DNA of 64,000 bases from Bacillota bacterium (GCA_040754315.1 JBFMCS010000027.1:1-64000), one strand, 5' to 3'; counted from the stretch's first letter, positions 1-64,000 are shown. Made by a program: numbers and translations. The notes: generated by a model not told the origin, from the sequence alone.

Positions 1-58
1 AATACAGCTTCGACAAGACTACGGCCATGTGACTACGTTTTAATACCTCAGCAGTACC

Positions 59-106
59 GCAAAATCTCCTGTAACCGCAACGGTTTCGGGAGATTTTGCC
101 CCTTTT
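59..106. terminator. Strong hairpin followed by a short T run
   Basis: An 11-bp stem (GCAAAATCTCC with GGAGATTTTGC) encloses a roughly 18-nt loop and is followed by CCTTTT. It most likely ends transcription of a gene lying to the left of the window. The stem is nearly symmetrical, so it could also work leftwards. Confidence 0.55.
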
Positions 107-139
107 ATCTGTTAAACTCGGGTTATAACGCAGGGAAGG

Positions 140-180
140 CCGCATTCCTCCCAGGGTTAAAGACCCTGGGCTTCCTGCGG
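140..180. other. Nested hairpin, no T run
   Basis: CCCAGGG pairs with CCCTGGG, and outside that CCGCA pairs with TGCGG. No uridine tract follows, so its function is unclear. It lies between the preceding terminator and the metE promoter and may be a leftover of the upstream gene's 3' end. Confidence 0.3.
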
Positions 181-255
181 CCGAATATCGTGAAGAAGGA
201 CAGAGGCTGAGCCTCGCTTCTTCTTGGGGGCCCCCTCCTCTTCGGTATGCCCCGA

Positions 256-285
256 TTGACACAGGGCGACAACGAGTGCTAGTAT
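256..285 (+). promoter_or_regulatory. Sigma-A promoter for the SAM riboswitch transcript
   Basis: TTGACA (256-261), an 18-bp spacer and TAGTAT (280-285) give a near-consensus housekeeping promoter. It begins about 30 bp before the SAM riboswitch and is the only good promoter seen in front of it. Confidence 0.65.
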
Positions 286-317
286 GTACGTGAAAAACCA
301 CATAGCATTATAACACT

Positions 318-457
318 GCTCATCATGAGAAGACGGAGGGGTCTGGCCCGATGAAGTCTCGGCAACCGGCGGCTAATCTGCAGCGGTGCCACACCCAGCA
401 GAAGTGTTATATTGGGCCGAAAGCCCACTATAATTCCAATTCTGGCGGATGAGAACG
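318..457 (+). promoter_or_regulatory. SAM-I riboswitch (S-box) aptamer
   Basis: The conserved S-box core is readable: the P1 5' strand CTCATCATGAGA, the GGAGGG-TCTGGCCCGATGAA block, CGGCAACC, and the closing strand GCGGATGAGAACG. The stretch GGGCCGAAAGCCCA inside is a stable side helix. In Bacillota this RNA senses S-adenosylmethionine and switches off methionine and SAM synthesis genes. Here it precedes a methionine synthase homologue and metK, which fits exactly. Confidence 0.9.
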
Positions 458-460
458 AAT

Positions 461-502
461 GGGTCTCTGTCCCAAAGGTTGGGCGGGGACCCGTTGAGTT
501 TT
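461..502 (+). terminator. Probable expression-platform terminator of the SAM riboswitch
   Basis: GGGTC...GTCCC can pair with GGGCGGGGACCC, followed by TTGAGTTTTA. The uridine run is interrupted, so termination strength is uncertain. Sequestration of the ribosome binding site downstream is an alternative mode of control. Confidence 0.5.
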
Positions 503-519
503 AGGGAGAGGGGTGCGAC

Positions 520-1539
520 ATGGCGCTACTTCCCCGGCTGCTTCCGACTGGTATCGGGAGCCTGCCCCACACCAACCCCCAGGAAGCAGTGAATTTCGTT
601 GATGGGTACCTCCGGGACTTCCCCTTCTGGCCCCAGCTGCCCAGGAGGAGTGACCGGGAGAACATGTACCACCAGTTCTGTCACGGCCTGCCAGGCTTTC
701 GCTGGCGGGATGGCAAGGGCGTCATAGACCTCAGTGACGCCGAAGAGGCCCTGGTTAGTTTCTACCAGGAATGCCTTGAAGGGACGCAGTCCGGTTACCC
801 CTTTTCGGGCTACGCCGCGGGGTTCGAGGTCTTTGTCCAGGGGGATCGGCCCGAGGCGCAGGCGGTGAAGGGCCAGGTGACAGGTCCCATAAGCCTGGGC
901 CTGTGCCTGGCTCAGCCCGACGGGAAGCCAGCCCTCTATAACGAGACCATAATGGATGTCATCAGCCGTCATGTGGCCAAGGTTGCCGCCGCGCAGGCGC
1001 GGGAACTCCTCCGCATGTCTCCGCAGGTGCTCATGTTCCTGGACGAACCCTACATCTCCACCTACGGTTCTGCCTACTTTGCCTACGGCAAGGACCAGGT
1101 GATAAACTACCTTACTCAAGCCGTGGAGGGCATACCGGGGATCAAGGGCATCCACTGCTGTGGGAACACTGACTGGGACCTGGTCATGAAAACCCCCGTG
1201 GAGCTGCTTTCCTTCGACGCCTACGACTACCTCGAGCAGTTCTGCCTCTACGGCCCGTCAGTGGCTCGCTTCCTCAAGGATGGCGGCTATCTTGCGTGGG
1301 GGCTGGTGCCTCGTTCCCCAGAGGCTGGGGTTGAGACCCCAGGCACACTCTCCGGCCGTTTCGACCGGGGGCTGAGTCTCCTGGAGGCCCGGGGGGCGGA
1401 CCCCCAGGATGTTCTGGGACGTTCATTCCTGACCCCGGCCTGCGGGTTGGGGGGGCTGGACATAGACCTGGCCCATTCCATATTTTCCCTTCTAGGGCAA
1501 ACCTCGGCCCATCTCCGGCAAAGATACATAACTGTTTAG
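520..1539 (+). CDS. Core-MetE-type methionine synthase homologue
   Basis: The 339-residue protein corresponds only to the catalytic C-terminal half of cobalamin-independent methionine synthase (UROD/MetE-like barrel). The zinc-ligand pattern is visible: His-x-Cys in GIHCCGN (about residues 214-220) and the late Cys in LTPACGLGG (about residue 307). Family members of this length lack the folate-binding N-terminal half and are known as core-MetE proteins, which take methyl groups from a methyl-corrinoid donor. The SAM riboswitch in front and metK 12 bp behind strongly support a role in methionine or SAM synthesis. The ATG follows GGGAGAGGGG at good spacing. The methyl donor is inferred, not visible. 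Confidence 0.75.
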   Translation: MALLPRLLPTGIGSLPHTNPQEAVNFVDGYLRDFPFWPQLPRRSDRENMYHQFCHGLPGFRWRDGKGVIDLSDAEEALVSFYQECLEGTQSGYPFSGYAAGFEVFVQGDRPEAQAVKGQVTGPISLGLCLAQPDGKPALYNETIMDVISRHVAKVAAAQARELLRMSPQVLMFLDEPYISTYGSAYFAYGKDQVINYLTQAVEGIPGIKGIHCCGNTDWDLVMKTPVELLSFDAYDYLEQFCLYGPSVARFLKDGGYLAWGLVPRSPEAGVETPGTLSGRFDRGLSLLEARGADPQDVLGRSFLTPACGLGGLDIDLAHSIFSLLGQTSAHLRQRYITV

Positions 1540-1551
1540 GGAGGTCATAGA

Positions 1552-2739
1552 ATGAAAGGAGACTACCTGTTCACGTCAGAGTCCGTCACCGAGGGTCACC
1601 CTGACAAGGTTGCGGACCAGATATCCGATGCCGTTCTCGACGCCATAATCCAACAGGATCCCATGGCAAGGGTGGCCTGCGAGACAACCCTGAAGACGGG
1701 CCTAGCGCTCATTGCGGGCGAGATCTCCTGTGACTGTTACGTGGACATGCCCAGGATCGTGAGGAACACCCTCAGGGAGATAGGCTACACCAGGGCCAAG
1801 TACGGTTTTGACGCCGATACCTGTGCCGTGCTCACCTCCATAGACGAGCAGTCCCCGGACATAGCCCTGGGGGTGGACAACTCCCTGGAGTGCAAGGAAA
1901 ATGCCGCCGATTGCGAGGAAGACTCCCAAGGTGCTGGCGACCAGGGCATGATGTTTGGCTTCGCCTGCACCGAGACGCCCACCCTCATGCCCATGCCCAT
2001 ATACCTGGCCCACCGGTTGGCCAGGCGGCTTAGCGAGGTAAGGAAGACCAATACCCTGCCCTACCTGCGACCGGACGGGAAGACCCAGGTTACCATAGAG
2101 TACCGGGATGGAAAGCCCGTGCGAGTACACGCACTGGTAGTATCGGCCCAGCACAAGCCGGACGTATCCCTGGACACCCTCCGGGCGGATATCCGGGAGC
2201 AGGTCATCATTCCTGTGGTTCCGGCTGAGCTCCTGGATGATGCCACGAAGTACTTCATAAACCCCACGGGCCGCTTCGTCATGGGCGGGCCCCAGGCTGA
2301 CGCAGGCCTGACGGGCCGGAAGATCATTGTGGACACCTACGGTGGTTACGCCAGGCACGGTGGGGGGTGCTTCTCTGGCAAGGACTCGACCAAGGTGGAC
2401 CGGACCGGTTCCTACGCAGCCCGCTATGTGGCGAAGAACATAGTTCATGCGGGCCTGGCCCAGAAGTGTGAGGTTCAGGTGGCTTACGTCATAGGCGTGG
2501 CCCGGCCTGTCAGCCTCATGGTGGAGACCTTCGGCACCGGATTGGTGCCGGATACCAGGTTCACCCAGGTTGTGATGGAGAACTTCGACTTGAGGCCTAG
2601 GTCTATCATCAGGGAATTCGATCTCAGGAGGCCTATTTTCCGCCAGGTTGCTGTATACGGCCACTTCGGCAGGGATGACTTGGACCTCCCCTGGGAGAGG
2701 ACCGATAGGGCCGAGACGCTAAGAGCTTGTTGTGGCTGA
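1552..2739 (+). CDS. metK: S-adenosylmethionine synthetase
   Basis: This protein makes SAM from ATP and methionine in the cytosol. The 395-residue length is standard. It opens with the N-terminal signature [20 protein letters not shown], has the GAGDQG hexapeptide near residue 126, and near residue 268 has the phosphate loop as [15 protein letters not shown], where the more usual form is GGGAFSGKDPTKVDR. It is co-transcribed with the MetE homologue under the same SAM riboswitch, so its product feeds back on its own operon. The start ATG follows GGGAGGTCATAGA. No damage is seen. Confidence 0.97.
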
Positions 2740-2907
2740 GTGCGGCTGTCTCTCCGGTATCCCGGAGGATGCCTGGCGCCAGCATAGAAGGCCTGCAGTA
2801 ACCTTGCGCCCAGGACCAGGTGAAGGGAATGGGATACGGACCGGGTGGGATAGGTAGGTATCTGGATTCAAGTCATGCACCATGCGGGCCGGATGGGGGT
2901 TTGCCCA

Positions 2908-4569
2908 GTGAAGCCACTGGAGGTTTACTCCATGTGCGTTGCCATCGTGGGCCTGGGGCTCCTGGCGGTCTTGTGCCTGAGGGCGCCCCCGCCGCAGGCG
3001 GGGACCTTCGCCATATTCGTGGCCATGGCGGTGCTCACCGAGGCTGCCGTAATAAAGCTGCCCAACGGGGTCCGGACCAGTGTCACCTTCGCCCTGGTCT
3101 TCCCGGCGGTCTTCATCTTCGGCCTTCCCTGGGCCGCCACTCTCTACGCAGCAGGAGCGTTCTTGGGAGGCTGGGTTCTGCAGAAGCGGCCCTTTTCCGT
3201 GGCAGCATTCAACGCAGGCCAGTTCTCCCTGGCGGTACTGCTTGGTGGCTACCTCCATTTCGCCTCTGGCGGCAGTGCCTTGATACCCACGGTATTCCCC
3301 GCTATCTTCTTCGTCACCGGTTTCATGGCCTCAAACCACCTCCTGGTTAGCACATACTACTCACTCTTGAATCCGGGGAGGTACGGGGTGCGGGACTGGC
3401 TCGAATCCCTCATGTGGGATGCCCTGAACTACGCGCTCAAGGTGCCCCTGGGGTTCCTGGTATTCATCGTTCACGTGGATCTGGGCCTGGCGGGAACGGC
3501 GGCTATGTCCGCCTCGGTGCTGGCTGTGGCCAACCTCCTCAGGCTCCAGACGCTCTTGTCCGCAGCCAATAACCAGCTGAAGGCCATCCAGGAGGTCTCG
3601 CTAGGAGTCACCTCCTCCCTGGACCTTGAAAGGGTGTTCGAGGCGGCATCCGACGGCATTGTCCGGGTACTGGGAGCTGATGAGTGCGCCATTTTCCTGT
3701 GGGACGAGGGAAGGCAGCAGCTGACCCTGGCCTATGTTGAGCGTCCAGACCCAGACCTGTTCAAGGGCCTGAAGTTCAGGCTGGGTGAAGGACTGGTGGG
3801 ATCAGTGGCGCAGAATCGCAAGGCCGAGATCGTGGGTGACGTGCTGAAGGATCCCAGGGGTGGCACGGTCCCAGGGGACAAGTCACGTTCCCTCATGCTG
3901 ATCCCTCTCATTATCGGGGAGCGCTTGATTGGAGAGATCGTGGCGGGAAAGAACGAGCCCGGGGCCTTCAGGAAGGATAGCCTGAGGGTTATGGGCATCC
4001 TCTGCACCCAGGTTGCCGTGGCCATCGAGAATGCCTCCCTGTACTGGCAGACCAGGCTCCTGGCCATAACGGACGGGCTCACGGGCCTTTACAACTACCG
4101 CTACTTCGCAGCGCGACTCTCCGAGGAGATCAAGAGGTGCAGGAGAACGGGTCAACCCCTTTCCCTGGTCTACCTTGACCTGGATGGTTTCAAGGACCTC
4201 AATGACCAGTATGGTCACCTGGCTGGAGACCAGATCCTCAAGGAGGTGGCAGGGCTCCTCAAGCACCGGGTTCGCGAGAGCGATGTGGCCGTACGGTACG
4301 CCGGGGATGAGTTTGCCCTGCTTCTTGTGGGTACTCCGGTTGAAGAAGCCGCTGGTGTGGCGGATAGGCTCAAGCAAGATGTGGAGGCCCACGATTTTCT
4401 CGCATCCTTCCCCTCAGGCCCAGTTCGGATAAGGGTAAGTATCGGCGCAGCCACCCACCCGGAACACGCCATGGACGAGGTAGAACTGGTGAGGGCGGCT
4501 GATCGCGCCATGTATGCCACGAAAACGGGGATAAGACTGAAGGCTAATCTCCCGGATACCGATAAATGA
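2908..4569 (+). CDS. Membrane-bound diguanylate cyclase (GAF-GGDEF)
   Basis: The first ~220 residues form several hydrophobic helices. A GAF sensor domain follows (about 235-385), then a C-terminal GGDEF domain (about 395-550), which makes cyclic di-GMP from GTP. The active-site motif reads AGDEF, an accepted active variant. An RESD inhibitory site sits five residues before it, so product inhibition is likely. The membrane part resembles that of the two HD-GYP proteins encoded from 16.8 to 19.4 kb. Two starts are plausible: GTG at 2908 after GGATGGGGG, or ATG at 2932 after GGAGG. It stands directly upstream of the flagellar genes, suggesting control of motility. Confidence 0.88.
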   Translation: MKPLEVYSMCVAIVGLGLLAVLCLRAPPPQAGTFAIFVAMAVLTEAAVIKLPNGVRTSVTFALVFPAVFIFGLPWAATLYAAGAFLGGWVLQKRPFSVAAFNAGQFSLAVLLGGYLHFASGGSALIPTVFPAIFFVTGFMASNHLLVSTYYSLLNPGRYGVRDWLESLMWDALNYALKVPLGFLVFIVHVDLGLAGTAAMSASVLAVANLLRLQTLLSAANNQLKAIQEVSLGVTSSLDLERVFEAASDGIVRVLGADECAIFLWDEGRQQLTLAYVERPDPDLFKGLKFRLGEGLVGSVAQNRKAEIVGDVLKDPRGGTVPGDKSRSLMLIPLIIGERLIGEIVAGKNEPGAFRKDSLRVMGILCTQVAVAIENASLYWQTRLLAITDGLTGLYNYRYFAARLSEEIKRCRRTGQPLSLVYLDLDGFKDLNDQYGHLAGDQILKEVAGLLKHRVRESDVAVRYAGDEFALLLVGTPVEEAAGVADRLKQDVEAHDFLASFPSGPVRIRVSIGAATHPEHAMDEVELVRAADRAMYATKTGIRLKANLPDTDK

Positions 4570-4575
4570 GTCAAG

Positions 4576-4590
4576 GGCCCCTGCGGGGCC
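4576..4590. other. Short GC hairpin after the cyclase gene
   Basis: GGCCCC-TGC-GGGGCC follows the cyclase stop codon. There is no uridine run, so it is at most a weak terminator. It is directly followed by GCCGATTC, which looks like a flagellar sigma -10 but lacks a correctly spaced TAAA. Confidence 0.3.
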
Positions 4591-4642
4591 GATTCGGACT
4601 TTCCGGGGGTGAGCCAAGTTGAGTGAGATTGAGGCTGGGATC

Positions 4643-5050
4643 ATGGCTCGAAACTGTGTGGAGTGTGGCTCCCTTTTCTTGAGCGCCGGGCCCGGTCGCT
4701 GTCGCCGGTGCATGGAAAAGGAAGACCATGATTTTGAGAGTGTGCGAGCCTTCCTCCGTGGCCAACAAGCCAGTGCCACAGTAGAGGAGATTCACGAGCG
4801 CACTGGAGTGGACAGGGGCAAGATAGTCAAATTCCTAAGGGATGGCCGCCTCGTATCCGGCAAGGTAACGGGGGATGTCCTCTCCTGTGAGGTGTGCGGC
4901 TGCCCGGTGCACACTGGCAGGCTCTGCGAGTCCTGCCTAAAGGGGCTTCAGCAAAAGGCTGCCATGGCGCGTACCGACCCGCCTTCACCCTTCAGTACAG
5001 TGGAGAGGGTGCAAGGAAGAATGTATACCCAGCGGAGGAAACCAAGGTAA
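4643..5050 (+). CDS. yvyF: YvyF-family flagellar operon protein
   Basis: A small protein (about 135 residues) with two zinc-finger-like Cys clusters: CVECGSLF...CRRC near the N-terminus and CEVCGCPV...CESC near residue 95. Between them lies a short helix-turn-helix-like segment (EEIHERTGVDRGKIVKFL). This matches the YvyF (flagellar operon protein) family, found just before flgM in Bacillota, whose exact role is not settled. The start could also be TTG at 4619. ATG at 4643 is preferred because family members begin just before the first Cys pair. Confidence 0.78.
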   Translation: MARNCVECGSLFLSAGPGRCRRCMEKEDHDFESVRAFLRGQQASATVEEIHERTGVDRGKIVKFLRDGRLVSGKVTGDVLSCEVCGCPVHTGRLCESCLKGLQQKAAMARTDPPSPFSTVERVQGRMYTQRRKPR

Positions 5051-5231
5051 TCAGGAGAAAAAAGGAGTAAAGGGGATAACATGTGACCATGAAGCGGGCC
5101 AATCCCAGGCATGGCGCTTCTTGGCGCAGTGGAAGGCGATATCCGGGGCGAACATGTGCCTGTATGGATTTCGATAGTGATATACAGGGATCCAAGCCAA
5201 TCCCTGTGATGTGAAGGGGGCGTCACCCGTT
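5051..5231 (+). other. Spacer between yvyF and flgM
   Basis: No gene was found in these 180 bp. AAAAAAGGAGTAAAGGGG follows the yvyF stop. No convincing sigma-28 or sigma-A promoter was found, although one might be expected for flgM. Confidence 0.3.
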
Positions 5232-5537
5232 ATGATGGTCTCCAAGAGCCAGGTCTACCGTGTTCTTCAAGCATACCTGGAGAAGACCAGGCCAATGCCC
5301 GGGATGGAGAGCGAAAGCACGGGCAAGCCCGTTGCCAGCCGGGCAGACCGGGTTGACCTGTCAGCCGAGGCCAGGAAGATGCAGCGCTTCGCCGAGGCAT
5401 TGACCAGGACGCCGGACATCAGGATGGAGAGGGTACAGGAACTGAAGGCCATGATAGAAAGCGGCGGCTACCGTGTCAGCTCCGAGGATATCGCCGAGAA
5501 AATAGTCAACCGTGCCATAGTTGACGAGATGGTTTGA
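5232..5537 (+). CDS. flgM: Anti-sigma-28 factor FlgM
   Basis: A small acidic/helical protein (about 101 residues). The N-terminal part is expected to be disordered. The C-terminal sigma-binding region is recognisable in DRVDLSAEA (typical of FlgM), RVQELKAMIESGGY and the ending EDIAEKIVNRAIVDEM. FlgM binds the flagellar sigma factor and releases it when exported through the completed hook. ATG at 5232 is preferred over the upstream GTG at 5211, because AAGGGGG lies just before it and homologues start shortly before the SxVxRVLxAY segment. It heads the flgM-flgN-flgK-flgL chain. Confidence 0.85.
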   Translation: MMVSKSQVYRVLQAYLEKTRPMPGMESESTGKPVASRADRVDLSAEARKMQRFAEALTRTPDIRMERVQELKAMIESGGYRVSSEDIAEKIVNRAIVDEMV

Positions 5538-5551
5538 ACCTCTGAGGGGCG

Positions 5552-6058
5552 GTGTGGCAAGTGAAAGACATCCTGGCCGGGATGCTGGAAGTTCTTCAAG
5601 AACAGGCTAGAGTATACAATGCTATCAGGAGCCTGGCCGAAAAGAAGCAGGAGAGGCTCCTGGAGCGAGATATTCCTGGCCTGGAGAAGCTGGTATTGGC
5701 CGAGGAGATGCTCATCCTGGAATCTGGACGCCTGGAGGAGCGTCGCCAGACCCTATCCGGACCCCTGGCAGAAGGCTTGACCCTCTGTCCGGATGCCACC
5801 CTGGAGGACATGTGCCAGGCAGCCGGGGAACCATACGCTGGCGATCTCCGGGCCATTTCCCGGGAGATTAGTACGGTTCTCAAGGACGTATCGCAACTGA
5901 ACTCGCTGAACCAGGAGCTCATTGAGGCTTCACTCACCTATGTCAACTACTCCCTGGGTATACTCACGGGGGACGACTCCGGTACTCCAGTTTACGGTGA
6001 GACAGGTCTTGGCCACCGGTCCACAGACCAGTCTCGCGTGCTGGACCGGCGGTGCTAG
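5552..6058 (+). CDS. flgN: FlgN-family flagellar export chaperone
   Basis: A 168-residue, largely helical protein. The first ~140 residues show the coiled-coil heptad pattern of FlgN, and a conserved-looking stretch SQLNSLNQELIEASLTYV lies near 125. FlgN escorts the hook-filament junction proteins FlgK and FlgL to the export gate, and both are encoded immediately downstream. It starts with GTG after TCTGAGGGGC. The last ~30 residues look unstructured. Confidence 0.82.
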   Translation: MWQVKDILAGMLEVLQEQARVYNAIRSLAEKKQERLLERDIPGLEKLVLAEEMLILESGRLEERRQTLSGPLAEGLTLCPDATLEDMCQAAGEPYAGDLRAISREISTVLKDVSQLNSLNQELIEASLTYVNYSLGILTGDDSGTPVYGETGLGHRSTDQSRVLDRRC

Positions 6059-6072
6059 GGGGGTGAGCCGGA

Positions 6073-7467
6073 GTGAGGAGCACCTTCTTCGGGCTCGAGA
6101 CTGGTAGAAGGGCTCTCGATGCCCAGCGCAGGGCCCTTGAGGTAACGAGCCACAACATCGCTAATGCCACCACCGAGGGCTACTCGCGCCAGCGGGTGAA
6201 GTTCGCGGCCACGTCTCCTTACACCCTACCGGGGATTAACCAACCCTCGGGGGCCCTGCAATTGGGTACTGGAGTCAAGATCGAAGAGATCCGCAGGATG
6301 CGGGACTACTTCCTCGATGGCCAGGTCAGGCGGGAGAGCACAAGCCTGGGCCTGTGGGAGAAGACCCGGGACCTGTTGAGCCAGGTAGAGGTCATCTTCA
6401 ATGAACCCTCGGAGTCGGGGCTCAGGTCCGTTCTGGAACGGTTCTGGGCATCCTGGCAAGACCTGGGGAACAACCCGGAATCCTTGTCGGTGAGGGCCAC
6501 CGTAGTCAAGCGTGGCCAAGCGGTGGCAGACACCTTCAGGCATCTCTGGAACCAGCTTACCGAACTGCAGGCCTCACTCGACCGGGAGATAGCAGCCCAA
6601 GTTAGTGTCATTAATTCGCTGGGAGCAGAAATCGCCTCCCTCAACATGCAGATAGCTGGCGTCTCCGGCTCGGGCCAGCAGGCCAACGACCTGATGGACC
6701 GGAGGGACAGGCTCCTTGGCGAGTTATCCCGGATGACCGAGGTTAACGTCATCCAGGGGCCGAGCGACACCATAACCGTGTTCATCGCCGGCGGGAACCT
6801 TGTATCGGGCAACGCCAGCAACACCCTGGAGACCCGGGATGGCCCCGGCGGCCTCAAGATATACTGGAAGGGCCTAGATGTAGTGTTTTCTCCTCGCAAC
6901 GGAGAGGTTAGCGCGGTCCTCCAGGTGAGGGATTCCACCATCCCAGGCTTCAAGGACCACCTTAACAAGATGGCAATCGCCCTGAGGGACAGGGTGAATA
7001 ACCTGCACCGGGAAGGACGCGGCCTGGACGGCTCAACAGGACTTGACTTCTTCGTTCCGACCGCGGGAGCCTCCGGGATTGTGCTCACCTCAGGCATCCT
7101 TGGCGACTACAACAAGATAGCCGCTTCTTTGAGTGGGAGCGTAGGGGATGGCTCTAACGCCCTTCGCATAGCCCAGGTCTCCCAGGAGGCTCTCCTGGAC
7201 AGGACGACCCCAGGGGACTTTTACCGTTCGCTGGTGGCTGAACTGGGTGTAAAGAGCCAGGAAGCGAGCCGGATGTCCCAGAACCAGCGGGTGCTGGTGA
7301 ACCATCTCAATGACAGGAGAGACTCTATCCAGGGTGTGTCCTTGGACGAAGAAATGACGGAACTTATTCGCTACCAGCATGCGTATGCGGCAGCTGCAAG
7401 GTTAATCACGGCTCTTGATGAGATGATCGCCACCATTGTGAACCGTCTCGGTCTCGTAGGGAGGTAG
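6073..7467 (+). CDS. flgK: Flagellar hook-associated protein 1
   Basis: FlgK is the first hook-filament junction protein. The N-terminal rod/hook signature is clear (LETGRRALDAQRRALEVTS, HNIANATTEGYSRQRV), as is the C-terminal one (SLDEEMTELIRYQHAYAAAARLITALDEM), which forms the axial coiled coil. At 464 residues it is close to the shorter Bacillota versions. The GTG start follows GGGGGGTGAGCCGGA. Six bases separate it from flgL, so the two are co-translated. Confidence 0.95.
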   Translation: MRSTFFGLETGRRALDAQRRALEVTSHNIANATTEGYSRQRVKFAATSPYTLPGINQPSGALQLGTGVKIEEIRRMRDYFLDGQVRRESTSLGLWEKTRDLLSQVEVIFNEPSESGLRSVLERFWASWQDLGNNPESLSVRATVVKRGQAVADTFRHLWNQLTELQASLDREIAAQVSVINSLGAEIASLNMQIAGVSGSGQQANDLMDRRDRLLGELSRMTEVNVIQGPSDTITVFIAGGNLVSGNASNTLETRDGPGGLKIYWKGLDVVFSPRNGEVSAVLQVRDSTIPGFKDHLNKMAIALRDRVNNLHREGRGLDGSTGLDFFVPTAGASGIVLTSGILGDYNKIAASLSGSVGDGSNALRIAQVSQEALLDRTTPGDFYRSLVAELGVKSQEASRMSQNQRVLVNHLNDRRDSIQGVSLDEEMTELIRYQHAYAAAARLITALDEMIATIVNRLGLVGR

Positions 7468-7472
7468 GACCC

Positions 7473-8348
7473 ATGAGAATATCCCATAACATGATGGTAA
7501 GCAGGCTCCTTGCAGACTTGGAGGCCGGCAAGTCCCGCCTCTCCCGGTACCAAAGGATGCTATCCTCCGGGAAGCTCTTCGAAAGGCCCTCCGACGCCCC
7601 GGTACAGGTGGTCGAGGCGCTCAGACTCCAGAGTGCCATTGACCAGGCCCAACAGTTCATGAAGAACTGTGACGACGCCATCAACTGGGTGAAAGCCAGC
7701 GATTCTGCTTTAGGCAATACTGGTGATGTTCTTAGCCGGGTTAGGGAACTCGCCCTCAGCGCGGCGAACTCCACCATGTCCTATGAGGCTAGGCAGAACG
7801 TGGTGGCGGAGCTCAGGCATCTCCTTGAGCACATGATCCAGCTAGGCAACGGCGCTCACGGGGACCGGTACATCTTTGCCGGGCACAAGACCACAACTCG
7901 TCCCTTCGAAAAGGTGGGGGACAACGTGGTCTACCTCGGCGATGCGGGTGGTATTATACGAGATCTGGGTACAGGTGTCAGCATTCAGATAAGCGTGCCG
8001 GGGGACGGTGTCTTCATGGGGGTCTTCCCAGTGCTCCAGGGACTCATCAAGAATATCACCCAAGGCGATTTAATGGGCATTACCAGCAATATAGAGCAGT
8101 TGGATAGGTGCATCAACAAAGTCCTGGAGACCAGGGCGGAGATGGGCGCCAGGGGTAACCGCCTGGAGCTTACCAGGAACCGCCTCCTGGACATGGAGTC
8201 TAGCTTCACCAGGCTCCTCCTGGAGGCGGAAGGAGTGGACTATGCCAAGGTCATTACCATGCTAGCCGCAGAGGAAAACGCCTACCAGCTGGCCCTCAAT
8301 GCCGGCGCCAGGATCATCCAGCCCAGCCTCTTGGATTTTCTCAGGTAA
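7473..8348 (+). CDS. flgL: Flagellar hook-associated protein 3
   Basis: FlgL is the second junction protein. It has the flagellin-like N-terminus (MRISHNMMVSRLLADLEAGK...RYQRMLSSGKLFERPSDAP) and C-terminus (DYAKVITMLAAEENAYQLALNAGARIIQPSLLDFL). At 291 residues it is normal size for a compact FlgL. The ATG follows GTAGGGAGGTAGGACCC. It lies in one transcription unit with flgK and fliW. Confidence 0.95.
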   Translation: MRISHNMMVSRLLADLEAGKSRLSRYQRMLSSGKLFERPSDAPVQVVEALRLQSAIDQAQQFMKNCDDAINWVKASDSALGNTGDVLSRVRELALSAANSTMSYEARQNVVAELRHLLEHMIQLGNGAHGDRYIFAGHKTTTRPFEKVGDNVVYLGDAGGIIRDLGTGVSIQISVPGDGVFMGVFPVLQGLIKNITQGDLMGITSNIEQLDRCINKVLETRAEMGARGNRLELTRNRLLDMESSFTRLLLEAEGVDYAKVITMLAAEENAYQLALNAGARIIQPSLLDFLR

Positions 8349-8360
8349 AGGGGCCTTGAC

Positions 8361-8837
8361 ATGAAGATTCACACAGACAGATTTGGCCCAGTGGATGTGG
8401 ACGATAGCCAGGTTGCCTACTTTGACGAGGGGCTGGTGGGCTTCCCCGGGGCCCGTCGCTTCTACATCATCCGCCAGGACCCAGGGGTACCCTTTATGTG
8501 GCTTCAAGATGGACAGGATCCATCCTTGACCTTTGTGGTCATAGAGCCCGGGCACTTCCGGCTGGACTACTCACCGCGGTTGCCTCGGGATGACGAAGAA
8601 GCGTTGGGCTTAAAGGGATTTGAGGATGCCGAGGTCTATGCGCTGGTGGTCATACCCAGCGATCCTGGGCAAATGACCGCCAACCTCAAGGCTCCCATCA
8701 TCATCAACCGGCATACTCGGAAGGCCCGCCAGGTGATCCTGGATGATGATGAGTACACCATCAGGCACAAGATAATCGAGGAATTCCTGCATGCAGCTGA
8801 ACAGGGACTAAAGACAAGGAAGGGTTCCGGCAGGTAG
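8361..8837 (+). CDS. fliW: Flagellar assembly factor FliW
   Basis: FliW binds both flagellin and CsrA. When flagellin is scarce, FliW frees flagellin and sequesters CsrA so that flagellin mRNA can be translated. Family marks: [14 protein letters not shown] near residue 22, [13 protein letters not shown] near 50 and [20 protein letters not shown] near 110. The 158-residue length is typical. csrA and the flagellin gene are the next two genes, the standard Bacillota arrangement for this partner switch. Confidence 0.95.
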
Positions 8838-8857
8838 ATAGGTTAGGAGTGAACCTG

Positions 8858-9112
8858 ATGCTGGTACTCACAAGGAAGACCAACGAGAGGATCCAGATCG
8901 GGGACGACGTGGAGATCGTCGTCATCGACATTAAAGGGGACCATGTGAAACTTGGAGTGGAGGCACCTCGCCGCCTGCCTGTGTTTCGTAAGGAGGTGTA
9001 TGAGGCCATCAAGGCCGAGAACCTCAGGGCGGCCGATGTCCCCAGGCCTGAGAGGCTAGACCGGCTCAAGGAGCTCCTGGGGCTGAAAAAGCCGTCGCAA
9101 GCGGGACAATAG
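8858..9112 (+). CDS. csrA: Carbon storage regulator CsrA, flagellin translational repressor
   Basis: A small RNA-binding protein starting [22 protein letters not shown] and containing [25 protein letters not shown]. At 84 residues it has the usual Bacillota length with a C-terminal extension. The start was set at the ATG of MLVLTRK. A GTG three codons earlier overlaps the ribosome binding site TAGGAG, which is well spaced only for the ATG. In Bacillota CsrA represses flagellin translation, and the flagellin leader just downstream has GGA-rich hairpins suited to it. Confidence 0.96.
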
Positions 9113-9120
9113 AAAAACGA

Positions 9121-9152
9121 GATCCCCGGCTAAAGCGCCGGGGTCTTTCTTT
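9121..9152 (+). terminator. Rho-independent terminator after csrA
   Basis: GACCCCGGC-type stem: GATCCCCGGC pairs with GCCGGGGTC around the loop TAAAGC, followed by TTTCTTTC. It separates the flgK-csrA unit from the flagellin gene. Confidence 0.85.
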
Positions 9153-9158
9153 CGATAC
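9131..9158 (+). promoter_or_regulatory. Candidate sigma-28 promoter for flagellin, overlapping the csrA terminator
   Basis: TAAA (9131-9134) lies in the terminator loop, followed by a 16-bp spacer and TTCGATAC, which shares CGATA with the flagellar consensus GCCGATAT. It is the only TAAA/CGATA pair at allowed spacing upstream of the flagellin gene. Confidence 0.4.
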
Positions 9159-9159
9159 A

Positions 9160-9327
9160 TATACCGAAGCCAACCACATCTCCGGCGCCGGAGGTTGGTG
9201 GTTACCCCGGCCACCCCCTGGGTAGTCCCGGTGGCTCGGCCAGCCACCGGGCAATCCAGGGGGAAGCGAAACCAGGCAGTACCGGAGCACGGAGGCTCCG
9301 GAAGACACATCAAGGAGGATGAGAGAA
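9160..9327 (+). promoter_or_regulatory. Structured flagellin mRNA leader with candidate CsrA sites
   Basis: The leader is about 165 nt and highly structured. A perfect 10-bp stem (9227-9236 with 9242-9251, five-base loop) and CTCCGG-CGCCGGAG at its start are visible. GGA triplets occur at CCGGAG, CACGGAGG and in the ribosome binding site itself (ATCAAGGAGGATG), which resembles a CsrA site. By analogy with Bacillus hag, CsrA binding here would block translation. Confidence 0.5.
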
Positions 9328-10437
9328 ATGGGAATGAGGATCAACAGCAACATTGCGGCGCTCAACGCGCACAGGAACCTTCTTGTGACGGCAAGTAGCC
9401 TTTCCAAGTCCATGGAGAAACTCTCTTCTGGCCTGAGGATCAACAGGGCAGCGGACGATGCGGCGGGGCTGGCAATTTCTGAGAAGATGCGGTCACAGAT
9501 CAAGGGTCTCAACCAGGCAATGAGGAACGCCCAGGACGGTATCTCAATGATCCAGACCGCTGAGGGCGCCCTCAATGAGGTACACAGCATACTCCAGCGC
9601 ATGCGGGAACTGGCGGTTCAGGGCTCCTCAGATACCCTGAATGCGGAAGACCGTGCGAAGATAGTCACGGAATTTGACCAGCTGAAGTCCGAGATCGACA
9701 GGATCGCCACGAGAACCACCTTCAACAACGTGTTCCTGTTGCAGGGAGGCCTCGGGTCTAGGGTGACAAATGTAGGCACTGGCTTAGGCCCTAATAGCGG
9801 CATAAACAACATCGTATCTACGGGTGCCAGTGCGGCCACGTACACCCTGGCGTATGTAGCGGCCAGCAGAACAATGACCATTACCAACGGTACAACCGCT
9901 GAGGCCCAGTCCATCGTGCTCCCGGCTGTGCCAACTGGCTACGATGTCACCACACTGAACTTCACGTCCCACGGTATCCAGGTCACCGTCAACTCAGCCC
10001 TTACCGCAAACATATCCTTGGGCAACACCTTCGATGTTACCGCTGGCTCGGCCCAAGTACAGGTGGGCGCCAACGCAGGAGACACCATAGGGCTCAGTAT
10101 CGGGAACATGCGGATAAACCCCCTTGGCCTAACCGCTGCTAACGTCAACACCGTGGCCAACGCGTCCACAGCCATTGGATTGGTGGATACCGCCATCGGC
10201 ACCGTGTCCACCCAGCGCGCCAACCTCGGCGCCTACCAGAACCGGTTGGAGCACACCATAACCAACCTGGGAGTGGCGTCGGAGAACCTCTCGGCGGCCG
10301 AGTCCCGCATCCGCGACGTGGACATGGCCCATGAGATGATGAACTTCACCAAACTCCAGATACTGCAGCAGGCGGGCACGGCTATGCTGGCTCAGGCCAA
10401 CCTGGCTCCCCAGGCTGTGCTGCAGCTCCTAGGATAA
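9328..10437 (+). CDS. hag: Flagellin
   Basis: This is the filament subunit. The conserved D0/D1 N-terminal region (MRINSNIAALNAHRNL, SSGLRINRAADDAAGLAISE, DGISMIQTAEGALNEVHSIL) and C-terminal region (RANLGAYQNRLEHTITNL, NLSAAESRIRDVDMAHEMM, ending LAPQAVLQLLG) flank a variable central domain of about 130 residues rich in Thr, Ala, Val and Asn. The start was placed at 9328: AAGGAGG sits nine bases in front, whereas the ATG at 9319 overlaps it. The G-to-C rich stem after the stop may limit read-through. Confidence 0.97.
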   Translation: MGMRINSNIAALNAHRNLLVTASSLSKSMEKLSSGLRINRAADDAAGLAISEKMRSQIKGLNQAMRNAQDGISMIQTAEGALNEVHSILQRMRELAVQGSSDTLNAEDRAKIVTEFDQLKSEIDRIATRTTFNNVFLLQGGLGSRVTNVGTGLGPNSGINNIVSTGASAATYTLAYVAASRTMTITNGTTAEAQSIVLPAVPTGYDVTTLNFTSHGIQVTVNSALTANISLGNTFDVTAGSAQVQVGANAGDTIGLSIGNMRINPLGLTAANVNTVANASTAIGLVDTAIGTVSTQRANLGAYQNRLEHTITNLGVASENLSAAESRIRDVDMAHEMMNFTKLQILQQAGTAMLAQANLAPQAVLQLLG

Positions 10438-10456
10438 CGACGACCGGATGGGCCTT

Positions 10457-10498
10457 GGAGGGGGAGGGCGGGCCTGCGGGCAGCACCGCCCCCCCCCC
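10457..10498 (+). other. GC stem between flagellin and flaG, ending in a C10 tract
   Basis: A G-rich strand (GGAGGGGGAGGGCGGG) faces a run of ten cytosines after CACCG. It can form a very stable stem but has no uridine tail. It may protect the flagellin mRNA 3' end or attenuate read-through into flaG. The homopolymer is prone to slippage but lies outside genes. Confidence 0.35.
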
Positions 10499-10537
10499 AC
10501 AGGGGCTTCCGGGTAGCCGTCGAGAGGCGGTGAGACC

Positions 10538-10888
10538 ATGAAGGCAGTCCAAGCCATTAGGATCGATAGCCCTACCTACCGGGTTCAAGGAGCGGAGGCT
10601 GCGGATGCCCCTCCGAAGCAACACCCAGAAGTAGGGGTACTGGCGAATATGGGCCCGTCGGAGAGAGCCAGCGTTTTCCAGGACCTTTTGGAGGAAATGG
10701 GACTTGCAGGTGGGCTTGTGCCTGTGCGACTGGACTTCAGCATTCACCAGCCCACCGGACGAATGGTCGTGAACGTGACCAACAGGGAAACGGGTGAAGT
10801 CCTCAAAAGTCTTCCACCGGAGAACTTGCTGAACGCGCTGACCAGGATGATGGAGTACATAGGATTGGTGATGGATGAGAGAATCTGA
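10538..10888 (+). CDS. flaG: FlaG-family protein
   Basis: A 116-residue protein. The C-terminal ~60 residues carry the FlaG signature: LDFSIHQPTGRMVVNVTNRETGEVLKSLPPE followed by a short helix (NLLNALTRMMEYIGL). The N-terminal half is variable. FlaG proteins influence filament length but their mechanism is not well defined. It lies between flagellin and fliD, as in other Bacillota. Confidence 0.85.
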   Translation: MKAVQAIRIDSPTYRVQGAEAADAPPKQHPEVGVLANMGPSERASVFQDLLEEMGLAGGLVPVRLDFSIHQPTGRMVVNVTNRETGEVLKSLPPENLLNALTRMMEYIGLVMDERI

Positions 10889-10903
10889 CAGGGAGTGGTC
10901 AAA

Positions 10904-12268
10904 GTGCCAGTTCTCCAGATCAGCGGAGCTGGGTCAGGCATAGACTGGCGGTCCATGGTGGATGCCATAATGAACGTGGAGCGCCTGCCCATATCGCGTT
11001 GGACCACAAGGCAAGGGGGCCTGGAAGCGGCCAAGAAGGCTTGGATGGGGATTCGCACCAGCCTGGCTACGCTGGACAGTCGCCTGGAAGCACTGGCCAG
11101 CCCCTCCGCCTTCTCTATGAAGACCGCCGTATCCTCAAATGACCAGGTAGTAGTAGCCACCGCTTCCACACAGGCTGTGACCGGTGGGTACCAGATAGTC
11201 GTGAACGAGATTGCAAGAGCCCACGTCATCGCGTCCGATACTGTGGCCTCCTCTAGTAACCCCCTGGGATTGACCGGGACATTTGGCTTGAACGGGGTTA
11301 ACGTGACTGTGGAGGCGGGGGATAGCATTAATAGCATCGCAGCCAAGATCAATGCGAGGAATGCTGGGGCGACAGCCTCGGTCATTGATGGGCGCCTGGT
11401 AATCAAGGCCCAGAAAACCGGCGTCTCCAACTCAATTGTACTGGCGGATGATAGTGTGACTCACGTATTGGTGAACCTAGGTCTCCTGGCGCTATCAGGT
11501 GGGGTTAAGGTAATCAAGAATGAGCTCATCAAAGCGACCAATGCCCGGTTCACCCTGGATGGTCTGGCAATCGAGAGGGCCTCAAATCAGGTGTCTGACG
11601 TTCTCGTGGGGGTCTCCATCACACTCAAGGGTCAGGGTTCCAGCAGCCTCACTGTGGCGGCTAACCACGACTACGCCATCTCGGCCATCAAGGGGTTTGT
11701 GGACGCCTACAACTCCCTCATGACCAAGATATCCATGGAGAAGGGGCCGGACGGGGTGCTGCGAGGGGATCCTGCATTATCCCGGATAGAGAGCGGTCTG
11801 AGGTCCCTGGCAATGGCGCCTCTCAAGAACCCCTCGGGGCTCTACAGCAGCCTGTACCAGATCGGCGTGTCCACCACTTCAGCCAGTGCCACCCTGCAGG
11901 TGAACGAGACTGTGCTCACCTCAGCGCTGGCCTCCAATCCCGTTGACGTGAAGGCCCTGTTCATCGGCCCTAGCCAGGGTGTCGAAGGGCTCACTGAGCT
12001 TCTTAGAGCCAGGGTCCGCCAGTTTATCGACGGGCAAACCGGCAGTATCTCCTTGAGGAATGATAGGCTGGACCGCGAGATCGCTGACCTCAAGCGGAGG
12101 ATAATTGATCTGGAGATGCGCTTGGAGAAGCGGGAGAAACACCTGGTGCAGCGCTTTGTAGCCATGGAAACGGCCCTCAACCAATTGAACGCTCAGGGCA
12201 GATGGCTGGAGATGTGGAACAGGTCCGCTGCCCAGGGTGCACAGGGACAGAGCCATTTGAAGCGCTAG
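10904..12268 (+). CDS. fliD: Flagellar filament cap protein
   Basis: FliD caps the growing filament and promotes flagellin folding. The N-terminal domain is recognisable (ISGAGSGIDWRSMVDAIMNVERLPI), as are the central repeats of the FliD fold and the C-terminal coiled coil (RNDRLDREIADLKRRIIDLEMRLEKREKHLVQRFVAMETAL is its core). About 454 residues. GTG at 10904 is preferred to GTG at 10895, because GGGAG is spaced eight bases from it and overlaps the earlier one. Confidence 0.93.
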   Translation: MPVLQISGAGSGIDWRSMVDAIMNVERLPISRWTTRQGGLEAAKKAWMGIRTSLATLDSRLEALASPSAFSMKTAVSSNDQVVVATASTQAVTGGYQIVVNEIARAHVIASDTVASSSNPLGLTGTFGLNGVNVTVEAGDSINSIAAKINARNAGATASVIDGRLVIKAQKTGVSNSIVLADDSVTHVLVNLGLLALSGGVKVIKNELIKATNARFTLDGLAIERASNQVSDVLVGVSITLKGQGSSSLTVAANHDYAISAIKGFVDAYNSLMTKISMEKGPDGVLRGDPALSRIESGLRSLAMAPLKNPSGLYSSLYQIGVSTTSASATLQVNETVLTSALASNPVDVKALFIGPSQGVEGLTELLRARVRQFIDGQTGSISLRNDRLDREIADLKRRIIDLEMRLEKREKHLVQRFVAMETALNQLNAQGRWLEMWNRSAAQGAQGQSHLKR

Positions 12269-12311
12269 TTGCGCCTTGTCTTGCAGGCAACCGGAAGGAG
12301 GAACTTCTGGC

Positions 12312-12683
12312 ATGATGCAGGCTTGTGGGGCCTACCGCAATACACAGGTGAGGACCGCGAGGCCCGAGACCTTAGTTACCTTGCTATACAGCGCTTGTAT
12401 AAGGTTCATGCGGACTGGCCGGGAGGCCCTGGAACAGGGTCGGCACGAGGAGGCTGGACGCATGCTGATAAGGGCCCAGGACATTGTTGTGGAACTCCGG
12501 GCCTCCCTCAACGCGGAAGCAGGTGAGATTGCCGGGAACCTCTCTTCCCTCTACGAGTACGTCCAGGACAGGCTCGTGACGGCCAACATCAAGAAGAATG
12601 CTGGCCCTGTGGATGCTGCCCTCCGGGTAATGGAGGGGATTTGTGAAGCCTGGATTGAGGCGTTAAGGGTGGCACCAAAGTGA
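12312..12683 (+). CDS. fliS: Flagellin export chaperone FliS
   Basis: FliS binds the flagellin C-terminus and prevents premature polymerisation. The protein begins MMQACGAYRNTQVRTARP, matching the FliS YxxxQVxTAxP start, followed by LVTLLYSACIRFMR and a helical bundle with YVQDRLVTANIKKN near residue 75. About 123 residues, normal size. AAGGAGG lies 11 bases before the ATG. It overlaps the next gene by four bases. Confidence 0.9.
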   Translation: MMQACGAYRNTQVRTARPETLVTLLYSACIRFMRTGREALEQGRHEEAGRMLIRAQDIVVELRASLNAEAGEIAGNLSSLYEYVQDRLVTANIKKNAGPVDAALRVMEGICEAWIEALRVAPK

Positions 12684-13021
12684 AGGCCAGCATTGCAGCC
12701 TCACGGCTCTTCGAGGAGCTTTTGGAGGTAGTAGGAGAAGAGAACCGTGCTGCCAGGGAGGACCTGGAACATCTGGAGGTTGTCGTCTCCAGGAGAGAGG
12801 AAGCCTTCCTGCGCCTGCAGGCGTACCTAGAGGCAGGTGGGCCTCTTGAAGAGAAGGACTGGGCAGCGCTCAAGGTAATCAGGCAGATTGACAATGATAC
12901 TCATGAGTTGATCGGCCAAGCCATGAAGGGGGTACACAAGGAACTCCACAACCTGAGATCCGCCAAGGGCTACCTGAACTACCAGAGCGCCCGAGCCACT
13001 TGTATCGATGAGCAGGGATAA
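12680..13021 (+). CDS. Small helical protein, FliT-like by position
   Basis: A 113-residue, entirely helical protein with no clear signature residues. Its start GTG overlaps the fliS stop (GTGA), so translation is coupled. In Bacillota this slot is usually filled by FliT or a similar export chaperone of about 110 residues for FliD. The tentative function rests on size, predicted coiled-coil character (EDLEHLEVVVSRREEAFLRL) and neighbourhood, not on direct similarity. Confidence 0.6.
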   Translation: MKASIAASRLFEELLEVVGEENRAAREDLEHLEVVVSRREEAFLRLQAYLEAGGPLEEKDWAALKVIRQIDNDTHELIGQAMKGVHKELHNLRSAKGYLNYQSARATCIDEQG

Positions 13022-13116
13022 CCCGGCACGTCCCACCTTCCGTGGGCTATGGCTCCGGGGCTACAGGGTTCGACCGCCGGCGCCCATCTTCTGCCACATT
13101 CTTCCCGTCCACAAGT

Positions 13117-13178
13117 TTATCCCCAACACCAAACCCCAATATTGCAGGTTATCAACAGAGTTATCCACACTATCCACA
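13117..13178 (+). promoter_or_regulatory. Cluster of four DnaA boxes
   Basis: Four same-strand matches to TTATNCACA occur within 62 bp: TTATCCCCA (13117), TTATCAACA (13149), TTATCCACA (13161, perfect) and CTATCCACA (13170). The last two are directly adjacent. There is no dnaA or dnaN gene nearby, so this is more likely a DnaA-binding regulatory or titration site than the chromosomal origin. Confidence 0.6.
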
Positions 13179-13429
13179 GAAATAGAACCTCAGATCGCCT
13201 CGTGGGCTTACACTAATTCCCAGTAAAGGCGGCGTCCCGGGCACTCCCTGTCGAAATGCCCCGGAGGGGTATACGACAGTTCTGTGAGCAAATCGCAGGG
13301 ATTTCGTCTTCAAGATGGTCTCTGTGAGGGGTTAGTCTTTCGATTTCAGATGTGTTTTCCAGGGCGCTCACCTCCTGATAGAAGTGACCGCTGCCAGAAG
13401 CATAACGAGAGATGACTATCAAGTTAGGT

Positions 13430-13680
13430 CAGCATAGGTGACAATTTGGCCGGTTATGCAGGCCAAGAGCAATGGGCAAAGAGTTCAGGTAGCGACCACC
13501 TTCGGCTAGATCGGTAAAGAACTCATCCAGGTAGGACTGCAAGTGTGTCTTGTAAGTACAACTACAGGCCCTGCCCAGAGGGAAGACCTCCTGAAAAAGA
13601 TTGATAGCCATCTAACGAGAAGGCAGCTCCGTCAAGAAATCCTCTAAATCCACAATGGTGTCGTGCACCCGCTCCCGGAG
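13430..13680 (-). pseudogene. Unrecognised broken reading frame
   Basis: Read on the minus strand, an open frame continues through LRERVHDTIVDLEDFLTEL, one in-frame TAG at 13614, then a 60-codon ORF containing FQEVFPLGRACSCTYKTHLQ. The text reads like protein, but no family was recognised and there is no start with a ribosome binding site. It may be a decayed mobile-element gene. The adjoining 13180-13430 shows nothing else that could be supported. Confidence 0.25.
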
Positions 13681-13687
13681 TAATAGT

Positions 13688-13716
13688 TTGACTTGCTTCC
13701 CTCCCTATGCTATATT
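13688..13716 (+). promoter_or_regulatory. Sigma-A promoter of the cold-shock gene
   Basis: TTGACT (13688-13693), a 17-bp spacer and TATATT (13711-13716). It lies about 55 bp before the start codon and gives a leader containing GGCGCCAAGCGCTGC. Confidence 0.7.
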
Positions 13717-13772
13717 GTGTTTACAGCGGCGCCAAGCGCTGCGGCAACATCTCTTGGGAGGAATGCTTAAGA

Positions 13773-13973
13773 ATGCTAGGCACGGTCAAGTGGTTCAACG
13801 CAGAGAAGGGCTATGGCTTTATCGAGAGAGAGGACGGCGGGGACGTGTTCGTTCACTATACGGCTATTCAAGGAGACGGCTTCAAAACCCTCAACCAGGG
13901 TGAGCGGGTGGAGTTCGACATTGTTGAAGGAGCTAGAGGACCTCAGGCTGCCAACGTGACAAGACTGGGTTAG
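13773..13973 (+). CDS. csp: Cold-shock domain protein
   Basis: A 66-residue single-domain RNA/DNA-binding protein. It carries both RNP motifs of the CSD fold: [15 protein letters not shown] (RNP1) and DVFVHYTAI (RNP2), ending GPQAANVT. Such proteins act as RNA chaperones. The start was set at the ATG of MLGTVKWF after GGGAGGAATGC. An in-frame upstream extension exists but does not belong to the fold. It has its own promoter and terminator. Confidence 0.95.
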
Positions 13974-13992
13974 CATAGAGTCGAGTGGCCAG

Positions 13993-14018
13993 CCCCGGCA
14001 CTTTGTGCCGGGGTTTTT
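13993..14018 (+). terminator. Rho-independent terminator after csp
   Basis: CCCCGGCAC-TTT-GTGCCGGGG stem followed directly by TTTTT. Confidence 0.92.
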
Positions 14019-14150
14019 GCTGGGTGAAACCAATAGGCGTGTAAGAAAGCGCCCCTGCCATGAGGCGTCCCCGCTCACGTTGAGACGGAAGGGATTCCTG
14101 CCCATCCAGGGAATACTATACAGTGAGTTGGGACGAAGGGAGATGAGGCT

Positions 14151-14675
14151 GTGCATATCGCCGTCAGGGGGAAGAACGTGGAGGTCACGGATGCCCTCAA
14201 GGAATACGTGGAGAAGAAGGTAGGAAAGATCGAGAAGTACTTCAACTCCCCCCTCTCAGCCCAAGTCACTCTTGGCATAGAAAGGGGCCGGCATATCGTG
14301 GAGGTCACCGTGCCCGTTGACAGCATGCTGCTCAGGGGCGAGGAAGACGCCACAGACATGTACGCCTCAGTTGATCTCGTGGTTGAGAAGATTGAAAGGC
14401 AAATCAGAAAGTACAAGACGCGGCTGAACCGGAAGCTCCGCTACACGATGGCCCGGGAGCCCGCAGGGGTGCAGCCTGAGCTGGAGGAAGAAGAAACCCG
14501 GATCGTTAAGGTGAAGAAGGTTCCTGTAAAGCCCATGTCTCCCGAAGAGGCCGTAATGCAGATGAACCTTATCGGGCACGACTTCTACGTCTTTGCCAAC
14601 GGCGAGACCGGGGATGTCAACGTGGTGTACAAGCGCAAGGACGGCAACTACGGGTTGATTGAGCCAAATCACTGA
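14151..14675 (+). CDS. hpf: Long-form ribosome hibernation promoting factor
   Basis: The N-terminal domain (about 1-100, MHIAVRGKNVEVTDALKEYV start, VEKIERQIRKYKTRL) binds the 30S decoding region. A charged linker follows, then the C-terminal dimerisation domain (about 120-174) with SPEEAVMQMNLIGHDFYVF and YKRKDGNYGLIEP. The 174-residue long form joins ribosomes into inactive 100S dimers. The GTG start follows GAAGGGAGATGAGGCT. A terminator follows, so it is a single-gene unit. In many relatives secA follows hpf, but here it does not. Confidence 0.95.
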   Translation: MHIAVRGKNVEVTDALKEYVEKKVGKIEKYFNSPLSAQVTLGIERGRHIVEVTVPVDSMLLRGEEDATDMYASVDLVVEKIERQIRKYKTRLNRKLRYTMAREPAGVQPELEEEETRIVKVKKVPVKPMSPEEAVMQMNLIGHDFYVFANGETGDVNVVYKRKDGNYGLIEPNH

Positions 14676-14689
14676 GGGTGCCTGCGCCT

Positions 14690-14720
14690 GGCGGGGTGAA
14701 GTACCCCGCCAAGTCTTTTT
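14690..14720 (+). terminator. Rho-independent terminator after hpf
   Basis: GGCGGGGT-GAAGT-ACCCCGCC stem, followed by AAGTCTTTTT. Confidence 0.9.
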
Positions 14721-14735
14721 CTGGGGGCCAGTTCC

Positions 14736-15851
14736 ATGAGCTGCAGGGTGAGCCTTGTTATCTTCGAAGGCGGCAAGACCGGTGACCCCCTGGTGAAGGA
14801 CATGATGGCCGTCCGGAAACAGGTTGTCCTAGACAGCATTGAAAAGGTCTCTTCCGTCCCGCAGATCCACGAGGTAGTGGTGGCAACCAACTTCGAAGAC
14901 CTAGCGCTGGAGGTACGGGCGATGGGTGCCACCGTGGAACTCACTGGGACCTCCGGATTCCATTTCGGCCAGAGGCTAAGGGATGTAATCACCAGGCATG
15001 GGATGGAAGCAGTCATCTACATGGGTGGTGCCTCAGCTCCCCTCATCAGTGCCGACGACCTCAAGCAAGTGGCTGCGGGACTAAGTGAGGGGCGTAGTGT
15101 TGTCTACTCCAACAACCTGCAGTCGGCGGACATCATTGCATTCAGACCTGCCAGCGCCATTCAGGACATTGATCCTCCAGGTGCGGACAATCTCCTGGGG
15201 TGGCTTCTTCGCGAGGCTGGCTTGGAGTTGAAGGCCCTGCCTGGCAGTGCGCGCTTTCACTTCGACATTGATACCCCAACAGATCTGGTGATCCTGTCGT
15301 TGCAGCCGGATACAGGGCCACGGGCCAAGCGGGAGCTGGAGCGGCTCAACTGGCCTCCAGACCGCGTTGCCCGCGCCAGGGACAGGTTATCCATTCCCAT
15401 GAGCGAGATAGTGCTCATCGGCCGTGTCGGCCCAAGAATCGTGACCTTTATCAACGACCACTTCCAGTGCAGGTTGAGAGTGTTCTCCGAGGAACGAGGC
15501 ATGAAGGCCCTTGGCCGGGATACCAGAGGGGAAGTTGTATCCCTCTTGGGACTATTCTTGGATGAGCATGGCCCGGAGGAGCTCTTTCGCTATATTGGAC
15601 GGATAGGACACGCGGCCTTCATTGATTCCAGGGTTATGATGGCCCACGGCGGTAGGACTGTCAGCGATCATGACCGGTATAACTCTGACCTGGGACGCTC
15701 GGCATTGATAGCTGACCCCCGCGTGAGATCATTCACCGAGGCTGCCATGGGATGCCCAATACCCGTGGTTCTTGGGGGCCACTCTGTGGTGAATGGAGGC
15801 CTGAGGCTCCTGGCAGAGAACCTTTTAGAGGGCTCCCCATGTCCGGCGTAG
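14736..15851 (+). CDS. Nucleotidyltransferase-like (MobA-like) protein of unknown substrate
   Basis: Residues 1 to about 190 resemble the NTP-transferase fold of the MobA/cytidylyltransferase group: an N-terminal sugar/NTP loop region, then the acidic pair in FHFDIDTPTDLVIL (about residue 172-186), which is the usual metal-binding end of this domain. The C-terminal ~180 residues (from MSEIVLIGRVG) form a separate domain rich in conserved-looking His, Arg and Gly (MMAHGGRTVSDHDRYNSDLG). The substrate is unknown. It follows the hpf terminator, and the next gene is about 85 bp away. No damage is seen. Confidence 0.55.
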   Translation: MSCRVSLVIFEGGKTGDPLVKDMMAVRKQVVLDSIEKVSSVPQIHEVVVATNFEDLALEVRAMGATVELTGTSGFHFGQRLRDVITRHGMEAVIYMGGASAPLISADDLKQVAAGLSEGRSVVYSNNLQSADIIAFRPASAIQDIDPPGADNLLGWLLREAGLELKALPGSARFHFDIDTPTDLVILSLQPDTGPRAKRELERLNWPPDRVARARDRLSIPMSEIVLIGRVGPRIVTFINDHFQCRLRVFSEERGMKALGRDTRGEVVSLLGLFLDEHGPEELFRYIGRIGHAAFIDSRVMMAHGGRTVSDHDRYNSDLGRSALIADPRVRSFTEAAMGCPIPVVLGGHSVVNGGLRLLAENLLEGSPCPA

Positions 15852-15935
15852 TATTTTGTCATGTCGAAGAAGGAAATCCCTTCCTCCCCATAGAAAACAC
15901 CCTCCATATGACATCATGGAAGGGCGGCCATATCT

Positions 15936-16571
15936 TTGAGAGGGTGCAGCCCTGGAGCGCTAAGGAACCTAGTGCGCCGGGTGAGGGGAGTAGTGGAGGC
16001 AAGGGTTGTCAGGGATGAGCATGGTGCTGGGGAAGTCTGCGTTATCTCTGTCCCTACGCGCAGCCAGAGCCTGGTCATCCGAGACGTAGAGACCGCCCTC
16101 ATGAATTGTGTCGACGACATCTCCTGCTGGACCGTGAATGTGGTCCAAATAGACGAGAACCTGCTCAGTTACATCCGGACTCCGCGGGCGCGATTGCTCG
16201 GGGTTGGATCCTCCGTCGACGGCCTTATTGAAGAGAGTCATGTCAAGCTCGAGTACTGTGGCAAGGTCTCCGAGGGCAGAGCGCACACGGTGGCAACTCG
16301 TGAAAGCCTGTGGCGGAGCATGGCTGAGGCGGTTGTGAAGGCGCTTTCAGGGTATCTCCCTGCCCCGGGCATCACCTTCAGGGTGGAGGACATCAAGAGG
16401 GTCCGCCTGGGGCGAACGGAAGTAGTAATCGTGTGTCTCCTGTGCTCCTGTCCTGGCGAGGGGTGGATCCTGAGTGGGTCTTGCCCCGTGGGATGTGACT
16501 TGAGGGAGGCGGTAGCCAAGGCGACACTTGATGCCGCGAACAGGCAATTCATCCGGCTCACTCAGTGGTAG
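15936..16571 (+). CDS. Protein of unknown function
   Basis: A protein of up to 211 residues, not recognised. The N-terminal ~90 residues have an alternating beta-alpha pattern (VVEARVVRDEHGAGEVCVIS, then a helix DVETALMNCV), compatible with a small ferredoxin-like fold. The C-terminal part has strands ending in DAANRQFIRL. Six cysteines are scattered without an obvious metal motif. The start is unsure: TTG at 15936 has only a weak ribosome binding site, and GTG codons around 15972-15993 are alternatives. Codon usage matches the neighbours, supporting a real gene. Confidence 0.55.
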   Translation: MRGCSPGALRNLVRRVRGVVEARVVRDEHGAGEVCVISVPTRSQSLVIRDVETALMNCVDDISCWTVNVVQIDENLLSYIRTPRARLLGVGSSVDGLIEESHVKLEYCGKVSEGRAHTVATRESLWRSMAEAVVKALSGYLPAPGITFRVEDIKRVRLGRTEVVIVCLLCSCPGEGWILSGSCPVGCDLREAVAKATLDAANRQFIRLTQW

Positions 16572-16691
16572 GATTCACAATACAGCGGAGAGTATTGCAA
16601 TCCCTTTGGACCGGCGATCTTCATGTTGCGTCGAGCGGAGCCCGGCTATCCTGGTAGCGAGAAGGGTAGAGGCGCTTGACGGAGGCGTATC

Positions 16692-16772
16692 ATGAAAAAG
16701 GTCCTCAAAGCTATCATGGCCCTGGTAGCGCTGGTCCTTACCGGTGGGGCTTTTGTACAGGTAGGCTGGTAA
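16692..16772 (+). CDS. 26-residue hydrophobic peptide, coupled to the HD-GYP gene
   Basis: The peptide reads MKKVLKAIMALVALVLTGGA then FVQVGW. It has two N-terminal lysines and a hydrophobic stretch ending in GGA, like a bare signal peptide or a one-helix membrane peptide. GGAGG lies seven bases before the ATG, a better ribosome binding site than the next gene has. Its stop overlaps the next start as TAATG, so it may be a translational coupler, a leader peptide or a small partner of the downstream membrane phosphodiesterase. No similarity was recognised. Confidence 0.5.
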   Translation: MKKVLKAIMALVALVLTGGAFVQVGW

Positions 16773-18100
16773 TGAGTGGATCGCCGGTCCAGAACACCTT
16801 AGAGGGGTCCAAGGGTATGGAGAAACCGGGCAAGGCCGCGCTCGTTTACACTTGGTCCATCACGGGGATCGGTTTTGTCTTCCTTTTGGCCCTCTTGCCA
16901 GGCCTGTTTCGCGCACCCCTTCTGGACTTGGCCTTCTTCCTGTGCCTCATGCTCCTGGCGGAAACACTTCCCGTTGCTCTTCCCAGGGGAGACGGCACAG
17001 TCTCCGTGAGCTTCGCCTTGTCCTACGCGGGGATGATCCTCTATGGTCCGGCCATTGCCGCATGGTTAACCGCCTTGGGAACAATACGATTGCATGATCT
17101 GAAAGGAAGGGTGCCGCTGCCGGCTGTGCTGTTCAACAGGGCCATGCTCGGCCTGGTGGCGGGTCTCTCCGCCTACGTCTATCTCCTCATGGGAGCTCAG
17201 CCCGGGATGCCCAGGTTCCCCGGGGACATCGTGGCCCTGGCGGTATGTGCCATAGCCTATACCCTCATCAACCTGGGGCTCACCGCCCCGTTCCTGGCGC
17301 TCCAGCGCGGAAGCAGCACCTGGGGGGTATTCATCACAAACCTCCGGTGGCTGGTCCCCAACCTAGTGTCCCTGGCCCCCATCGGGCTACTCCTCGCCAT
17401 CCTCTACGTTAGGCATGGGGTGTTCTCCGTAGCCTTCTTCTTCGGGCCGCTCCTGGTGGCCCGGTACTCGTTTCAGCGATACATCACCGTCCGGGATACC
17501 TATCTTGAGACCATAAAGGCCTTGGTGCTAGCCCTGGAGACAAAGGACCACTACACCAAGGGACACTCCGAAAGGGTATCCCAGTATTCCTTGGCCATCG
17601 GCAAGGAGATGGGCCTTGGAGAGGACCAGCTGGAGCTCCTGCAGTACGTGGGTATCCTGCATGACATGGGCAAGATCGGCATCCGAGACGCCGTATTGAA
17701 GAAACCCGGGATATTCACGGCGGGCGAGTACGGGGAGATGCAAAGACACCCGGCCATTGGCGGGGAGATCATCAAGGAAATCAAGATGCTGGGCCAGAGC
17801 GCCTCGTGGGTGCGTTATCACCATGAGCGCTTTGACGGAACGGGGTTCCCCGAGGGACTCAAGGGCGAGAGCATTCCCCTGGGCGCCCGCATCATCTCAG
17901 TGGCTGATGCCTATGACGCAATAACCTCGGACAGGCCCTACAAGAAGGCGCTGTCACGACAAGAGGCCAAAGAGGAGATCCTCCGCTCATCTGGGTCGCA
18001 GTTTGACCCAGCGGTGGTGGAGGCCTTTATCAGGAGCCTTGATAAGCAGGCCCACGCGAGCACAGGCCCTAGCAGGGGGGCAGTGGATACTCCATGTTGA
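16772..18100 (+). CDS. Membrane HD-GYP phosphodiesterase
   Basis: About 260 residues with several hydrophobic helices (the module VALPRGDGTVSVSFALSYAG recurs in neighbouring sensors) precede a C-terminal HD-GYP domain. This domain hydrolyses cyclic di-GMP to GMP. Metal ligands are present: HSERV, HDMGKIG, the HP of RHPAIGGEII, HHERFDGTGFP and DAYDAI. The GYP motif reads GFP. The start at 16772 is coupled to the preceding peptide by TAATG; ATG at 16817 is an alternative. It overlaps the next HD-GYP gene by seven bases, forming one operon. Confidence 0.87.
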   Translation: MSGSPVQNTLEGSKGMEKPGKAALVYTWSITGIGFVFLLALLPGLFRAPLLDLAFFLCLMLLAETLPVALPRGDGTVSVSFALSYAGMILYGPAIAAWLTALGTIRLHDLKGRVPLPAVLFNRAMLGLVAGLSAYVYLLMGAQPGMPRFPGDIVALAVCAIAYTLINLGLTAPFLALQRGSSTWGVFITNLRWLVPNLVSLAPIGLLLAILYVRHGVFSVAFFFGPLLVARYSFQRYITVRDTYLETIKALVLALETKDHYTKGHSERVSQYSLAIGKEMGLGEDQLELLQYVGILHDMGKIGIRDAVLKKPGIFTAGEYGEMQRHPAIGGEIIKEIKMLGQSASWVRYHHERFDGTGFPEGLKGESIPLGARIISVADAYDAITSDRPYKKALSRQEAKEEILRSSGSQFDPAVVEAFIRSLDKQAHASTGPSRGAVDTPC

Positions 18101-19449
18101 GCGGTTTCTCCACGGGCTTTCGCCTCTACGTATCTGCCGCAGGCTTGGCGGCCGCGCTTTCCCTGGTGGCGGCTTCCGCAGGGATCGATCCCACTCACTG
18201 GCCGCACCTTCTGTTCTTCTGCCTGATGCTGGTCATAGCTGAGGTAGTGCCCCTCGGTGACAACACAAGGGGCAGCGTCAATTTCGGTCCTTCTGTGGAT
18301 ATAGCAGGCATAATGCTCTTCGGGCCCGGCGCGGCCGGTTGGGTTTGCCTGGTGGGCAGGGCGGCAGCCGCCTTTGTGCTGAAAGAGTCTACGGCCAACC
18401 CCTATCCCAAGGAGGTATCCTTCTACAAGATATCCCACGTGATCCTAGCCATTCGGGCTTCGGGGGCTGCGTACATCGCGTGCCAAGGGGGATTCGTTCT
18501 TGAGGGAGGCACCATAAGCATCCTAGCGGTGGCGGCAATGACTCTTGCCTACTTCGCCACGCTCGGGTTTCTTAGTGCAGTTGCCTACAGCATACGATAT
18601 CGCTCGGGTCTTGCCCTGTTCCGTGAGAAAGCCCGCCTCATCCAGGTCGCGGTGAGTGTACCAGGGGCCCTAATCTTCGGCCTCACCTACCACCACATGC
18701 AGGTGGGTCTCTCCGGCGTCCTGCTGTTCCTGCTATTCCTGCTTCTCGTGTCCTATTCCTCACGGCTCTTCGTGGACATGAAGGCCATCTACTGGGGAAC
18801 CGTTCGGGCCCTCATGACGTCCGTGGAAGGCAAGGCCCCTCACAGTGTGGGCCACGGTGACAGCGTGGCGCTTTATGCTGTGGCAACGGCAAGAAAGATG
18901 AATATGCCCGAGAATGAAGTAGCGAAGCTGCACTGGGCCGGGTTTCTTCACGACATAGGGCTGGTGGGCATCCACGAGCTCATACTCCAGAAGGAAGGAC
19001 CATTGAGTGTTGAAGAGTTCGAGGCCGTGATGGAGCACCCGGAGAAGGCCTACGACATGCTGAGAGAGGTGCCTTTCCTCGGGGGAATGGCTGAGTCCAT
19101 CCGGTACCACCATGAGCGGTACGATGGGAGGGGGTACCCGCACGGGATAGCGGGAAGCCAGATACCCATCTCCGCCCGGATTCTAGCCGTGGCCGACGTG
19201 TACGATGCCCTAGTATCGCCCCGGTCATACCGCTGGGCTTTCCCCCCTGAAGACGCCAGGCGCGAGGTAGAGAGGCTCTCAGGGTCCGCGTTCGACCCAA
19301 AGGTAATAAGAAGTTTCCTCAGGGTATTGGATGACGAAGCGAGGTGGGGAAGACTTGTTTTTCATCGTCATTATAGCCTCGATTCTGACAGCTCTTCTAG
19401 GGGGAGGGCGACTGTCATCCCTCGCAAGCCTGCCCCTACGGCGGACTAG
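18094..19449 (+). CDS. Second membrane HD-GYP protein, altered HD motif
   Basis: A 451-residue paralogue of the preceding gene: a hydrophobic N-terminal module (about 1-225) with VVPLGDNTRGSVNFG in the same position as in its neighbour, then an HD-GYP domain. GYP is intact (HHERYDGRGYP), but the catalytic HD motif reads HDIGLVG instead of HDxGKxG, losing the conserved lysine, and the upstream signature has HSVGHGDS. Activity may be reduced or changed. It may act as a partner or sensor for the first enzyme. The ATG overlaps the previous stop. Confidence 0.82.
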   Translation: MLSGFSTGFRLYVSAAGLAAALSLVAASAGIDPTHWPHLLFFCLMLVIAEVVPLGDNTRGSVNFGPSVDIAGIMLFGPGAAGWVCLVGRAAAAFVLKESTANPYPKEVSFYKISHVILAIRASGAAYIACQGGFVLEGGTISILAVAAMTLAYFATLGFLSAVAYSIRYRSGLALFREKARLIQVAVSVPGALIFGLTYHHMQVGLSGVLLFLLFLLLVSYSSRLFVDMKAIYWGTVRALMTSVEGKAPHSVGHGDSVALYAVATARKMNMPENEVAKLHWAGFLHDIGLVGIHELILQKEGPLSVEEFEAVMEHPEKAYDMLREVPFLGGMAESIRYHHERYDGRGYPHGIAGSQIPISARILAVADVYDALVSPRSYRWAFPPEDARREVERLSGSAFDPKVIRSFLRVLDDEARWGRLVFHRHYSLDSDSSSRGRATVIPRKPAPTAD

Positions 19450-20005
19450 CCTCGTATTCCTGGCCTTCGGCATGCAGGTTGCCCTGAGGCCAGCCGCCAG
19501 GCTGCTGGTCTTGGCAGACTGGCTCGTGGCTTCAATCTATGTAGCATCCTACATAGCCCTTATCCTGGCACTCCTATTCAACTTCCACATCAGCGGTGTT
19601 CCCGTGATGCTCGCCGGCACCTTAATGAACTTCCTGGCTATCATCGCTAACGGAGGCAGGATGCCGGTTTCCGAATCGGCCCTCCTTGGGGCGGGGCTTG
19701 AGGACCAAGTGGAACCGCTAAGAAGCGGGGCCCTCGCCACCCACACCCTAGTTGAAGAGGGAACCCGCCTGACCTTCCTTGCAGACATCTACCATGTCAG
19801 GGCACCATACCTGCCACCCATCTGCTTCAGCCTGGGCGATGGCCTCATGGCCATCGGCGTCTTCGTTGCATTCTACCTGGGCATGACCAGGTTATCCCGG
19901 CAGCAGCGAAGGGGGGGTCTCCCCGGCGCACCGCTGAGGTCTGGTAGGAAGAGGAGGGGACACCCAGCGGACTGGCGTGGCGGGAGATGGGGAGCCAGGC
20001 GCTGA
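19331..20005 (+). CDS. DUF5317-family membrane protein
   Basis: An integral membrane protein of up to 224 residues with about four to five hydrophobic segments, a region with NFLAIIANGGRMPVSESAL and a basic C-terminal tail (RSGRKRRGHPADWRGGRW). The GG-rich start (LLGGGRLSSLASLPLR) and NGGRMPV are typical of the DUF5317 family, whose function is unknown. It overlaps the HD-GYP gene by up to 119 bases in another frame. TTG at 19355 would reduce the overlap. The basic tail may be an artefact of a lost stop. Confidence 0.65.
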   Translation: MTKRGGEDLFFIVIIASILTALLGGGRLSSLASLPLRRTSLVFLAFGMQVALRPAARLLVLADWLVASIYVASYIALILALLFNFHISGVPVMLAGTLMNFLAIIANGGRMPVSESALLGAGLEDQVEPLRSGALATHTLVEEGTRLTFLADIYHVRAPYLPPICFSLGDGLMAIGVFVAFYLGMTRLSRQQRRGGLPGAPLRSGRKRRGHPADWRGGRWGARR

Positions 20006-20355
20006 AGATGCCAATAGAATTGCCGTGTTGGGCTTGAACTCCTGAGCCCAGGGAGTGAACGAATGGCCGCCTCACTGTGGTTCCTTTCCAAAGCCGCCTT
20101 CACGCTGGAACCTGTGGCCACCACCTGCTGTAGCCAACCGTAACAGGCATTTCTTCTCGGTGAATACCCCCAGACCCCCTGGCACGGGCTGGCGCGATAC
20201 TCGCCGTCACTGGCAGTGGAATTCGCAGTGTCCCTCTGGATTGCCCAGAAGGACGCGAGAGGTCCGGCAGCGAAAGAAGACATGTGTAGCCCGGAGGTGT
20301 GAAGGCTTTGGCACACTCGAGGGAACACCAGTCTTCCACAGGAGGGGAGGTTGGG
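20006..20355 (+). other. 350-bp spacer before the CoA-transferase gene
   Basis: No gene is supported here. A short hairpin (GGGCTTGA-ACTCC-TGAGCCC) lies just after the DUF5317 stop. Reading frames across the spacer have no ribosome binding sites and no family resemblance. TGGCACG occurs at 20190 but no TTGCA follows at sigma-54 spacing. Confidence 0.3.
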
Positions 20356-21543
20356 ATGAAACCGCTGGAGAACACCAGAGTACTGGACCTCACCAGGGTC
20401 CTGGCGGGGCCCTATTGCACCATGATCCTGGCGGACCTGGGGGCCCACGTCATCAAGGTCGAGATGCCTGGCTCGGGGGATGATACTCGCCAGTGGGGGC
20501 CGCCTTTCCAGAATGGCGAAAGCGCATACTTCCTCAGCATCAACCGGAACAAGAAGAGCCTGGCACTGAACCTCAAGCGCCCGAGGGGAAGAGAGGTCTT
20601 CCTTAAACTCCTGGATAGTAGTGATGTACTGGTAGAGAACTTCAGACCTGGCACTATGGAGAGCCTAGGACTGGGCTACGAGACGCTCAGGGCGAGTAAT
20701 CCAGGCCTGGTCTATTGTTCCATATCGGGGTTTGGCCAGACAGGTCCCTACAGCCAGCGCCCCGGATATGACCTCCTGATGCAGGGAATGGGCGGGTTGA
20801 TGAGCATCACCGGGGAAGAGGGAGGACCCCCCTTGAAGGTGGGCATAGCCATCACAGACATTGGAGCCGGCATGTGGGGTGCCCTAGGGATTATGGCTGC
20901 CTTGAATCACCGGGAGAGGACTGGCCAGGGCCAGTTGGTGGATGTGGCGCTCCTAGACGGGGTGGTATCTTGGCTTACCTTCATGGCCGGCATCTACTTC
21001 GCAACAGGCCAGAACCCGCCCAAGCTGGGCTCGGCGCACCCTACGATTGTTCCGTACCAGGCTTTCCAGTGCAGTGACGGTCGCTGGATCGTGGTAGCTG
21101 TGGGCAACGACAACCTGTGGCTGCAATTTCTCACCGTGATCCGTGATGAGGCTATCGCCAGTGATCCCAGGTTTGCCCGGAACCAAGGCAGGGTGGAGAA
21201 CAGGAAGGAACTAGTGGAAAGGCTTCAGAGGGCCTTCCTGCAGAGGGATGCAGCCTACTGGCTTTCCGCCCTGGAGGCCGCAGGGGTTCCTGTGGGACCC
21301 ATCAACACACTGGAAGACGTATTCCGGGATCCGCAGGTTCTTGCCAGGGATATGCTGGCGGAGATGGACCATCCATTGGTGGGCAGGCTCAATACGCTGG
21401 GGGTGCCGGTAAAGCTCTCCCTGACCCCCGGGTCCCTGGATACCCCCCCTCCCTTGCTGGGGGAACACACCAGGGAGATCCTCATGGGTCTTGGCTATTC
21501 CCCCGAGGAAGTGGAGGAGATACAAGGAGAAGCCACAGTCTAA
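20356..21543 (+). CDS. CaiB/BaiF family (class III) CoA-transferase
   Basis: This protein transfers CoA between carboxylic acids. It begins MKPLENTRVLDLTRVLAGPY and carries the family landmarks LGAHVIKVE, NRNKKSLALNL, GFGQTGPYSQRPGYD and the segment VGIAITDIGAGMWGALGI, whose Asp (about residue 168) is the expected catalytic residue. About 395 residues, full length. The start ATG follows GGAGGGGAGG; the in-frame codons before it are ignored. An aminotransferase and an aldehyde oxidoreductase follow, suggesting activation of an acid made from an amino acid or amine. The substrate is unknown. Confidence 0.9.
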   Translation: MKPLENTRVLDLTRVLAGPYCTMILADLGAHVIKVEMPGSGDDTRQWGPPFQNGESAYFLSINRNKKSLALNLKRPRGREVFLKLLDSSDVLVENFRPGTMESLGLGYETLRASNPGLVYCSISGFGQTGPYSQRPGYDLLMQGMGGLMSITGEEGGPPLKVGIAITDIGAGMWGALGIMAALNHRERTGQGQLVDVALLDGVVSWLTFMAGIYFATGQNPPKLGSAHPTIVPYQAFQCSDGRWIVVAVGNDNLWLQFLTVIRDEAIASDPRFARNQGRVENRKELVERLQRAFLQRDAAYWLSALEAAGVPVGPINTLEDVFRDPQVLARDMLAEMDHPLVGRLNTLGVPVKLSLTPGSLDTPPPLLGEHTREILMGLGYSPEEVEEIQGEATV

Positions 21544-21589
21544 CCCGGTTCCTTGTTGACGGAGAAGAAGCCCGTGAGGGGGGAGTAAC

Positions 21590-22915
21590 GTGGATCGTAT
21601 AGCGGAGTTGGAGAGGCAATATGTGCTGAGGTCCTGGTCTGTTCAGTCCAAAAACACCTACACAAACGTTGTAGGGGGCAAGGGGGCCTTCTTCTGGGAC
21701 GACCAGGGCAAGAAGTACCTGGATTTCTCGGCCCAGCTGGTGAACGCCAATGTTGGCCACCAGGACCCTAGGGTAATCGAAGCCATCAAGGAACAGGCTG
21801 ACAAGATGTGTTACGTCGCGCCCTTTTACGCTTCGGAGCCCAGGGCCAGGCTGGCTCAGGAGGTCATTGAGGTTTGCCCGCCTAGCATGGGGAAGGTCTT
21901 TTTTACCCTGGGTGGAGCCGAGTCTAATGAGAACGCCATAAAGATAGCCCGCATGTACACGGGAAAAATGAAGGTCATAAGCAGGTACCGCTCCTACCAT
22001 GGTGCCACCTATGGTGCCATCACGCTCACTGGTGACCCTAGGAGGCCCCCGGTGGAGCCGGGTATCCCAGGCGTTCTCAAGGTGTTCGACCACTATTGTT
22101 ACCGGTGTTCATTTGGCCTGAGATATCCCTCCTGCGATGTACGGTGTGCGGAGAGTATCCGGGAGGTTATCCAGTACGAGAACCCCGACACGGTGGCCGC
22201 AGTGACGGTGGAGACGGTCACGGGAACCAACGGCATCTTCGTGCCGCCCCCAGAGTACTTGCCCAGGCTACGGGAGATATGTGACGAGTTTAGCGTTCTC
22301 CTCATCTGTGATGAGGTGATGTCAGGCTTCGGCCGTACCGGGGAATGGTTCGCGGTAGACCACTGGAAAATCCAGCCCGACATGATGACTATGGCCAAAG
22401 GGCTCACATCTGGCTACGTTCCCCTTGGGGCTGTGGTTGTCTCCAAGGACATCGCCAAGGGCTTTGAGGATCGCATGTTCTGGTGTGGGCTGACCTACAG
22501 TGGCCATAGCCTGGCCTGTGCCGCAGGCTTGGGCAACATGAGGGCCTATAGGGAAGACGGCATGATAGGCAACGCCAAGAGACTCGGAAACGTCATGGAC
22601 CAAGAGCTGGCGGCCATCATGGACAGGCACCCCAGCGTGGGGGATATCCGGAACATAGGGCTGTTTGGCGCCATCGAGCTGGTAAAGGACCGGGAGACCC
22701 GCGAGCCCTTGGCTCCCTGGAACGGGCCCGATCCCGGGGTGATGGGGGCCATCAACAAGTTCTTGCTTGAGAGGGGCGTGTACACATACCTCCGCTGGAA
22801 CCTGCTGTTCCTTACGCCTCCCCTGTGCATCACTGAATCCGAGCTGGTAGAGGGTCTCGCAATAGTGGACGAAAGCCTGAGGATAGCGGACGAGTTCGCC
22901 GCAAAGAAGGGGTAG
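21590..22915 (+). CDS. Class III PLP aminotransferase with Cys-rich insert
   Basis: A fold-type I omega-aminotransferase of 441 residues. The PLP lysine lies in MAKGLTSGYVPLGAVVVS (about residue 266), the PLP-binding Asp in LLICDEVMSGFGRTGEWF, and the substrate loop in SRYRSYHGATYGA. A Cys-rich insert HYCYRCSFGLRYPSCDVRC (about 164-182) is typical of a GABA/diamine-transaminase subgroup. It starts with GTG after GGGGGGAG. Flanked by a CoA transferase and an aldehyde oxidoreductase, it probably converts an amine or omega-amino acid to an aldehyde. The exact substrate cannot be read. Confidence 0.9.
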   Translation: MDRIAELERQYVLRSWSVQSKNTYTNVVGGKGAFFWDDQGKKYLDFSAQLVNANVGHQDPRVIEAIKEQADKMCYVAPFYASEPRARLAQEVIEVCPPSMGKVFFTLGGAESNENAIKIARMYTGKMKVISRYRSYHGATYGAITLTGDPRRPPVEPGIPGVLKVFDHYCYRCSFGLRYPSCDVRCAESIREVIQYENPDTVAAVTVETVTGTNGIFVPPPEYLPRLREICDEFSVLLICDEVMSGFGRTGEWFAVDHWKIQPDMMTMAKGLTSGYVPLGAVVVSKDIAKGFEDRMFWCGLTYSGHSLACAAGLGNMRAYREDGMIGNAKRLGNVMDQELAAIMDRHPSVGDIRNIGLFGAIELVKDRETREPLAPWNGPDPGVMGAINKFLLERGVYTYLRWNLLFLTPPLCITESELVEGLAIVDESLRIADEFAAKKG

Positions 22916-22973
22916 ATGCCCAAGGGGGGCTGGTTTCCCCAGCCCCCCCTAGAACACCACGGGAGTGAGCCAC

Positions 22974-24836
22974 ATGCCCTACGGGTACAATTCAAGGTTC
23001 CTCAGGATGGACTTGGGCACCGGAGAGGTGAGCACTCAAACCTACACTGAGGAACTGGCCAGGAAGTATCTCGGAGGCAGCGGGATAATCACCAGGATCC
23101 TCTGGGATGAGGTAGACCTTCACGCCGACCCGCTGGGACCCGAGAATCCCCTGGCCTTCATGACGGGTCTCCTTACCGGAACACCGGTTCCCACCGCCTG
23201 CAAGGGCTCGGTAGTGGCCAGGTCCCCTCTTACTGGACTATGGTCTGAGTCCACCGTTGGTGGTTACTGGCCAGCCAGGCTCAAGGGGACAGGCTATGAT
23301 GGAATCTTGTTCACAGGCGAAGCGCCCAAACCAGTCTATGTCTACCTGGACCGGGACAGGACCGAGGTGTTGCCCGCTGGGGACCTCTGGGGCCTGGATA
23401 CTTACGAGGTGGCGGAGAGGCTCAGGGAAATCCATGGGGACAAGTGCCAGGTGGCGGCCATTGGACCAGCTGGGGAGAACCTGGTGAAGATCGCCTCGAT
23501 CATGATGGGTGGGCATGATGGGCGTGCCGCCGGGCGCACGGGAATGGGGGCCGTAATGGGCTCCAAACGGCTCAAAGCTATCGTGGCCGGGGAAGGTGCC
23601 CGCCCAGGCGTGGCGGACCTTAAAGCCCTTCAGGCCAAGAACAAGGAGGTTCTGGAGGTCCTCAAGGTAGCCGCCAAGGGATTGCACGACTTTGGCACGG
23701 CCGGGGGCGTCAAGGCAGTTGAGGCCTTCGGGGACCTGCCCATCAAGAACTGGATGGAGGGCTCGTGGACTGAGGGTGCCGAGAAGATCTGTGGGCAGAC
23801 CATTGACAAGACCGTCCTTGAAGGGCACTATGCGTGTTTTTCCTGTCCCATTCGCTGTGGCAAGATTGTGCGACTTAGAACCGGGCCCCACCAGGGCGAT
23901 ACTGCTCACGGCCCGGAATATGAGACCTGCGCCGGCCTGGGCTCAATGGTACTAAACGATGACCTCGATGTGCTGTGCGCCGGGAATGACCTGTGCAACC
24001 GCCTAGGTCTTGACACCATATCCGCATCGGCTGTCATTGCCCTGGCCATGGAGGCCTACGACAAGGGCCTCATATCCCGAGAGGACGCTGGCATGGAGGT
24101 TCTCTGGGGAGATCCTGGCGCCATACTGGGTCTGCTCCAGCAGGTAGCCTATCGCCAGGGGCTCGGGGAGGTCCTGTCGGGAGGGGTCAAGAGCGCATCC
24201 GAGCAACTGGGCAAGAACACTGCGGAAATGGCGGTTCACCAGAAAGGACTGGAGTATGCCTACCACGACCCCAGGGCTTTCACAAGTATGTCCGTGAACT
24301 ACTCCACAGCCAACCGGGGGGCGTGCCACCTGGAGGGCCTAACATACTTCGTGGAGAACAAGGCCTTTCCCGGCAGCATAATCGGGCTTGCCGATGAGTG
24401 GGATCCCCACTCGTCCGAAGGCAAGGCCAAGTTGGCCGTGTCGATGCAGGATTTCCTGTCAGTCTTCAATCCCCTGGGGATATGCAAGTTTCTTATGAGG
24501 GGAAAGACAGGTCCAGATACCCTGGCGCATTGGGTAAACTCGGCGCTGGGTTGGGAGGTGGATGCGGCTGGCCTCATTGAGACAGGGGAGAGGCTATTCA
24601 ACATGCACCGGGCTATCAATACCAGGATGGGGATAAGCCGGAAGGACGACGTGCCTCCGCCACGCCTTATCTCCCACGCCAGGAGAACGGGCGGGGCCGC
24701 GGGGAGCCTTCCCCATGCCGGTAAGTTGCTCAATGAATACTATGACCTGCGCGGTTGGGACGAAGAGGGTATACCCACTGAGGATAAGCTTCTGGGGCTG
24801 GGCCTGGAATGCATGTTGCCTCCGACACCCTGGTAA
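22974..24836 (+). CDS. Aldehyde ferredoxin oxidoreductase
   Basis: A tungsten-pterin iron-sulfur enzyme oxidising aldehydes to acids with reduction of ferredoxin. About 620 residues, full length. The N-terminal pterin region has GGSGIITRILWDE and the GRTGMGAVMGSKRLKAI motif. The [4Fe-4S] ligands are CFSCPIRC (about 287-294) plus a distal Cys in PLGICKFL. The start ATG at 22974 has GGGAG eight bases upstream. The in-frame GTG at 22965 is too close to it. It could oxidise the aldehyde made by the preceding aminotransferase, with the CaiB enzyme then forming the CoA ester. Confidence 0.93.
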   Translation: MPYGYNSRFLRMDLGTGEVSTQTYTEELARKYLGGSGIITRILWDEVDLHADPLGPENPLAFMTGLLTGTPVPTACKGSVVARSPLTGLWSESTVGGYWPARLKGTGYDGILFTGEAPKPVYVYLDRDRTEVLPAGDLWGLDTYEVAERLREIHGDKCQVAAIGPAGENLVKIASIMMGGHDGRAAGRTGMGAVMGSKRLKAIVAGEGARPGVADLKALQAKNKEVLEVLKVAAKGLHDFGTAGGVKAVEAFGDLPIKNWMEGSWTEGAEKICGQTIDKTVLEGHYACFSCPIRCGKIVRLRTGPHQGDTAHGPEYETCAGLGSMVLNDDLDVLCAGNDLCNRLGLDTISASAVIALAMEAYDKGLISREDAGMEVLWGDPGAILGLLQQVAYRQGLGEVLSGGVKSASEQLGKNTAEMAVHQKGLEYAYHDPRAFTSMSVNYSTANRGACHLEGLTYFVENKAFPGSIIGLADEWDPHSSEGKAKLAVSMQDFLSVFNPLGICKFLMRGKTGPDTLAHWVNSALGWEVDAAGLIETGERLFNMHRAINTRMGISRKDDVPPPRLISHARRTGGAAGSLPHAGKLLNEYYDLRGWDEEGIPTEDKLLGLGLECMLPPTPW

Positions 24837-24851
24837 TTGCCGGGAAACTAA

Positions 24852-24874
24852 GGGGGCCCCAGCGTGGGGCCCCC
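24852..24874. other. GC hairpin after the AOR gene
   Basis: GGGGGCCCC-AGCGT-GGGGCCCCC is a perfect nine-bp stem 15 bp after the stop codon. No uridine run follows. It probably marks the end of the operon. Confidence 0.45.
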
Positions 24875-25302
24875 TCGGTAGTAAGCCCGGCACATTCAGC
24901 CATTTTGAGTGTCGTGGCGGTGCGACGCCTGGCTGCCAAACCCTCGAGCGAGTCAAGGCTCGCCTTGTTGACATACTCCCACGAATTATGGTCGTAACTG
25001 GACACAACAGCACTTCCATGGAGCTAGTCAATGGATCCCACCGGCTGAACCTGAGCAGCCTGCTGGACGAGGCGGTAAAACAGCTTGCCCCGACCAACCC
25101 CCGGAAAGGTTACTGTGTGTATCAAGGGGACCAATAAACAAAAGCCCTATCTCTCCCTATGGGCAGACCCAGGGCGTATCAGCCTACTCTCTACGTACCG
25201 GCAACTTCGTCAACCTTGCCAAACCGCCCGGTGCGGACCCGCACGCCGGGTGGTGTGGAGGGGCGGGGGGGTTAGCCGGCCCCTCCTCCCCGATCAGGCA
25301 AG
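24875..25302. other. Spacer between AOR and mobB, one doubtful 49-codon frame
   Basis: A plus-strand frame from ATG 24988 to 25137 encodes MVVTGHNSTSMELVNGSHRL and a helical tail, but it has no ribosome binding site and no recognised family. A small sulfur-carrier protein might be expected after an AOR gene, but the usual C-terminal Gly-Gly is absent. The rest shows a GC hairpin at 25256-25290 just beyond the mobB stop and nothing else. Confidence 0.25.
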
Positions 25303-25827
25303 TCACCCACTCCCGGCCAGCAAGAACTTCTTTTCAATGACATCGGCAAGGGAGGCCGCATCATCCCGGTTGATGTAGGGCGGTGCCCCCATTATCGTTT
25401 CGCCGTTTCCTACCTGTGCCACCATGTTGTCTCCTGGCCCGTACAAGGGCGACGGGTCACGGAGGCCGAGCACCTCCACCTTGGGCTTGTCACCGCTCTT
25501 ATACCCCTCGGTGAGAATGATATCGACCTCACCCAGCAGTGTCGCCACGTCATCCAGGGGCATCTCTGACTCAAGCCGCCGGATCACTGCCACCTTTGCG
25601 TGGGAGGAGATGGCTACAGAGACTGCTCCAGCCCTGGCATGTTTCCAGGTGTCCTTGCCAGGCTGGTCAACCTCAAAACCATGAACGTCGTGCTTGATGG
25701 TGCCTACACGATAGCCCCTGCCAGCCAATTCAGGGATGAGGCGCTCAAGGAGGGTGGTCTTGCCGCTCTTGGAGCGGCCTACCACGGAGATAATGGGTAT
25801 CAAGTTATCACCTCTGGTCATGAGCAT
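25303..25827 (-). CDS. mobB: Molybdopterin-guanine dinucleotide biosynthesis protein B
   Basis: A small P-loop GTPase-like protein (174 residues) that assists MobA in nucleotide attachment to the molybdenum/tungsten pterin cofactor. The Walker A motif is VVGRSKSGKTTLLERLI. Typical MobB segments are GYRVGTIKHDVHGFEVDQPGKD, RHARAGA-like WKHARAGAVSVA and DIILTEGYKSGDKPKVEV. It points leftward, convergent with the AOR gene whose cofactor it may help to mature. The first residues (MLMTRGDN) allow ATG at 25827 or 25821. Confidence 0.92.
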   Translation of the reverse strand: MLMTRGDNLIPIISVVGRSKSGKTTLLERLIPELAGRGYRVGTIKHDVHGFEVDQPGKDTWKHARAGAVSVAISSHAKVAVIRRLESEMPLDDVATLLGEVDIILTEGYKSGDKPKVEVLGLRDPSPLYGPGDNMVAQVGNGETIMGAPPYINRDDAASLADVIEKKFLLAGSG

Positions 25828-26200
25828 TCTCCAACTGACCTATATTCCATCACCGTTTCGCCTTTCCTGCGGGCCAGGCATCCTGTGCCTGCGAACCTCA
25901 CCGTTCATCCAGGCCAGCCCAATGGCAGTGGAGTTCTCCGCCTCGGGTTGGGTGGCAAGAGGAGCCCGAACCTGTCCACTTCCTCCAGGAACAGGGTTAT
26001 GCCCAGGAGGAAGGGCCTTAGTCAACCGCAAAGGTATGGCAGTACCGCCCAGGTTCTCCTTCAACAAAAGAGGCTGGATGCCACTAATCCCCTGCCTGAC
26101 CAGAGCAGGACTTGCCCCTAAGCCTGGCGAAAACCTGGGCGCATCCCATGTGACAAGGGGTGATAGAACAGACCGGTCAAGATGCGGGGGGGGGGGCCCC
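25828..26200. other. Divergent spacer between mobB and the PucR gene, with a G11 run
   Basis: An open frame continues upstream of the pucR start but lacks a domain and a ribosome binding site. The stretch before the start codon is eleven Gs then CCCC, a slippage-prone tract that could alter translation initiation. No clear promoter was identified. Confidence 0.35.
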
Positions 26201-27886
26201 ATGAAGATTTCCGTGAGTGAGGCCTTGGCGTTGAAGCCCTTCAGGCAGGCCCGGGTGCTCGCTGGGTCAGGGGGATTGGAGCGGAAGATCGGCTCCGTCA
26301 CCGTAATGGACACCCCTGATATAGCACGCTGGCTGAAGGGCAACGAGATGCTCTTGTGCAACCTGTTTGTCCTCAAGGATGACCCCAAGGCCCAGGTAGG
26401 ACTCATCAGCGACCTTGCGGCGAAGGACGTGGCCTGCCTTGCGCTGAAGCTCAAGCGTTTTGTGGACAACGTCCCTAAAGAGATGCTGGACCTCGCGGAT
26501 GAGCTGGACCTCCCCATAATCGAGATGCCAGGGGACATCGCGTGGATAGAGGTAATAACGCCTGTGTTTGGAGAGATCCTCAACCGGCAGGCGATGGCAC
26601 TGGAGAGATCCGTGGAGATCCACAAGAGATTTACCACCATTGCATTGAAGGGTGATGGGGTCCAGGCCATTGCCTCCAGCCTATCCCAACTCATCCAGCA
26701 CCCCGTGACCATAGTGGATGGGAGTTTCCAGGTGCTTTGCCACGTACCCTTTGGAGCGTCTTGTGAGACCCCCCCTATATCCGAGGTCCTTAAGGTCTTT
26801 GAGGAAGCCCCCCTGGTGCTGACCATCCACGGTTGCAGGTGCCGCCAGATCCCGCTTTTCCAGCTGGGCGTAACATGCCTGTGCTGTGACGCAATGGCGG
26901 GCGATGAGAGCCATGCCTCAGTCCTGCTCTGGTTACCTGGGGGCGATACCCTTACAGAAGATGACAACGTTGCCTTGGAGCAGGCCCTCACGGTGACAGC
27001 CCTGGAGATGATGAAGACACAGGCTGTGTCCGAGGTGGCCTTGAGGTTCCAGCGGAACTTCCTATTTGACCTGCTCACCGGTACGGCAGAGTCCAGGGAG
27101 ACAGTACTGGCCATGGCGGGATCCTTCGGCTGGCAGTTGGACAAACCCCACTTTGCCGTGGCGATCAAGCGGTATGGCCACCGGTTGTCGCTAGGCGAGC
27201 CTGGCGCCGAGGCCCCCCGGAGTCTTCTCCCGAGCGCCAGGAGGGCGCTGGCCCTGGAGGGACTTCGCCAGGACTGCATAGTGATGGACCTCCGGGACAT
27301 CATCGTGGTCTTGATGCCCAGCCAGGATCACAAGTTCAAGAACAGCAGGGACTTCCTGCCCCTCGGGAAGAGGATCGCGGAGCGCCTGGCGAGGGAGGCT
27401 GGAGAGGAGGGTGTGTGCATGGGGGTCGGCAGGGTCTGCCAGGATGTGATGGATCTGAACAGGTCCTACTCCGAGGCCAGGAGGGCTCTTTCCCTGGGAC
27501 AACACGTCTGGGGCAGGGGCGCAGTCACCCACCACGACGACCTTGGCACATACCGTGTCCTGTCGTCAGTCTCGGAGGATCCTGAGGCCCTTGCCTTCTA
27601 CAGGGAGACACTGGGGCCTGTGGTGCAGTACGACAGGAGGAATGGCGCCAACTTGCTGGGGACCCTCGAAACCTTTTTCTTGCTCCAGGAGGACGTTGTC
27701 GAGGTTGCCAGGTCCCTCTTCGTACATCCAAACACCGTCCGGTATCGATTAAAGAGAGTGTGCGAATTGACGGGAGTTTCACTACACAGTTCCGAGGGGC
27801 GGTTAAACCTGCAGGTTGCTCTGAAGATCCACCACATGATGCAGGGGAAGAATGCCGGGCTCCTCCCGGACGAGCACCTTATCTAG
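26201..27886 (+). CDS. PucR-family transcriptional regulator
   Basis: About 561 residues. An N-terminal PucR ligand-binding domain (about 5-125; begins VSEALALKPFRQARVLAG, contains DTPDIARWLKGNEML) is followed by a central GGDEF-like CdaR domain (about 300-430) and a C-terminal helix-turn-helix (LLQEDVVEVARSLFVHPNTV then RYRLKRVCELTG). Members control purine, amino-acid or carbohydrate-acid catabolism. It lies immediately before the carbamoyltransferase, carbamate kinase and hydrolase genes and is the obvious candidate regulator for them. Confidence 0.88.
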   Translation: MKISVSEALALKPFRQARVLAGSGGLERKIGSVTVMDTPDIARWLKGNEMLLCNLFVLKDDPKAQVGLISDLAAKDVACLALKLKRFVDNVPKEMLDLADELDLPIIEMPGDIAWIEVITPVFGEILNRQAMALERSVEIHKRFTTIALKGDGVQAIASSLSQLIQHPVTIVDGSFQVLCHVPFGASCETPPISEVLKVFEEAPLVLTIHGCRCRQIPLFQLGVTCLCCDAMAGDESHASVLLWLPGGDTLTEDDNVALEQALTVTALEMMKTQAVSEVALRFQRNFLFDLLTGTAESRETVLAMAGSFGWQLDKPHFAVAIKRYGHRLSLGEPGAEAPRSLLPSARRALALEGLRQDCIVMDLRDIIVVLMPSQDHKFKNSRDFLPLGKRIAERLAREAGEEGVCMGVGRVCQDVMDLNRSYSEARRALSLGQHVWGRGAVTHHDDLGTYRVLSSVSEDPEALAFYRETLGPVVQYDRRNGANLLGTLETFFLLQEDVVEVARSLFVHPNTVRYRLKRVCELTGVSLHSSEGRLNLQVALKIHHMMQGKNAGLLPDEHLI

Positions 27887-28071
27887 AGCATGCCAAACCG
27901 TCCGGAGTGAACAACTGGGCATAGCGGATCCTCACCGGGCCGCTAGTAGGTCATTGGAGGCTTGGACAGCAAAATTGAGCGTTTTTCGTACATGACTACA
28001 AAGGAGATCGCCCTGGCCGAACTGAAGACAGTGTAGAAAGAATAGTTAAAACGCGATTGGAGGTCGGATCG
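27887..28071 (+). other. Spacer before the carbamoyltransferase gene
   Basis: No gene is supported. A 24-codon frame starting TTG after GGAGG (27965-28037) encodes a peptide containing MTTKEIALAELKTV, but the spacing is poor. No confident promoter was found, though one is expected here. Confidence 0.3.
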
Positions 28072-29010
28072 ATGAGAGACAGGTTCAGAGGAAGAGACTT
28101 CCTCACTCTAATGGACTTCACCAAGGAAGAGATCACCTACATACTGGATACGGCGGCTGACCTCAAGAGGCAGTGGACTCGCAGGGAGCCTCACGAGCTT
28201 CTCCGGGGCCGGACCATTGCCATGGTGTTTGAGAAGAAGTCCACTCGGACCCGGGTGTCGTTCCAGGCTGCAGTGGCCCACCTGGGTGCCCAGAGCTTCT
28301 ATATGAGGCCTGACGAAATGCAGCTGGGCAGGGGTGAACCCATAAAGGATACCGCCCGCACCCTGGACCGTTACTGCGATGCCCTCGTAATGAGGACGTT
28401 CGGGCAGGAGATCGTAGAGGAATTCGCTAAGTACATGAAGACGCCGGTGATAAACGCTCTCACCGATCTTACCCATCCCTGCCAGGGCCTGGCGGATCTC
28501 CTCACCATCAGGGAGAAGAAGGGGCGCCTTGAGAACCTCAAGTGGGCCTTTACCGGGGATGTGTGGAACGTCATGTACACCAGCATGATATGCGCCGGCA
28601 CCTTCGGTATGCAGATATATGCTGCCTTCCCCAAGAAGTACGAGCCCAACCCCAGGATACTGCAGGTTGCCAGGGAAAGGGCCGCTGTCACCGGGGCGAA
28701 GATCGTGCTTACCGATGACTTGGACGAGGCTGTGCGAGATGCGGACGTTGTCTACGCCAATACATGGCATAGCATGGGCGGCCCTGAGCAAAACAAGGAG
28801 CAGCGGATCAAGGACTTCGCCGGCTTCCAGATCAACGAGGAGGTAATGGCCAAGGCGAAGCCTGACGCCATATTCATGCACTGTCTCCCGGGCTACCGGG
28901 GCGAAGAGATGACTGACGGCGTGGTCGAAAGCCCGCAATCAGTCGTGTTTGACCAGGCGGAGAACCGCATGCACACGGAGAAGGCCGTCCTGGCCCTGTT
29001 CGTTCCGTAG
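28072..29010 (+). CDS. Ornithine carbamoyltransferase-family enzyme, atypical substrate site
   Basis: The carbamoyl-phosphate motif STRTR (about 52-56) and HPCQ (about 133-136) are intact, so this is a true transcarbamoylase of 312 residues. The ornithine-side motifs differ. The usual DxWxSMG reads NTWHSMG, the GDxxNN motif reads GDVWNVMYTS, and HCLPA reads HCLPG. Together with carbamate kinase and a guanidine/ureido-type hydrolase it probably works catabolically, splitting a citrulline-like compound to carbamoyl phosphate. Ornithine remains possible but not assured. ATG after GGAGGT at eight bases. Confidence 0.82.
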   Translation: MRDRFRGRDFLTLMDFTKEEITYILDTAADLKRQWTRREPHELLRGRTIAMVFEKKSTRTRVSFQAAVAHLGAQSFYMRPDEMQLGRGEPIKDTARTLDRYCDALVMRTFGQEIVEEFAKYMKTPVINALTDLTHPCQGLADLLTIREKKGRLENLKWAFTGDVWNVMYTSMICAGTFGMQIYAAFPKKYEPNPRILQVARERAAVTGAKIVLTDDLDEAVRDADVVYANTWHSMGGPEQNKEQRIKDFAGFQINEEVMAKAKPDAIFMHCLPGYRGEEMTDGVVESPQSVVFDQAENRMHTEKAVLALFVP

Positions 29011-29018
29011 GCGAGCCC

Positions 29019-29957
29019 ATGAACCCAAAGACGATTGTCATTGCGCTAGGCGGGAACGCTGTGCTCCAGCCCGGCCAGAAGGGCACAGCGGAAGAGCAGA
29101 TGGAAAACGTCCGGAAGACTGCCGTGAGCACGGTCCGGATGATCCAGGCTGGTCACAGGGTAGTGATTACTCACGGCAACGGCCCCCAGGTCGGCAACAT
29201 TCTCATACAGAACGAGGAGGCCAAGGAGAGGGTCCCACCCATGCCGCTGGATGTGTGCGGGGCCAAGAGCCAGGGCAAGATCGGCTATATGGTGCAGCAG
29301 GCCCTGGCCAACGAGATCAGTTCCAAGGGGCTTGACATGCCCGTTGCGACCCTGGTCACCCAGGTTCTGGTAGATGCGGAGGACCCCGCGTTCTCCAATC
29401 CCACCAAGCCCATCGGGCCCTTCTACACCCAGGACAGGGCTGAGGCCCTGATGAAGAGCGGTATGATGCTTAAGGAGGATGCGGGGCGAGGCTGGCGGCG
29501 AGTTGTTCCATCCCCGGATCCCAAGGCAATCTGTGAGGTCGGCATCATAAAGAGACTCGTAGATTCCGGGGTAGTGTTGATTGCGTGCGGTGGTGGAGGG
29601 ATTCCAGTTGTCCGGGAGAATGGGACCCTCCGAGGCGTTGAGGCTGTGATAGACAAGGACCTGGCCGGAGAGAGGCTTGCCCACGCCGTGGGTGCCCAGG
29701 TATTCCTGGTCCTTACCGATGTGGAGAGGGTGTCCATCAACTACAGGACGCCCCAGGAGAAGCCCCTGAGCACGCTGAACGTCGAGGAGGCCGGCCGCTA
29801 CCTCAAGGAGGGCCACTTCGGTTCCGGCAGCATGGAACCCAAGGTAAGAGCCGCCATGAGGTTTGTTGCCAACGGTGGGGAGCGGGCGATAATAACCTCC
29901 CTCTTCAATGCGGAGGAGGCTCTCCAGGGCCTGACGGGTACCTGCGTAACGAGGTAG
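29019..29957 (+). CDS. arcC: Carbamate kinase
   Basis: This enzyme makes ATP from carbamoyl phosphate and ADP. The 312-residue length is standard. Landmarks: VIALGGNAVLQPGQKGT, the AxTVRMIQAGHRVVITHGNGPQVGN region, PCxR-like substrate loop segments, LIACGGGGIPVV and a VIDKDLAGERLA block. It starts eight bases after the carbamoyltransferase stop, so the pair forms the energy-yielding end of an arginine-deiminase-type pathway. Confidence 0.95.
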   Translation: MNPKTIVIALGGNAVLQPGQKGTAEEQMENVRKTAVSTVRMIQAGHRVVITHGNGPQVGNILIQNEEAKERVPPMPLDVCGAKSQGKIGYMVQQALANEISSKGLDMPVATLVTQVLVDAEDPAFSNPTKPIGPFYTQDRAEALMKSGMMLKEDAGRGWRRVVPSPDPKAICEVGIIKRLVDSGVVLIACGGGGIPVVRENGTLRGVEAVIDKDLAGERLAHAVGAQVFLVLTDVERVSINYRTPQEKPLSTLNVEEAGRYLKEGHFGSGSMEPKVRAAMRFVANGGERAIITSLFNAEEALQGLTGTCVTR

Positions 29958-30082
29958 GGCCAAGAACACAGGAAGGGGGTGAGCCCCTAGCCACACCCGA
30001 TCTAACGAGAAGGGCAGGACAACGGCACAGGGTCCCGGCCTACAGCATCTATAGCTGCACGGGACGAAAGGAGATGGATGTC

Positions 30083-30931
30083 ATGGGCTACAGGGACAAC
30101 GAGTATGGGCGGCTCAGGAAGGTCCTCTTGTGCAAGCCAACCTATTTCGAGTGGGAGCCCATCAACGAAGTGGCCAAGAAGAACATCCTGGAAAGGAAGT
30201 TCGACCACAAGAAAGCCTTGGAAGAGCATGAGGAATTGGCCAGCGCCCTGAGGTCTGCGGGCGTCGAGGTGCTGTACATCGAACCCAGCAAACCGCATCA
30301 CTACATGGTCTACTCCAGGGATTTTGGGAAGGGTCTAGACGGCGGGGTCCTGATGGGCAGGTTCAGGATGCCCGTGCGCATGGGGGAGGACGACCTCTAC
30401 GAAACATACCTGCGGCAAAAGGATGTACCCGTGCTTGGACAGGTGGCTTGCGGTTCCCTTGAGGGCGGTGACATTCACTTCCTGGACAGCAACACCCTGG
30501 CCATTGGCGTTGGCGCCAGGAGTTCAATGGAAGGAGTCAATTCCATCAAGGAGCTCCTGGAGCCCAAAGGCATTGAGGTTCTCCCGGTGGATTTCGAGTA
30601 CAGGTACCTCCACCTCGACCTCCTCTTTGTGGTCTTGGCCGAGAAGGTGTGCCTGCTATGCAAGGAGGGCCTGCCCGGCGAGTTCTTGAGGTTACTAGAG
30701 CAAAAGCACTTCGAAATGATCGAGGTCTCCGCCAGCGAGGCAATGGAGCTGAAGAACAACGTCCTGTCCATTGATGGAAAGACCATACTCTCGTTCAAGG
30801 AAAACGAGGACGTCAACAAGAAACTCAGGGCTCACGGCTTCGAAGTCCTGGATCCAAGCTTGGAGATGTTCACCCGTGGGGGCGGAGCTCCGAGGTGCCT
30901 CACCTTCCCGTTAGAAAGAGACGCTGTATAA
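30083..30931 (+). CDS. Amidinotransferase/DDAH-family hydrolase
   Basis: A guanidino-group-modifying enzyme of the pentein fold, 282 residues. The catalytic residues are readable in order: Asp in SRDFG (about 75), Glu in SLEGGDIHF, His in YLHLDLLF, and Cys in GGGAPRCLTFPL near the C-terminus. This subgroup hydrolyses arginine-like guanidines to citrulline. Its position after transcarbamoylase and carbamate kinase suggests it replaces classical arginine deiminase. ATG 30083 is preferred: AAAGGAG overlaps the ATG at 30074 but is nine bases from this one. Confidence 0.85.
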   Translation: MGYRDNEYGRLRKVLLCKPTYFEWEPINEVAKKNILERKFDHKKALEEHEELASALRSAGVEVLYIEPSKPHHYMVYSRDFGKGLDGGVLMGRFRMPVRMGEDDLYETYLRQKDVPVLGQVACGSLEGGDIHFLDSNTLAIGVGARSSMEGVNSIKELLEPKGIEVLPVDFEYRYLHLDLLFVVLAEKVCLLCKEGLPGEFLRLLEQKHFEMIEVSASEAMELKNNVLSIDGKTILSFKENEDVNKKLRAHGFEVLDPSLEMFTRGGGAPRCLTFPLERDAV

Positions 30932-30968
30932 CAGTCAATGGAAAACCCTAAGGAAGGGGCAGATTCCA

Positions 30969-32327
30969 GTGACCAAACATGGCTCTAAGGATTCATACTC
31001 TCTTGTGGGCTTGTTGCGTTTCATAGTACCGTCTCTGGTTGGAACAGCCATCTTCCTCCTCCCCATACCCAAGGACGGCACCCTCACTATCATCCTTGGG
31101 ATCATGATGGACGCCGTCAGAGCGGCTCTCAAGGAACAGTTACCCTTCATTGGCATGCTCATCGTGGTGGCTTCAGCGGCACTCACCCTTATAACGGTGT
31201 TTTTCAAGCCTGGCTTTATCATGAAGAACGAGTTTCTCAGGCAGCTGTTTGACGTTGGCCCCCTATGGTACGTTTCCCGGGCACTAGGAGGCATACTCTA
31301 TATCATGGTGTACTACTCCATCGGGCCTGAGTTCATATGGCACGTTGACACTGGGGGTACACCAGCCTTCGTTCTCATACCCATCCTCGTTGCACTGTTC
31401 GTCTTCACCAGTTTCATTATCTCCCTCATTACCGACTTCGGGCTGATGGAGTATGTGGGAACGCTTGTCCGGTTCACCATGAGGCCCATCTTCACCCTGC
31501 CCGGCAGGTCAGCCATCGACTGCCTGGCATCATGGCTTGGAAGCCCCTCGGTGGCAGTGATAGTGACTCGTAAGATGTATGATGAAGGATACTACACGGG
31601 CCGCGAGGCAGCGGTGATTGCCACTACCTTCTCCATCGTCGGCATAGCCTATATCTACGTCATGGCTAGTGTTGTCGGCCTTGCCGACCGCTACTTCCAG
31701 CTGCTCTTCGCCACATACGTCGTCTCGGGGATCCTGGCCGTGGTGATGCCTAGAATATGGCCGCTATCCAGGGTGCCGGATACCTACTACGAGAAGGTAG
31801 GCCAGCAGATTACCGAGGAACTCCCAAAGGGAGCCACGATGCATGAGTGGGCAGTGAAGACGGCCGTAAAAAGGGCTGAGAAGTCCAGCTTGGCCGCGGT
31901 ACTGACCACGGGATACAAGACACTCCTTACCATCTACGTGAGCACAACGCCCCTAGTCATGGCTTGGGGGACCATTGCGCTGGTTATCGCCATGTATACC
32001 CCGGTCTTTGAATGGATCGCCTATCCCTTCTACCTGCTGTTGAGCCTGGTGGGCATCCCTGAGGCTGCCAAGACAGCCTCCGCTTTCGTGCTAGCCTACC
32101 CCGATCAGTTCCTTGCGGGCATTATCGGTTCAGGTGTGGAATCCCGGGTAGCGAAGTTCATGTGCGCTGGCATCTCCATTACTGGTTTGATCTACCTGAG
32201 CGAGGTGGGGGTGCTCATCCTGGATTCGAAGATCCCGATGTCCTTCAAGAACCTGACGATTATCTACGTGGAGAGAGCCGTGTTCACCATCTTTCTCCTG
32301 GCACCCTTCGCCTTCTGGCTAGCCTGA
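30969..32327 (+). CDS. YjiH-family (nucleoside recognition/Gate domain) membrane protein
   Basis: A 452-residue polytopic membrane protein with about ten hydrophobic helices. The repeated Gate-domain motifs are visible, e.g. DCLASWLGSPSVAVIVTRKM and ASAFVLAYPDQFLAGIIGSG. YjiH proteins are thought to be transporters or transport regulators of unknown substrate. It follows the hydrolase gene closely in the same direction and ends at a long hairpin, so it is probably the uptake or export step for the guanidine/carbamoyl pathway. It starts with GTG. Confidence 0.8.
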   Translation: MTKHGSKDSYSLVGLLRFIVPSLVGTAIFLLPIPKDGTLTIILGIMMDAVRAALKEQLPFIGMLIVVASAALTLITVFFKPGFIMKNEFLRQLFDVGPLWYVSRALGGILYIMVYYSIGPEFIWHVDTGGTPAFVLIPILVALFVFTSFIISLITDFGLMEYVGTLVRFTMRPIFTLPGRSAIDCLASWLGSPSVAVIVTRKMYDEGYYTGREAAVIATTFSIVGIAYIYVMASVVGLADRYFQLLFATYVVSGILAVVMPRIWPLSRVPDTYYEKVGQQITEELPKGATMHEWAVKTAVKRAEKSSLAAVLTTGYKTLLTIYVSTTPLVMAWGTIALVIAMYTPVFEWIAYPFYLLLSLVGIPEAAKTASAFVLAYPDQFLAGIIGSGVESRVAKFMCAGISITGLIYLSEVGVLILDSKIPMSFKNLTIIYVERAVFTIFLLAPFAFWLA

Positions 32328-32338
32328 AAGACTGAGTC

Positions 32339-32382
32339 GACGCCAAGCCCTCCCTGGCAGGCCTGCGGGAGGGCTTGGCGTC
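32339..32382. terminator. Perfect 16-bp hairpin after the YjiH gene
   Basis: GACGCCAAGCCCTCCC pairs exactly with GGGAGGGCTTGGCGTC around a 12-nt loop. There is no uridine tail, so it is an imperfect terminator or an mRNA 3'-end stabiliser. Confidence 0.55.
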
Positions 32383-32746
32383 ACCGGATCTCGGGGTTCG
32401 GAGGAGATTTCCGCAGGACTGGTGAACCCTATAACCTGCGTGTGCCAAGTTTGTGCCCGGGGATAAAGGTCTGGTGAAGTTCGCTGGGGAATCAACTAAG
32501 AATCTTCTCCACACCAACACCGTTTGAAAGGGGGGGTGCCATACGGGGACTGTAGAGCGAGAAGAAACCCCGTGCTAGGACGTTGCAGGGTCCTCCGGGG
32601 TTGGGCAGGGGCCATAGAGACCAGTAAGCGGCGACACTTTGGTGCAGCAACGAGGTAGGGCTAGGGTCCAAGCCGTGATGGCACGCAAGACACCATAACA
32701 CGTGCCAGAGCCGAAGTGAGATAAAAATAAGGGAGGGGGAAGGTAA
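32383..32746 (+). other. 360-bp non-coding leader before the ABC transporter operon
   Basis: No gene or recognised riboswitch was seen. There is a TGGCACG at 32677, but no TTGCA at the right distance, so it is not a sigma-54 promoter. No convincing sigma-A promoter was located. Confidence 0.3.
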
Positions 32747-33970
32747 GTGCTCAGGAAGAAACTGTTACCGGCATGGCTTATACTGGTGCTGCTTGTAGCG
32801 GTGGGGGTTGGGGTTGCGGGGTGTACCCCTGCAGCTGAGGCACCACCTGAGGAGGAGGAAGAGGAAGCACCGGAGGCCCCCGAGGCCGCGGGTGAAGTGC
32901 TCATGGGCCTCATAGGCCCCCTGTCAGGTTCCATTGCCTACTATGGCCAGCTGATGCGTGAGGGCGCACGCCTGGCGGTGCAGGAGATCAACCAGGCGGG
33001 CGGGGTCAACATCGGCGGGAAACCGTACAGCATCAAGCTCATTGTCGAGGATGATCGAGCCCTTCCTGCGGACTCGGTCTCGGCAGCTGAGAAGCTCATC
33101 CACGACAACGGTGTGCACATGCTCGTGGGAAGCTTCACAAGCACAGCCACCCTGGCAAACCTGGAGGTAAGCAAGAGAGCCAATATCGTGCAGATAACCC
33201 CTGTGGCCGTGGCGGATGCCGTCTGCCCTGCCAGCCCCTGGATGTTCAGGAACGTGCCAAACCAGACCATGCAGACCAGCTTCAACGCGAACTGGGTCAG
33301 GGATAACCTGGACATTAAGAAGGCAGGCATCATTGCCTCGGACGATGACTATGGCCGGGGAGGCGCCGATATCTGGGCGAAAATCATGACCGAGGACGGC
33401 GTCGAGGTGCTGAAACCGGAGTTCTTCCAGATAGGTGACACAGAATTCTCTAGCCAGCTGACAAAACTGCGGGCTCAGGGCGTGGACACCATCTTCCTGG
33501 TGGCACTGATTACCGAGGGTAGCCAGATAGTGACCCAGGCCCAGGAGATCGGCATGGATGTCCAGTTCATAGGGCTGGGAGGCTTCGCCAGTGACAGGTT
33601 CCTGGAACTGGCAGGGGAAGCCGCAGAGGGCATGGTTCACGTAAGTTACTGGGAGCCCGATCCCAATAACCCAGCATCCATGCACTATAGAGACGCCTTC
33701 GTAGAGTTCTCCGGGCTTGAGGCCGAGATGTTTGGCGCTGCAGCCTACGACGCCGTGTACATTCTCAAGACGGCAATGGAGACTGTGGGTGAGCCGCCCA
33801 GCCAGGACCTGGCATACCAGGAGAAACTCAGAGAGGCCATGCTGGACATAGAGTTCACCGGAGCCCAGGGGCCAATGCACTTCAATGAGGATGGACAGGC
33901 TCAGATCGGCCTCTACCTCGTGCGAGTTGAGGGAGGCAAGCGAGTCATACTTGGGCGCTGGGATCCCTAA
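32747..33970 (+). CDS. livK: Branched-chain-type amino-acid ABC transporter, binding lipoprotein
   Basis: A type I periplasmic-binding-fold lipoprotein. The signal peptide has LLVAVGVGVAGC as lipobox (Cys at about 26), followed by a Glu/Pro-rich linker (EEEEEEAPEAPEA) and the Peripla_BP_6 fold (GLIGPLSGSIAYYGQLMREG...). 407 residues. It is the only receptor of the transporter encoded by the next four genes. The ligand may be a branched-chain amino acid, an amide or urea-like compound; it cannot be read from the sequence. GTG start after GGGAGGGGGAAG. Confidence 0.92.
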   Translation: MLRKKLLPAWLILVLLVAVGVGVAGCTPAAEAPPEEEEEEAPEAPEAAGEVLMGLIGPLSGSIAYYGQLMREGARLAVQEINQAGGVNIGGKPYSIKLIVEDDRALPADSVSAAEKLIHDNGVHMLVGSFTSTATLANLEVSKRANIVQITPVAVADAVCPASPWMFRNVPNQTMQTSFNANWVRDNLDIKKAGIIASDDDYGRGGADIWAKIMTEDGVEVLKPEFFQIGDTEFSSQLTKLRAQGVDTIFLVALITEGSQIVTQAQEIGMDVQFIGLGGFASDRFLELAGEAAEGMVHVSYWEPDPNNPASMHYRDAFVEFSGLEAEMFGAAAYDAVYILKTAMETVGEPPSQDLAYQEKLREAMLDIEFTGAQGPMHFNEDGQAQIGLYLVRVEGGKRVILGRWDP

Positions 33971-33981
33971 ATCCATGCGAT

Positions 33982-34008
33982 GCGGGCCGGGGTTATCCCC
34001 CGGCCCGC
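33982..34008 (+). other. GC hairpin between livK and livH
   Basis: GCGGGCCGGGG-TTAT-CCCCCGGCCCGC. This is the usual position for a stem that keeps the binding-protein mRNA more abundant than the permease mRNA. No uridine tail. Confidence 0.5.
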
Positions 34009-34138
34009 TCCCAACGGGCGGGCTGTTTTCGGAGGGGCTTGGCTCTGAATACCAGCAAGACTTGTCACTCACTGTCTCCTGCCTTGACGCCCTAGGCAAG
34101 TCGACAGACTGCAGGGAAGAAGAATACCGAGGGGGCGC

Positions 34139-35029
34139 ATGCCTGTGGGTACTTTTTCCGTCATCTTCCAGCAGTTCATTAACGGCCTGACCATCGGCGG
34201 CGTGTACGCCATGGTTGCGGTCGGACTCACCTTGGTGTTCGGCATTCTCCGGCAGATGAACTGGGCCCACGGGGAATTGTACATGCTGGCCGGTTACGCC
34301 TTGGTGATAACGTACACGATGATGAATGTTCCCTACTACGTTGCGGTAATCCTCACTGTTCTCATGGTGGCTTTCGTTGGCCTTCTGTACGAGTGGCTCG
34401 TATTTCGCCCCGTCCGGGGGAAACCCTTTGTCAATGCCATCGTGTGTTCCCTTGGGGTGTCCATATTTGTCTGGAACATCGTACTTGCCCTTTTTGGGGG
34501 TACCCCATACAAGCTGGCCACACCCCTGACTGGCAAGATCATGAGGCTGGGGTTGTTTTCCATCAGCGGCCAGCGGCTTATGACACTGGTTGTCGGCGTA
34601 ATGATCATAGGCGCGGTCTACTACTGGATCCAGAAAACCCGGGCTGGCCGGGCCATGAGGGCGGTCGAGCAGGATGGGGAGGCCGCGCGTCTCATGGGGG
34701 TAAACATTAACAGGATTGCCGAGGTAACCTTCGCAATTGGCGGGGGCCTGGCAGGGCTTGCGGGGGCGCTGGTCGGCCCCATTTTTGTCATTGAACCGCG
34801 CGTAGGCGCCTGGGCTGTGGGAAAGGCCTTCGCCGTGGTAGTCATGGGAGGCATGGGGAGCGTGATGGGCTCCATATTCGCGGGTTTCACGCTGGGTGTC
34901 ATCGAGAGCCTCGCCATTGGCTTCCTGGCCACTCAGTACAGGGACCTCATAGCCTACCTGATGATCATCGTCATCTTGTGGATACGCCCTCAAGGCCTCT
35001 TTGGGCGTATTGCGCAGAAGGGGGCCTGA
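34139..35029 (+). CDS. livH: ABC transporter permease LivH-type
   Basis: A 296-residue membrane protein with about eight helices. It has the LivH hallmarks FINGLTIGGVYAMVAVGLTL, the coupling segment GRAMRAVEQDGEAARLMGVN and FAIGGGLAGLAGAL. It forms the translocation channel with the LivM protein. The ATG follows GAGGGGGCGC. Confidence 0.94.
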   Translation: MPVGTFSVIFQQFINGLTIGGVYAMVAVGLTLVFGILRQMNWAHGELYMLAGYALVITYTMMNVPYYVAVILTVLMVAFVGLLYEWLVFRPVRGKPFVNAIVCSLGVSIFVWNIVLALFGGTPYKLATPLTGKIMRLGLFSISGQRLMTLVVGVMIIGAVYYWIQKTRAGRAMRAVEQDGEAARLMGVNINRIAEVTFAIGGGLAGLAGALVGPIFVIEPRVGAWAVGKAFAVVVMGGMGSVMGSIFAGFTLGVIESLAIGFLATQYRDLIAYLMIIVILWIRPQGLFGRIAQKGA

Positions 35030-35089
35030 CATGTACTCGATTGGCAGCCAGACAAAGGATTTCGACCTGAAACCAAGGAGGGCGGTACG

Positions 35090-36088
35090 ATGAGAAATGC
35101 ACGGGTGGCAAGACTGTTGCCTCTTGCCATGCTCTTCCTCGTTCTCCTGGCGCTTCCCATGGTCGTCACCCGCTCCTACTATATGCACATAGTCCTGCTC
35201 ACGGGCTACTACATGTTGCTGGCCCTCTCGGTAAACCTGGTAACAGGCTTCACAGGGAACCTCTTCCTGGCGGCTGCCGCTTTCTCAGGGATAGGAGCCT
35301 ATGCCTCCGCCCTCTTGACCATGAAGTGGGGGTTTCCCTTCTGGCTGGCTCTGCCTGCAGCAGGGTTCGTGGCGGCAGTCTTCGGTTTTGTCCTGGGTTA
35401 CCCTTGCCTTCGCCTGATAGGTCCCTATTTCTCCATAGCCACCTTTGGCTTTGGTGAGATCACCCGCCTGGTGTTCGTCAACTGGTACAGCGTTACCAAC
35501 GGCCCTCTGGGCATCAGGGGAATCCCGGGGCCCGGGAGGATAGGTATAGGACCATTGTCGGCGTCCATCGACAGCCGCCTCTCCTACTACTACCTCCTCT
35601 TGGGCATTATTCTCATCTCCACGTACGTGCTTTACAGGATCATAAACTCGCACATCGGGAGGGCCTTCTGGGCCATCCGGAGTGAGACCTTCATGCTAGC
35701 GCAGATGATAGGCATCAACGCCACGAAGATCAAGATCTACTCCTTCATGGTGACTGCGTTCTTCTGTGGGATGGCTGGGAGTTTCTATGCGCACTACATG
35801 AGATTCATCAGCCCGGATACCTTTGTCTTCCCTGAATCCGCCGCGGCTGTGGCAATGGCGGTGGTGGGAGGCATGGGCACCATCACGGGCCCCATCATCG
35901 GAGCCATCCTTCTGGGTGTCAGCGTGGAGCTCTTGCGTGTGGTCTCACAGTACAGGATGGTAGTGTACGGACTTGTGATGATCGTCTCGGTCCTCTTCAT
36001 GCCAGAGGGACTGGTGGGCGTTGCAAGGCGGATCTTCTCACAGCGGAGAAGAGTGGCCGCCGCAGGCGTGCCTGCGAGAAGGGGGTAG
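35090..36088 (+). CDS. livM: ABC transporter permease LivM-type
   Basis: A 332-residue membrane permease. Typical segments: [48 protein letters not shown] and the coupling helix region [23 protein letters not shown]. The C-terminal tail is basic. It pairs with LivH. Eight bases separate it from the ATPase gene. Confidence 0.94.
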
Positions 36089-36096
36089 GGGGCATC

Positions 36097-36894
36097 GTGG
36101 AACAGGTGGAAAAGACCGTACTGGATGTCTCGGGACTGGGCAAGGTTTTTGGCGGTCTCAGCGCAGTCAACAACGTGAGCTTCCACATTAACCAGGGGGA
36201 GATCCTCAGCATGATCGGGCCGAACGGGGCCGGCAAGACCACGGTCTTCAATTGCCTGACCGGCGTCTACCCGCCAACCTCCGGCTCAATTCACCTTCAC
36301 GGTGAACAGCTCTCCCAGATAAAGCCGTGGGAGATAGCCAAGAAGGGGATCTGCCGGACGTTCCAGATCACATCCCTCTTTTGGAAGAAGTCTGTCCTGG
36401 AAAACATGATGATGGCTCAGTACCTGACCAGTGAGGTGCCTCTATGGGATGTCATCTTCTCTATACGCAAGACCAGGGAGATAGAGCTAAAGAACCGCCA
36501 GAAGGCCCAGGACACACTGAGGTTTGTAGGGCTTGAGGGGATCGCCCAGGAGAGAGTCGAGAACCTCTCACTGGGGGATCAAAAGAGGACGGAGCTGGCC
36601 ATGGCCCTCGTGCGCGATCCCCTGCTTCTGATGCTGGACGAACCCACGGCTGGGTTGAATCCCTCGGAGACCGCCCGGATTACCGAGCTCATAAGGATGG
36701 TTAACCGGGAGAAGGGCATCACCGTGTTCTTCATAGAGCATGACATGAAGATGGTCATGGGTGTGTCCCAGCGGATTATCGTGCTTGATACCGGGAAGAA
36801 GATCGCCGAAGGGACCCCTGAGGAAATCCGGAACAATGAAAGGGTTATTGAAGCCTACCTCGGCAGGAAGCGGAGGAGGGATACAGGTGCTTGA
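36097..36894 (+). CDS. livG: ABC transporter ATPase LivG-type
   Basis: Walker A is [12 protein letters not shown]. The signature region reads [17 protein letters not shown], where LSxGxQR is usual. Walker B is [15 protein letters not shown], and the switch His is in [12 protein letters not shown]. The family-specific GICRTFQ motif is present. 265 residues, GTG start. It overlaps the next ATPase gene by eight bases. Confidence 0.95.
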
Positions 36895-37588
36895 GGCCCG
36901 CTCGATAAACACCTACTACGGACCCATGCATATCCTGAAGGATGTCTCCCTCACCATTGGTCAAGGGGAGATCGTTGCCCTCATTGGTGCCAACGGTGCT
37001 GGAAAGACTACCACACTGAGATCGATTGTGGGACTTAACACCCTGAAGTCCGGGGAGATACACTACAAGGGCGAGCGGGTGGATGGCCTGCCCACTCATG
37101 AGATCCTCAAACGGGGCATCACACTGGTTCCCGAGGGCAGGCGTGTGTTCCCTAACATGAGTGTACTGGAGAACCTCCTTATGGGTGGCTACCTGGTGAA
37201 GAATATGTCCCTGGTAAAGGAGCGCCTGGAACGCAACTGGACGCTCTTCCCCAGGCTCCTTGAGCGGCAGAACCAGCTGGCGGGAACCCTGAGCGGGGGA
37301 GAACAACAGATGCTTAGCATCGCGCGGGGGCTCATGTCCGAACCCGACCTCCTTCTTTTGGATGAACCCTCTCTGGGCCTTGCACCCATACTGGTGGAGA
37401 GAGTGATGGGGGTCATACAGGAGATTAATGACATGGGCAAGACGGTGCTTCTTGTGGAACAGAACGCCTACCTGGCCTTGGAGCTGTCTACTCGTACCTA
37501 CGTCTTGGAGACGGGCCGCGTGGCTCTGGATGGTGTCAGCCTGGAGCTCATGGAGAATGAGCACGTGAGAAGGGCATACCTCACCTGA
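36887..37588 (+). CDS. livF: ABC transporter ATPase LivF-type
   Basis: Walker A is GANGAGKTTTLR. RGITLVPEGRRVFPNMSVLE is the LivF hallmark. The signature is TLSGGEQQMLSIARGLM, and Walker B is LLLLDEPSLGLAP. 233 residues from the GTG inside the end of livG; a longer in-frame upstream extension is an antisense-free artefact of overlap. This closes the livKHMGF operon. Confidence 0.95.
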   Translation: MLEARSINTYYGPMHILKDVSLTIGQGEIVALIGANGAGKTTTLRSIVGLNTLKSGEIHYKGERVDGLPTHEILKRGITLVPEGRRVFPNMSVLENLLMGGYLVKNMSLVKERLERNWTLFPRLLERQNQLAGTLSGGEQQMLSIARGLMSEPDLLLLDEPSLGLAPILVERVMGVIQEINDMGKTVLLVEQNAYLALELSTRTYVLETGRVALDGVSLELMENEHVRRAYLT

Positions 37589-37737
37589 TCTCACCGCACC
37601 ACCCCTCTTGGCCTAGTGGCCTTTGCGACTTGGGGTTGGTTTGGGACTCTGAAAGCGCAGCCAGTGCCCCGCAAACCGGGTGCGCAATAGCTGGTCAGAG
37701 AAAAGCCGGTTCAAACGGAGGGCTCCTAAACAGGACC

Positions 37738-37870
37738 GTGTCCTAAAAAGGCGAGGTCCTGCTATATTTTGTGCCATGAGGGAGCAAGAAGAACGGCTAA
37801 GTCAATGTTGACTTGGGTTTAGAAGTCATTTTGGGCAGGAGGGGGAGACTCTCCCGGTGAACTAGGACAC
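37738..37870. mobile_element. 133-bp MITE-like element or insertion-sequence remnant
   Basis: GTGTCCTA at the left and TAGGACAC at the right form perfect 8-bp inverted ends. The interior contains AGGACC/GGTCCT repeats and a stub frame ATGAGGGAGCAAGAAGAACGG that stops after 11 codons, as in a deleted transposase start. No target duplication was verified. It lies 31 bp before a truncated mttB, which suggests a part in the rearrangement. Confidence 0.35.
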
Positions 37871-37901
37871 ATTCGTACCTTGCCGGGGGAGGGGAGAACG
37901 A

Positions 37902-38471
37902 GTGCCTGTCATCAAGATAGCCGTAGTAGACTCCCCCGAGGTGGCTACGGCCAACGCCATTGCAGTGGAGGTGGCTAGGGGTTACGGCCTGCCAACACTG
38001 CGAGGTGCTGGTGAGACCGATTCCAAAGATCTAGACGTTCAGATGGGATTCGAGAAGGCTTGCTCTTTCCTGGGGGGGATGGGGAAGTCCCATGTTCTCT
38101 TTGGGGCGGGGGAGATGGACAGCGCCAACAACTACTACCCGCCGTGCCTAGTCATGGACGATGAGATCCTCTCCATGGTTAAGAGGGTGCGTGCCTTGGG
38201 CCAGGCTAGAGAGGACCTGGAAGAGGTGGCCGATCTCATCCGGGAGGTTGGGCCGGGTGGGGGTTTCCTCGACAAGCCACATACCTTCCACCATTGCAGG
38301 GACTTCTGGCAGCCGGACCTCTTCGTAAGAAATCTCTACGGTTTCTGGAGGGAAGAAGGTCGTGAGAGCATCGGCCAGCGGGTGGCCCGGAGAGCCCGGG
38401 AGATTCAAGAGGCTGATGCTGGACCGGGCGTTAGCCAAGGAGGCGCTCGAGGCCATGAGGGATGTGTTTAG
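37902..38471 (+). pseudogene. MttB-family methyltransferase, C-terminal fragment
   Basis: The 190-codon frame aligns with roughly the last 170 residues of the intact MttB homologue at 41.8 kb: VATANAIAVEVARGYGLPT corresponds to its YSLLNAEACRLGRRYGLPT, and the acidic GAGEMDSANNYYPPCLVMDDE segment is shared. The first ~300 residues are missing. The end also appears shifted: another frame gives a more MttB-like tail (MLDRALAKEALEAMRDVF). Product almost certainly inactive. Confidence 0.75.
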
Positions 38472-38566
38472 ATCCACGACTGGAATGGAGCCCCCCCTTT
38501 AGAGCCCTCGGCCTGGGCCGGGTGAGCCACAAGGGGGGAGTCAGGTCCGAAAAGGAGGTTTTCGCC

Positions 38567-39727
38567 GTGAGAGTACTCGTGCTTGGCGGAGGAGGGGCCA
38601 TGGGGCAAATCACCGTTAGGGACCTGGCAGAGAGCGATGACGTGTCCCGGGTAATCGTGGGCGATAACAACCTTGAGGCTGCCCTAGCCTTTGCCAGGTC
38701 ACTGGGGAGCCCCAAGGTGAGTATAGAACCATGTGACGTTACGGACCACGGATCAACCGTGCGGTTAATGAAAACATCGGACGTGTGCGTGAATGCTACC
38801 CTCTACAGGTTCAACCTGCTGGTCATGAGGGCTGCCATGGAGGCCGGTGTTTCCATGCTGGATCTGGGAGGGCTCTACCACATGACCCGCAGGCAGCTGG
38901 CCGTCCATGAAGAGGCAATGAGAGCGGGGATCCTGGTTGTGGTAGGGATGGGTTCTGATCCAGGAACTTCAAACATTTGTTGCCGGTACCTGGCTAATAA
39001 ACTGGACAGCGTGGACCAGCTCAGCATCAGGTTCGGGTCTACCACGGTAGGACAGTCCTTTGGCTTTGCCATCAGTACCATTCTCGATGAGGCCACGAAG
39101 AATGCCATCGTGTTCCGGGGTGGAAAGATACAGGAGATCCCGCCCCTGTCAGAGGCGGAAGACGTTACCTTCCGTGAACCTGTGGGTACCTGTACAACCT
39201 ATCCCATCGTCCACTCCGAACTGGCCACTGTTCCCTACACCATCAAAGGGGTCAAGGAGGTCAGCTACAAGGATTCTTGGGATCCTGCGGTGATGGAGAA
39301 GGTCAAGGTTATTGTGGACTATGGGCTTACCCAGTCCGATCCGGTTGTGGTAAATGGCTGCAAGGTGTCACCCCTGGATGTGGTGACTGCGGCGATAGCC
39401 CGTCATCTCAAGGAGGAACCCGTCTTCGGAGTCGATGACCTCAAGGTCCAGGCCCGCGGGACCAAGGATGGGCGGGAGACGGTGCTCTCCCTTGATGTGG
39501 TGGTTCATCCCTATGAGCCCTGGGGTGTGAGCGCCTTGGCCTATGAGATAGGGGTGCCTCCGTCCATCGTGGCTCAGATGATAGGCCGGGGAGAGGTTGA
39601 GGCCAAGGGCGCACTGCCTCCGGAAGAGTGCATTGACCCGGTTCGCTTCCTATCCGAACTCTCTCGCCGGGCAGTCCAGATCTACGAAACAGAGCAGGTC
39701 ACGACAGTTATGGGGAAGGGCACATGA
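38567..39727 (+). CDS. Saccharopine dehydrogenase-family NAD(P)-binding protein
   Basis: The Rossmann motif VLVLGGGGAMGQ is followed by DLAESDDVSRVIVGDN and VNATLYRFNLLVMRAAMEAG, as in saccharopine dehydrogenases and related amino-acid oxidoreductases. 386 residues. AAAGGAGG lies seven bases before the GTG at 38567. An N-terminal extension in frame is not part of the fold. Its stop overlaps the following mttB fragment start by four bases (ATGA). It might oxidise the demethylated product of a quaternary amine, but this is only inferred from neighbours. Confidence 0.8.
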   Translation: MRVLVLGGGGAMGQITVRDLAESDDVSRVIVGDNNLEAALAFARSLGSPKVSIEPCDVTDHGSTVRLMKTSDVCVNATLYRFNLLVMRAAMEAGVSMLDLGGLYHMTRRQLAVHEEAMRAGILVVVGMGSDPGTSNICCRYLANKLDSVDQLSIRFGSTTVGQSFGFAISTILDEATKNAIVFRGGKIQEIPPLSEAEDVTFREPVGTCTTYPIVHSELATVPYTIKGVKEVSYKDSWDPAVMEKVKVIVDYGLTQSDPVVVNGCKVSPLDVVTAAIARHLKEEPVFGVDDLKVQARGTKDGRETVLSLDVVVHPYEPWGVSALAYEIGVPPSIVAQMIGRGEVEAKGALPPEECIDPVRFLSELSRRAVQIYETEQVTTVMGKGT

Positions 39728-40080
39728 GGCTTAGGACCCTGGATTTCCAGGGTATCCACAATGCCACCCTCAGGATCCTGTACAGGACGGGATTGAGGGT
39801 TCACGGGATTGGCGACAGGGGGATGGCTGCAACTCTCGCAGGCGCCGGCCTCATGGTTGAAGGCGAAACGGTGCGGTTTCCCCCTGAAGTGCTAGAGGGC
39901 TTGGTGTCCCAGGCCCCGAGGGAGGTACATCTTCATGCCCCCGGAGGGCAGGCGGTGACACTATCCCAAGAGGCGCCCCTGGTCATGGCGGACGGCACGG
40001 GTATCTTCGTTATGGAGGAAGGGGGTGAGACCCGGCCTTCTGCCTCTAGGGACGTTCACAGGGCAGTAATCCTGCAAAAC
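39724..40080 (+). pseudogene. MttB-family methyltransferase, N-terminal fragment
   Basis: About 115 residues match the start of MttB proteins (IHNATLRILYRTGLRVHG, GETVRFPPEVLEGLV, GTGIFVMEEGGETRPSASRDV). Similarity stops near 40070, and the frame then runs on without homology to 40215. From about the same point the other frame encodes the PA domain of an M28 peptidase, so a deletion has joined the two genes. Confidence 0.75.
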
Positions 40081-40142
40081 AGCCTGAGCTGGTATCCTAT
40101 TGCCCATCCCCCGGTACCGGAGGAGACACCCTGGAGGCCCCC

Positions 40143-41765
40143 GTGGTGTTCGCTGCGAATGGCACTCTACGCGAACTTGAGGCCCTCGATGTGCGGGGTG
40201 CCATCGCACTGTTAGAAATGGATCACCTGGTCTTTCCCAGGCTATCCTTTCCCGTCTGCTTGCTGGAGGAAAAAGGAGCCCTGGCTGTAGTGGTGCACAA
40301 TGCCAACTCCTTCGCGCAGGAGGAGGGTGCTCTTCACGCCAACGAGCTCACCTTTAACCCCAGGATACCCGTCTTGAGCATAAGACGCCAGGATGCGGCG
40401 GACCTCAGGCGCCGGATGAACCTGCACGATCCCTTCACAGCTGCACTGCGCTCCTCCGCGACACGGCTGGATGGGGCGGCAAGCGCCAATGTAGTGGGCC
40501 ATATCCCCGGCGATGGGAGGGAGCACCGCATCATCATTGGCGATCACTTCGACGCCTGGTTCACAGGCTTCATGGATTGCGCGGCGGGTGCTGCCACAAT
40601 GCTGGCTATGGCCAAGGCCTTGCTGGATTCGGGCTACAAGCCCAAGCATGACCTAGTATTCGTGGCTCACGGTGCGGAGGAATCTGGGACATGGCACTCC
40701 TGCTTCAGCTGGCTCTGGGGAGCGCACCAGGCAATGCGCCAGCACCCGGGCTGGGCAGGCACCACCCGGGCCTATCTCAACCTGGAGCTCCTGGGCTACC
40801 CCTCTGGGCAGCTCCTGGAAATCGCCACCACACCGGAACTCCGGGGCTTCATTCAGGATACTGCCGGGCGACTCAGTGCTATTCCGGGTTACCCAGCGGG
40901 TGCCAGGGTAAGAGTGCCGCCCTTTGGCTGGTCTGACGACTGGGTCTATGCGGCGGCGGGAATACCCACCGCCGTCAACTGGTGGGGCAGTGAGGACCCT
41001 ACAGGATACGCCGTCAACGTGTACCACACCCAGTTTGACGATGAAGAGCACTTCGACCCGGCCAAGCTGGAGGGGACAGCCCAGTGTTTCCTGGCCTTGA
41101 TAGTAGCACTGGATCAAGCGCCGCTGGCCCCCATTGACCTTGGAGCAAGGCTTTCCCACCTGCTGGATGCCTTCCCAGGCGGCGTTCCCCCGGGGCTGGC
41201 CCAAGCTTGGGGGGATCTCCTAGTGGCCTGGGCTCGTTTCAGGGTAAGGGCGAGCGAGAGCCTGAGAGAGGGAGACGAAGTGGCCCTTCAGGCATGGGAA
41301 GGGGTTCTTCTTCGCGCCCAGGCGGCTTTACAGTCAGGCCTGATGGCCCTTACCGGTGAGGTGCCTAGATATACCTGTTACCCCCATGAGGGTCTTGGCG
41401 AAGACCTGAAGGCCCTAGTGCAGGCGTGGGAAAATGCTCGCAGCGGCGACCTGCCGGGGGCGGCGGGTGCCCTGGAAGGTGTGCGTTCCCTATCCTGGGG
41501 AAGGCTGTTGCCTTACCCCGCCTACCGGAGGGTACACGTTGACGCCTACCGTGATACTCAAGCCTCCTGGGGCGAATCGAGGGTCGTGGACTACGTAGAT
41601 GTCCATGAGGAACACAGTCTTGCCCGGTCTGGCACTGGCGGCCCTGAGCTCTTGGCACGCCTGGCGCCCAAGATTGCGAAGGTCAAGAGGGATCTGAGAA
41701 CAGCCGTTAGGCGAGAACAGGGTGTCCTGGAAGACACCCTTGAGATCCTGCGAGGGTCCCCCTGA
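40143..41765 (+). CDS. M28-family zinc aminopeptidase, N-terminus lost
   Basis: A PA-like insert (about 1-95) precedes the M28 catalytic domain. Metal ligands are visible: His and Asp in IIGDHFDAW and FMDCAAGAA, the Glu pair in AHGAEESG, and a late His in YHTQFDD. The catalytic domain looks intact. In this frame sequence resembling the PA domain already begins at about 40077 (PELVSYCPSPG), before any good start codon, so the true N-terminus, probably 100 or more residues, is gone. GTG 40143 is only the first possible start. It may be non-expressed or a degraded hydrolase. Confidence 0.65.
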   Translation: MVFAANGTLRELEALDVRGAIALLEMDHLVFPRLSFPVCLLEEKGALAVVVHNANSFAQEEGALHANELTFNPRIPVLSIRRQDAADLRRRMNLHDPFTAALRSSATRLDGAASANVVGHIPGDGREHRIIIGDHFDAWFTGFMDCAAGAATMLAMAKALLDSGYKPKHDLVFVAHGAEESGTWHSCFSWLWGAHQAMRQHPGWAGTTRAYLNLELLGYPSGQLLEIATTPELRGFIQDTAGRLSAIPGYPAGARVRVPPFGWSDDWVYAAAGIPTAVNWWGSEDPTGYAVNVYHTQFDDEEHFDPAKLEGTAQCFLALIVALDQAPLAPIDLGARLSHLLDAFPGGVPPGLAQAWGDLLVAWARFRVRASESLREGDEVALQAWEGVLLRAQAALQSGLMALTGEVPRYTCYPHEGLGEDLKALVQAWENARSGDLPGAAGALEGVRSLSWGRLLPYPAYRRVHVDAYRDTQASWGESRVVDYVDVHEEHSLARSGTGGPELLARLAPKIAKVKRDLRTAVRREQGVLEDTLEILRGSP

Positions 41766-41790
41766 CAGGCTGCCAAGTGGAGGTGTGGAT

Positions 41791-43221
41791 GTGGCAGAAG
41801 ACCAACTTAAACAGATTCACCTGGCCACCCTCAGGGTCCTTGGGGAGATCGGTCTTCGAGTAGATGCACCTGGCGTAGTCGCGGCACTAGGGGAGAAAGG
41901 GGCGTTGGTTTCTCCGGGTGGAATCGTCCGTTTCCCACAGGGGTTCATCATGGATGCGCTGGGAAGGCTTCCGGAGCGTTGTGTTCTCTGGGATAGGAAT
42001 GGCGGTTCTTTAGTGCTGGGCGACGGCACGCCAAGGCTCATGGGGGGTGGCGAAGGTGTGTTCGTGGTCGACCGGGTCACGGGGAAGAAACGCTACTCTA
42101 CTCGCCAGGACGTGGCGGAATTCACCCGGCTCCAGCATGTCGCCACCAATGTCAGCATTGTGCGCCCGGTGGTGTCAGCATGTGACTGGGGCGTCCACTC
42201 CGATCTGGTGGAGTTCTACGAGCTCTTGAGCGGTACAGACAAGCACATCCTGCATAGGACCATTGACCCAGGCCAGGTGGAGACCGCCGTGAAGATGGTA
42301 TCCCTGGTGGCAGGGTCTAGGGAGGGTCTCAAAGAGAAGCCCATCATGTCCACGCTCTACTGCCCTACCAGCCCCCTGTGCTTCGGGAAGGAGGCCGTAA
42401 CCGCCATGATGACGTGGGCGGCATACGGGGTGCCCGTTACTGTCTACTCCATGACCCTGGCGGGGGCCTCGTGCCCGGCGAGCCCCGTGGGACAGCTGGT
42501 GCAGGGGAATGCTGAGGTGCTTGGGGGCATCGTCATGATACAGGCCCTACACCCCGGGACACCTGTGATATACGGGTTGGAGAACGCCGTAATGGACATG
42601 AAGACTGGCATAGGGGCACTGGGCGTACCTGAATACTCCCTGCTGAATGCTGAGGCGTGCCGTTTGGGCAGGCGCTATGGCCTACCAACCATGACTGGCG
42701 GGATGGCAACGGATGCAAAGGACACGGACTTCCAGGCGGGGTTCGAAAAAGGGGCCTTCACACCACCGGTAATGTCCCAGGCGGACATCGTGTTCGGGTG
42801 CGGGGGAATGGACTCGGGAGGTGTCTACAGGCCAGCTCAGGTACTCCTAGACGATGAGATCTTCGGAGCCCTCGCCATCGTGAGCAAGGGTTTCCAGGGG
42901 CTGCTAGTGCCGGATGACCTCGACATAGACGGGTTGGTTGGACTCATAGGGGAGGCTGGTCACGGCGGGCACTTCCTCAGCAGCGAGCACACCCTGCGTA
43001 ACTTCCGGAGATACTGGAGAAGAGAGATCCTCGTCCGGGATAACTATGAGATCTGGGCCAGCCGGGGAGCGAGCATTCAGGAAAGGGTATCGAAGAAAAC
43101 TATAGAGGTGCTTTCGGAAGGAAAAGAAGGAATCCTGGCAGAAGAAGTAGACATGGCCCTCAGGGGAATCCTCAGGACTGCCGGGGCGGGCGTGGACGAT
43201 GCCAGGCGCCAGGGATCCTGA
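41791..43221 (+). CDS. Trimethylamine methyltransferase-family (MttB-like) protein, non-pyrrolysine
   Basis: A 476-residue TIM-barrel methyltransferase moving a methyl group from a quaternary or tertiary amine to a corrinoid protein. There is no in-frame amber codon, so it belongs to the non-pyrrolysine MttB superfamily, members of which demethylate glycine betaine, carnitine and similar compounds. Landmarks: GDGTPRLMGGGEGVFVVD, CGGMDSGGVYRPAQVLLDDE and HFLSSEHTLRNFRRYWR. GGAGG is correctly spaced for GTG 41791. The cognate corrinoid protein is the next gene. Confidence 0.92.
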   Translation: MAEDQLKQIHLATLRVLGEIGLRVDAPGVVAALGEKGALVSPGGIVRFPQGFIMDALGRLPERCVLWDRNGGSLVLGDGTPRLMGGGEGVFVVDRVTGKKRYSTRQDVAEFTRLQHVATNVSIVRPVVSACDWGVHSDLVEFYELLSGTDKHILHRTIDPGQVETAVKMVSLVAGSREGLKEKPIMSTLYCPTSPLCFGKEAVTAMMTWAAYGVPVTVYSMTLAGASCPASPVGQLVQGNAEVLGGIVMIQALHPGTPVIYGLENAVMDMKTGIGALGVPEYSLLNAEACRLGRRYGLPTMTGGMATDAKDTDFQAGFEKGAFTPPVMSQADIVFGCGGMDSGGVYRPAQVLLDDEIFGALAIVSKGFQGLLVPDDLDIDGLVGLIGEAGHGGHFLSSEHTLRNFRRYWRREILVRDNYEIWASRGASIQERVSKKTIEVLSEGKEGILAEEVDMALRGILRTAGAGVDDARRQGS

Positions 43222-43327
43222 GCGAGATGACCAGGGTCGCACATTCCTGAGGGTTCGCCAGATTGGAAGGCATCCCCAGAGAGGTGAATGGGAGCCCCGG
43301 GAAATAAAGCCAAGGAGGAAGAAGGCA

Positions 43328-43957
43328 ATGGCACATCTTGAAGACATAGCATCCGCTGTGATGGCAGGCGACGTCACCAGTGCCCAGGAGGGAGTCAAGA
43401 AGGCACTGGATGGCGGCCTGAAACCCCTGGAGATCATTGACAACGGTCTCATGGCCGGGATGAACGTGGTTGGTGAGCGCTTCAAGAAGGGCGACATGTT
43501 CGTTCCCGAGGTTCTTATGGCTGCCAAGGCCATGAATACAGGTCTTGCTCTCGTAAAGCCGATACTGGGGGGAGAAAGGGCCGGAGCCGGGACCGTGGTG
43601 ATTGGCACAGTCAAGGGTGACCTGCATGACATCGGGAAGAACCTTGTGGGCATGCTCCTTGAGTCCAAGGGGTACAGCGTGAAGAACCTTGGGGTGGACG
43701 TCTCTGCTGAGGCCTTTGTTGAAGCGGTGAAGGAGCATTCGGCGCAGGTGGTGGGCATGTCGGCCCTGCTGACCACTACCATGCTGGTAATGAAGGATGT
43801 AATTGACGCCCTTAAGGAAGCCAATCTCAGGGATCAGGTTAAGGTCGTGGTAGGCGGGGCGCCGGTTACCAGCGATTTCGCTGTGGAGATAGGCGCTGAC
43901 GGTTATGCCCCGGATGCGGTGTCCGCCACGGACTTGGTCAAGGGGCTCTTTGCCTAG
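43328..43957 (+). CDS. Corrinoid methyl-carrier protein (MtbC/MttC-like)
   Basis: A 209-residue protein. An N-terminal helical B12-binding cap (about 1-85) is followed by a Rossmann B12 domain with the cobalt-ligand motif DLHDIGKN (DxHxxG, about residue 98) and the SALLTTTM and VGGAPV motifs. It accepts the methyl group from the MttB protein encoded just upstream and passes it to a methyltransferase not in this window. The start ATG follows AAGGAGG. The in-frame upstream codons are not part of the domain. Confidence 0.95.
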   Translation: MAHLEDIASAVMAGDVTSAQEGVKKALDGGLKPLEIIDNGLMAGMNVVGERFKKGDMFVPEVLMAAKAMNTGLALVKPILGGERAGAGTVVIGTVKGDLHDIGKNLVGMLLESKGYSVKNLGVDVSAEAFVEAVKEHSAQVVGMSALLTTTMLVMKDVIDALKEANLRDQVKVVVGGAPVTSDFAVEIGADGYAPDAVSATDLVKGLFA

Positions 43958-44514
43958 TATAGTGGTTGAGTTGTGGTGGGGTGGGGGGGAGGATGGAACG
44001 ATAGCCTCCGCCTTCTTGCCCTGCGTTGGTGACTAAGGTGCCGGGCTCCGGTGGCTATGGGCAAGGCTCATCCATGCTTACATGGACCATGCAGGCATGT
44101 GAGGCCCAAGTCCCCATGGGACCACCGTGGCCAGGACCTTAGCAGCCAACTCGGAGAACCGGTTAGCTTGCCGGTGAAGGAATTGCCTCTTGGGGTGATG
44201 ACGAACAAGCGTTAAGAGCCGATAGCAGGCTTTCCGGATGTGGCCCCGCTCCTAGTTGCCAGGAACCAAGCGCTTGTAGATCCGCTGGCGGTCCGTTTGG
44301 TCCTGCAAAAGCCAAGCCTCCACAACGTGTGCCACCGATCGATTGCCGGACACGGCCTTGGTCGAGTGAGTGTGTATCTCCCAGGAGCGGTTGGGTCCGG
44401 AGCACTGACTGTCAGGAGTCACGTAATTCACCCAGGGGGGTGTCAAAGAATTCACCTGGGAGCCGTGTAGCGCCAGCTCAAGTATGACATAGAAGTCACC
44501 TCCGCGTCAGTGGC
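43958..44514. other. Degenerate region without an intact gene
   Basis: The minus strand holds interrupted reading frames with protein-like text (WEIHTHSTKAVSGNRS, CYRLLTLVRHHPKRQF) broken by stops, possibly a decayed transposase; no family was assigned. AATTCACCCAGGG (44425) is nearly repeated 24 bp later (44449). This begins about 2 kb of gene debris after the methyltransferase operon. Confidence 0.35.
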
Positions 44515-44925
44515 AGAGAGCATGGAATTCCGAGGGGTTCTTTGGCCTGCCGCGGTTGATGATGGCGGTAGAGTCAAAGACCCGCTCGGCCACGTCGAGG
44601 ATGTGGGTGGAAAAGAAGACGGCCTTCCCCTCGTCGCAGCGGCGGCGCATGAGATCCTTAAAGAGGGCCTCCGAGGGGGGGGTCAAGACCGGTCATCGGC
44701 CGTCCAGGATGAGCAGGGCCGGGTCGGGCAGCACCGCGCCGATGAGGCCAGCTTCTGTTTCATGCCGTGGGAGTAGGTCCGGACGACCCCGGAGAGCTCG
44801 AAGAGGTCAAGCAATCCCTTGACCCAGCGCCAGCGGACGTGGGTGGGTATGTGGAGACGTCTCCGATGAAGTTTAGGTACTCAAGGCCCGTGAGCTCGTC
44901 GTAGAGGGATGTGTGGAGTGGTCGG
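44515..44925 (-). pseudogene. ABC transporter ATPase fragment
   Basis: Reading the minus strand across several frames gives SLYDELTGLEYLNFIGDV, then SHGMKQKL-ALIGAVLPDPALLILD, then MTGLDP and GKAVFFSTHILDVAERVFDS. These are the signature, Walker B and switch regions of a drug/ABC-2 type ATPase. At least two frameshifts separate them and the Walker A part is missing. Confidence 0.7.
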
Positions 44926-44975
44926 CCGTTCTATGTGATGCGCGGCGGCGGCTGGGCCCAGCCGCTGATACATAG

Positions 44976-45265
44976 CAGGCGACGGCCAGAGACACCGCGA
45001 CCATGCTGTCCAACTACGGGGGATCCTGGAGCTGGAACCGGCGTCCCATCGTGGTGACCGTCAACGGGACACGCATCGCCGCATCACAGAACAGGATGCC
45101 CCACGGAGGTCAGAGCATCTGGAACAACAACTTCCCGGGGCACTTCTGCATCCACTTCCTGGGCAGCACCACCCACGGCTCAAGCTACACCTCGAACGGG
45201 AAGCCGACCATGGATGCGGCCCACCAGCGCTGCGTGCAGCAGGCCTCGGGCACTGGCCCTAAGGA
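44976..45265 (+). pseudogene. C-terminal fragment of a cell-wall/peptidoglycan-binding-type protein
   Basis: Residues such as YGGSWSWNRRPIVVTVNG, MPHGGQSIWNNNFPGHF and CIHFLGSTTHGSSYTS match the C-terminal domain of secreted proteins found in Clostridia, often beside peptidoglycan-binding or copper-amine-oxidase-N domains. There is no start region and no natural stop: the frame runs on antisense to the next gene. The family name is uncertain. Confidence 0.5.
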
Positions 45266-45314
45266 AGATGCCCCCTCACTCTGCTGGTCCCGGCCGGTTA
45301 GACCCACCCGCCTT

Positions 45315-45959
45315 CTACCTGCCCTCCTCGACCTCATGCCATTCACGCACCTGGTATTCCTCATCTGGATCGTCCGGGTAGAAGAGCTTGTAGCCGGTGA
45401 GGGAAAGGTCCCAGGCCTCAGCATCCATCCAGCGGCCCAGGAAGATGATGTCCCACCACTGGTCTCCGACGACCTCGCCGGCGCTGTCTCTGAGGAAGCC
45501 GAGCTCAGCGGTGACCTCGATGGCCCAGGCCGTGTTTTTGTCCACCCAGACGTAGACCCAGGCGTGGCCGTAGTGGTCGTGGCCGATGACCGAGGTATCG
45601 TAGCCGTATTCCTCCTGGAGCAACCTGGCCGTAATGATCGACATATCGGAGCAGTCGAAGACACCTCTCTCGTAGCGACGGTCATACGGATGGGCGTCCA
45701 GGATCTTCTGAATCTGTTCAGGGCGGACTTCTTGGCCGCCCTGACCCTTGTAGCTGGGGTTCGAGAGTCCGACGTGACGGGGTCCCGGATTGTAGATGAT
45801 CTGAGGCAGATGCACGCCGAGGATGCTGGAAAGCACAAAAGTTATCAGTAGATAAGACAGGCAAAGAGCAAGAATTGCAGTAAGGACTTCGCATAAGGTC
45901 TTCCCCACAGTCTTGCCGGTACGTCCTTCTGCTATCTTAGGACGGACCATCTTGCGCAC
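45315..45959 (-). CDS. Transglutaminase-like protein with N-terminal membrane anchor
   Basis: 214 residues. A basic N-terminus and one transmembrane helix (LTAILALCLSYLLITFVLSS, about 27-46) precede an extracytoplasmic domain. A Cys-His-Asp-like arrangement is visible: GVFDCSDMSIITARLLQ (Cys about 102), YGHAWVYVWVD (His about 130) and WAIEVT. This matches transglutaminase-like cysteine hydrolases. The substrate is unknown. It is intact although flanked by debris on both sides, so it may be under selection or recently acquired. Confidence 0.65.
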   Translation of the reverse strand: MRKMVRPKIAEGRTGKTVGKTLCEVLTAILALCLSYLLITFVLSSILGVHLPQIIYNPGPRHVGLSNPSYKGQGGQEVRPEQIQKILDAHPYDRRYERGVFDCSDMSIITARLLQEEYGYDTSVIGHDHYGHAWVYVWVDKNTAWAIEVTAELGFLRDSAGEVVGDQWWDIIFLGRWMDAEAWDLSLTGYKLFYPDDPDEEYQVREWHEVEEGR

Positions 45960-46281
45960 CTCGCAATCGAGTGGAGTCTTCGATCACGCGTTAATTATAG
46001 CCCACCCACATTCTGGGGTGCAAGCGCTATGCGGCGAGAACCAGAAAGCGGCACCATTCGGCAGGGCATCTTCCAATCTTGTGAAACAATTACCGTACCG
46101 CAAGTATTCGGGGCCGTTTAGTCCCAGGTGGCGCTGTAGGGGTTAAACAGGTGTCGCTTTTCCCTTGCCCGATCGTGTCTCAAATCTTGGGTCCGCCATA
46201 TCGATTGCCCCGGCAGAGGGGGCTGAAACATCACCCACTACGTTACACTCGGTCAAAGATGGAAAATAAGGGTTAAACCGC

Positions 46282-46329
46282 TTGACAATAGACCTCAGAC
46301 TAGTATATTGTAAACATGTATGGGTTTAC
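46282..46329 (+). promoter_or_regulatory. Sigma-A promoter with palindromic operator at the head of the BREX remnant
   Basis: TTGACA (46282-46287), a 16-bp spacer and TATATT (46304-46309). Right after it lies GTAAAC-N8-GTTTAC (46310-46329), an inverted repeat that would cover the transcription start. A short GGTTAAACC palindrome also sits just before the -35. This suggests autorepression by the HTH protein or another regulator. Confidence 0.6.
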
Positions 46330-46425
46330 TTTGGTATAAGCGCCGAAAGCTGGAACGCGGATCTAGGAGCCAAGAGAAAGAGGCCGTATGAGGGAACCTA
46401 CGAAGTCAAACGTGAGTGGGGTCGA

Positions 46426-46632
46426 ATGATGGAAGACCGATGGCTTTCCGTAGATGAGATTGCCGGCCATCTCGGCGTCAGGCGGGATACGGTCTACAAG
46501 TGGATTAGTGAACGGCAGATGCCAGGCCACAAGATCGGTCGGCTTTGGAAGTTCAACAAGAAAGAAGTGGACGAGTGGGTGAGGTTTGGCGGAGCCAGCG
46601 ATAACGAGCTTGGTTCAAAAGGAGATCGCTAA
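46426..46632 (+). CDS. Excisionase-type helix-turn-helix protein
   Basis: A small MerR/excisionase-like DNA-binding protein (68 residues): WLSVDEIAGHLGVRRDTVYK then WISERQMPGHKIGRLWKFNK. This is the common HTH_17 pattern. In type 3 BREX and other defence loci such a gene is often first in the operon. Its stop overlaps the brxF start (TAATG). The frame is intact. The start could be ATG 46426 or 46429; the ribosome binding site is weak. Confidence 0.8.
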   Translation: MMEDRWLSVDEIAGHLGVRRDTVYKWISERQMPGHKIGRLWKFNKKEVDEWVRFGGASDNELGSKGDR

Positions 46633-47104
46633 TGGCGAAGCCGCTCGCCGATAGAGTGGTGCGAGGAATCGGACAGACTGGCGCTGTACCACCGTCTTGT
46701 TATGCTGGTGGCTCCGGCCGGTGCGGGCAAGATCGCCGCGCTCCAGGATGTTCACCAGCGCACGGCGGCTCCTCTGGTCAACGTCAGTCTTGAACTTTCC
46801 CGGCGCATGCTTGACCTCACCGAGCGCAAGCGGGCATTGCAGTTGCCCCGCCTCCTCGCAGAGATCGTGGGCTCATCCGCAGCCGATGTGGTTCTTCTGG
46901 ACAACGTCGAGGTCCTCTTCGATGTCTCGCTCAAGCAGGACCCACTGCGGCTTCTGCAGGCTCTCGCGGAACAAGACGGTGGTCACGGCTTGGAGCGGCT
47001 CCATAGACGGCGAGCACATGGTCTATGCGACGCCGGACCACCCCGAATACAAACGATATTCCTTACGAGATTTCCTGGTAGTGAACCCGGAGGCCGTTGC
47101 ATGA
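46632..47104 (+). pseudogene. brxF: BREX type 3 BrxF, frameshifted
   Basis: The pieces assemble to a BrxF protein: MAKPLADRVVRGIGQTGA in the first frame, then LVMLVAPAGAGKIAALQDVH through DVVLLDNVEVLFDVSLKQDP in the second, then LSRNKTVVTAWSGSIDGEHM to [11 protein letters not shown] in the third. Two frameshifts (about 46685 and 46965) are therefore needed. The P-loop reads GAGKI, with Ile where Thr or Ser binds magnesium. BrxF is a small P-loop protein specific to type 3 BREX. Clearly inactive. Confidence 0.8.
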
Positions 47105-47138
47105 AGACAAGGAACGAGAGCGCAGGAGGGCAGTCGCG

Positions 47139-47863
<725 letters not shown>

Positions 47864-47905
47864 TACTCGCAGAGGTAAAGAAAATGCGGTAGGGAGTAGA
47901 AAGCC

Positions 47906-50523
47906 ATGAATGAGAACACATCCTTTTTCGTTCACGGAAGTCGATGGGTGCGGGCTGATTTCCACCTGCATACTCGGCGGGACAGAGAATTTAAAGACAC
48001 AGGTTCCGAGAAGGATTTTGTGGCACGATACATTTCCGCGCTGAAGCAAGCGGACATCCGCGTTGGCGTTATCAGCAACCACAACAAGTTCGACCGGGAG
48101 GAGTTCAAAGCACTCCGAAAGGCGGCAGAACAGGAAGATATCTATCTAATGCCCGGAGTTGAGTTGTCGGTCAAGGATGGCCTTAATGGTATCCACACTC
48201 TCATAGTCTTTCATAAAGATTGGATCGATAATCCCGAAGACGCCGATCACATCAACGGATTTCTCGGACTTACCTTCGCCGGTCAGGCAAACTACGACAA
48301 CAACAATGCCCGATCTAACCATGACCTGCTGGAGACCCTTCGCGAACTGGACAAATTTGCGAAGGACTACCTGATCATCTTCGCCCATGTAGAGGATGAC
48401 AACGGTCTCTGGGGAGCATTTAAGGGTGGGCGAATCACTGAACTCGGCAAGAATGACCTGTTCCGTTCCCGCACAGCGGCTTTTCAAAAAGTGAGAACGT
48501 GGGACAAACGTGAGAAAGTCAAAGGGTGGCTTGGGGACTGGTATCCTTCGGAAGTGAAGGGATCAGACCCCAAAACATTGGACGAAATCGGGCGCGGCGA
48601 ACAGACCTTCATTAAGATGGCGCTTTCACCTTTGAGGCGGTCCAGTTTTCCCTAAAACCTGGAACAGATCGTTTGTCCGACAAGGTCATTACGAAGCAAA
48701 ATCACTCCTGGATACGCTCAGTTGCCTTCCAGGGAGGAGTATTGGATGGAAAGCGGTTTAACCTTTCTGATGAGATGAACTGCTTAATTGGTATTAGAGG
48801 AAGTGGAAAGTCCGCCGTTCTTGAATGCTTGCGCTTCGCACTTGAATTGCCGTTACCTGAATCCGCAGAAGAGTTGGACCTCAAGTACAAGCAGGATCTT
48901 GTCCGGTTCGCCCTCGGCAGCGGCGGAAAGGTCGTGGTCGAGGTGGAAGACGCACAAGGCCGGCGTTACGAAGTCCGCCGGATCCTGAACGAACGAGCGG
49001 ATATTTACTTTGATGGGAAGTTACGACCCGGCGTGCGCATGCCTTTGGAGAATCCGCTGTTTTTCGGCCAAAAGGAACTGGTGAAAAGAGGCGAAGGTTC
49101 AGAGCGTGAGTTGGTGGAACGCTTGCTGGGTTCCAAACTCGATGCCGTTCGCCGAGAGATTGATGCTCAACGCCGACGGGTGCTGGATGTGATGACGAAT
49201 TTCGATAAATTGAAAGGCCTCGATGCACAGGAGCAGGAATACCAGAGCAGGAGGAAAAATGCAGAGTTTCATCTTGGGCTTTTCAAACAGTATGGTGTCG
49301 AGCAGCAGCTTCAGCGTCAGGTGGAGTTCAATGCGGATGTGACGCATGCCAGTCATGTTGCCGATACCGTGGATGCATTTGTCCGGGCTTTCGATGTATT
49401 TCTGAAGGAGCAAGAATCCGAACTGGCCGCGCTGCCCAGGATTGAGTCCAAAGAAAACGCAGATGTCATCGCGGACATCAACGCTATCCTTGACCGGATA
49501 CGAAAGGCGCCTGGCAGTGCCCGGAAGGTTCTCGCCGAGACGCGCAACGATGCGCGCGCTTTGCGGGAAAAACTGGGGGAACTTGAGCGTCGCCGCGAGA
49601 CGCTCAAGGACGATTTCGCGTCACTTGAGCGGAAACTGAGCGAGCAACTCCAACAAGTCGGGGGCGTCAATATCCGGCCGGACGATTTTGTAAGACTCAA
49701 CACCGAATTGCAGAAAGCCAAACTGGTGCTCGAAGAAATAGCGAAGAGCCGTGCACGAAAGAACGCCCTTCGAGATGAGCTTTTGAAGGAGCTGAAGCAG
49801 CTTTCCGACCTGTGGCATCAGGAGTTCAAGCGAATCGAGATGGAAATCAAGAAACTCAACGAAAGCCAGACTGCGCTTCAAATTATTCCACAATATAAGG
49901 GCGACAAGGTTGCATTCCTGAAAGAATTGCAGAATCACCTCCGCGGCAGCAAGCTTCGAGAAGCAACCTTGAAGGGTGTGCTGGATTCACACGCAGATTT
50001 CATCTCGGTCTACGAAGCATTGGGTGCGATTTGCAGCAACCTCGGTGATTCGGGCGATGTATTTCGGAGGTATTTCGATGAAGCCAGGGCAGCTTTGCTT
50101 ACCTGGCAGGTGCCGAACACCTTCCTGATCAAATATCATGGAAAGGAACTACGCGATCACTCGCTGGGGCAGAGGGCATCAGCACTGATCCTCTTCATCC
50201 TGAGCCAGCGCGACAATGATGTAATCATTATCGACCAACCTGAAGATGACCTGGATAACCAGACCATCTTCGAGGACGTCATCAAACTGGTGCGGGCGCT
50301 TAAGAAGGGAATCCAGTTCATCTTCGCGACACACAACGCCAACTTCCCCGTACTGGGCGACGCAGAACAAGTAGGCGCTTGTTCCTTTGCCGGTCGAAGC
50401 GCCGGCATCCAGGTTGGGAGCATTGACGAGCCGGGAATACAAAAGGCCATCGTATCCATCATGGAAGGTGGACGTGAAGCCTTCACTAGGCGGAAGGAGA
50501 TTTACCAGCTATGGAAGCAATAG
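47906..50523 (+). CDS. PHP-domain plus coiled-coil ABC ATPase (TrlF-like), split by one frameshift
   Basis: The first part (47906-48655) has a PHP metallo-hydrolase domain: HLHTRRD, SNHNKFD, PGVELSV and FAHVEDD carry the metal-ligand His, Glu and Asp. The second part (open from 48628, numbered start TTG 48673) has Walker A GIRGSGKSAVLE, a ~300-residue coiled coil, an LGQRASALILFIL signature, Walker B VIIIDQPEDDLD and the THNAN switch His, as in SMC/RecF-type ATPases. One missing base near 48620 splits them. A restored reading gives about 870 residues, like TrlF-family defence ATPases. The ATG follows GGGAG. It lies inside a decayed BREX operon. Confidence 0.72.
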
Positions 50524-51674
50524 AACTTATCGAGTTGATCGCACGCGGCGAGGACAGCCGAACTCAGTTTAAGAAGGGGCAAGATGTCACCAATGCCCGA
50601 TCGCTGGCTGGTGAAATAGTAGCCTATGCAAACAGCAAGGGCGGAAGAATCTTGATCGGCATTGACGATGCCGGCTCAGTTAGCGGCTTGTCGGCTGACG
50701 ACATACGAAGGATAAATGAACTCATTTCAAATACAGCGACCGATTGTGTGCGTCCTTCCATCAACCCTGAAACCGAAAATATCTCTGTCGGTGGGAAAGT
50801 GGTCATGGTGGTCACTGTTCCTGAAGGCATCTCGAAACCATACGCCGATAATGATGGTGTGTTTTGGGTAAAGTCAGGAGCGGACAAGCGCCGGGTGACT
50901 TCCCGCGAAGAAGTCCAGCGAATGCTACAAGGCGCCGACCTGGTTCATGCGGATAAAGTGCCCGTCGATGGAACCACCTCGGGAGACATCGATCTGGAGC
51001 ACTTTGGCGCCCTTTTTTCGGAGCTATATGGTAAATGCTTTGACGAAACGGGAATCTCACTTGGTCAACTGCTAAACAATCTCGGTCTGGCACGCGACAC
51101 AAAGCTCAATCTTGCCGGACTTATGCTTTTCGGACGCAATCCTCAAAGGCACCGCCCTGCTTTCGTCATCAAGGCGGTATCCTTCGTCGGTAACGATCCC
51201 GCCGGTGAAAGATACCGGGACAGCCAAGACATCGGCGGGTGCTTGCGTGATCTGTACAAGGAAACAATCTCCTTCCTCACGCGCAATCTGCGGCGAGTGC
51301 AGAACGGAAAAGGCTTCAATACGGAAGGAGATCTGGAAGTGCCACCGGCTGCCTTGGAAGAGCTTGTCGTCAACATGCTGCTACACCGGGACTACTTCAT
51401 CTCCGCTCCATGGCGTGTATTCATGTTCGACAATCGGATAGAGCTAATCAGCCCGGGAGCTTTGCCGAACAATATCACCGTAGAGAATATCAAGAACGGT
51501 GTGTCGGTTATCCGCAATCCACTAATCGCTTCCTTTGCAACCAAAGCAGATGAGCTCCCTTACCGCGACATCGGCACGGGCATCCGACGGGCGTTGGCAG
51601 CCGTCCCCGAACTGGAGTTGGAATCGGATCATGAACGTAATCTTTTCATCGCACGTATTCCACGAAGAGAGTAG
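50511..51674 (+). CDS. AlbA_2 (Schlafen-type) and HATPase domain protein
   Basis: 387 residues, intact. The N-terminal AlbA_2 domain (about 1-130: EDSRTQFKKG, IVAYANSKGGRILIGID, KPYADNDGVFWVKSGADKRR) is a nucleic-acid-binding fold. The C-terminal part (from about 260: LEELVVNMLLHRDYF, IELISPGALPNNIT, YRDIGTGIRRAL) is the ATP-binding HATPase_c_4 type. Its ATG lies inside the last codons of the PHP-ATPase gene, a 13-base overlap, so the two proteins are made together and probably act together. Codon use is less GC-rich than that of the metabolic genes. Confidence 0.85.
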   Translation: MEAIELIELIARGEDSRTQFKKGQDVTNARSLAGEIVAYANSKGGRILIGIDDAGSVSGLSADDIRRINELISNTATDCVRPSINPETENISVGGKVVMVVTVPEGISKPYADNDGVFWVKSGADKRRVTSREEVQRMLQGADLVHADKVPVDGTTSGDIDLEHFGALFSELYGKCFDETGISLGQLLNNLGLARDTKLNLAGLMLFGRNPQRHRPAFVIKAVSFVGNDPAGERYRDSQDIGGCLRDLYKETISFLTRNLRRVQNGKGFNTEGDLEVPPAALEELVVNMLLHRDYFISAPWRVFMFDNRIELISPGALPNNITVENIKNGVSVIRNPLIASFATKADELPYRDIGTGIRRALAAVPELELESDHERNLFIARIPRRE

Positions 51675-51742
51675 GGAACTGGAGTTTGCGGGTGGCTAAT
51701 CGCAATCAACCACATAATCAGCAGACGATGTTTAACACGGAC

Positions 51743-51767
51743 CGACCCGCGACCCGGGACCCGTGAC
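51743..51767 (+). repeat. GACCCG-type repeat unit, copy 1, in pglX
   Basis: Two blocks built from CGACCC-G-CGAC and GGGACCC-GTGAC units lie here and at 51982-52013. This copy falls at the first frameshift of pglX and encodes RPATRDP. Confidence 0.55.
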
Positions 51768-51981
51768 CTGCTGGGCATTACGTTCCCGAATGAAGAGGAG
51801 CGGCATAAGCATTTCCTTGGCCTTCTGCGCGCAGGCTTGCAGGAACTGCGGGAAAAACTGTCCCTTCCCTTTACGAGTGTCGAGGATACCTTCAACCGCC
51901 TAAAATCCCTGCAGCATTGGCCGCTCGGTGCAGCCGAGGAAGTCCGCGAACTGGCCCAACGCATCGCTCACGCCTCATCCT

Positions 51982-52013
51982 CGACCCGTGATTCGGGACC
52001 CGCGACTCGCGAC
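51982..52013 (+). repeat. GACCCG-type repeat unit, copy 2, in pglX
   Basis: This is the second copy of the repeat at 51743, longer by one CTCGCGAC unit. It encodes STRDSGPATRD within otherwise conserved methyltransferase sequence, so it looks like an inserted low-complexity block. Confidence 0.55.
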
Positions 52014-52635
52014 ATCCTCAGCATTTATAAGGACGAGGTGGGCTTCCCGCACGGCAGTGACGAGGACATCCTGGCGCTCAGTGATCCGCCGTACTACACC
52101 GCCTGCCCGAAGCCTTGGGTGAGCGATTTCATGGCTCACTGGAGTAATGAGCAACAAGGACTGAGGACTGAGTCCGAGGAAAATACTCAGCCCACAGCAC
52201 TCGGCCAGTCCTACCATCGCGAGCCGTTTGCGGTGGACGTAAGCGAAGGGAAAACTGACCCCATCTATAAGGCACATTCGTACCATACGAAGGTTCCGCA
52301 TCTGGCGATTGTTCCGTCCATTCTCCACTACACGGAGCCGGGCGGCATCGTATTGGACGGGTTCTGCGGCTCGGGCATGACGGGCGTGGCCGCCCAGTGG
52401 TGCGGCACGGCGCCGGAACAGTATCGGCGGGAGGTGGAAAGCCGTTTCGAACAGCAAGGACATCTGAAACCCACTTGGGGCGCGCGCCGGGCGGTGCTCA
52501 ACGACCTGTCGCCCGAAGGCACCTTCATCGCCGCCAAACTATAACCTGCCCTTCGACGTCCGCGAGTTCTCCCGCGCGGGAAAACACATCCTCGATGTTG
52601 CTACGTTCATCTTGATTCTCACGGAAATCTGATCC

Positions 52636-52960
52636 AGGATTCTGTATGTTCAGGCAGTCTGAGCCGGGCCCGAAGAACACCCTGTGTCCCTCCACGGGCA
52701 TCACGCGCTGCCCGTCACGGTTTGCCAGGGTAACCCTCTTCGGGACGGTTGCCAGTGCCCATTCAATCAGGCCGGAGGGTATCCGCACCAGGTTTCCACC
52801 GGTAACGCCGGCGCCGCGCTGCCTCAGCATGTCCATGGCCTCCTGGAGGTAGAGGCGCACACCCGTCCTCCAGGATCTCCAGGGCTCCCCAGTGGAGCCT
52901 ATGGCACTGCCCGTCAGACAGGTACCGGAAGTGAGGCGTGCGGAAGGAATCCTCATTCAT
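52636..52960 (-). pseudogene. MttB-family N-terminal fragment cut by the defence island
   Basis: On the minus strand MNEDSFRTPHFRYLSDGQCH then LHWGALEILED starts like MttB. A frameshift near 52865 leads to LYLQEAMDMLRQRGAG, VRIPSGLIEWALATVPKRVT and VFFGPGSDCLNIQNP. Then similarity ends, and the same DNA read on the plus strand is the end of the pglX fragment. It lies seven bases after the stop of an intact mttB, so the two were tandem paralogues. Confidence 0.75.
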
Positions 52961-52966
52961 TAGGGG

Positions 52967-54412
52967 TTAAACACGGTTCTGCTTCCCTTCGAAGGTCTTC
53001 TCGTACGCATCGCCAATGGCGTCCAGTTCCCTCACCGTTTCTTCCCCAAGGCCTGCCCCCTCGCCCGAGAGGATGGTCCTCAGCCGCTTGCCGATCCTCG
53101 CTGAAAGGGTGGGACCCTCGCGTTCCGCCCAGACGCTGTAGGGTGTCCTGTCAAACAGGCTGGGTAGCCAGCACTCGTCGCGGAAGTGATCGAAGGTATG
53201 ATCGGTCTGGAGGAAGTGGCCGCCCGGCCCCACCTGTCTCATGGTCTCTATGGCCAGGGTCTCCTGGTTCACGGCGATGCCGCCGGTGAAACGCTTGACC
53301 ATGGAAATGATCTCGTTGTCCAGGACTAGCATGGGCAGGGAGCCCACCATGCCAGCGCTCATGTACCCGGAGTCATGGATCAGGTCCGAGCCGCAGAGGG
53401 CTGCCGAAATGATGGACAAGGTTGCCTCCGCCCCTGCCTGGCTGTCAAACCTGTTAGAATCAGTGCACCCGGCGGTGCCAAATACGGGGAGCCCGTAGTA
53501 CTTGCCCAGCTGCGCTGCGGCGAAATGCATCAGCGGGAGTTCAACGCCGCCGTAGATGGATATGCCTGACCGCATGTCCATGGATGAGGGTATTAGCCCG
53601 TAGATAAAGGGGGAGCCCGGCTGCTTCAGCTGGTGGAGCACGAGGCCTGTCAGGGTTTCCGCATTGGCCATGGCAAGACACCCCGCCATGGTTACCGGCG
53701 CCGTTCCGCCGGCTATAGCCCCTGAGGCGTAGGTTACGGGAATGCGATGCTCGGCGCAGAACAGGAGGCTCGAGAGGGACTCCTCGGAGTGCCTGAGGGG
53801 CGATGTAGGCTGGGTATAGATCACGTAGAACGGCCTGCTGGAGAGTTCCCTTGGGCTGCCCCGGACGGCAGCCCCCATCTCCCATATGGCCTTGGTTGAG
53901 GAGAGCGAGGTTGTGGTGGACACGAAGGGCTTGCGGCAACCACATATCATGGACTTGGCGCTGTAGACATCGGTGAGGAAGGGGTTGACATCCGACGGCA
54001 GCGCCAGTGACATGACGAAGTCGATGCCCTCAAGGGCCTCGCAGACCCGGGCGGAAATGGATACATCGCTGAGGGTGGCCCGGCGCACATGCCCGGTCTG
54101 GACATCCACGAAGTAGGGAAGGTCCGAACCCGGCCCAAAGTAGATGCGCCCGGCTCCCAGCTCCAGCGCCGCCGTTCCCTCCCTGTCAAAGATGGTGAAG
54201 CCTGAGGGGGCGGTGTAAAGGCTCTGTTCAACCAGTTCCCCAGGAATGAACACCCTGCTTCCCTTGACCGTGGCCCCGGCATCACCCAGCAGTGCGCGGG
54301 CCCTCTCGTCAAGGAGCTCCATGCCGGCCTCCCCCAGGATCTCCATGGAGGCGACATGGATGAGCTGCAATGAATTCTGGTCCAGCACAAGGGGCATTTC
54401 ATTGAACACCAC
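52967..54412 (-). CDS. Trimethylamine methyltransferase-family (MttB-like) protein, sigma-54 controlled
   Basis: 481 residues, full length, no amber codon, so a non-pyrrolysine MttB homologue. Landmarks: GAGRIYFGPGSDLPYFVD, QPTSPLRHSEESLSSLLF, YGLIPSSMDMRSGISIYGG, the acidic MLVLDNEIISMVKRF and HFLQTDHTFDHFRDECWLP. It would demethylate a methylated amine in the cytosol with a corrinoid partner, perhaps the one encoded at 43.3 kb. GTG start after AAAGGATG. A consensus sigma-54 promoter lies about 80 bp upstream and its likely activator is the next gene upstream. Confidence 0.9.
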   Translation of the reverse strand: MVFNEMPLVLDQNSLQLIHVASMEILGEAGMELLDERARALLGDAGATVKGSRVFIPGELVEQSLYTAPSGFTIFDREGTAALELGAGRIYFGPGSDLPYFVDVQTGHVRRATLSDVSISARVCEALEGIDFVMSLALPSDVNPFLTDVYSAKSMICGCRKPFVSTTTSLSSTKAIWEMGAAVRGSPRELSSRPFYVIYTQPTSPLRHSEESLSSLLFCAEHRIPVTYASGAIAGGTAPVTMAGCLAMANAETLTGLVLHQLKQPGSPFIYGLIPSSMDMRSGISIYGGVELPLMHFAAAQLGKYYGLPVFGTAGCTDSNRFDSQAGAEATLSIISAALCGSDLIHDSGYMSAGMVGSLPMLVLDNEIISMVKRFTGGIAVNQETLAIETMRQVGPGGHFLQTDHTFDHFRDECWLPSLFDRTPYSVWAEREGPTLSARIGKRLRTILSGEGAGLGEETVRELDAIGDAYEKTFEGKQNRV

Positions 54413-54490
54413 TGCACATCCTTTCCCCAGGTATCAGAGGTACGCGACGCAGGCTGCGTGCAGCCAAGTCCGCACTCAGCCAACTGCCAT

Positions 54491-54506
54491 TGCAAGGTCT
54501 GTGCCA
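54491..54506 (-). promoter_or_regulatory. Consensus sigma-54 (-24/-12) promoter
   Basis: On the minus strand TGGCACAGACCTTGCA fits TGGCAYRNNNNTTGCW at every fixed position, with GG and GC exactly ten bases apart. It lies about 80 bp before the mttB start and just downstream of a sigma-54 activator gene. Confidence 0.85.
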
Positions 54507-54584
54507 GTGGGAGCAGATCAGCGAAACCCTGCTCTATGAGGTGCTGGGGAAAGGTCCGGAAAACCTGGGGCTGGGGGACGCTGG

Positions 54585-54609
54585 ATTCCGAGACACTTGT
54601 CCGAGGAAT
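54585..54609. promoter_or_regulatory. Possible activator binding site
   Basis: ATTCC-N15-GGAAT is a short inverted repeat about 80-100 bp upstream of the -24 element, the usual distance for an enhancer-binding protein. It is short, so evidence is weak. Confidence 0.25.
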
Positions 54610-54624
54610 CAGCACCTGGCTGGG

Positions 54625-56070
54625 CTAGTCCTGCAGATCTTGATCCGGCCCGCAGAGGCCATGTCGCCTGATCTTGGACCATAGGGTCTGGCGGGGTACC
54701 CCGAGGAGGCGAGCCGCAGCTGAGATATTCCCGCCGCAATTGGCGAGGGCTCGAACCAGTATCTCCCTTTCATATGTACCTATCATGCCCCTAAGGCCAC
54801 CGGGATCTCCCCGCTGTGCCTTCTTGACCCCGCCAAGGTGGTCCGGCCAGGAGATGTACTGGCTGGAATAGGTGTGTCTCCGGAGGAGCGAGAGGTGCTG
54901 TGGCTCGATGACATCTCCCTCAGCCAGGGCTGCGGCACCCTCCAGCATGTTCTTGAGTTCCCGGGCGTTCCCCGGCCAGTTGTGGGTCAGGATAAGGCGG
55001 AGCGCCTCGGGTGATACCTCCTTACTGTGGCCAAAATCTGCGGCGCACAGGTCAAGGAAGTGTCTTACCAGGACGGGGATGTCCCGCTTCCGGTGGCGAA
55101 GGGGAGGCAATTCCAGGCAAATCACGGCAAGGCGATAGTAGATGTCCTCCCTGAGCAATCCCCTCTTGATGGCTTCTCCCGGGGGAATGTTCAAGGAAGC
55201 CACGACCCTGACATCCACCCTCGTGGATGTGGTCCCCCCCACGCGCATGAGGTTCTTCTCTTCGAGGACCCTGAGGAGTTTGGCCTGGAGGGAAAGGGAG
55301 GCGGACGCCAGCTCGTCAAGGTAGAGTATCCCCTTGTCAGCTAGCTCGAAGAGCCCAGGCCTATCCTGGGCGCCCGTAAAGGCGCCGCTCTTGGTCCCAA
55401 ATAGAGCAGCCTCCAGGAGGGTCTCCGGCAGTGCCGCGCAGTTCTGGAGGACAAGCGGGCCGGCCCTCCGGGAACTCTCGGCATGGATGGCCTTGACGAA
55501 CACCTCTTTGCCCGTTCCCGTCTCCCCATATATCAAGACCGGGCTTTCAGCCTTTGCCGCCTGGCGCCCAAGGGCCACAACCTGCCTCATCCGGTCATCA
55601 CAGGTTACTATCGCATCGAAGCCCTGGCGGGACCCGCAAATACCGTGAGCACCAGCCGGTTTCCTCCTGCCTCCAGAGATCTGGGCCTGGAGTTCTATCA
55701 TCCTGTCAGAGATCTCCCAGGCTGCCCTGACGTCATTGGATATCTCAAGGGCACCCCAGATCCCGTGTCTTCCCATGACGGGGTAACTGGAGTTCACCGT
55801 TGTGATTACCCTGCCGCGGAAGTTGGTGAGGGTCTGGGTTAGGTTCTCCACCGGCCTCCCTGTCCTCATCACCTGGAAGAGCACGCTCGTGTCCTCGGTA
55901 AGGGAGGGATAGATATCAAGGATGTTCTTGCCCAAGGCATCCTTGGGGTCAAGGCCCTCGATCCTGCCGCAGGCCTCGTTGTAGAGGACAGTCTCGCCTG
56001 ATCTGTTGATGACGTGGACGCCCTCCTGAAGGCCCTGGGAGAGTATCTGGAGAATGCAGAGTATAGGCAC
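54625..56070 (-). CDS. Sigma-54-dependent transcriptional activator (PAS-AAA-Fis)
   Basis: An N-terminal PAS sensor (LSQGLQEGVHVINRSGETVL, about 10-120) is followed by the AAA+ domain with Walker A IYGETGTGKE, the sigma-54 loop GAFTGAQD, Walker B LYLDELASA and the arginine-finger region REDIYYRLAV, then a Fis-type helix-turn-helix (NISAAARLLGVPRQTLW). About 481 residues from GTG 56070. The frame is open to ATG 56253, but that codon lies inside a hairpin and the extra text has no domain. It resembles RocR-type regulators of amino-acid use and probably drives the sigma-54 promoter next to it. Confidence 0.88.
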   Translation of the reverse strand: MPILCILQILSQGLQEGVHVINRSGETVLYNEACGRIEGLDPKDALGKNILDIYPSLTEDTSVLFQVMRTGRPVENLTQTLTNFRGRVITTVNSSYPVMGRHGIWGALEISNDVRAAWEISDRMIELQAQISGGRRKPAGAHGICGSRQGFDAIVTCDDRMRQVVALGRQAAKAESPVLIYGETGTGKEVFVKAIHAESSRRAGPLVLQNCAALPETLLEAALFGTKSGAFTGAQDRPGLFELADKGILYLDELASASLSLQAKLLRVLEEKNLMRVGGTTSTRVDVRVVASLNIPPGEAIKRGLLREDIYYRLAVICLELPPLRHRKRDIPVLVRHFLDLCAADFGHSKEVSPEALRLILTHNWPGNARELKNMLEGAAALAEGDVIEPQHLSLLRRHTYSSQYISWPDHLGGVKKAQRGDPGGLRGMIGTYEREILVRALANCGGNISAAARLLGVPRQTLWSKIRRHGLCGPDQDLQD

Positions 56071-56235
56071 GTCTGGACCGCCAATCAAGATATCACCGTC
56101 TCTAGGAAATAAATGACCAAGGTATCTACCCCTGGCCCTCTTAAGCAAACGGCCCGCCGGCCCGGGGCCTCCTGGATTCCTGTTCTTGCTCTTGCCCAGC
56201 ATTGCCCCGGGCTCGTCCCCCACAAGATACAGTAC

Positions 56236-56286
56236 GCCGGAGGAGCCGGGCATTCCTTCTAGAGCGCCATGCCCGGCTCCTCCGGC
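56236..56286. terminator. Perfect 18-bp hairpin between the amidohydrolase and activator genes
   Basis: GCCGGAGGAGCCGGGCAT pairs exactly with ATGCCCGGCTCCTCCGGC around a 15-nt loop. It lies about 60 bp past the end of the amidohydrolase gene on its strand. The uridine tail is poor, but stem stability suggests termination of the upstream operon. Confidence 0.6.
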
Positions 56287-56343
56287 ATTGTCCAGGGACC
56301 CCCGGTCTTTCCATGGTGGTCCCAGGCGATACCCTGGTGAAGG

Positions 56344-57453
56344 TCAGGGTTTGCTGTCCTTAAGCCCAAATACCCTACGCGCAGTGCCAGCCATTACATC
56401 CCTGGCCACTGCGAGCGCCTCATCCTCCTCCAGGAGGCCCCGTTCTACTATCTCCCCGAGGACCCGCCCCAGGCACCGCCTAGCGGTCACGGCAGCGTAC
56501 CAGTGCAGGTCTGGGATGATGAAGCCGTCTGAGCCATACATCACCTTGCCCAGGGGAGCCATGTCCATTAGCGAGGCAATGCCCCTGCCAGCTCCCAGGG
56601 GGACAAAGGGTATCATCTCAGATACGTCCAGGTAGAGATTGGGGTACATGGCCAGGAGATAGCCAGCCTCGAAGCTATAGGGATAGCCCCCGTGCACCAT
56701 CACTATGGTGGCCTTCTTGAACTCGGGGTCGTCAAGGACCTCCTTCAGGAGGAGCGGGTTATTCTGCAGGAGGTCTATATTGGATTCGCCGAAGGACGCG
56801 TGAACCTGGAGGGGCAGCCCATACTCCAGGCACTTTCCCAGCGTGAGACAGAAAAAGTAGTCACGATAGGGCTTGGGCTGTCCCGCATCGTAGGCCTCCT
56901 TGGCCTCCCCGCGCGTTGTCCGCCTTACTCCAACACCCGTACGGTAGCCGATTATGGTCTTTACCGCCACAACACCCTGATGCCTTGCCTCCTCCAGGGC
57001 ATCCAGGAGTGCGCGTTCCGTCTCCTCGAAACCCTTGCGTTCATTCCAGCCTTCGTCCAGCACCCCTTCGATACGGAAAACATAACTAATCCCTGCCGGG
57101 ACCAGGGCCTCGAAGGCCTCAAGGCTCACAGAGGCAGGCTTGTAGCCGAGGTCAACCACCAGGTGTTCGATGCCGCCGTCCAGGAAGAGGTCCTGGACGA
57201 AACGCTGGTAGTCGCCGTTGGCCCTCGTTGCCCGGGCCCCCATGATCTCCGCAGGGGATCCGCTGGTCCCGAGGAACCTGGCCATCTCTTTCAGATAGGC
57301 CTTGTAGACAAGGGTGTTCTCGAGCTGGTCCCTGGGCATGTCCTCAAGGCTGAGGGACAGCGTCTTGGCCACATCCACATCCCGAGGTTCCACCTGGAAG
57401 AGATGGCAGTGGGCGTCCACCGCGGGGAAGCCCCTAAGGTCCAGTTCCATCAT
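56344..57453 (-). CDS. FluG-like amidohydrolase
   Basis: An Amidohydrolase_2-type TIM barrel of about 370 residues. Metal-site pieces are visible: VDAHCHLF (about 13-20), LPLQVHASFGESN (about 240), IVMVHGGYPYS and KVMYGSDGF with the late Asp. This is the family forming the N-terminal half of fungal FluG, whose other half is glutamine-synthetase-like; such a ligase gene lies two genes upstream here. It may hydrolyse a gamma-glutamyl amide intermediate. ATG 57453 follows GGAGGAGG. The longer frame to 57519 overlaps the aminotransferase gene and is ignored. Confidence 0.82.
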   Translation of the reverse strand: MMELDLRGFPAVDAHCHLFQVEPRDVDVAKTLSLSLEDMPRDQLENTLVYKAYLKEMARFLGTSGSPAEIMGARATRANGDYQRFVQDLFLDGGIEHLVVDLGYKPASVSLEAFEALVPAGISYVFRIEGVLDEGWNERKGFEETERALLDALEEARHQGVVAVKTIIGYRTGVGVRRTTRGEAKEAYDAGQPKPYRDYFFCLTLGKCLEYGLPLQVHASFGESNIDLLQNNPLLLKEVLDDPEFKKATIVMVHGGYPYSFEAGYLLAMYPNLYLDVSEMIPFVPLGAGRGIASLMDMAPLGKVMYGSDGFIIPDLHWYAAVTARRCLGRVLGEIVERGLLEEDEALAVARDVMAGTARRVFGLKDSKP

Positions 57454-57463
57454 AACCTCCTCC

Positions 57464-58813
57464 TTACCACCCGGCCCAAGCTGCGACCTCTTCGTCGCTG
57501 ACGCGCCCTGCCTCCACATCAGCCAGGGCTTCGTCCAGGTACTCCAGCCCCTTCTCTGCCTCCCCTTCGCTCATCACCAGGGGAGGCGTAATCTCCAGCA
57601 CATTGGAGTGCACCCCCACGTAGAAGAGGACTAAGCCCTTCTCAAGGGCCCGGAAGCACACCTTGGCGGTCTCCGCGGCTGCCGGTTCCTTCGAGACCTT
57701 GTCCTTGACCAGCTCCACTCCCAGGACCATGCCCAGCCCCCTGACATCCCCGATTAGGGGGTGATCGGCGGCCATGTCAGCGAGCCTTCCCTTGAGGTAC
57801 TCGCCCAAGCGCCTTGCCTTGCCTGCCAGGTCCTCCTCCTCTATCACGTCAAGGGTGGCCAACCCCGCCGCGGCGCTCATAGGGCAGCCGCCTGCGGTGA
57901 AGAGATGGCCCGCGGGCACTGCATCAAGGATAGAAGCGCGAGCCAGCACACCACTGATGGGCAGGCCGGAACCCAGGGGCTTCCCCAGTACCACGACGTC
58001 AGGTTCGAGGCCGAAGTGCTCGAAGCCGAAGAACCTCCCAGTGCGGCCGAGGCCTACCTTCACCTCATCCAGGACCAGGCATATGCGGTGCTCCTGGCAC
58101 ACCCTCTGGAGGCCTGTCATGTAGTCGCCTGGGGGTACCACATCGCCGCCATCGCACTGTACAGGTTCGATGATGATGGCAGCTGTGTCACCGGGGGGGC
58201 AGACTGAGGCGAAAACATGCTTCTCCAGGAAATCCAGGCATTCCAGGGAGCAACTGCCCCTCTCGCACCCCAGGGCGCACCGGTAACAGTAGGGGTACGG
58301 GACCTTCACTACCGCTCCTGAGCCCACGAACCGGGCTTGAGCTGTGTGGCCCGACAGGGACAGGGAGCCCCCTGTCTGCCCATGGTAGGCGCCGAAATAC
58401 GAGACAATCCTGCTTCGCCTCTGAGCGATGGGAACCAGCTTGGCCACACAGTCATTGGCGTCAGAACCCGACAGCCCAAACCATGCCTTTTTTTCAAAGT
58501 CCCCGGGCATCTTGCCTATAAGGCGTTCAGCCAAGGCCACGGTGGGCTCTGAGACCACGCTGGTGTAGGATGCGAAGGTGTTCTTGGCCGCCTGGCGGGA
58601 TATGGCCTCCACGATCCTGGGATGGGAATACCCGGTGCTAGCCACGGACCAGTTGGCCGTGAAGTCCACCAGCTCCCGCCCCTCAACATCCACCAGTATA
58701 GAACCGTGCCCCTTGGCCACGGCCAGCGGGTGTAGCCGTATCTTCATGCACTCCCCTATTGACTCCTTGTCCCGGGCCAGCAGGCTGTCAAGGGCTTGGC
58801 CCACCGAGCTCAC
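57464..58813 (-). CDS. Class III PLP aminotransferase with Cys-rich insert
   Basis: 449 residues. PLP lysine in VVLGKPLGSGLPISGVLA (about 280), Asp in ICLVLDEVKVGLGRTGRFF and substrate loop SYFGAYHGQTGG. The Cys-rich insert PYCYRCALGCERGSCSLEC (about 172-190) matches that in the aminotransferase at 21.6 kb. It lies between the ligase and the amidohydrolase and is likely to oxidatively deaminate an amine or its gamma-glutamyl form. GTG 58813 is used; GTG 58804 is nine bases later and better spaced from GGGGG. Confidence 0.9.
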   Translation of the reverse strand: MSSVGQALDSLLARDKESIGECMKIRLHPLAVAKGHGSILVDVEGRELVDFTANWSVASTGYSHPRIVEAISRQAAKNTFASYTSVVSEPTVALAERLIGKMPGDFEKKAWFGLSGSDANDCVAKLVPIAQRRSRIVSYFGAYHGQTGGSLSLSGHTAQARFVGSGAVVKVPYPYCYRCALGCERGSCSLECLDFLEKHVFASVCPPGDTAAIIIEPVQCDGGDVVPPGDYMTGLQRVCQEHRICLVLDEVKVGLGRTGRFFGFEHFGLEPDVVVLGKPLGSGLPISGVLARASILDAVPAGHLFTAGGCPMSAAAGLATLDVIEEEDLAGKARRLGEYLKGRLADMAADHPLIGDVRGLGMVLGVELVKDKVSKEPAAAETAKVCFRALEKGLVLFYVGVHSNVLEITPPLVMSEGEAEKGLEYLDEALADVEAGRVSDEEVAAWAGW

Positions 58814-58817
58814 CCCC

Positions 58818-60155
58818 TCAGAAGACCTCTGCGTAGTGCTGTACCTCCCAGGGCGTTATCTGCGAGTTGTACTCGTTCCACTGGAACACCTTTGCCAAGA
58901 CGTACTCCTCTACCAGCACATCACCCATCTTCTCGCTGAAGAGCGGGTCCTCGCTGAGCGCCCTGGCCGCCTCGGCCAGGGTCTCCGGGAGGCGCCTGAT
59001 GCCCCTCTCCTCCTTCTCCTGGCCCGTCAAGTCATGGGGGTCAGTGAGGGTCGGATCGCCTGGGTCTATGCGGTTTTCAATGCCGTCAAACCCGGCTACA
59101 AGGAGGGCTGCCAGTGCCAGGTAGGGATTGCATGCCCCGTCGATGGGCTTGAACTCAAGGTTCACGGTCTTGTTCTCCCGGCCCTTCTGCCCCGAGACCA
59201 CCCTCACCGCGGCCTCCCGGTTGTCCGGCCCGTAGCAGGCGTAGGCTGAAGCCCAGTTGTGGGGCACCAGGCGCTTGTAGGAGGTCACGATGGAGGCCGT
59301 GAAGGCACACAGGCCCCGGATGTGCTTCAGCACCCCCCCGGTGAAGTAGCGAGCCATCTCACTCAGGTTGAAGTCCCTGGCGGGGTCGTAGAAGAGGTTT
59401 GTGTCGCCATCCCAGAGACTTACATGAAGGTGAGCGCCGCTTCCAGCTCGGCCAGGGAAGGGCTTGGGCATGAAGGAGGCCTTAATGCCATGCTTGCTGG
59501 CCACCCCTTTCACTGTCTCCTTGAAGAACACCTGGTTGTCGGCGGCCCTGAGGGCCTCGTCGTAGCGGATGATGAGTTCCTGCTGCCCAGGCCCGTATTC
59601 CGGGTAGTGCTTCTCCACGACCATTCCCTGGCTCTCCAGGGCCCTCGTAATCTCCAAGACCACCTCGTGGGTGTTGTTCATGCCGGGTGTGGCGAAACAC
59701 AGGCTGCTGTCAAAGGGAAGGACCTCTCCCGAATCACCTGTCTTCATGAAGTAGAACTCATTTTCGTAGCACGCGTTGACCCTGTATGGTGACCCGGCAA
59801 GCACCCTCTTGAGGACGGACCGGGCACACAGTTCAAGGGGCTTGTGGTTCAAGTCGGTGAAGTCGCAGATAAGGGCTGCTGCACCGGGAGCGTAGGGCAG
59901 GATCCTGAATGTATCCAGGTCCGGCTTGCCCCTGACCTCCCCCACACACCCGTACCTGGAGCCCGGGACGAGGGTGTCAAGGGCGCTGAAGACCGGCATG
60001 ACCCTGGCGAAGGCATGCCCCGAATCCAGGTCGCCCTCAAGGCTGTTTCTATGGGCGGAATAACCCCTGGTGACTCCATCGTTGTCTATGTACAGGAAAC
60101 GAACCAATTCGATGCCCTGTTCCTCGACGATCCTCAGTATGTCTGCCTTGCTCAC
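58818..60155 (-). CDS. Glutamine synthetase-family ligase, gamma-glutamylamide synthetase type
   Basis: 445 residues with the GS beta-grasp N-terminus (FLYIDNDGVTRGYSA) and catalytic core: NACYENEFYFMK (metal Glu), HYPEYGPGQQELIIRYDEAL, GSGAHLHVSLWD (His loop), and NLEFKPIDGACNPYLALAAL. It lacks the typical GlnA adenylylation tail. GS paralogues of this length beside an amine permease are commonly gamma-glutamyl-polyamine or -ethanolamine synthetases (PuuA/GlnA3-4 type) using glutamate, ATP and an amine. Four bases separate it from the aminotransferase gene. Amine identity unknown. Confidence 0.87.
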   Translation of the reverse strand: MSKADILRIVEEQGIELVRFLYIDNDGVTRGYSAHRNSLEGDLDSGHAFARVMPVFSALDTLVPGSRYGCVGEVRGKPDLDTFRILPYAPGAAALICDFTDLNHKPLELCARSVLKRVLAGSPYRVNACYENEFYFMKTGDSGEVLPFDSSLCFATPGMNNTHEVVLEITRALESQGMVVEKHYPEYGPGQQELIIRYDEALRAADNQVFFKETVKGVASKHGIKASFMPKPFPGRAGSGAHLHVSLWDGDTNLFYDPARDFNLSEMARYFTGGVLKHIRGLCAFTASIVTSYKRLVPHNWASAYACYGPDNREAAVRVVSGQKGRENKTVNLEFKPIDGACNPYLALAALLVAGFDGIENRIDPGDPTLTDPHDLTGQEKEERGIRRLPETLAEAARALSEDPLFSEKMGDVLVEEYVLAKVFQWNEYNSQITPWEVQHYAEVF

Positions 60156-60185
60156 TGGATTCCCTCCAGACCTAGCGAGAATTGG

Positions 60186-60241
60186 CAGGAGAAGGACGGG
60201 GCGAAGCAGGGCTTGTAGCCCCAGCCTTCACCCCGTCTCCG
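60186..60241. other. Stable hairpin between permease and ligase genes
   Basis: On the minus strand GAGACGGGGTGAAGG-CTGGGGC folds onto GCCC-TGCTTCGCCCCGTC-CTTCTC with few mismatches. It may lower read-through or protect the permease mRNA. There is no uridine run. Confidence 0.4.
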
Positions 60242-60248
60242 CTTGATC

Positions 60249-61613
60249 TCAGTATTCCGGGGCCTTATCGACGTGCTGCTTGCCGTAGGCATGGTAGTAG
60301 ACGGCCAGCGCTGCCACGAAGATGAGACCGTAGAGGATAGCCACCTCGGCCCCCTTGAAGGTACCGTACATGATGATGCCCACCCCAACGAAGCCGATTA
60401 TGGGGAAGAGCGGGTATAGTGGCTGCTTCCATGGCAGTCCCTGGATCTCCTTGGGGTAGCGTGAACGGTACAGGACTGATGAGATCATGTTTAGTGTCCA
60501 GGTGACGGCCCAGCAGAACACCAGGAGGAGCGAGAGCGTGACGTAGACGATGTCTGGGTTCCTGGACCCCACTAGCACCAGTATCACGCTGATCACCCAT
60601 ACCAGTATTGTTGCGAAACCTGGTACCCTGTGCTGGTTGACGTGGGAAAACACCTGGGGCAGGATATGGCTGCGCCCCATGGAGTAAAGGAGACGCGGGG
60701 CGGCGTACATCGTGCCTCCAATCAGGCAGGTGGCCGCGGCCAGCCAAGCGGCTATGTTCAATATGGTGGCTGCTGCAGGGCCAAAGGCCACCTCAGCTGC
60801 CGTCGTGAAGGGGGACTCCACAACACTCATCTGCTCGTAGGACGCCAGGCCGAACATGGCGGCCATAGCCAGTGTGTATACCACCAGGAATGTGATGGAG
60901 GCATACATCAGCCCCCTGGGGAGGTCGCTGGGGTTCTTGGCCTCACTGCCGGCAGTGGCCAGTGTACATGCTCCCATGTAGGCGTAGGTCCCATAGGCCA
61001 GGGCCGGGAAGAACATGCCCCAGCCGCCGGGGTTGAAGGGTACGTAGTTGGCGGAGTCGAAGCGTCCCCCGAAGAGCCCCACCAAGGCGAAGACTGCCAT
61101 GATGGCCACGAGAACGAGAACCATGATGAGCTGCGTTCTTGCGGCCATGATGACACCCATGTAGTTCACGATGGCGAAGACTGTCACCCAGATAAGAGAC
61201 CATAGCACGTAGGAGGTTTCCGGAGTGCTGCTCAGGGGGATGAACCAGTGGCTTATGAAGCCGATGGCAAGCCCAACTGATCCACCGGCGATCACCCAGC
61301 CGGCGGCGTAGCTCACCCCTGAGATGAAGCCAGCGAGGTCGCCCATGAGTCGCCTGTTCCACACCCAAAACGAGCCTGCGTCAGGCATTCCCACTGCCAT
61401 CTCACCATGGGAAATCATTATGCAGAAGAGGAATAGCCCGGCGGCTAAGTAGGAAATTAGGGCCATGGGCCCAGCCATCTGAGCTGCAGCGCCCATTAGC
61501 ATGAAGATGCCGTCCCCTACAACGGCTCCAACACCGATTGCCCAGATCTCTCTCAGGCCAAGTGCCCTGACAAGAGGTTGGGTTTCCAGGATCTGAGGTT
61601 CGCTTTGGGACAT
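60249..61613 (-). CDS. APC-family amino acid/amine permease
   Basis: A 454-residue membrane protein with about twelve helices. It begins with the APC pattern LGLREIWAIGVGAVVGDGIFML and has PDAGSFWVWNRRLMGDLAGF, FPALAYGTYAYMGACTLATA-GSEAKNP and GTMYAAPRLLYSMGRSHILP. It probably imports the amine or amino acid handled by the ligase, aminotransferase and amidohydrolase encoded downstream on the same strand. A good sigma-A promoter lies about 130 bp upstream. Confidence 0.92.
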   Translation of the reverse strand: MSQSEPQILETQPLVRALGLREIWAIGVGAVVGDGIFMLMGAAAQMAGPMALISYLAAGLFLFCIMISHGEMAVGMPDAGSFWVWNRRLMGDLAGFISGVSYAAGWVIAGGSVGLAIGFISHWFIPLSSTPETSYVLWSLIWVTVFAIVNYMGVIMAARTQLIMVLVLVAIMAVFALVGLFGGRFDSANYVPFNPGGWGMFFPALAYGTYAYMGACTLATAGSEAKNPSDLPRGLMYASITFLVVYTLAMAAMFGLASYEQMSVVESPFTTAAEVAFGPAAATILNIAAWLAAATCLIGGTMYAAPRLLYSMGRSHILPQVFSHVNQHRVPGFATILVWVISVILVLVGSRNPDIVYVTLSLLLVFCWAVTWTLNMISSVLYRSRYPKEIQGLPWKQPLYPLFPIIGFVGVGIIMYGTFKGAEVAILYGLIFVAALAVYYHAYGKQHVDKAPEY

Positions 61614-61746
61614 CTACCTCACCTCACGCGCATGGATTTTCCCCCGCCCTGGGGGGGCCCTCTATCCTCCTTTCCGTGTCCATATGCTTCCCTGGCTCCG
61701 GATCCTCATGGAGCCTGGGGAATGAGATATACTGCCTCCACTCCCA

Positions 61747-61775
61747 ATTATACAGGGGCCAAGCATGCCGGTAAA
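61747..61775 (-). promoter_or_regulatory. Sigma-A promoter for the permease operon
   Basis: On the minus strand TTTACC, a 17-bp spacer and a perfect TATAAT. The leader to the permease start is about 130 nt. Confidence 0.6.
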
Positions 61776-61953
61776 CCCATGCCATAAGAAGACCTGCCAA
61801 GCATGGATGCCAACAGGATTCTACCTGTGGAATGATGTAATGAATAAAGAAGCGCTGGTGGCGCTATACACCAGGACACCGTGTCCCTTGGCCCGGGGTA
61901 TGCCCTGCATGAGCGGAACACGGCTCGAGCCGGTGAAAGAGGGGGAGTGCCCT

Positions 61954-63150
61954 TTGACATTCGAAGAGATCCGCGCTAAGGCAATTGAACTTGAGCCGCA
62001 GGTCATCGCCTGGAGGAGGCAGATCCACAGAAGACCTGAAGTCCACTTGGATTGCGCGGCTACAGCCCATATGGTGGCCAAAGAGCTGGAGAGGATGGGG
62101 TATGAGGTCAGGCGCGGTCTAGCCAAAACTGGGGTGGTTGGCCTCCTGAGGGGGGCCAAAGAAGGGCCCCTGGCTGCGTTGCGAGTTGACATGGACGCCC
62201 TGCCCCTTCAGGAGGAGACAGGCCTCGAATTTGCCTCCGAGGTTGATGGCGTCATGCACGCCTGTGGCCATGACGGCCATACCGCGATAGGTCTAGGGGT
62301 AGCGGAACTCCTGAGCTTCGCGGGGGACCTCCCCGGATGCGTACTCCTGGTTTTCCAGCCTGGAGAGGAGTACCCTGGAGGAGCCAGTCTCATGATCCAA
62401 GATGGCGCCCTGGATCCCCTCCCCGGGGCTGTTTTCGGCCTCCATATCTTCCCCGGTGTCCCCCTGGGGAGGATCGGGCTGAGGTACGGCAATATGACAG
62501 CCCGTAACGACGAATTCCTGGTGGACCTGGTGGGAACCGCCGGTCACGGCGCGTACCCCCATAAGGCTGTTGACCCTTTTCCTGCTTTGGCTGCCTTCAT
62601 AAACGCGACGCAGTCCATCGTGTCAAGGAACCTTGACCCCTTCGAACCCCTGGTTATAAGCCTAGGGGAGGTTAGCGGTGGAGGGGGGCACAACGTCATA
62701 CCTGCCAAGATATCCCTGAAGGGAATCGTGCGAAGCCTGGACGACAGCGCCCGGGACCTTGCCCTCAGACGCATGGAGGAGGTCTTGGCATCCCTTAGTT
62801 CCCTTCACAGGGTAGGGCATCGCCTGGAGGTGGTACCCATGGAGCCTCCCCTGGCCTGTGACCCCAGCCTTACGAGGTTTACCGAAAGGACCATCAAGGA
62901 CCTGTGGGGCCCGGGATCAGTGGTGCTGATTGACCGGCCCTCCTTGGGAGTGGATGACTTTGCCTACTTCGCCAAGAGGGTCCCCGCGACCTACATGCGC
63001 CTGGGCACATACTCGGAGGAGAAGGGCTATGTCCATCCCCTGCACTCCTCCCGCTTTGACTTCGATGAGGCCATACTCTCCCGGGGTGTGGCCACCCTTG
63101 CGGCGGTGATCCGCAGGTTTCTGGAGTCTAAGAAGGGCGAAAACGAGTGA
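61954..63150 (+). CDS. M20-family amidohydrolase
   Basis: About 398 residues. The M20D metal site is complete: HRRPEVHLD, VDMDALPLQEETGLEF, MHACGHDGHTAIGLG, QPGEEYPGGA (Glu pair) and a late His in YVHPLHSSRFDFDE. Members cleave N-acyl amino acids, hippurate or indole-amino acid conjugates. TTG 61954 is used since GGGGGAG lies just before it and homology begins there. The frame is open 63 codons further upstream but that text has no resemblance. It is divergent from the permease operon. Confidence 0.87.
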   Translation: MTFEEIRAKAIELEPQVIAWRRQIHRRPEVHLDCAATAHMVAKELERMGYEVRRGLAKTGVVGLLRGAKEGPLAALRVDMDALPLQEETGLEFASEVDGVMHACGHDGHTAIGLGVAELLSFAGDLPGCVLLVFQPGEEYPGGASLMIQDGALDPLPGAVFGLHIFPGVPLGRIGLRYGNMTARNDEFLVDLVGTAGHGAYPHKAVDPFPALAAFINATQSIVSRNLDPFEPLVISLGEVSGGGGHNVIPAKISLKGIVRSLDDSARDLALRRMEEVLASLSSLHRVGHRLEVVPMEPPLACDPSLTRFTERTIKDLWGPGSVVLIDRPSLGVDDFAYFAKRVPATYMRLGTYSEEKGYVHPLHSSRFDFDEAILSRGVATLAAVIRRFLESKKGENE

Positions 63151-63320
63151 CAGAAGTGTTCTAGGGGTTGCAGGGCCAGCCCAGCCCAGCCCCGAAATGC
63201 CGCGCTGCCTGGGGAGGTTCTGAGGAGCTGCAATGGCTCTTGGATCTAGGCGTGCGCTTCGGGAAAGAGAGGTTTCCCCGCGGGCACCGCAGAATTCCGG
63301 GCCATGAGGGAGGGAATGCC

Positions 63321-64000
63321 ATGGCAGCAACCATCAGGGATGAGAAAGTCCTTCGTTGCCTTCGCGAGATGATCCAGATCCCATCAGTGAACCCAAGCCT
63401 GGTTCCCGGCGGTGCCGGCGAAAGGGAGATGGCCCATTACCTCTTCCATGAATGCAGGGCTCTGGGCCTGGAGACCTGCGTGGAGGGCCCCCCGGACCGC
63501 CCCAACGTGGTAGCTGTTCTGAAGGGCACTGGAAAGGGCAGGTCCTTGATGCTCTGCGGCCACATGGACACGGTGGGGGTCGATGGGATGGAGATCGATC
63601 CCTTCAACGCTTCATGCTGTGATGGCAAGGTCTACGGTAGGGGCGCGGTGGACATGAAGGGCGGCCTTGCGTCCATCATGGGCGCCATTGACGCCTTGGT
63701 GAATTCGGGCTTCCAGCCTAGAGGTGATGTGGTTGTGGCCGGTGTGGCGGATGAGGAGTATGCCAGTGAAGGCATGGAGGACTTGGTCAAGCGGCACAGG
63801 GCAGACGCGGCCATCGTGGCTGAGCCCTCAGGCCTGGATATCATCATAGCCCACAAGGGCTTTGCGTGGTTCAACGTGGAGGTGCTGGGCAGGAGGGCCC
63901 ATGGCAGCGACTACACCAGCGGGATTGACGCCATTTCCAGGGCCGGCCACGTCCTGAGGGCCTTTGAGGACCTAGGGCAAGGCCTACTTGATAGGCCCCA
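63321..64000 (+). CDS. M20-family ArgE/DapE-type deacylase, incomplete at the window edge
   Basis: The frame is open from ATG 63321 (AGGGAGGGAATGCC upstream) to the window end, about 226 residues of an expected ~400. Metal-site motifs: LCGHMDTV (His and Asp), YGRGAVDMKGGLAS (bridging Asp), VADEEYASEGM (catalytic Glu pair) and VAEPSG. The dimerisation lid begins at KGFAWFNVEVLGRRAHGSDY. Related enzymes deacylate acetylornithine, succinyl-diaminopimelate or other N-acyl amino acids. It is 170 bp after the other M20 gene and probably co-transcribed. The specific substrate is not determinable. Confidence 0.88.
   Translation, partial: MAATIRDEKVLRCLREMIQIPSVNPSLVPGGAGEREMAHYLFHECRALGLETCVEGPPDRPNVVAVLKGTGKGRSLMLCGHMDTVGVDGMEIDPFNASCCDGKVYGRGAVDMKGGLASIMGAIDALVNSGFQPRGDVVVAGVADEEYASEGMEDLVKRHRADAAIVAEPSGLDIIIAHKGFAWFNVEVLGRRAHGSDYTSGIDAISRAGHVLRAFEDLGQGLLDRP

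Follow-up and report, generated by a model that had tools for sequence, protein, structure and literature searches.

The genes trlF and trlG form a fixed, strongly conserved two-gene unit, and its link to defence across genomes is well supported. The unit recurs within operons of at least six types of modification-based system, and its TrlG component is the growth-arresting part of a locus described in Photorhabdus. A guard function of the pair is likely, judged from gene neighbourhoods and published genetics. The copy from which this analysis started is itself a relic.

The trlF-trlG pair of the window lies in the ruins of a BREX-3 operon

The window is a stretch of 64,000 nucleotides from a Bacillota bacterium. 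The original prediction had described a PHP-ATPase gene and an AlbA_2 gene as a two-gene module but missed its setting, remnants of type 3 BREX on both sides (46426-47818 and 51771-52544). The features are as follows:

46426..46632, + strand: small HTH gene (excisionase/MAD1-like), probable regulator heading the BREX remnant (HTH_17 PF12728, E=9.5e-15; NF047737 MAD1, 80.8 bits, cut-off 80)
46684..47080, + strand: brxF remnant in two frames (PADLOC BrxF, E=1.3e-38; tblastn with BrxF of relative L032, residues 26-122 in frame 2 and 119-158 in frame 3)
47139..47818, + strand: brxC (DUF6079) remnant, residues 2-228 of 1243, in three frames (tblastn with L032 BrxC; Pfam PF19557); its right end is a deletion junction
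47906..48619, + strand: 5' part of trlF, PHP domain (NF045780 positions 1-254; 81% identity to residues 1-238 of L032 TrlF by tblastn)
48619..48620, + strand: trlF frameshift, 1 base fewer than in the four intact relatives L027, L029, L030 and L032 (DNA alignment)
48619..50523, + strand: 3' part of trlF, SMC/Rad50-type ATPase with coiled coil (NF045780 positions 255-944; fold of the L027 homologue)
50494..50499, + strand: putative ribosome-binding-like AAGGAG within trlF codons, 11 nt 5' of the trlG start (read from the sequence)
50511..51674, + strand: trlG, Schlafen/AlbA_2 plus HATPase_c_4, intact, 387 aa (Pfam, conservation, AlphaFold, Foldseek)
51771..52544, + strand: pglXI (BREX-3 adenine methyltransferase) remnant, N-terminal quarter only (PADLOC PglXI, E=9.4e-79; tblastn with L032 PglXI)

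For the HTH gene, an ATG was picked as start within a longer, TTG-started ORF (46282-46632).

The predicted PHP-ATPase belongs to the TrlF family (NF045780) and combines a PHP domain with an SMC-like ATPase, as proposed. Its gene, however, is split over two ORFs in different frames instead of forming one, 47906-48655 (249 aa) and 48673-50523 (616 aa), because one base was lost at ~48619/48620. A programmed frameshift was ruled out, as the four closest relatives compared read through this site in one frame. The C-terminal part alone scores 355.5 bits against the TrlF profile (cut-off 350) and the N-terminal part 142.1 bits. The Walker A motif is GIRGSGKS and the Walker B motif is IIIDQPEDDLDNQ. 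While trlF is frameshifted, trlG is whole; its product matches AlbA_2 (PF04326, E=1.8e-22) and HATPase_c_4 (PF13749, E=6e-13) and is 50-88% identical to the TrlG proteins of paired loci. PADLOC models returned only weak pAgo matches for TrlG. The trlG start (50511) precedes the end of the trlF frame (50523), confirming the predicted 13-base overlap. In the window, dN/dS was 0.09-0.12 for trlG and 0.10-0.27 for trlF, compared to 0.05-0.16 between intact relatives. The higher values of the window trlF against L027 are a hint of relaxed selection, though not a decisive one, most of the divergence being older than the loss.

The state of the flanking genes became apparent by comparison with L032, a Caldisericales MAG with an open operon of the order brxF-brxC-long AlbA_2 gene-111 aa ORF-trlF-trlG-pglXI. 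The window brxC matches this operon up to 47811 at 82%, and the match restarts at 47819, just 5' of trlF. The junction 47811/47819 thus joins L032 positions 1926 and 7313, so that ~5.4 kb are missing. Only residues ~43-230 of 941 are left of pglXI (tblastn with L032 PglXI), and brxF, brxC and pglXI are all fragmentary with broken frames. Across the whole genome, DUF6079 was confined to these window fragments, PF08665 (PglZ) had no match, and no HsdS was found. BREX-3 in the window is therefore dead, reduced to fragments, and trlFG is a dead or dying copy, the decayed passenger of this operon, with trlG alone still open. The frameshift in trlF together with the dead BREX rules out a working two-gene system in the source genome. 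Being broken, the window copy carries no information on function. At the right edge of the remnants, a truncated trimethylamine methyltransferase (MTTB) copy (52525-52956, - strand) abuts pglXI, and a full MTTB gene is present at 52967-54412.

trlF and trlG are paired across genomes

A scan with a TrlG profile, using one genome per species, recovered 353 relatives, of which the best 80 were analysed (more than 20 phyla). In 64 of the 80 loci trlF is located directly upstream of trlG on the same strand, in one of these (L040) as a C-terminal stub only. A full trlF was detected by tblastn in one further locus (L038), and for 15 of the 80 no complete trlF could be detected alongside trlG, a few of these loci being on short contigs. 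In nearly all of the 64 paired loci, from many phyla, the two genes overlap by exactly 13, 19 or 22 nt. Thus, the overlap in the window is not due to chance. The same gene order occurs in more distant relatives from the window's own class, and plasmid annotations list the neighbours as 'TrlF family AAA-like ATPase' and 'RNA-binding domain-containing protein'. Genome-neighbourhood co-occurrence of the two families in this order had been proposed as a check, and conserved pairing is what was found; chance neighbourship is ruled out by this recurrence and by the distance control described below. There was little support for a phage-borne module: IMG/VR contained 2 matches, and relatives in annotated phages were distant only (~24-28% identity among the matches listed).

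TrlF-family proteins also occur without TrlG, so dependence is not mutual. An E. coli IncF plasmid (L110:7293-9914), for example, encodes a full-length TrlF homologue (40% identical) beside a vapB antitoxin gene, with no TrlG. In two Hma operons (L037:9894-10010 and L040:9894-10010), trlF is reduced to its last 39-57 codons (tblastn) directly 5' of an intact trlG; this tail may be kept for trlG translation. In two rumen MAGs (L053 and L070) trlF is absent and the TrlG reading frame, of 532-647 aa, sits on a long branch; it may represent a different subfamily or a fusion.

trlFG is nested in modification-based defence operons

At least 33 of the 80 loci combine trlFG with same-strand genes of type I, type III or IIG restriction-modification (RM), BREX-1, BREX-3 or Hma systems; in 23 of them, such genes lie on both sides. 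As a within-locus control, we determined how these neighbours vary with distance. The share of RM/BREX/Hma markers among ORFs is 24% up to 1.5 kb from trlFG, 16% between 1.5 and 4 kb, 4% between 4 and 7 kb and 3% from 7 to 10.5 kb, and same-strand orientation drops from 79% to 46% with distance. About half of the 80 loci have no modification system within reach, a count made with a limited marker set and including contigs that end early. Many loci are stand-alone, such as those of Pseudomonas plasmids and Photorhabdus. Regarding the predicted two-gene defence module, the fixed unit and its defence link are thus upheld, but the window copy is a decayed passenger and not a free-standing working module.

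In several system types the pair is positioned between subunit genes of one system. On E. coli/Klebsiella IncA/C plasmids and E. coli chromosomes the order is HTH-hsdR-trlF-trlG-hsdS-ATPase-hsdM, and the outer junctions to hsdR and hsdS are 4-nt overlaps. Near-identical copies of trlFG are present in 38 of 5426 complete E. coli genomes, with hsdR and hsdS annotated alongside in all matches listed. In other loci trlFG separates type III mod from res or HmaA from HmaB, lies among the BREX-3 genes BrxC, PglXI and PglZ, is flanked by PglX and PglZ in BREX-1, or adjoins type IIG/MmeI enzymes. Well-supported branches of the TrlG tree require a minimum of 5 changes for BREX-3, 4 for type I and 3 each for type III, Hma and IIG, indicating that the module has been gained by, lost from or transferred between such operons on many occasions. 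Judged from this tree, the nesting arose repeatedly and independently.

Several loci carry further genes. In the E. coli JJ2434 chromosome (L112, near yhiM) and the IncC plasmid pNDM102337 (L025), the operon HTH-hsdR-trlF-trlG-hsdS-ATPase-hsdM directly follows Tn7-like transposition genes. This position on both a chromosome and a plasmid suggests that the operon is probably transposon cargo. In a Bacteroidetes MAG (L055:11221-12876), DarT-/DarG-like genes (recognised by eye from the sequence) adjoin trlFG in a type III RM operon, which thus holds two accessory modules. An Hma operon with trlFG also encodes a TIR-like protein (L045:11977-13407; by eye).

TrlG has a Schlafen-like fold with an altered catalytic triad

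AlphaFold models of good quality were obtained for TrlG (pLDDT 86.8) and for the intact TrlF of L027 (pLDDT 85.1). The TrlG model matches DIP2311 (3lmm) over its full length and human SLFN14, SLFN11 and SLFN12 in its N-terminal domain (Foldseek: SLFN14 9uie, E=9.4e-6; SLFN11 7zep, E=2.4e-5). The TrlF model matches the heads of MukB, Wadjet JetC, Smc and Rad50, preceded by the N-terminal PHP domain, in which H20, H22, H59, E86 and H161 (L027 numbering) are invariant.

The catalytic triad of rat SLFN13 is E205/E210/D248 (PMC5862951), with E206/E211/D249 as the SLFN14 counterpart. Upon alignment, the SLFN14 residues correspond to E14, Q19 and D53 of TrlG (D53 by counting along the alignment). Among 84 TrlG sequences, E14 is conserved in 83, Gln at position 19 in all 84 and Asp at position 53 in 68. 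Thus, the Schlafen fold is present but the Glu-Glu-Asp triad is not. An artefact of the search pattern was ruled out as the source of Q19, since 32 sequences do not match the Q-containing pattern and all have Gln. More distant TrlG-like partners of TrlF have Glu at this position. Cleavage by TrlG's own Schlafen site is doubtful, as one catalytic Glu is always Gln. TrlG is Schlafen-like in fold but should not be called a Schlafen RNase on the present basis. The predicted AlbA_2/GHKL partner is hence present and intact with both Pfam domains, but its description as a nucleic-acid binder undersells a Schlafen-like fold with a Glu-to-Gln change in the triad.

A second AlbA_2/HATPase protein shares the operon with trlFG in seven loci (L032:4989-6695, L037, L040, L041, L061, L095 and L099). 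That of L032 has a MarR-type wHTH. Where the motif could be matched (L037 and L099), this protein keeps Glu at the position of the TrlG Gln.

TrlG is the growth-arresting part in Photorhabdus

The pair itself is already known, and a single experimental study of it was found. In Photorhabdus laumondii, TrlR-TrlF-TrlG constitute the 'temperature restricting locus'; the trl operon is induced by an upshift to 36 C and growth stops, while its deletion restores growth (PMC7554251). The statement that the paired function was not established therefore needs amending: the names and the growth arrest are published, although that paper draws no link to phage, which it does not mention (PMC7554251). It does note relic type I M genes adjoining TRL on the Yersinia plasmid pYR3 (PMC7554251).

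Counting from the table and text of this study, 16 distinct lesions that allow escape from arrest map to trlG and none to trlF, and TrlF was not recovered among the escape mutants (PMC7554251). As trlF is 2.3 times longer than trlG, an equal requirement for both genes would give 16/16 in trlG with a probability of ~6e-9 (0.307 to the 16th power). Missense escape lesions affect 11 sites, which fall in both TrlG domains and are more conserved than random sites (0.91 vs 0.68, p=0.0005; p=0.004 when compared within the two domains). Escape lesions at conserved sites of trlG, and none in trlF, indicate that TrlG is the growth-arresting part.

Comparison with known systems

Photorhabdus TRL shares with the window the two families, their order and overlapping genes (22 nt in L103), TrlG being AlbA_2 plus HATPase_c_4. 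In contrast, the window has no trlR directly upstream, and its pair sits in a BREX-3 remnant with a frameshifted trlF.

Both PrrC and PARIS arrest the cell upon sensing that restriction is inhibited (PMC12707154). PrrC, of the type IC RM locus EcoprrI, resembles TrlFG as an accessory gene inside an RM operon that stops the cell, and the proposed restriction-guarding logic would be shared. However, PrrC is a single protein, an anticodon nuclease, and TrlFG occurs in many more system types; no sequence relation between the two was found. PARIS (AriA-AriB) likewise consists of two genes for an ABC-type ATPase and an effector, is often found beside BREX/RM and causes growth arrest. The ATPase part of TrlF matches AriA profiles weakly (E=3e-13). 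The effectors differ: AriB is a TOPRIM nuclease, whereas the effector gene here encodes AlbA_2/HATPase_c_4 (Schlafen plus GHKL), and TrlF adds a PHP domain.

Ppl, a single-gene PHP-ATPase anti-phage protein (NF042955), combines PHP with a related ATPase, and the C-terminal parts align (87 bits). However, the two parts of the window TrlF score 87.4 and 30.6 bits against an NF042955 cut-off of 1000, and Ppl by definition lacks a TrlG partner. A 2026 BREX survey files Schlafen-histidine-kinase-wHTH RNases, found in at least 1017 taxa, as backup effectors (PMC12839542). These also combine Schlafen/AlbA_2 with a minimal histidine-kinase-type ATPase beside BREX genes, but they have a wHTH, which TrlG lacks; TrlG, in turn, is paired with a PHP-ATPase and carries Gln in place of the second catalytic Glu. 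The survey does not mention PHP (PMC12839542). Both kinds are present in one operon in L032.

The literature on TrlF in a defence context yielded nothing besides PMC7554251, and no anti-phage assay of the TrlF-TrlG pair was found. What appears to be new are the pairing statistics, the recurrent nesting in modification-based systems of at least six types, the change in the Schlafen site and a connection between the Photorhabdus arrest locus and defence operons. A classification of ABC-ATPases (NAR, 2020) reportedly covers such conflict systems, and an earlier mention of a PHP-ABC/Schlafen pairing is possible.

Discussion

Taking together the location inside or beside RM/BREX operons and the Photorhabdus arrest, a guard or backup role like that of PrrC in EcoprrI or of PARIS is the most economical reading. 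We lean, by a little, towards the view that TrlF-TrlG is an accessory two-gene module of modification-based defence operons, with TrlG halting growth when the host system is challenged or disabled. TrlF and TrlG have the arrangement for overlapping translation and would be made together through it. TrlF, with its SMC/Rad50-type ATPase and PHP metal domain, may sense infection or an anti-restriction state and gate TrlG. TrlG, with its Schlafen-like and GHKL-type ATP-binding domains, would then arrest growth, a step supported by the Photorhabdus genetics (PMC7554251). RNA or the translation machinery is the probable target, and the chemistry may reside in the modified Schlafen site of TrlG or in the PHP domain. 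A bolder version appears rather unlikely to us, namely that TrlFG is a universal guard cassette, one mobile two-gene unit monitoring type I, III, IIG, BREX-1, BREX-3 and Hma systems, in which the Schlafen domain has lost its own nuclease site and serves as sensor or RNA grip, while catalysis falls to the PHP domain of the SMC-like partner.

The escape lesions, being confined to trlG, are also what would be expected if TrlF were dispensable for arrest (PMC7554251), as in a toxin-antitoxin-like stabiliser in which TrlF holds TrlG in check and the cell becomes addicted to whichever RM/BREX operon or plasmid bears the pair. The presence of the pair on plasmids and Tn7-like elements would fit this model. 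However, an obligate antitoxin would forbid the ~15 loci with trlG but no complete trlF, as well as the window, where trlG is open next to a frameshifted trlF, and growth of Photorhabdus is arrested by the full operon nonetheless. We regard this model as unlikely. It is somewhat less probable still that TrlFG controls growth independently, as an operon responding to stress or temperature, and that it came to lie in RM/BREX operons by hitchhiking in defence islands. The published phenotype is indeed a temperature-dependent growth arrest (PMC7554251), and stand-alone loci are numerous. Yet hitchhiking cannot account for a same-strand position between the subunit genes of one system, 4-nt overlaps and at least six system types, and the relic M genes on pYR3 (PMC7554251) also speak against independent growth control.

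The least probable of the alternatives is a direct nuclease or restriction accessory that causes no host arrest, in which TrlF loads onto DNA in the manner of Rad50/JetC and invading DNA or its transcripts are cut by the PHP or Schlafen domain. The SMC/Rad50/JetC-type fold of TrlF, its conserved PHP residues and the nesting between restriction and modification subunits are consistent with such a role. Against it, the sole genetic data describe arrest of the host itself (PMC7554251), host enzymes so varied make a shared structural complex less likely, and none of the 84 TrlG sequences has an unaltered Schlafen triad.

The guard idea is directly testable, E. coli chromosomes and IncC plasmids providing a near-identical RM-trlFG operon. 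Given its Glu-to-Gln change, TrlG would be a warning that bacterial Schlafen proteins should not all be annotated as RNases. PrrC and PARIS are each a safeguard against restriction failure in a few settings. If the guard function holds, one conserved pair in at least six kinds of modification-based operons would represent a generic second line of defence that is swapped between systems, and the unexplained Photorhabdus growth-arrest locus would gain a phage-related meaning.
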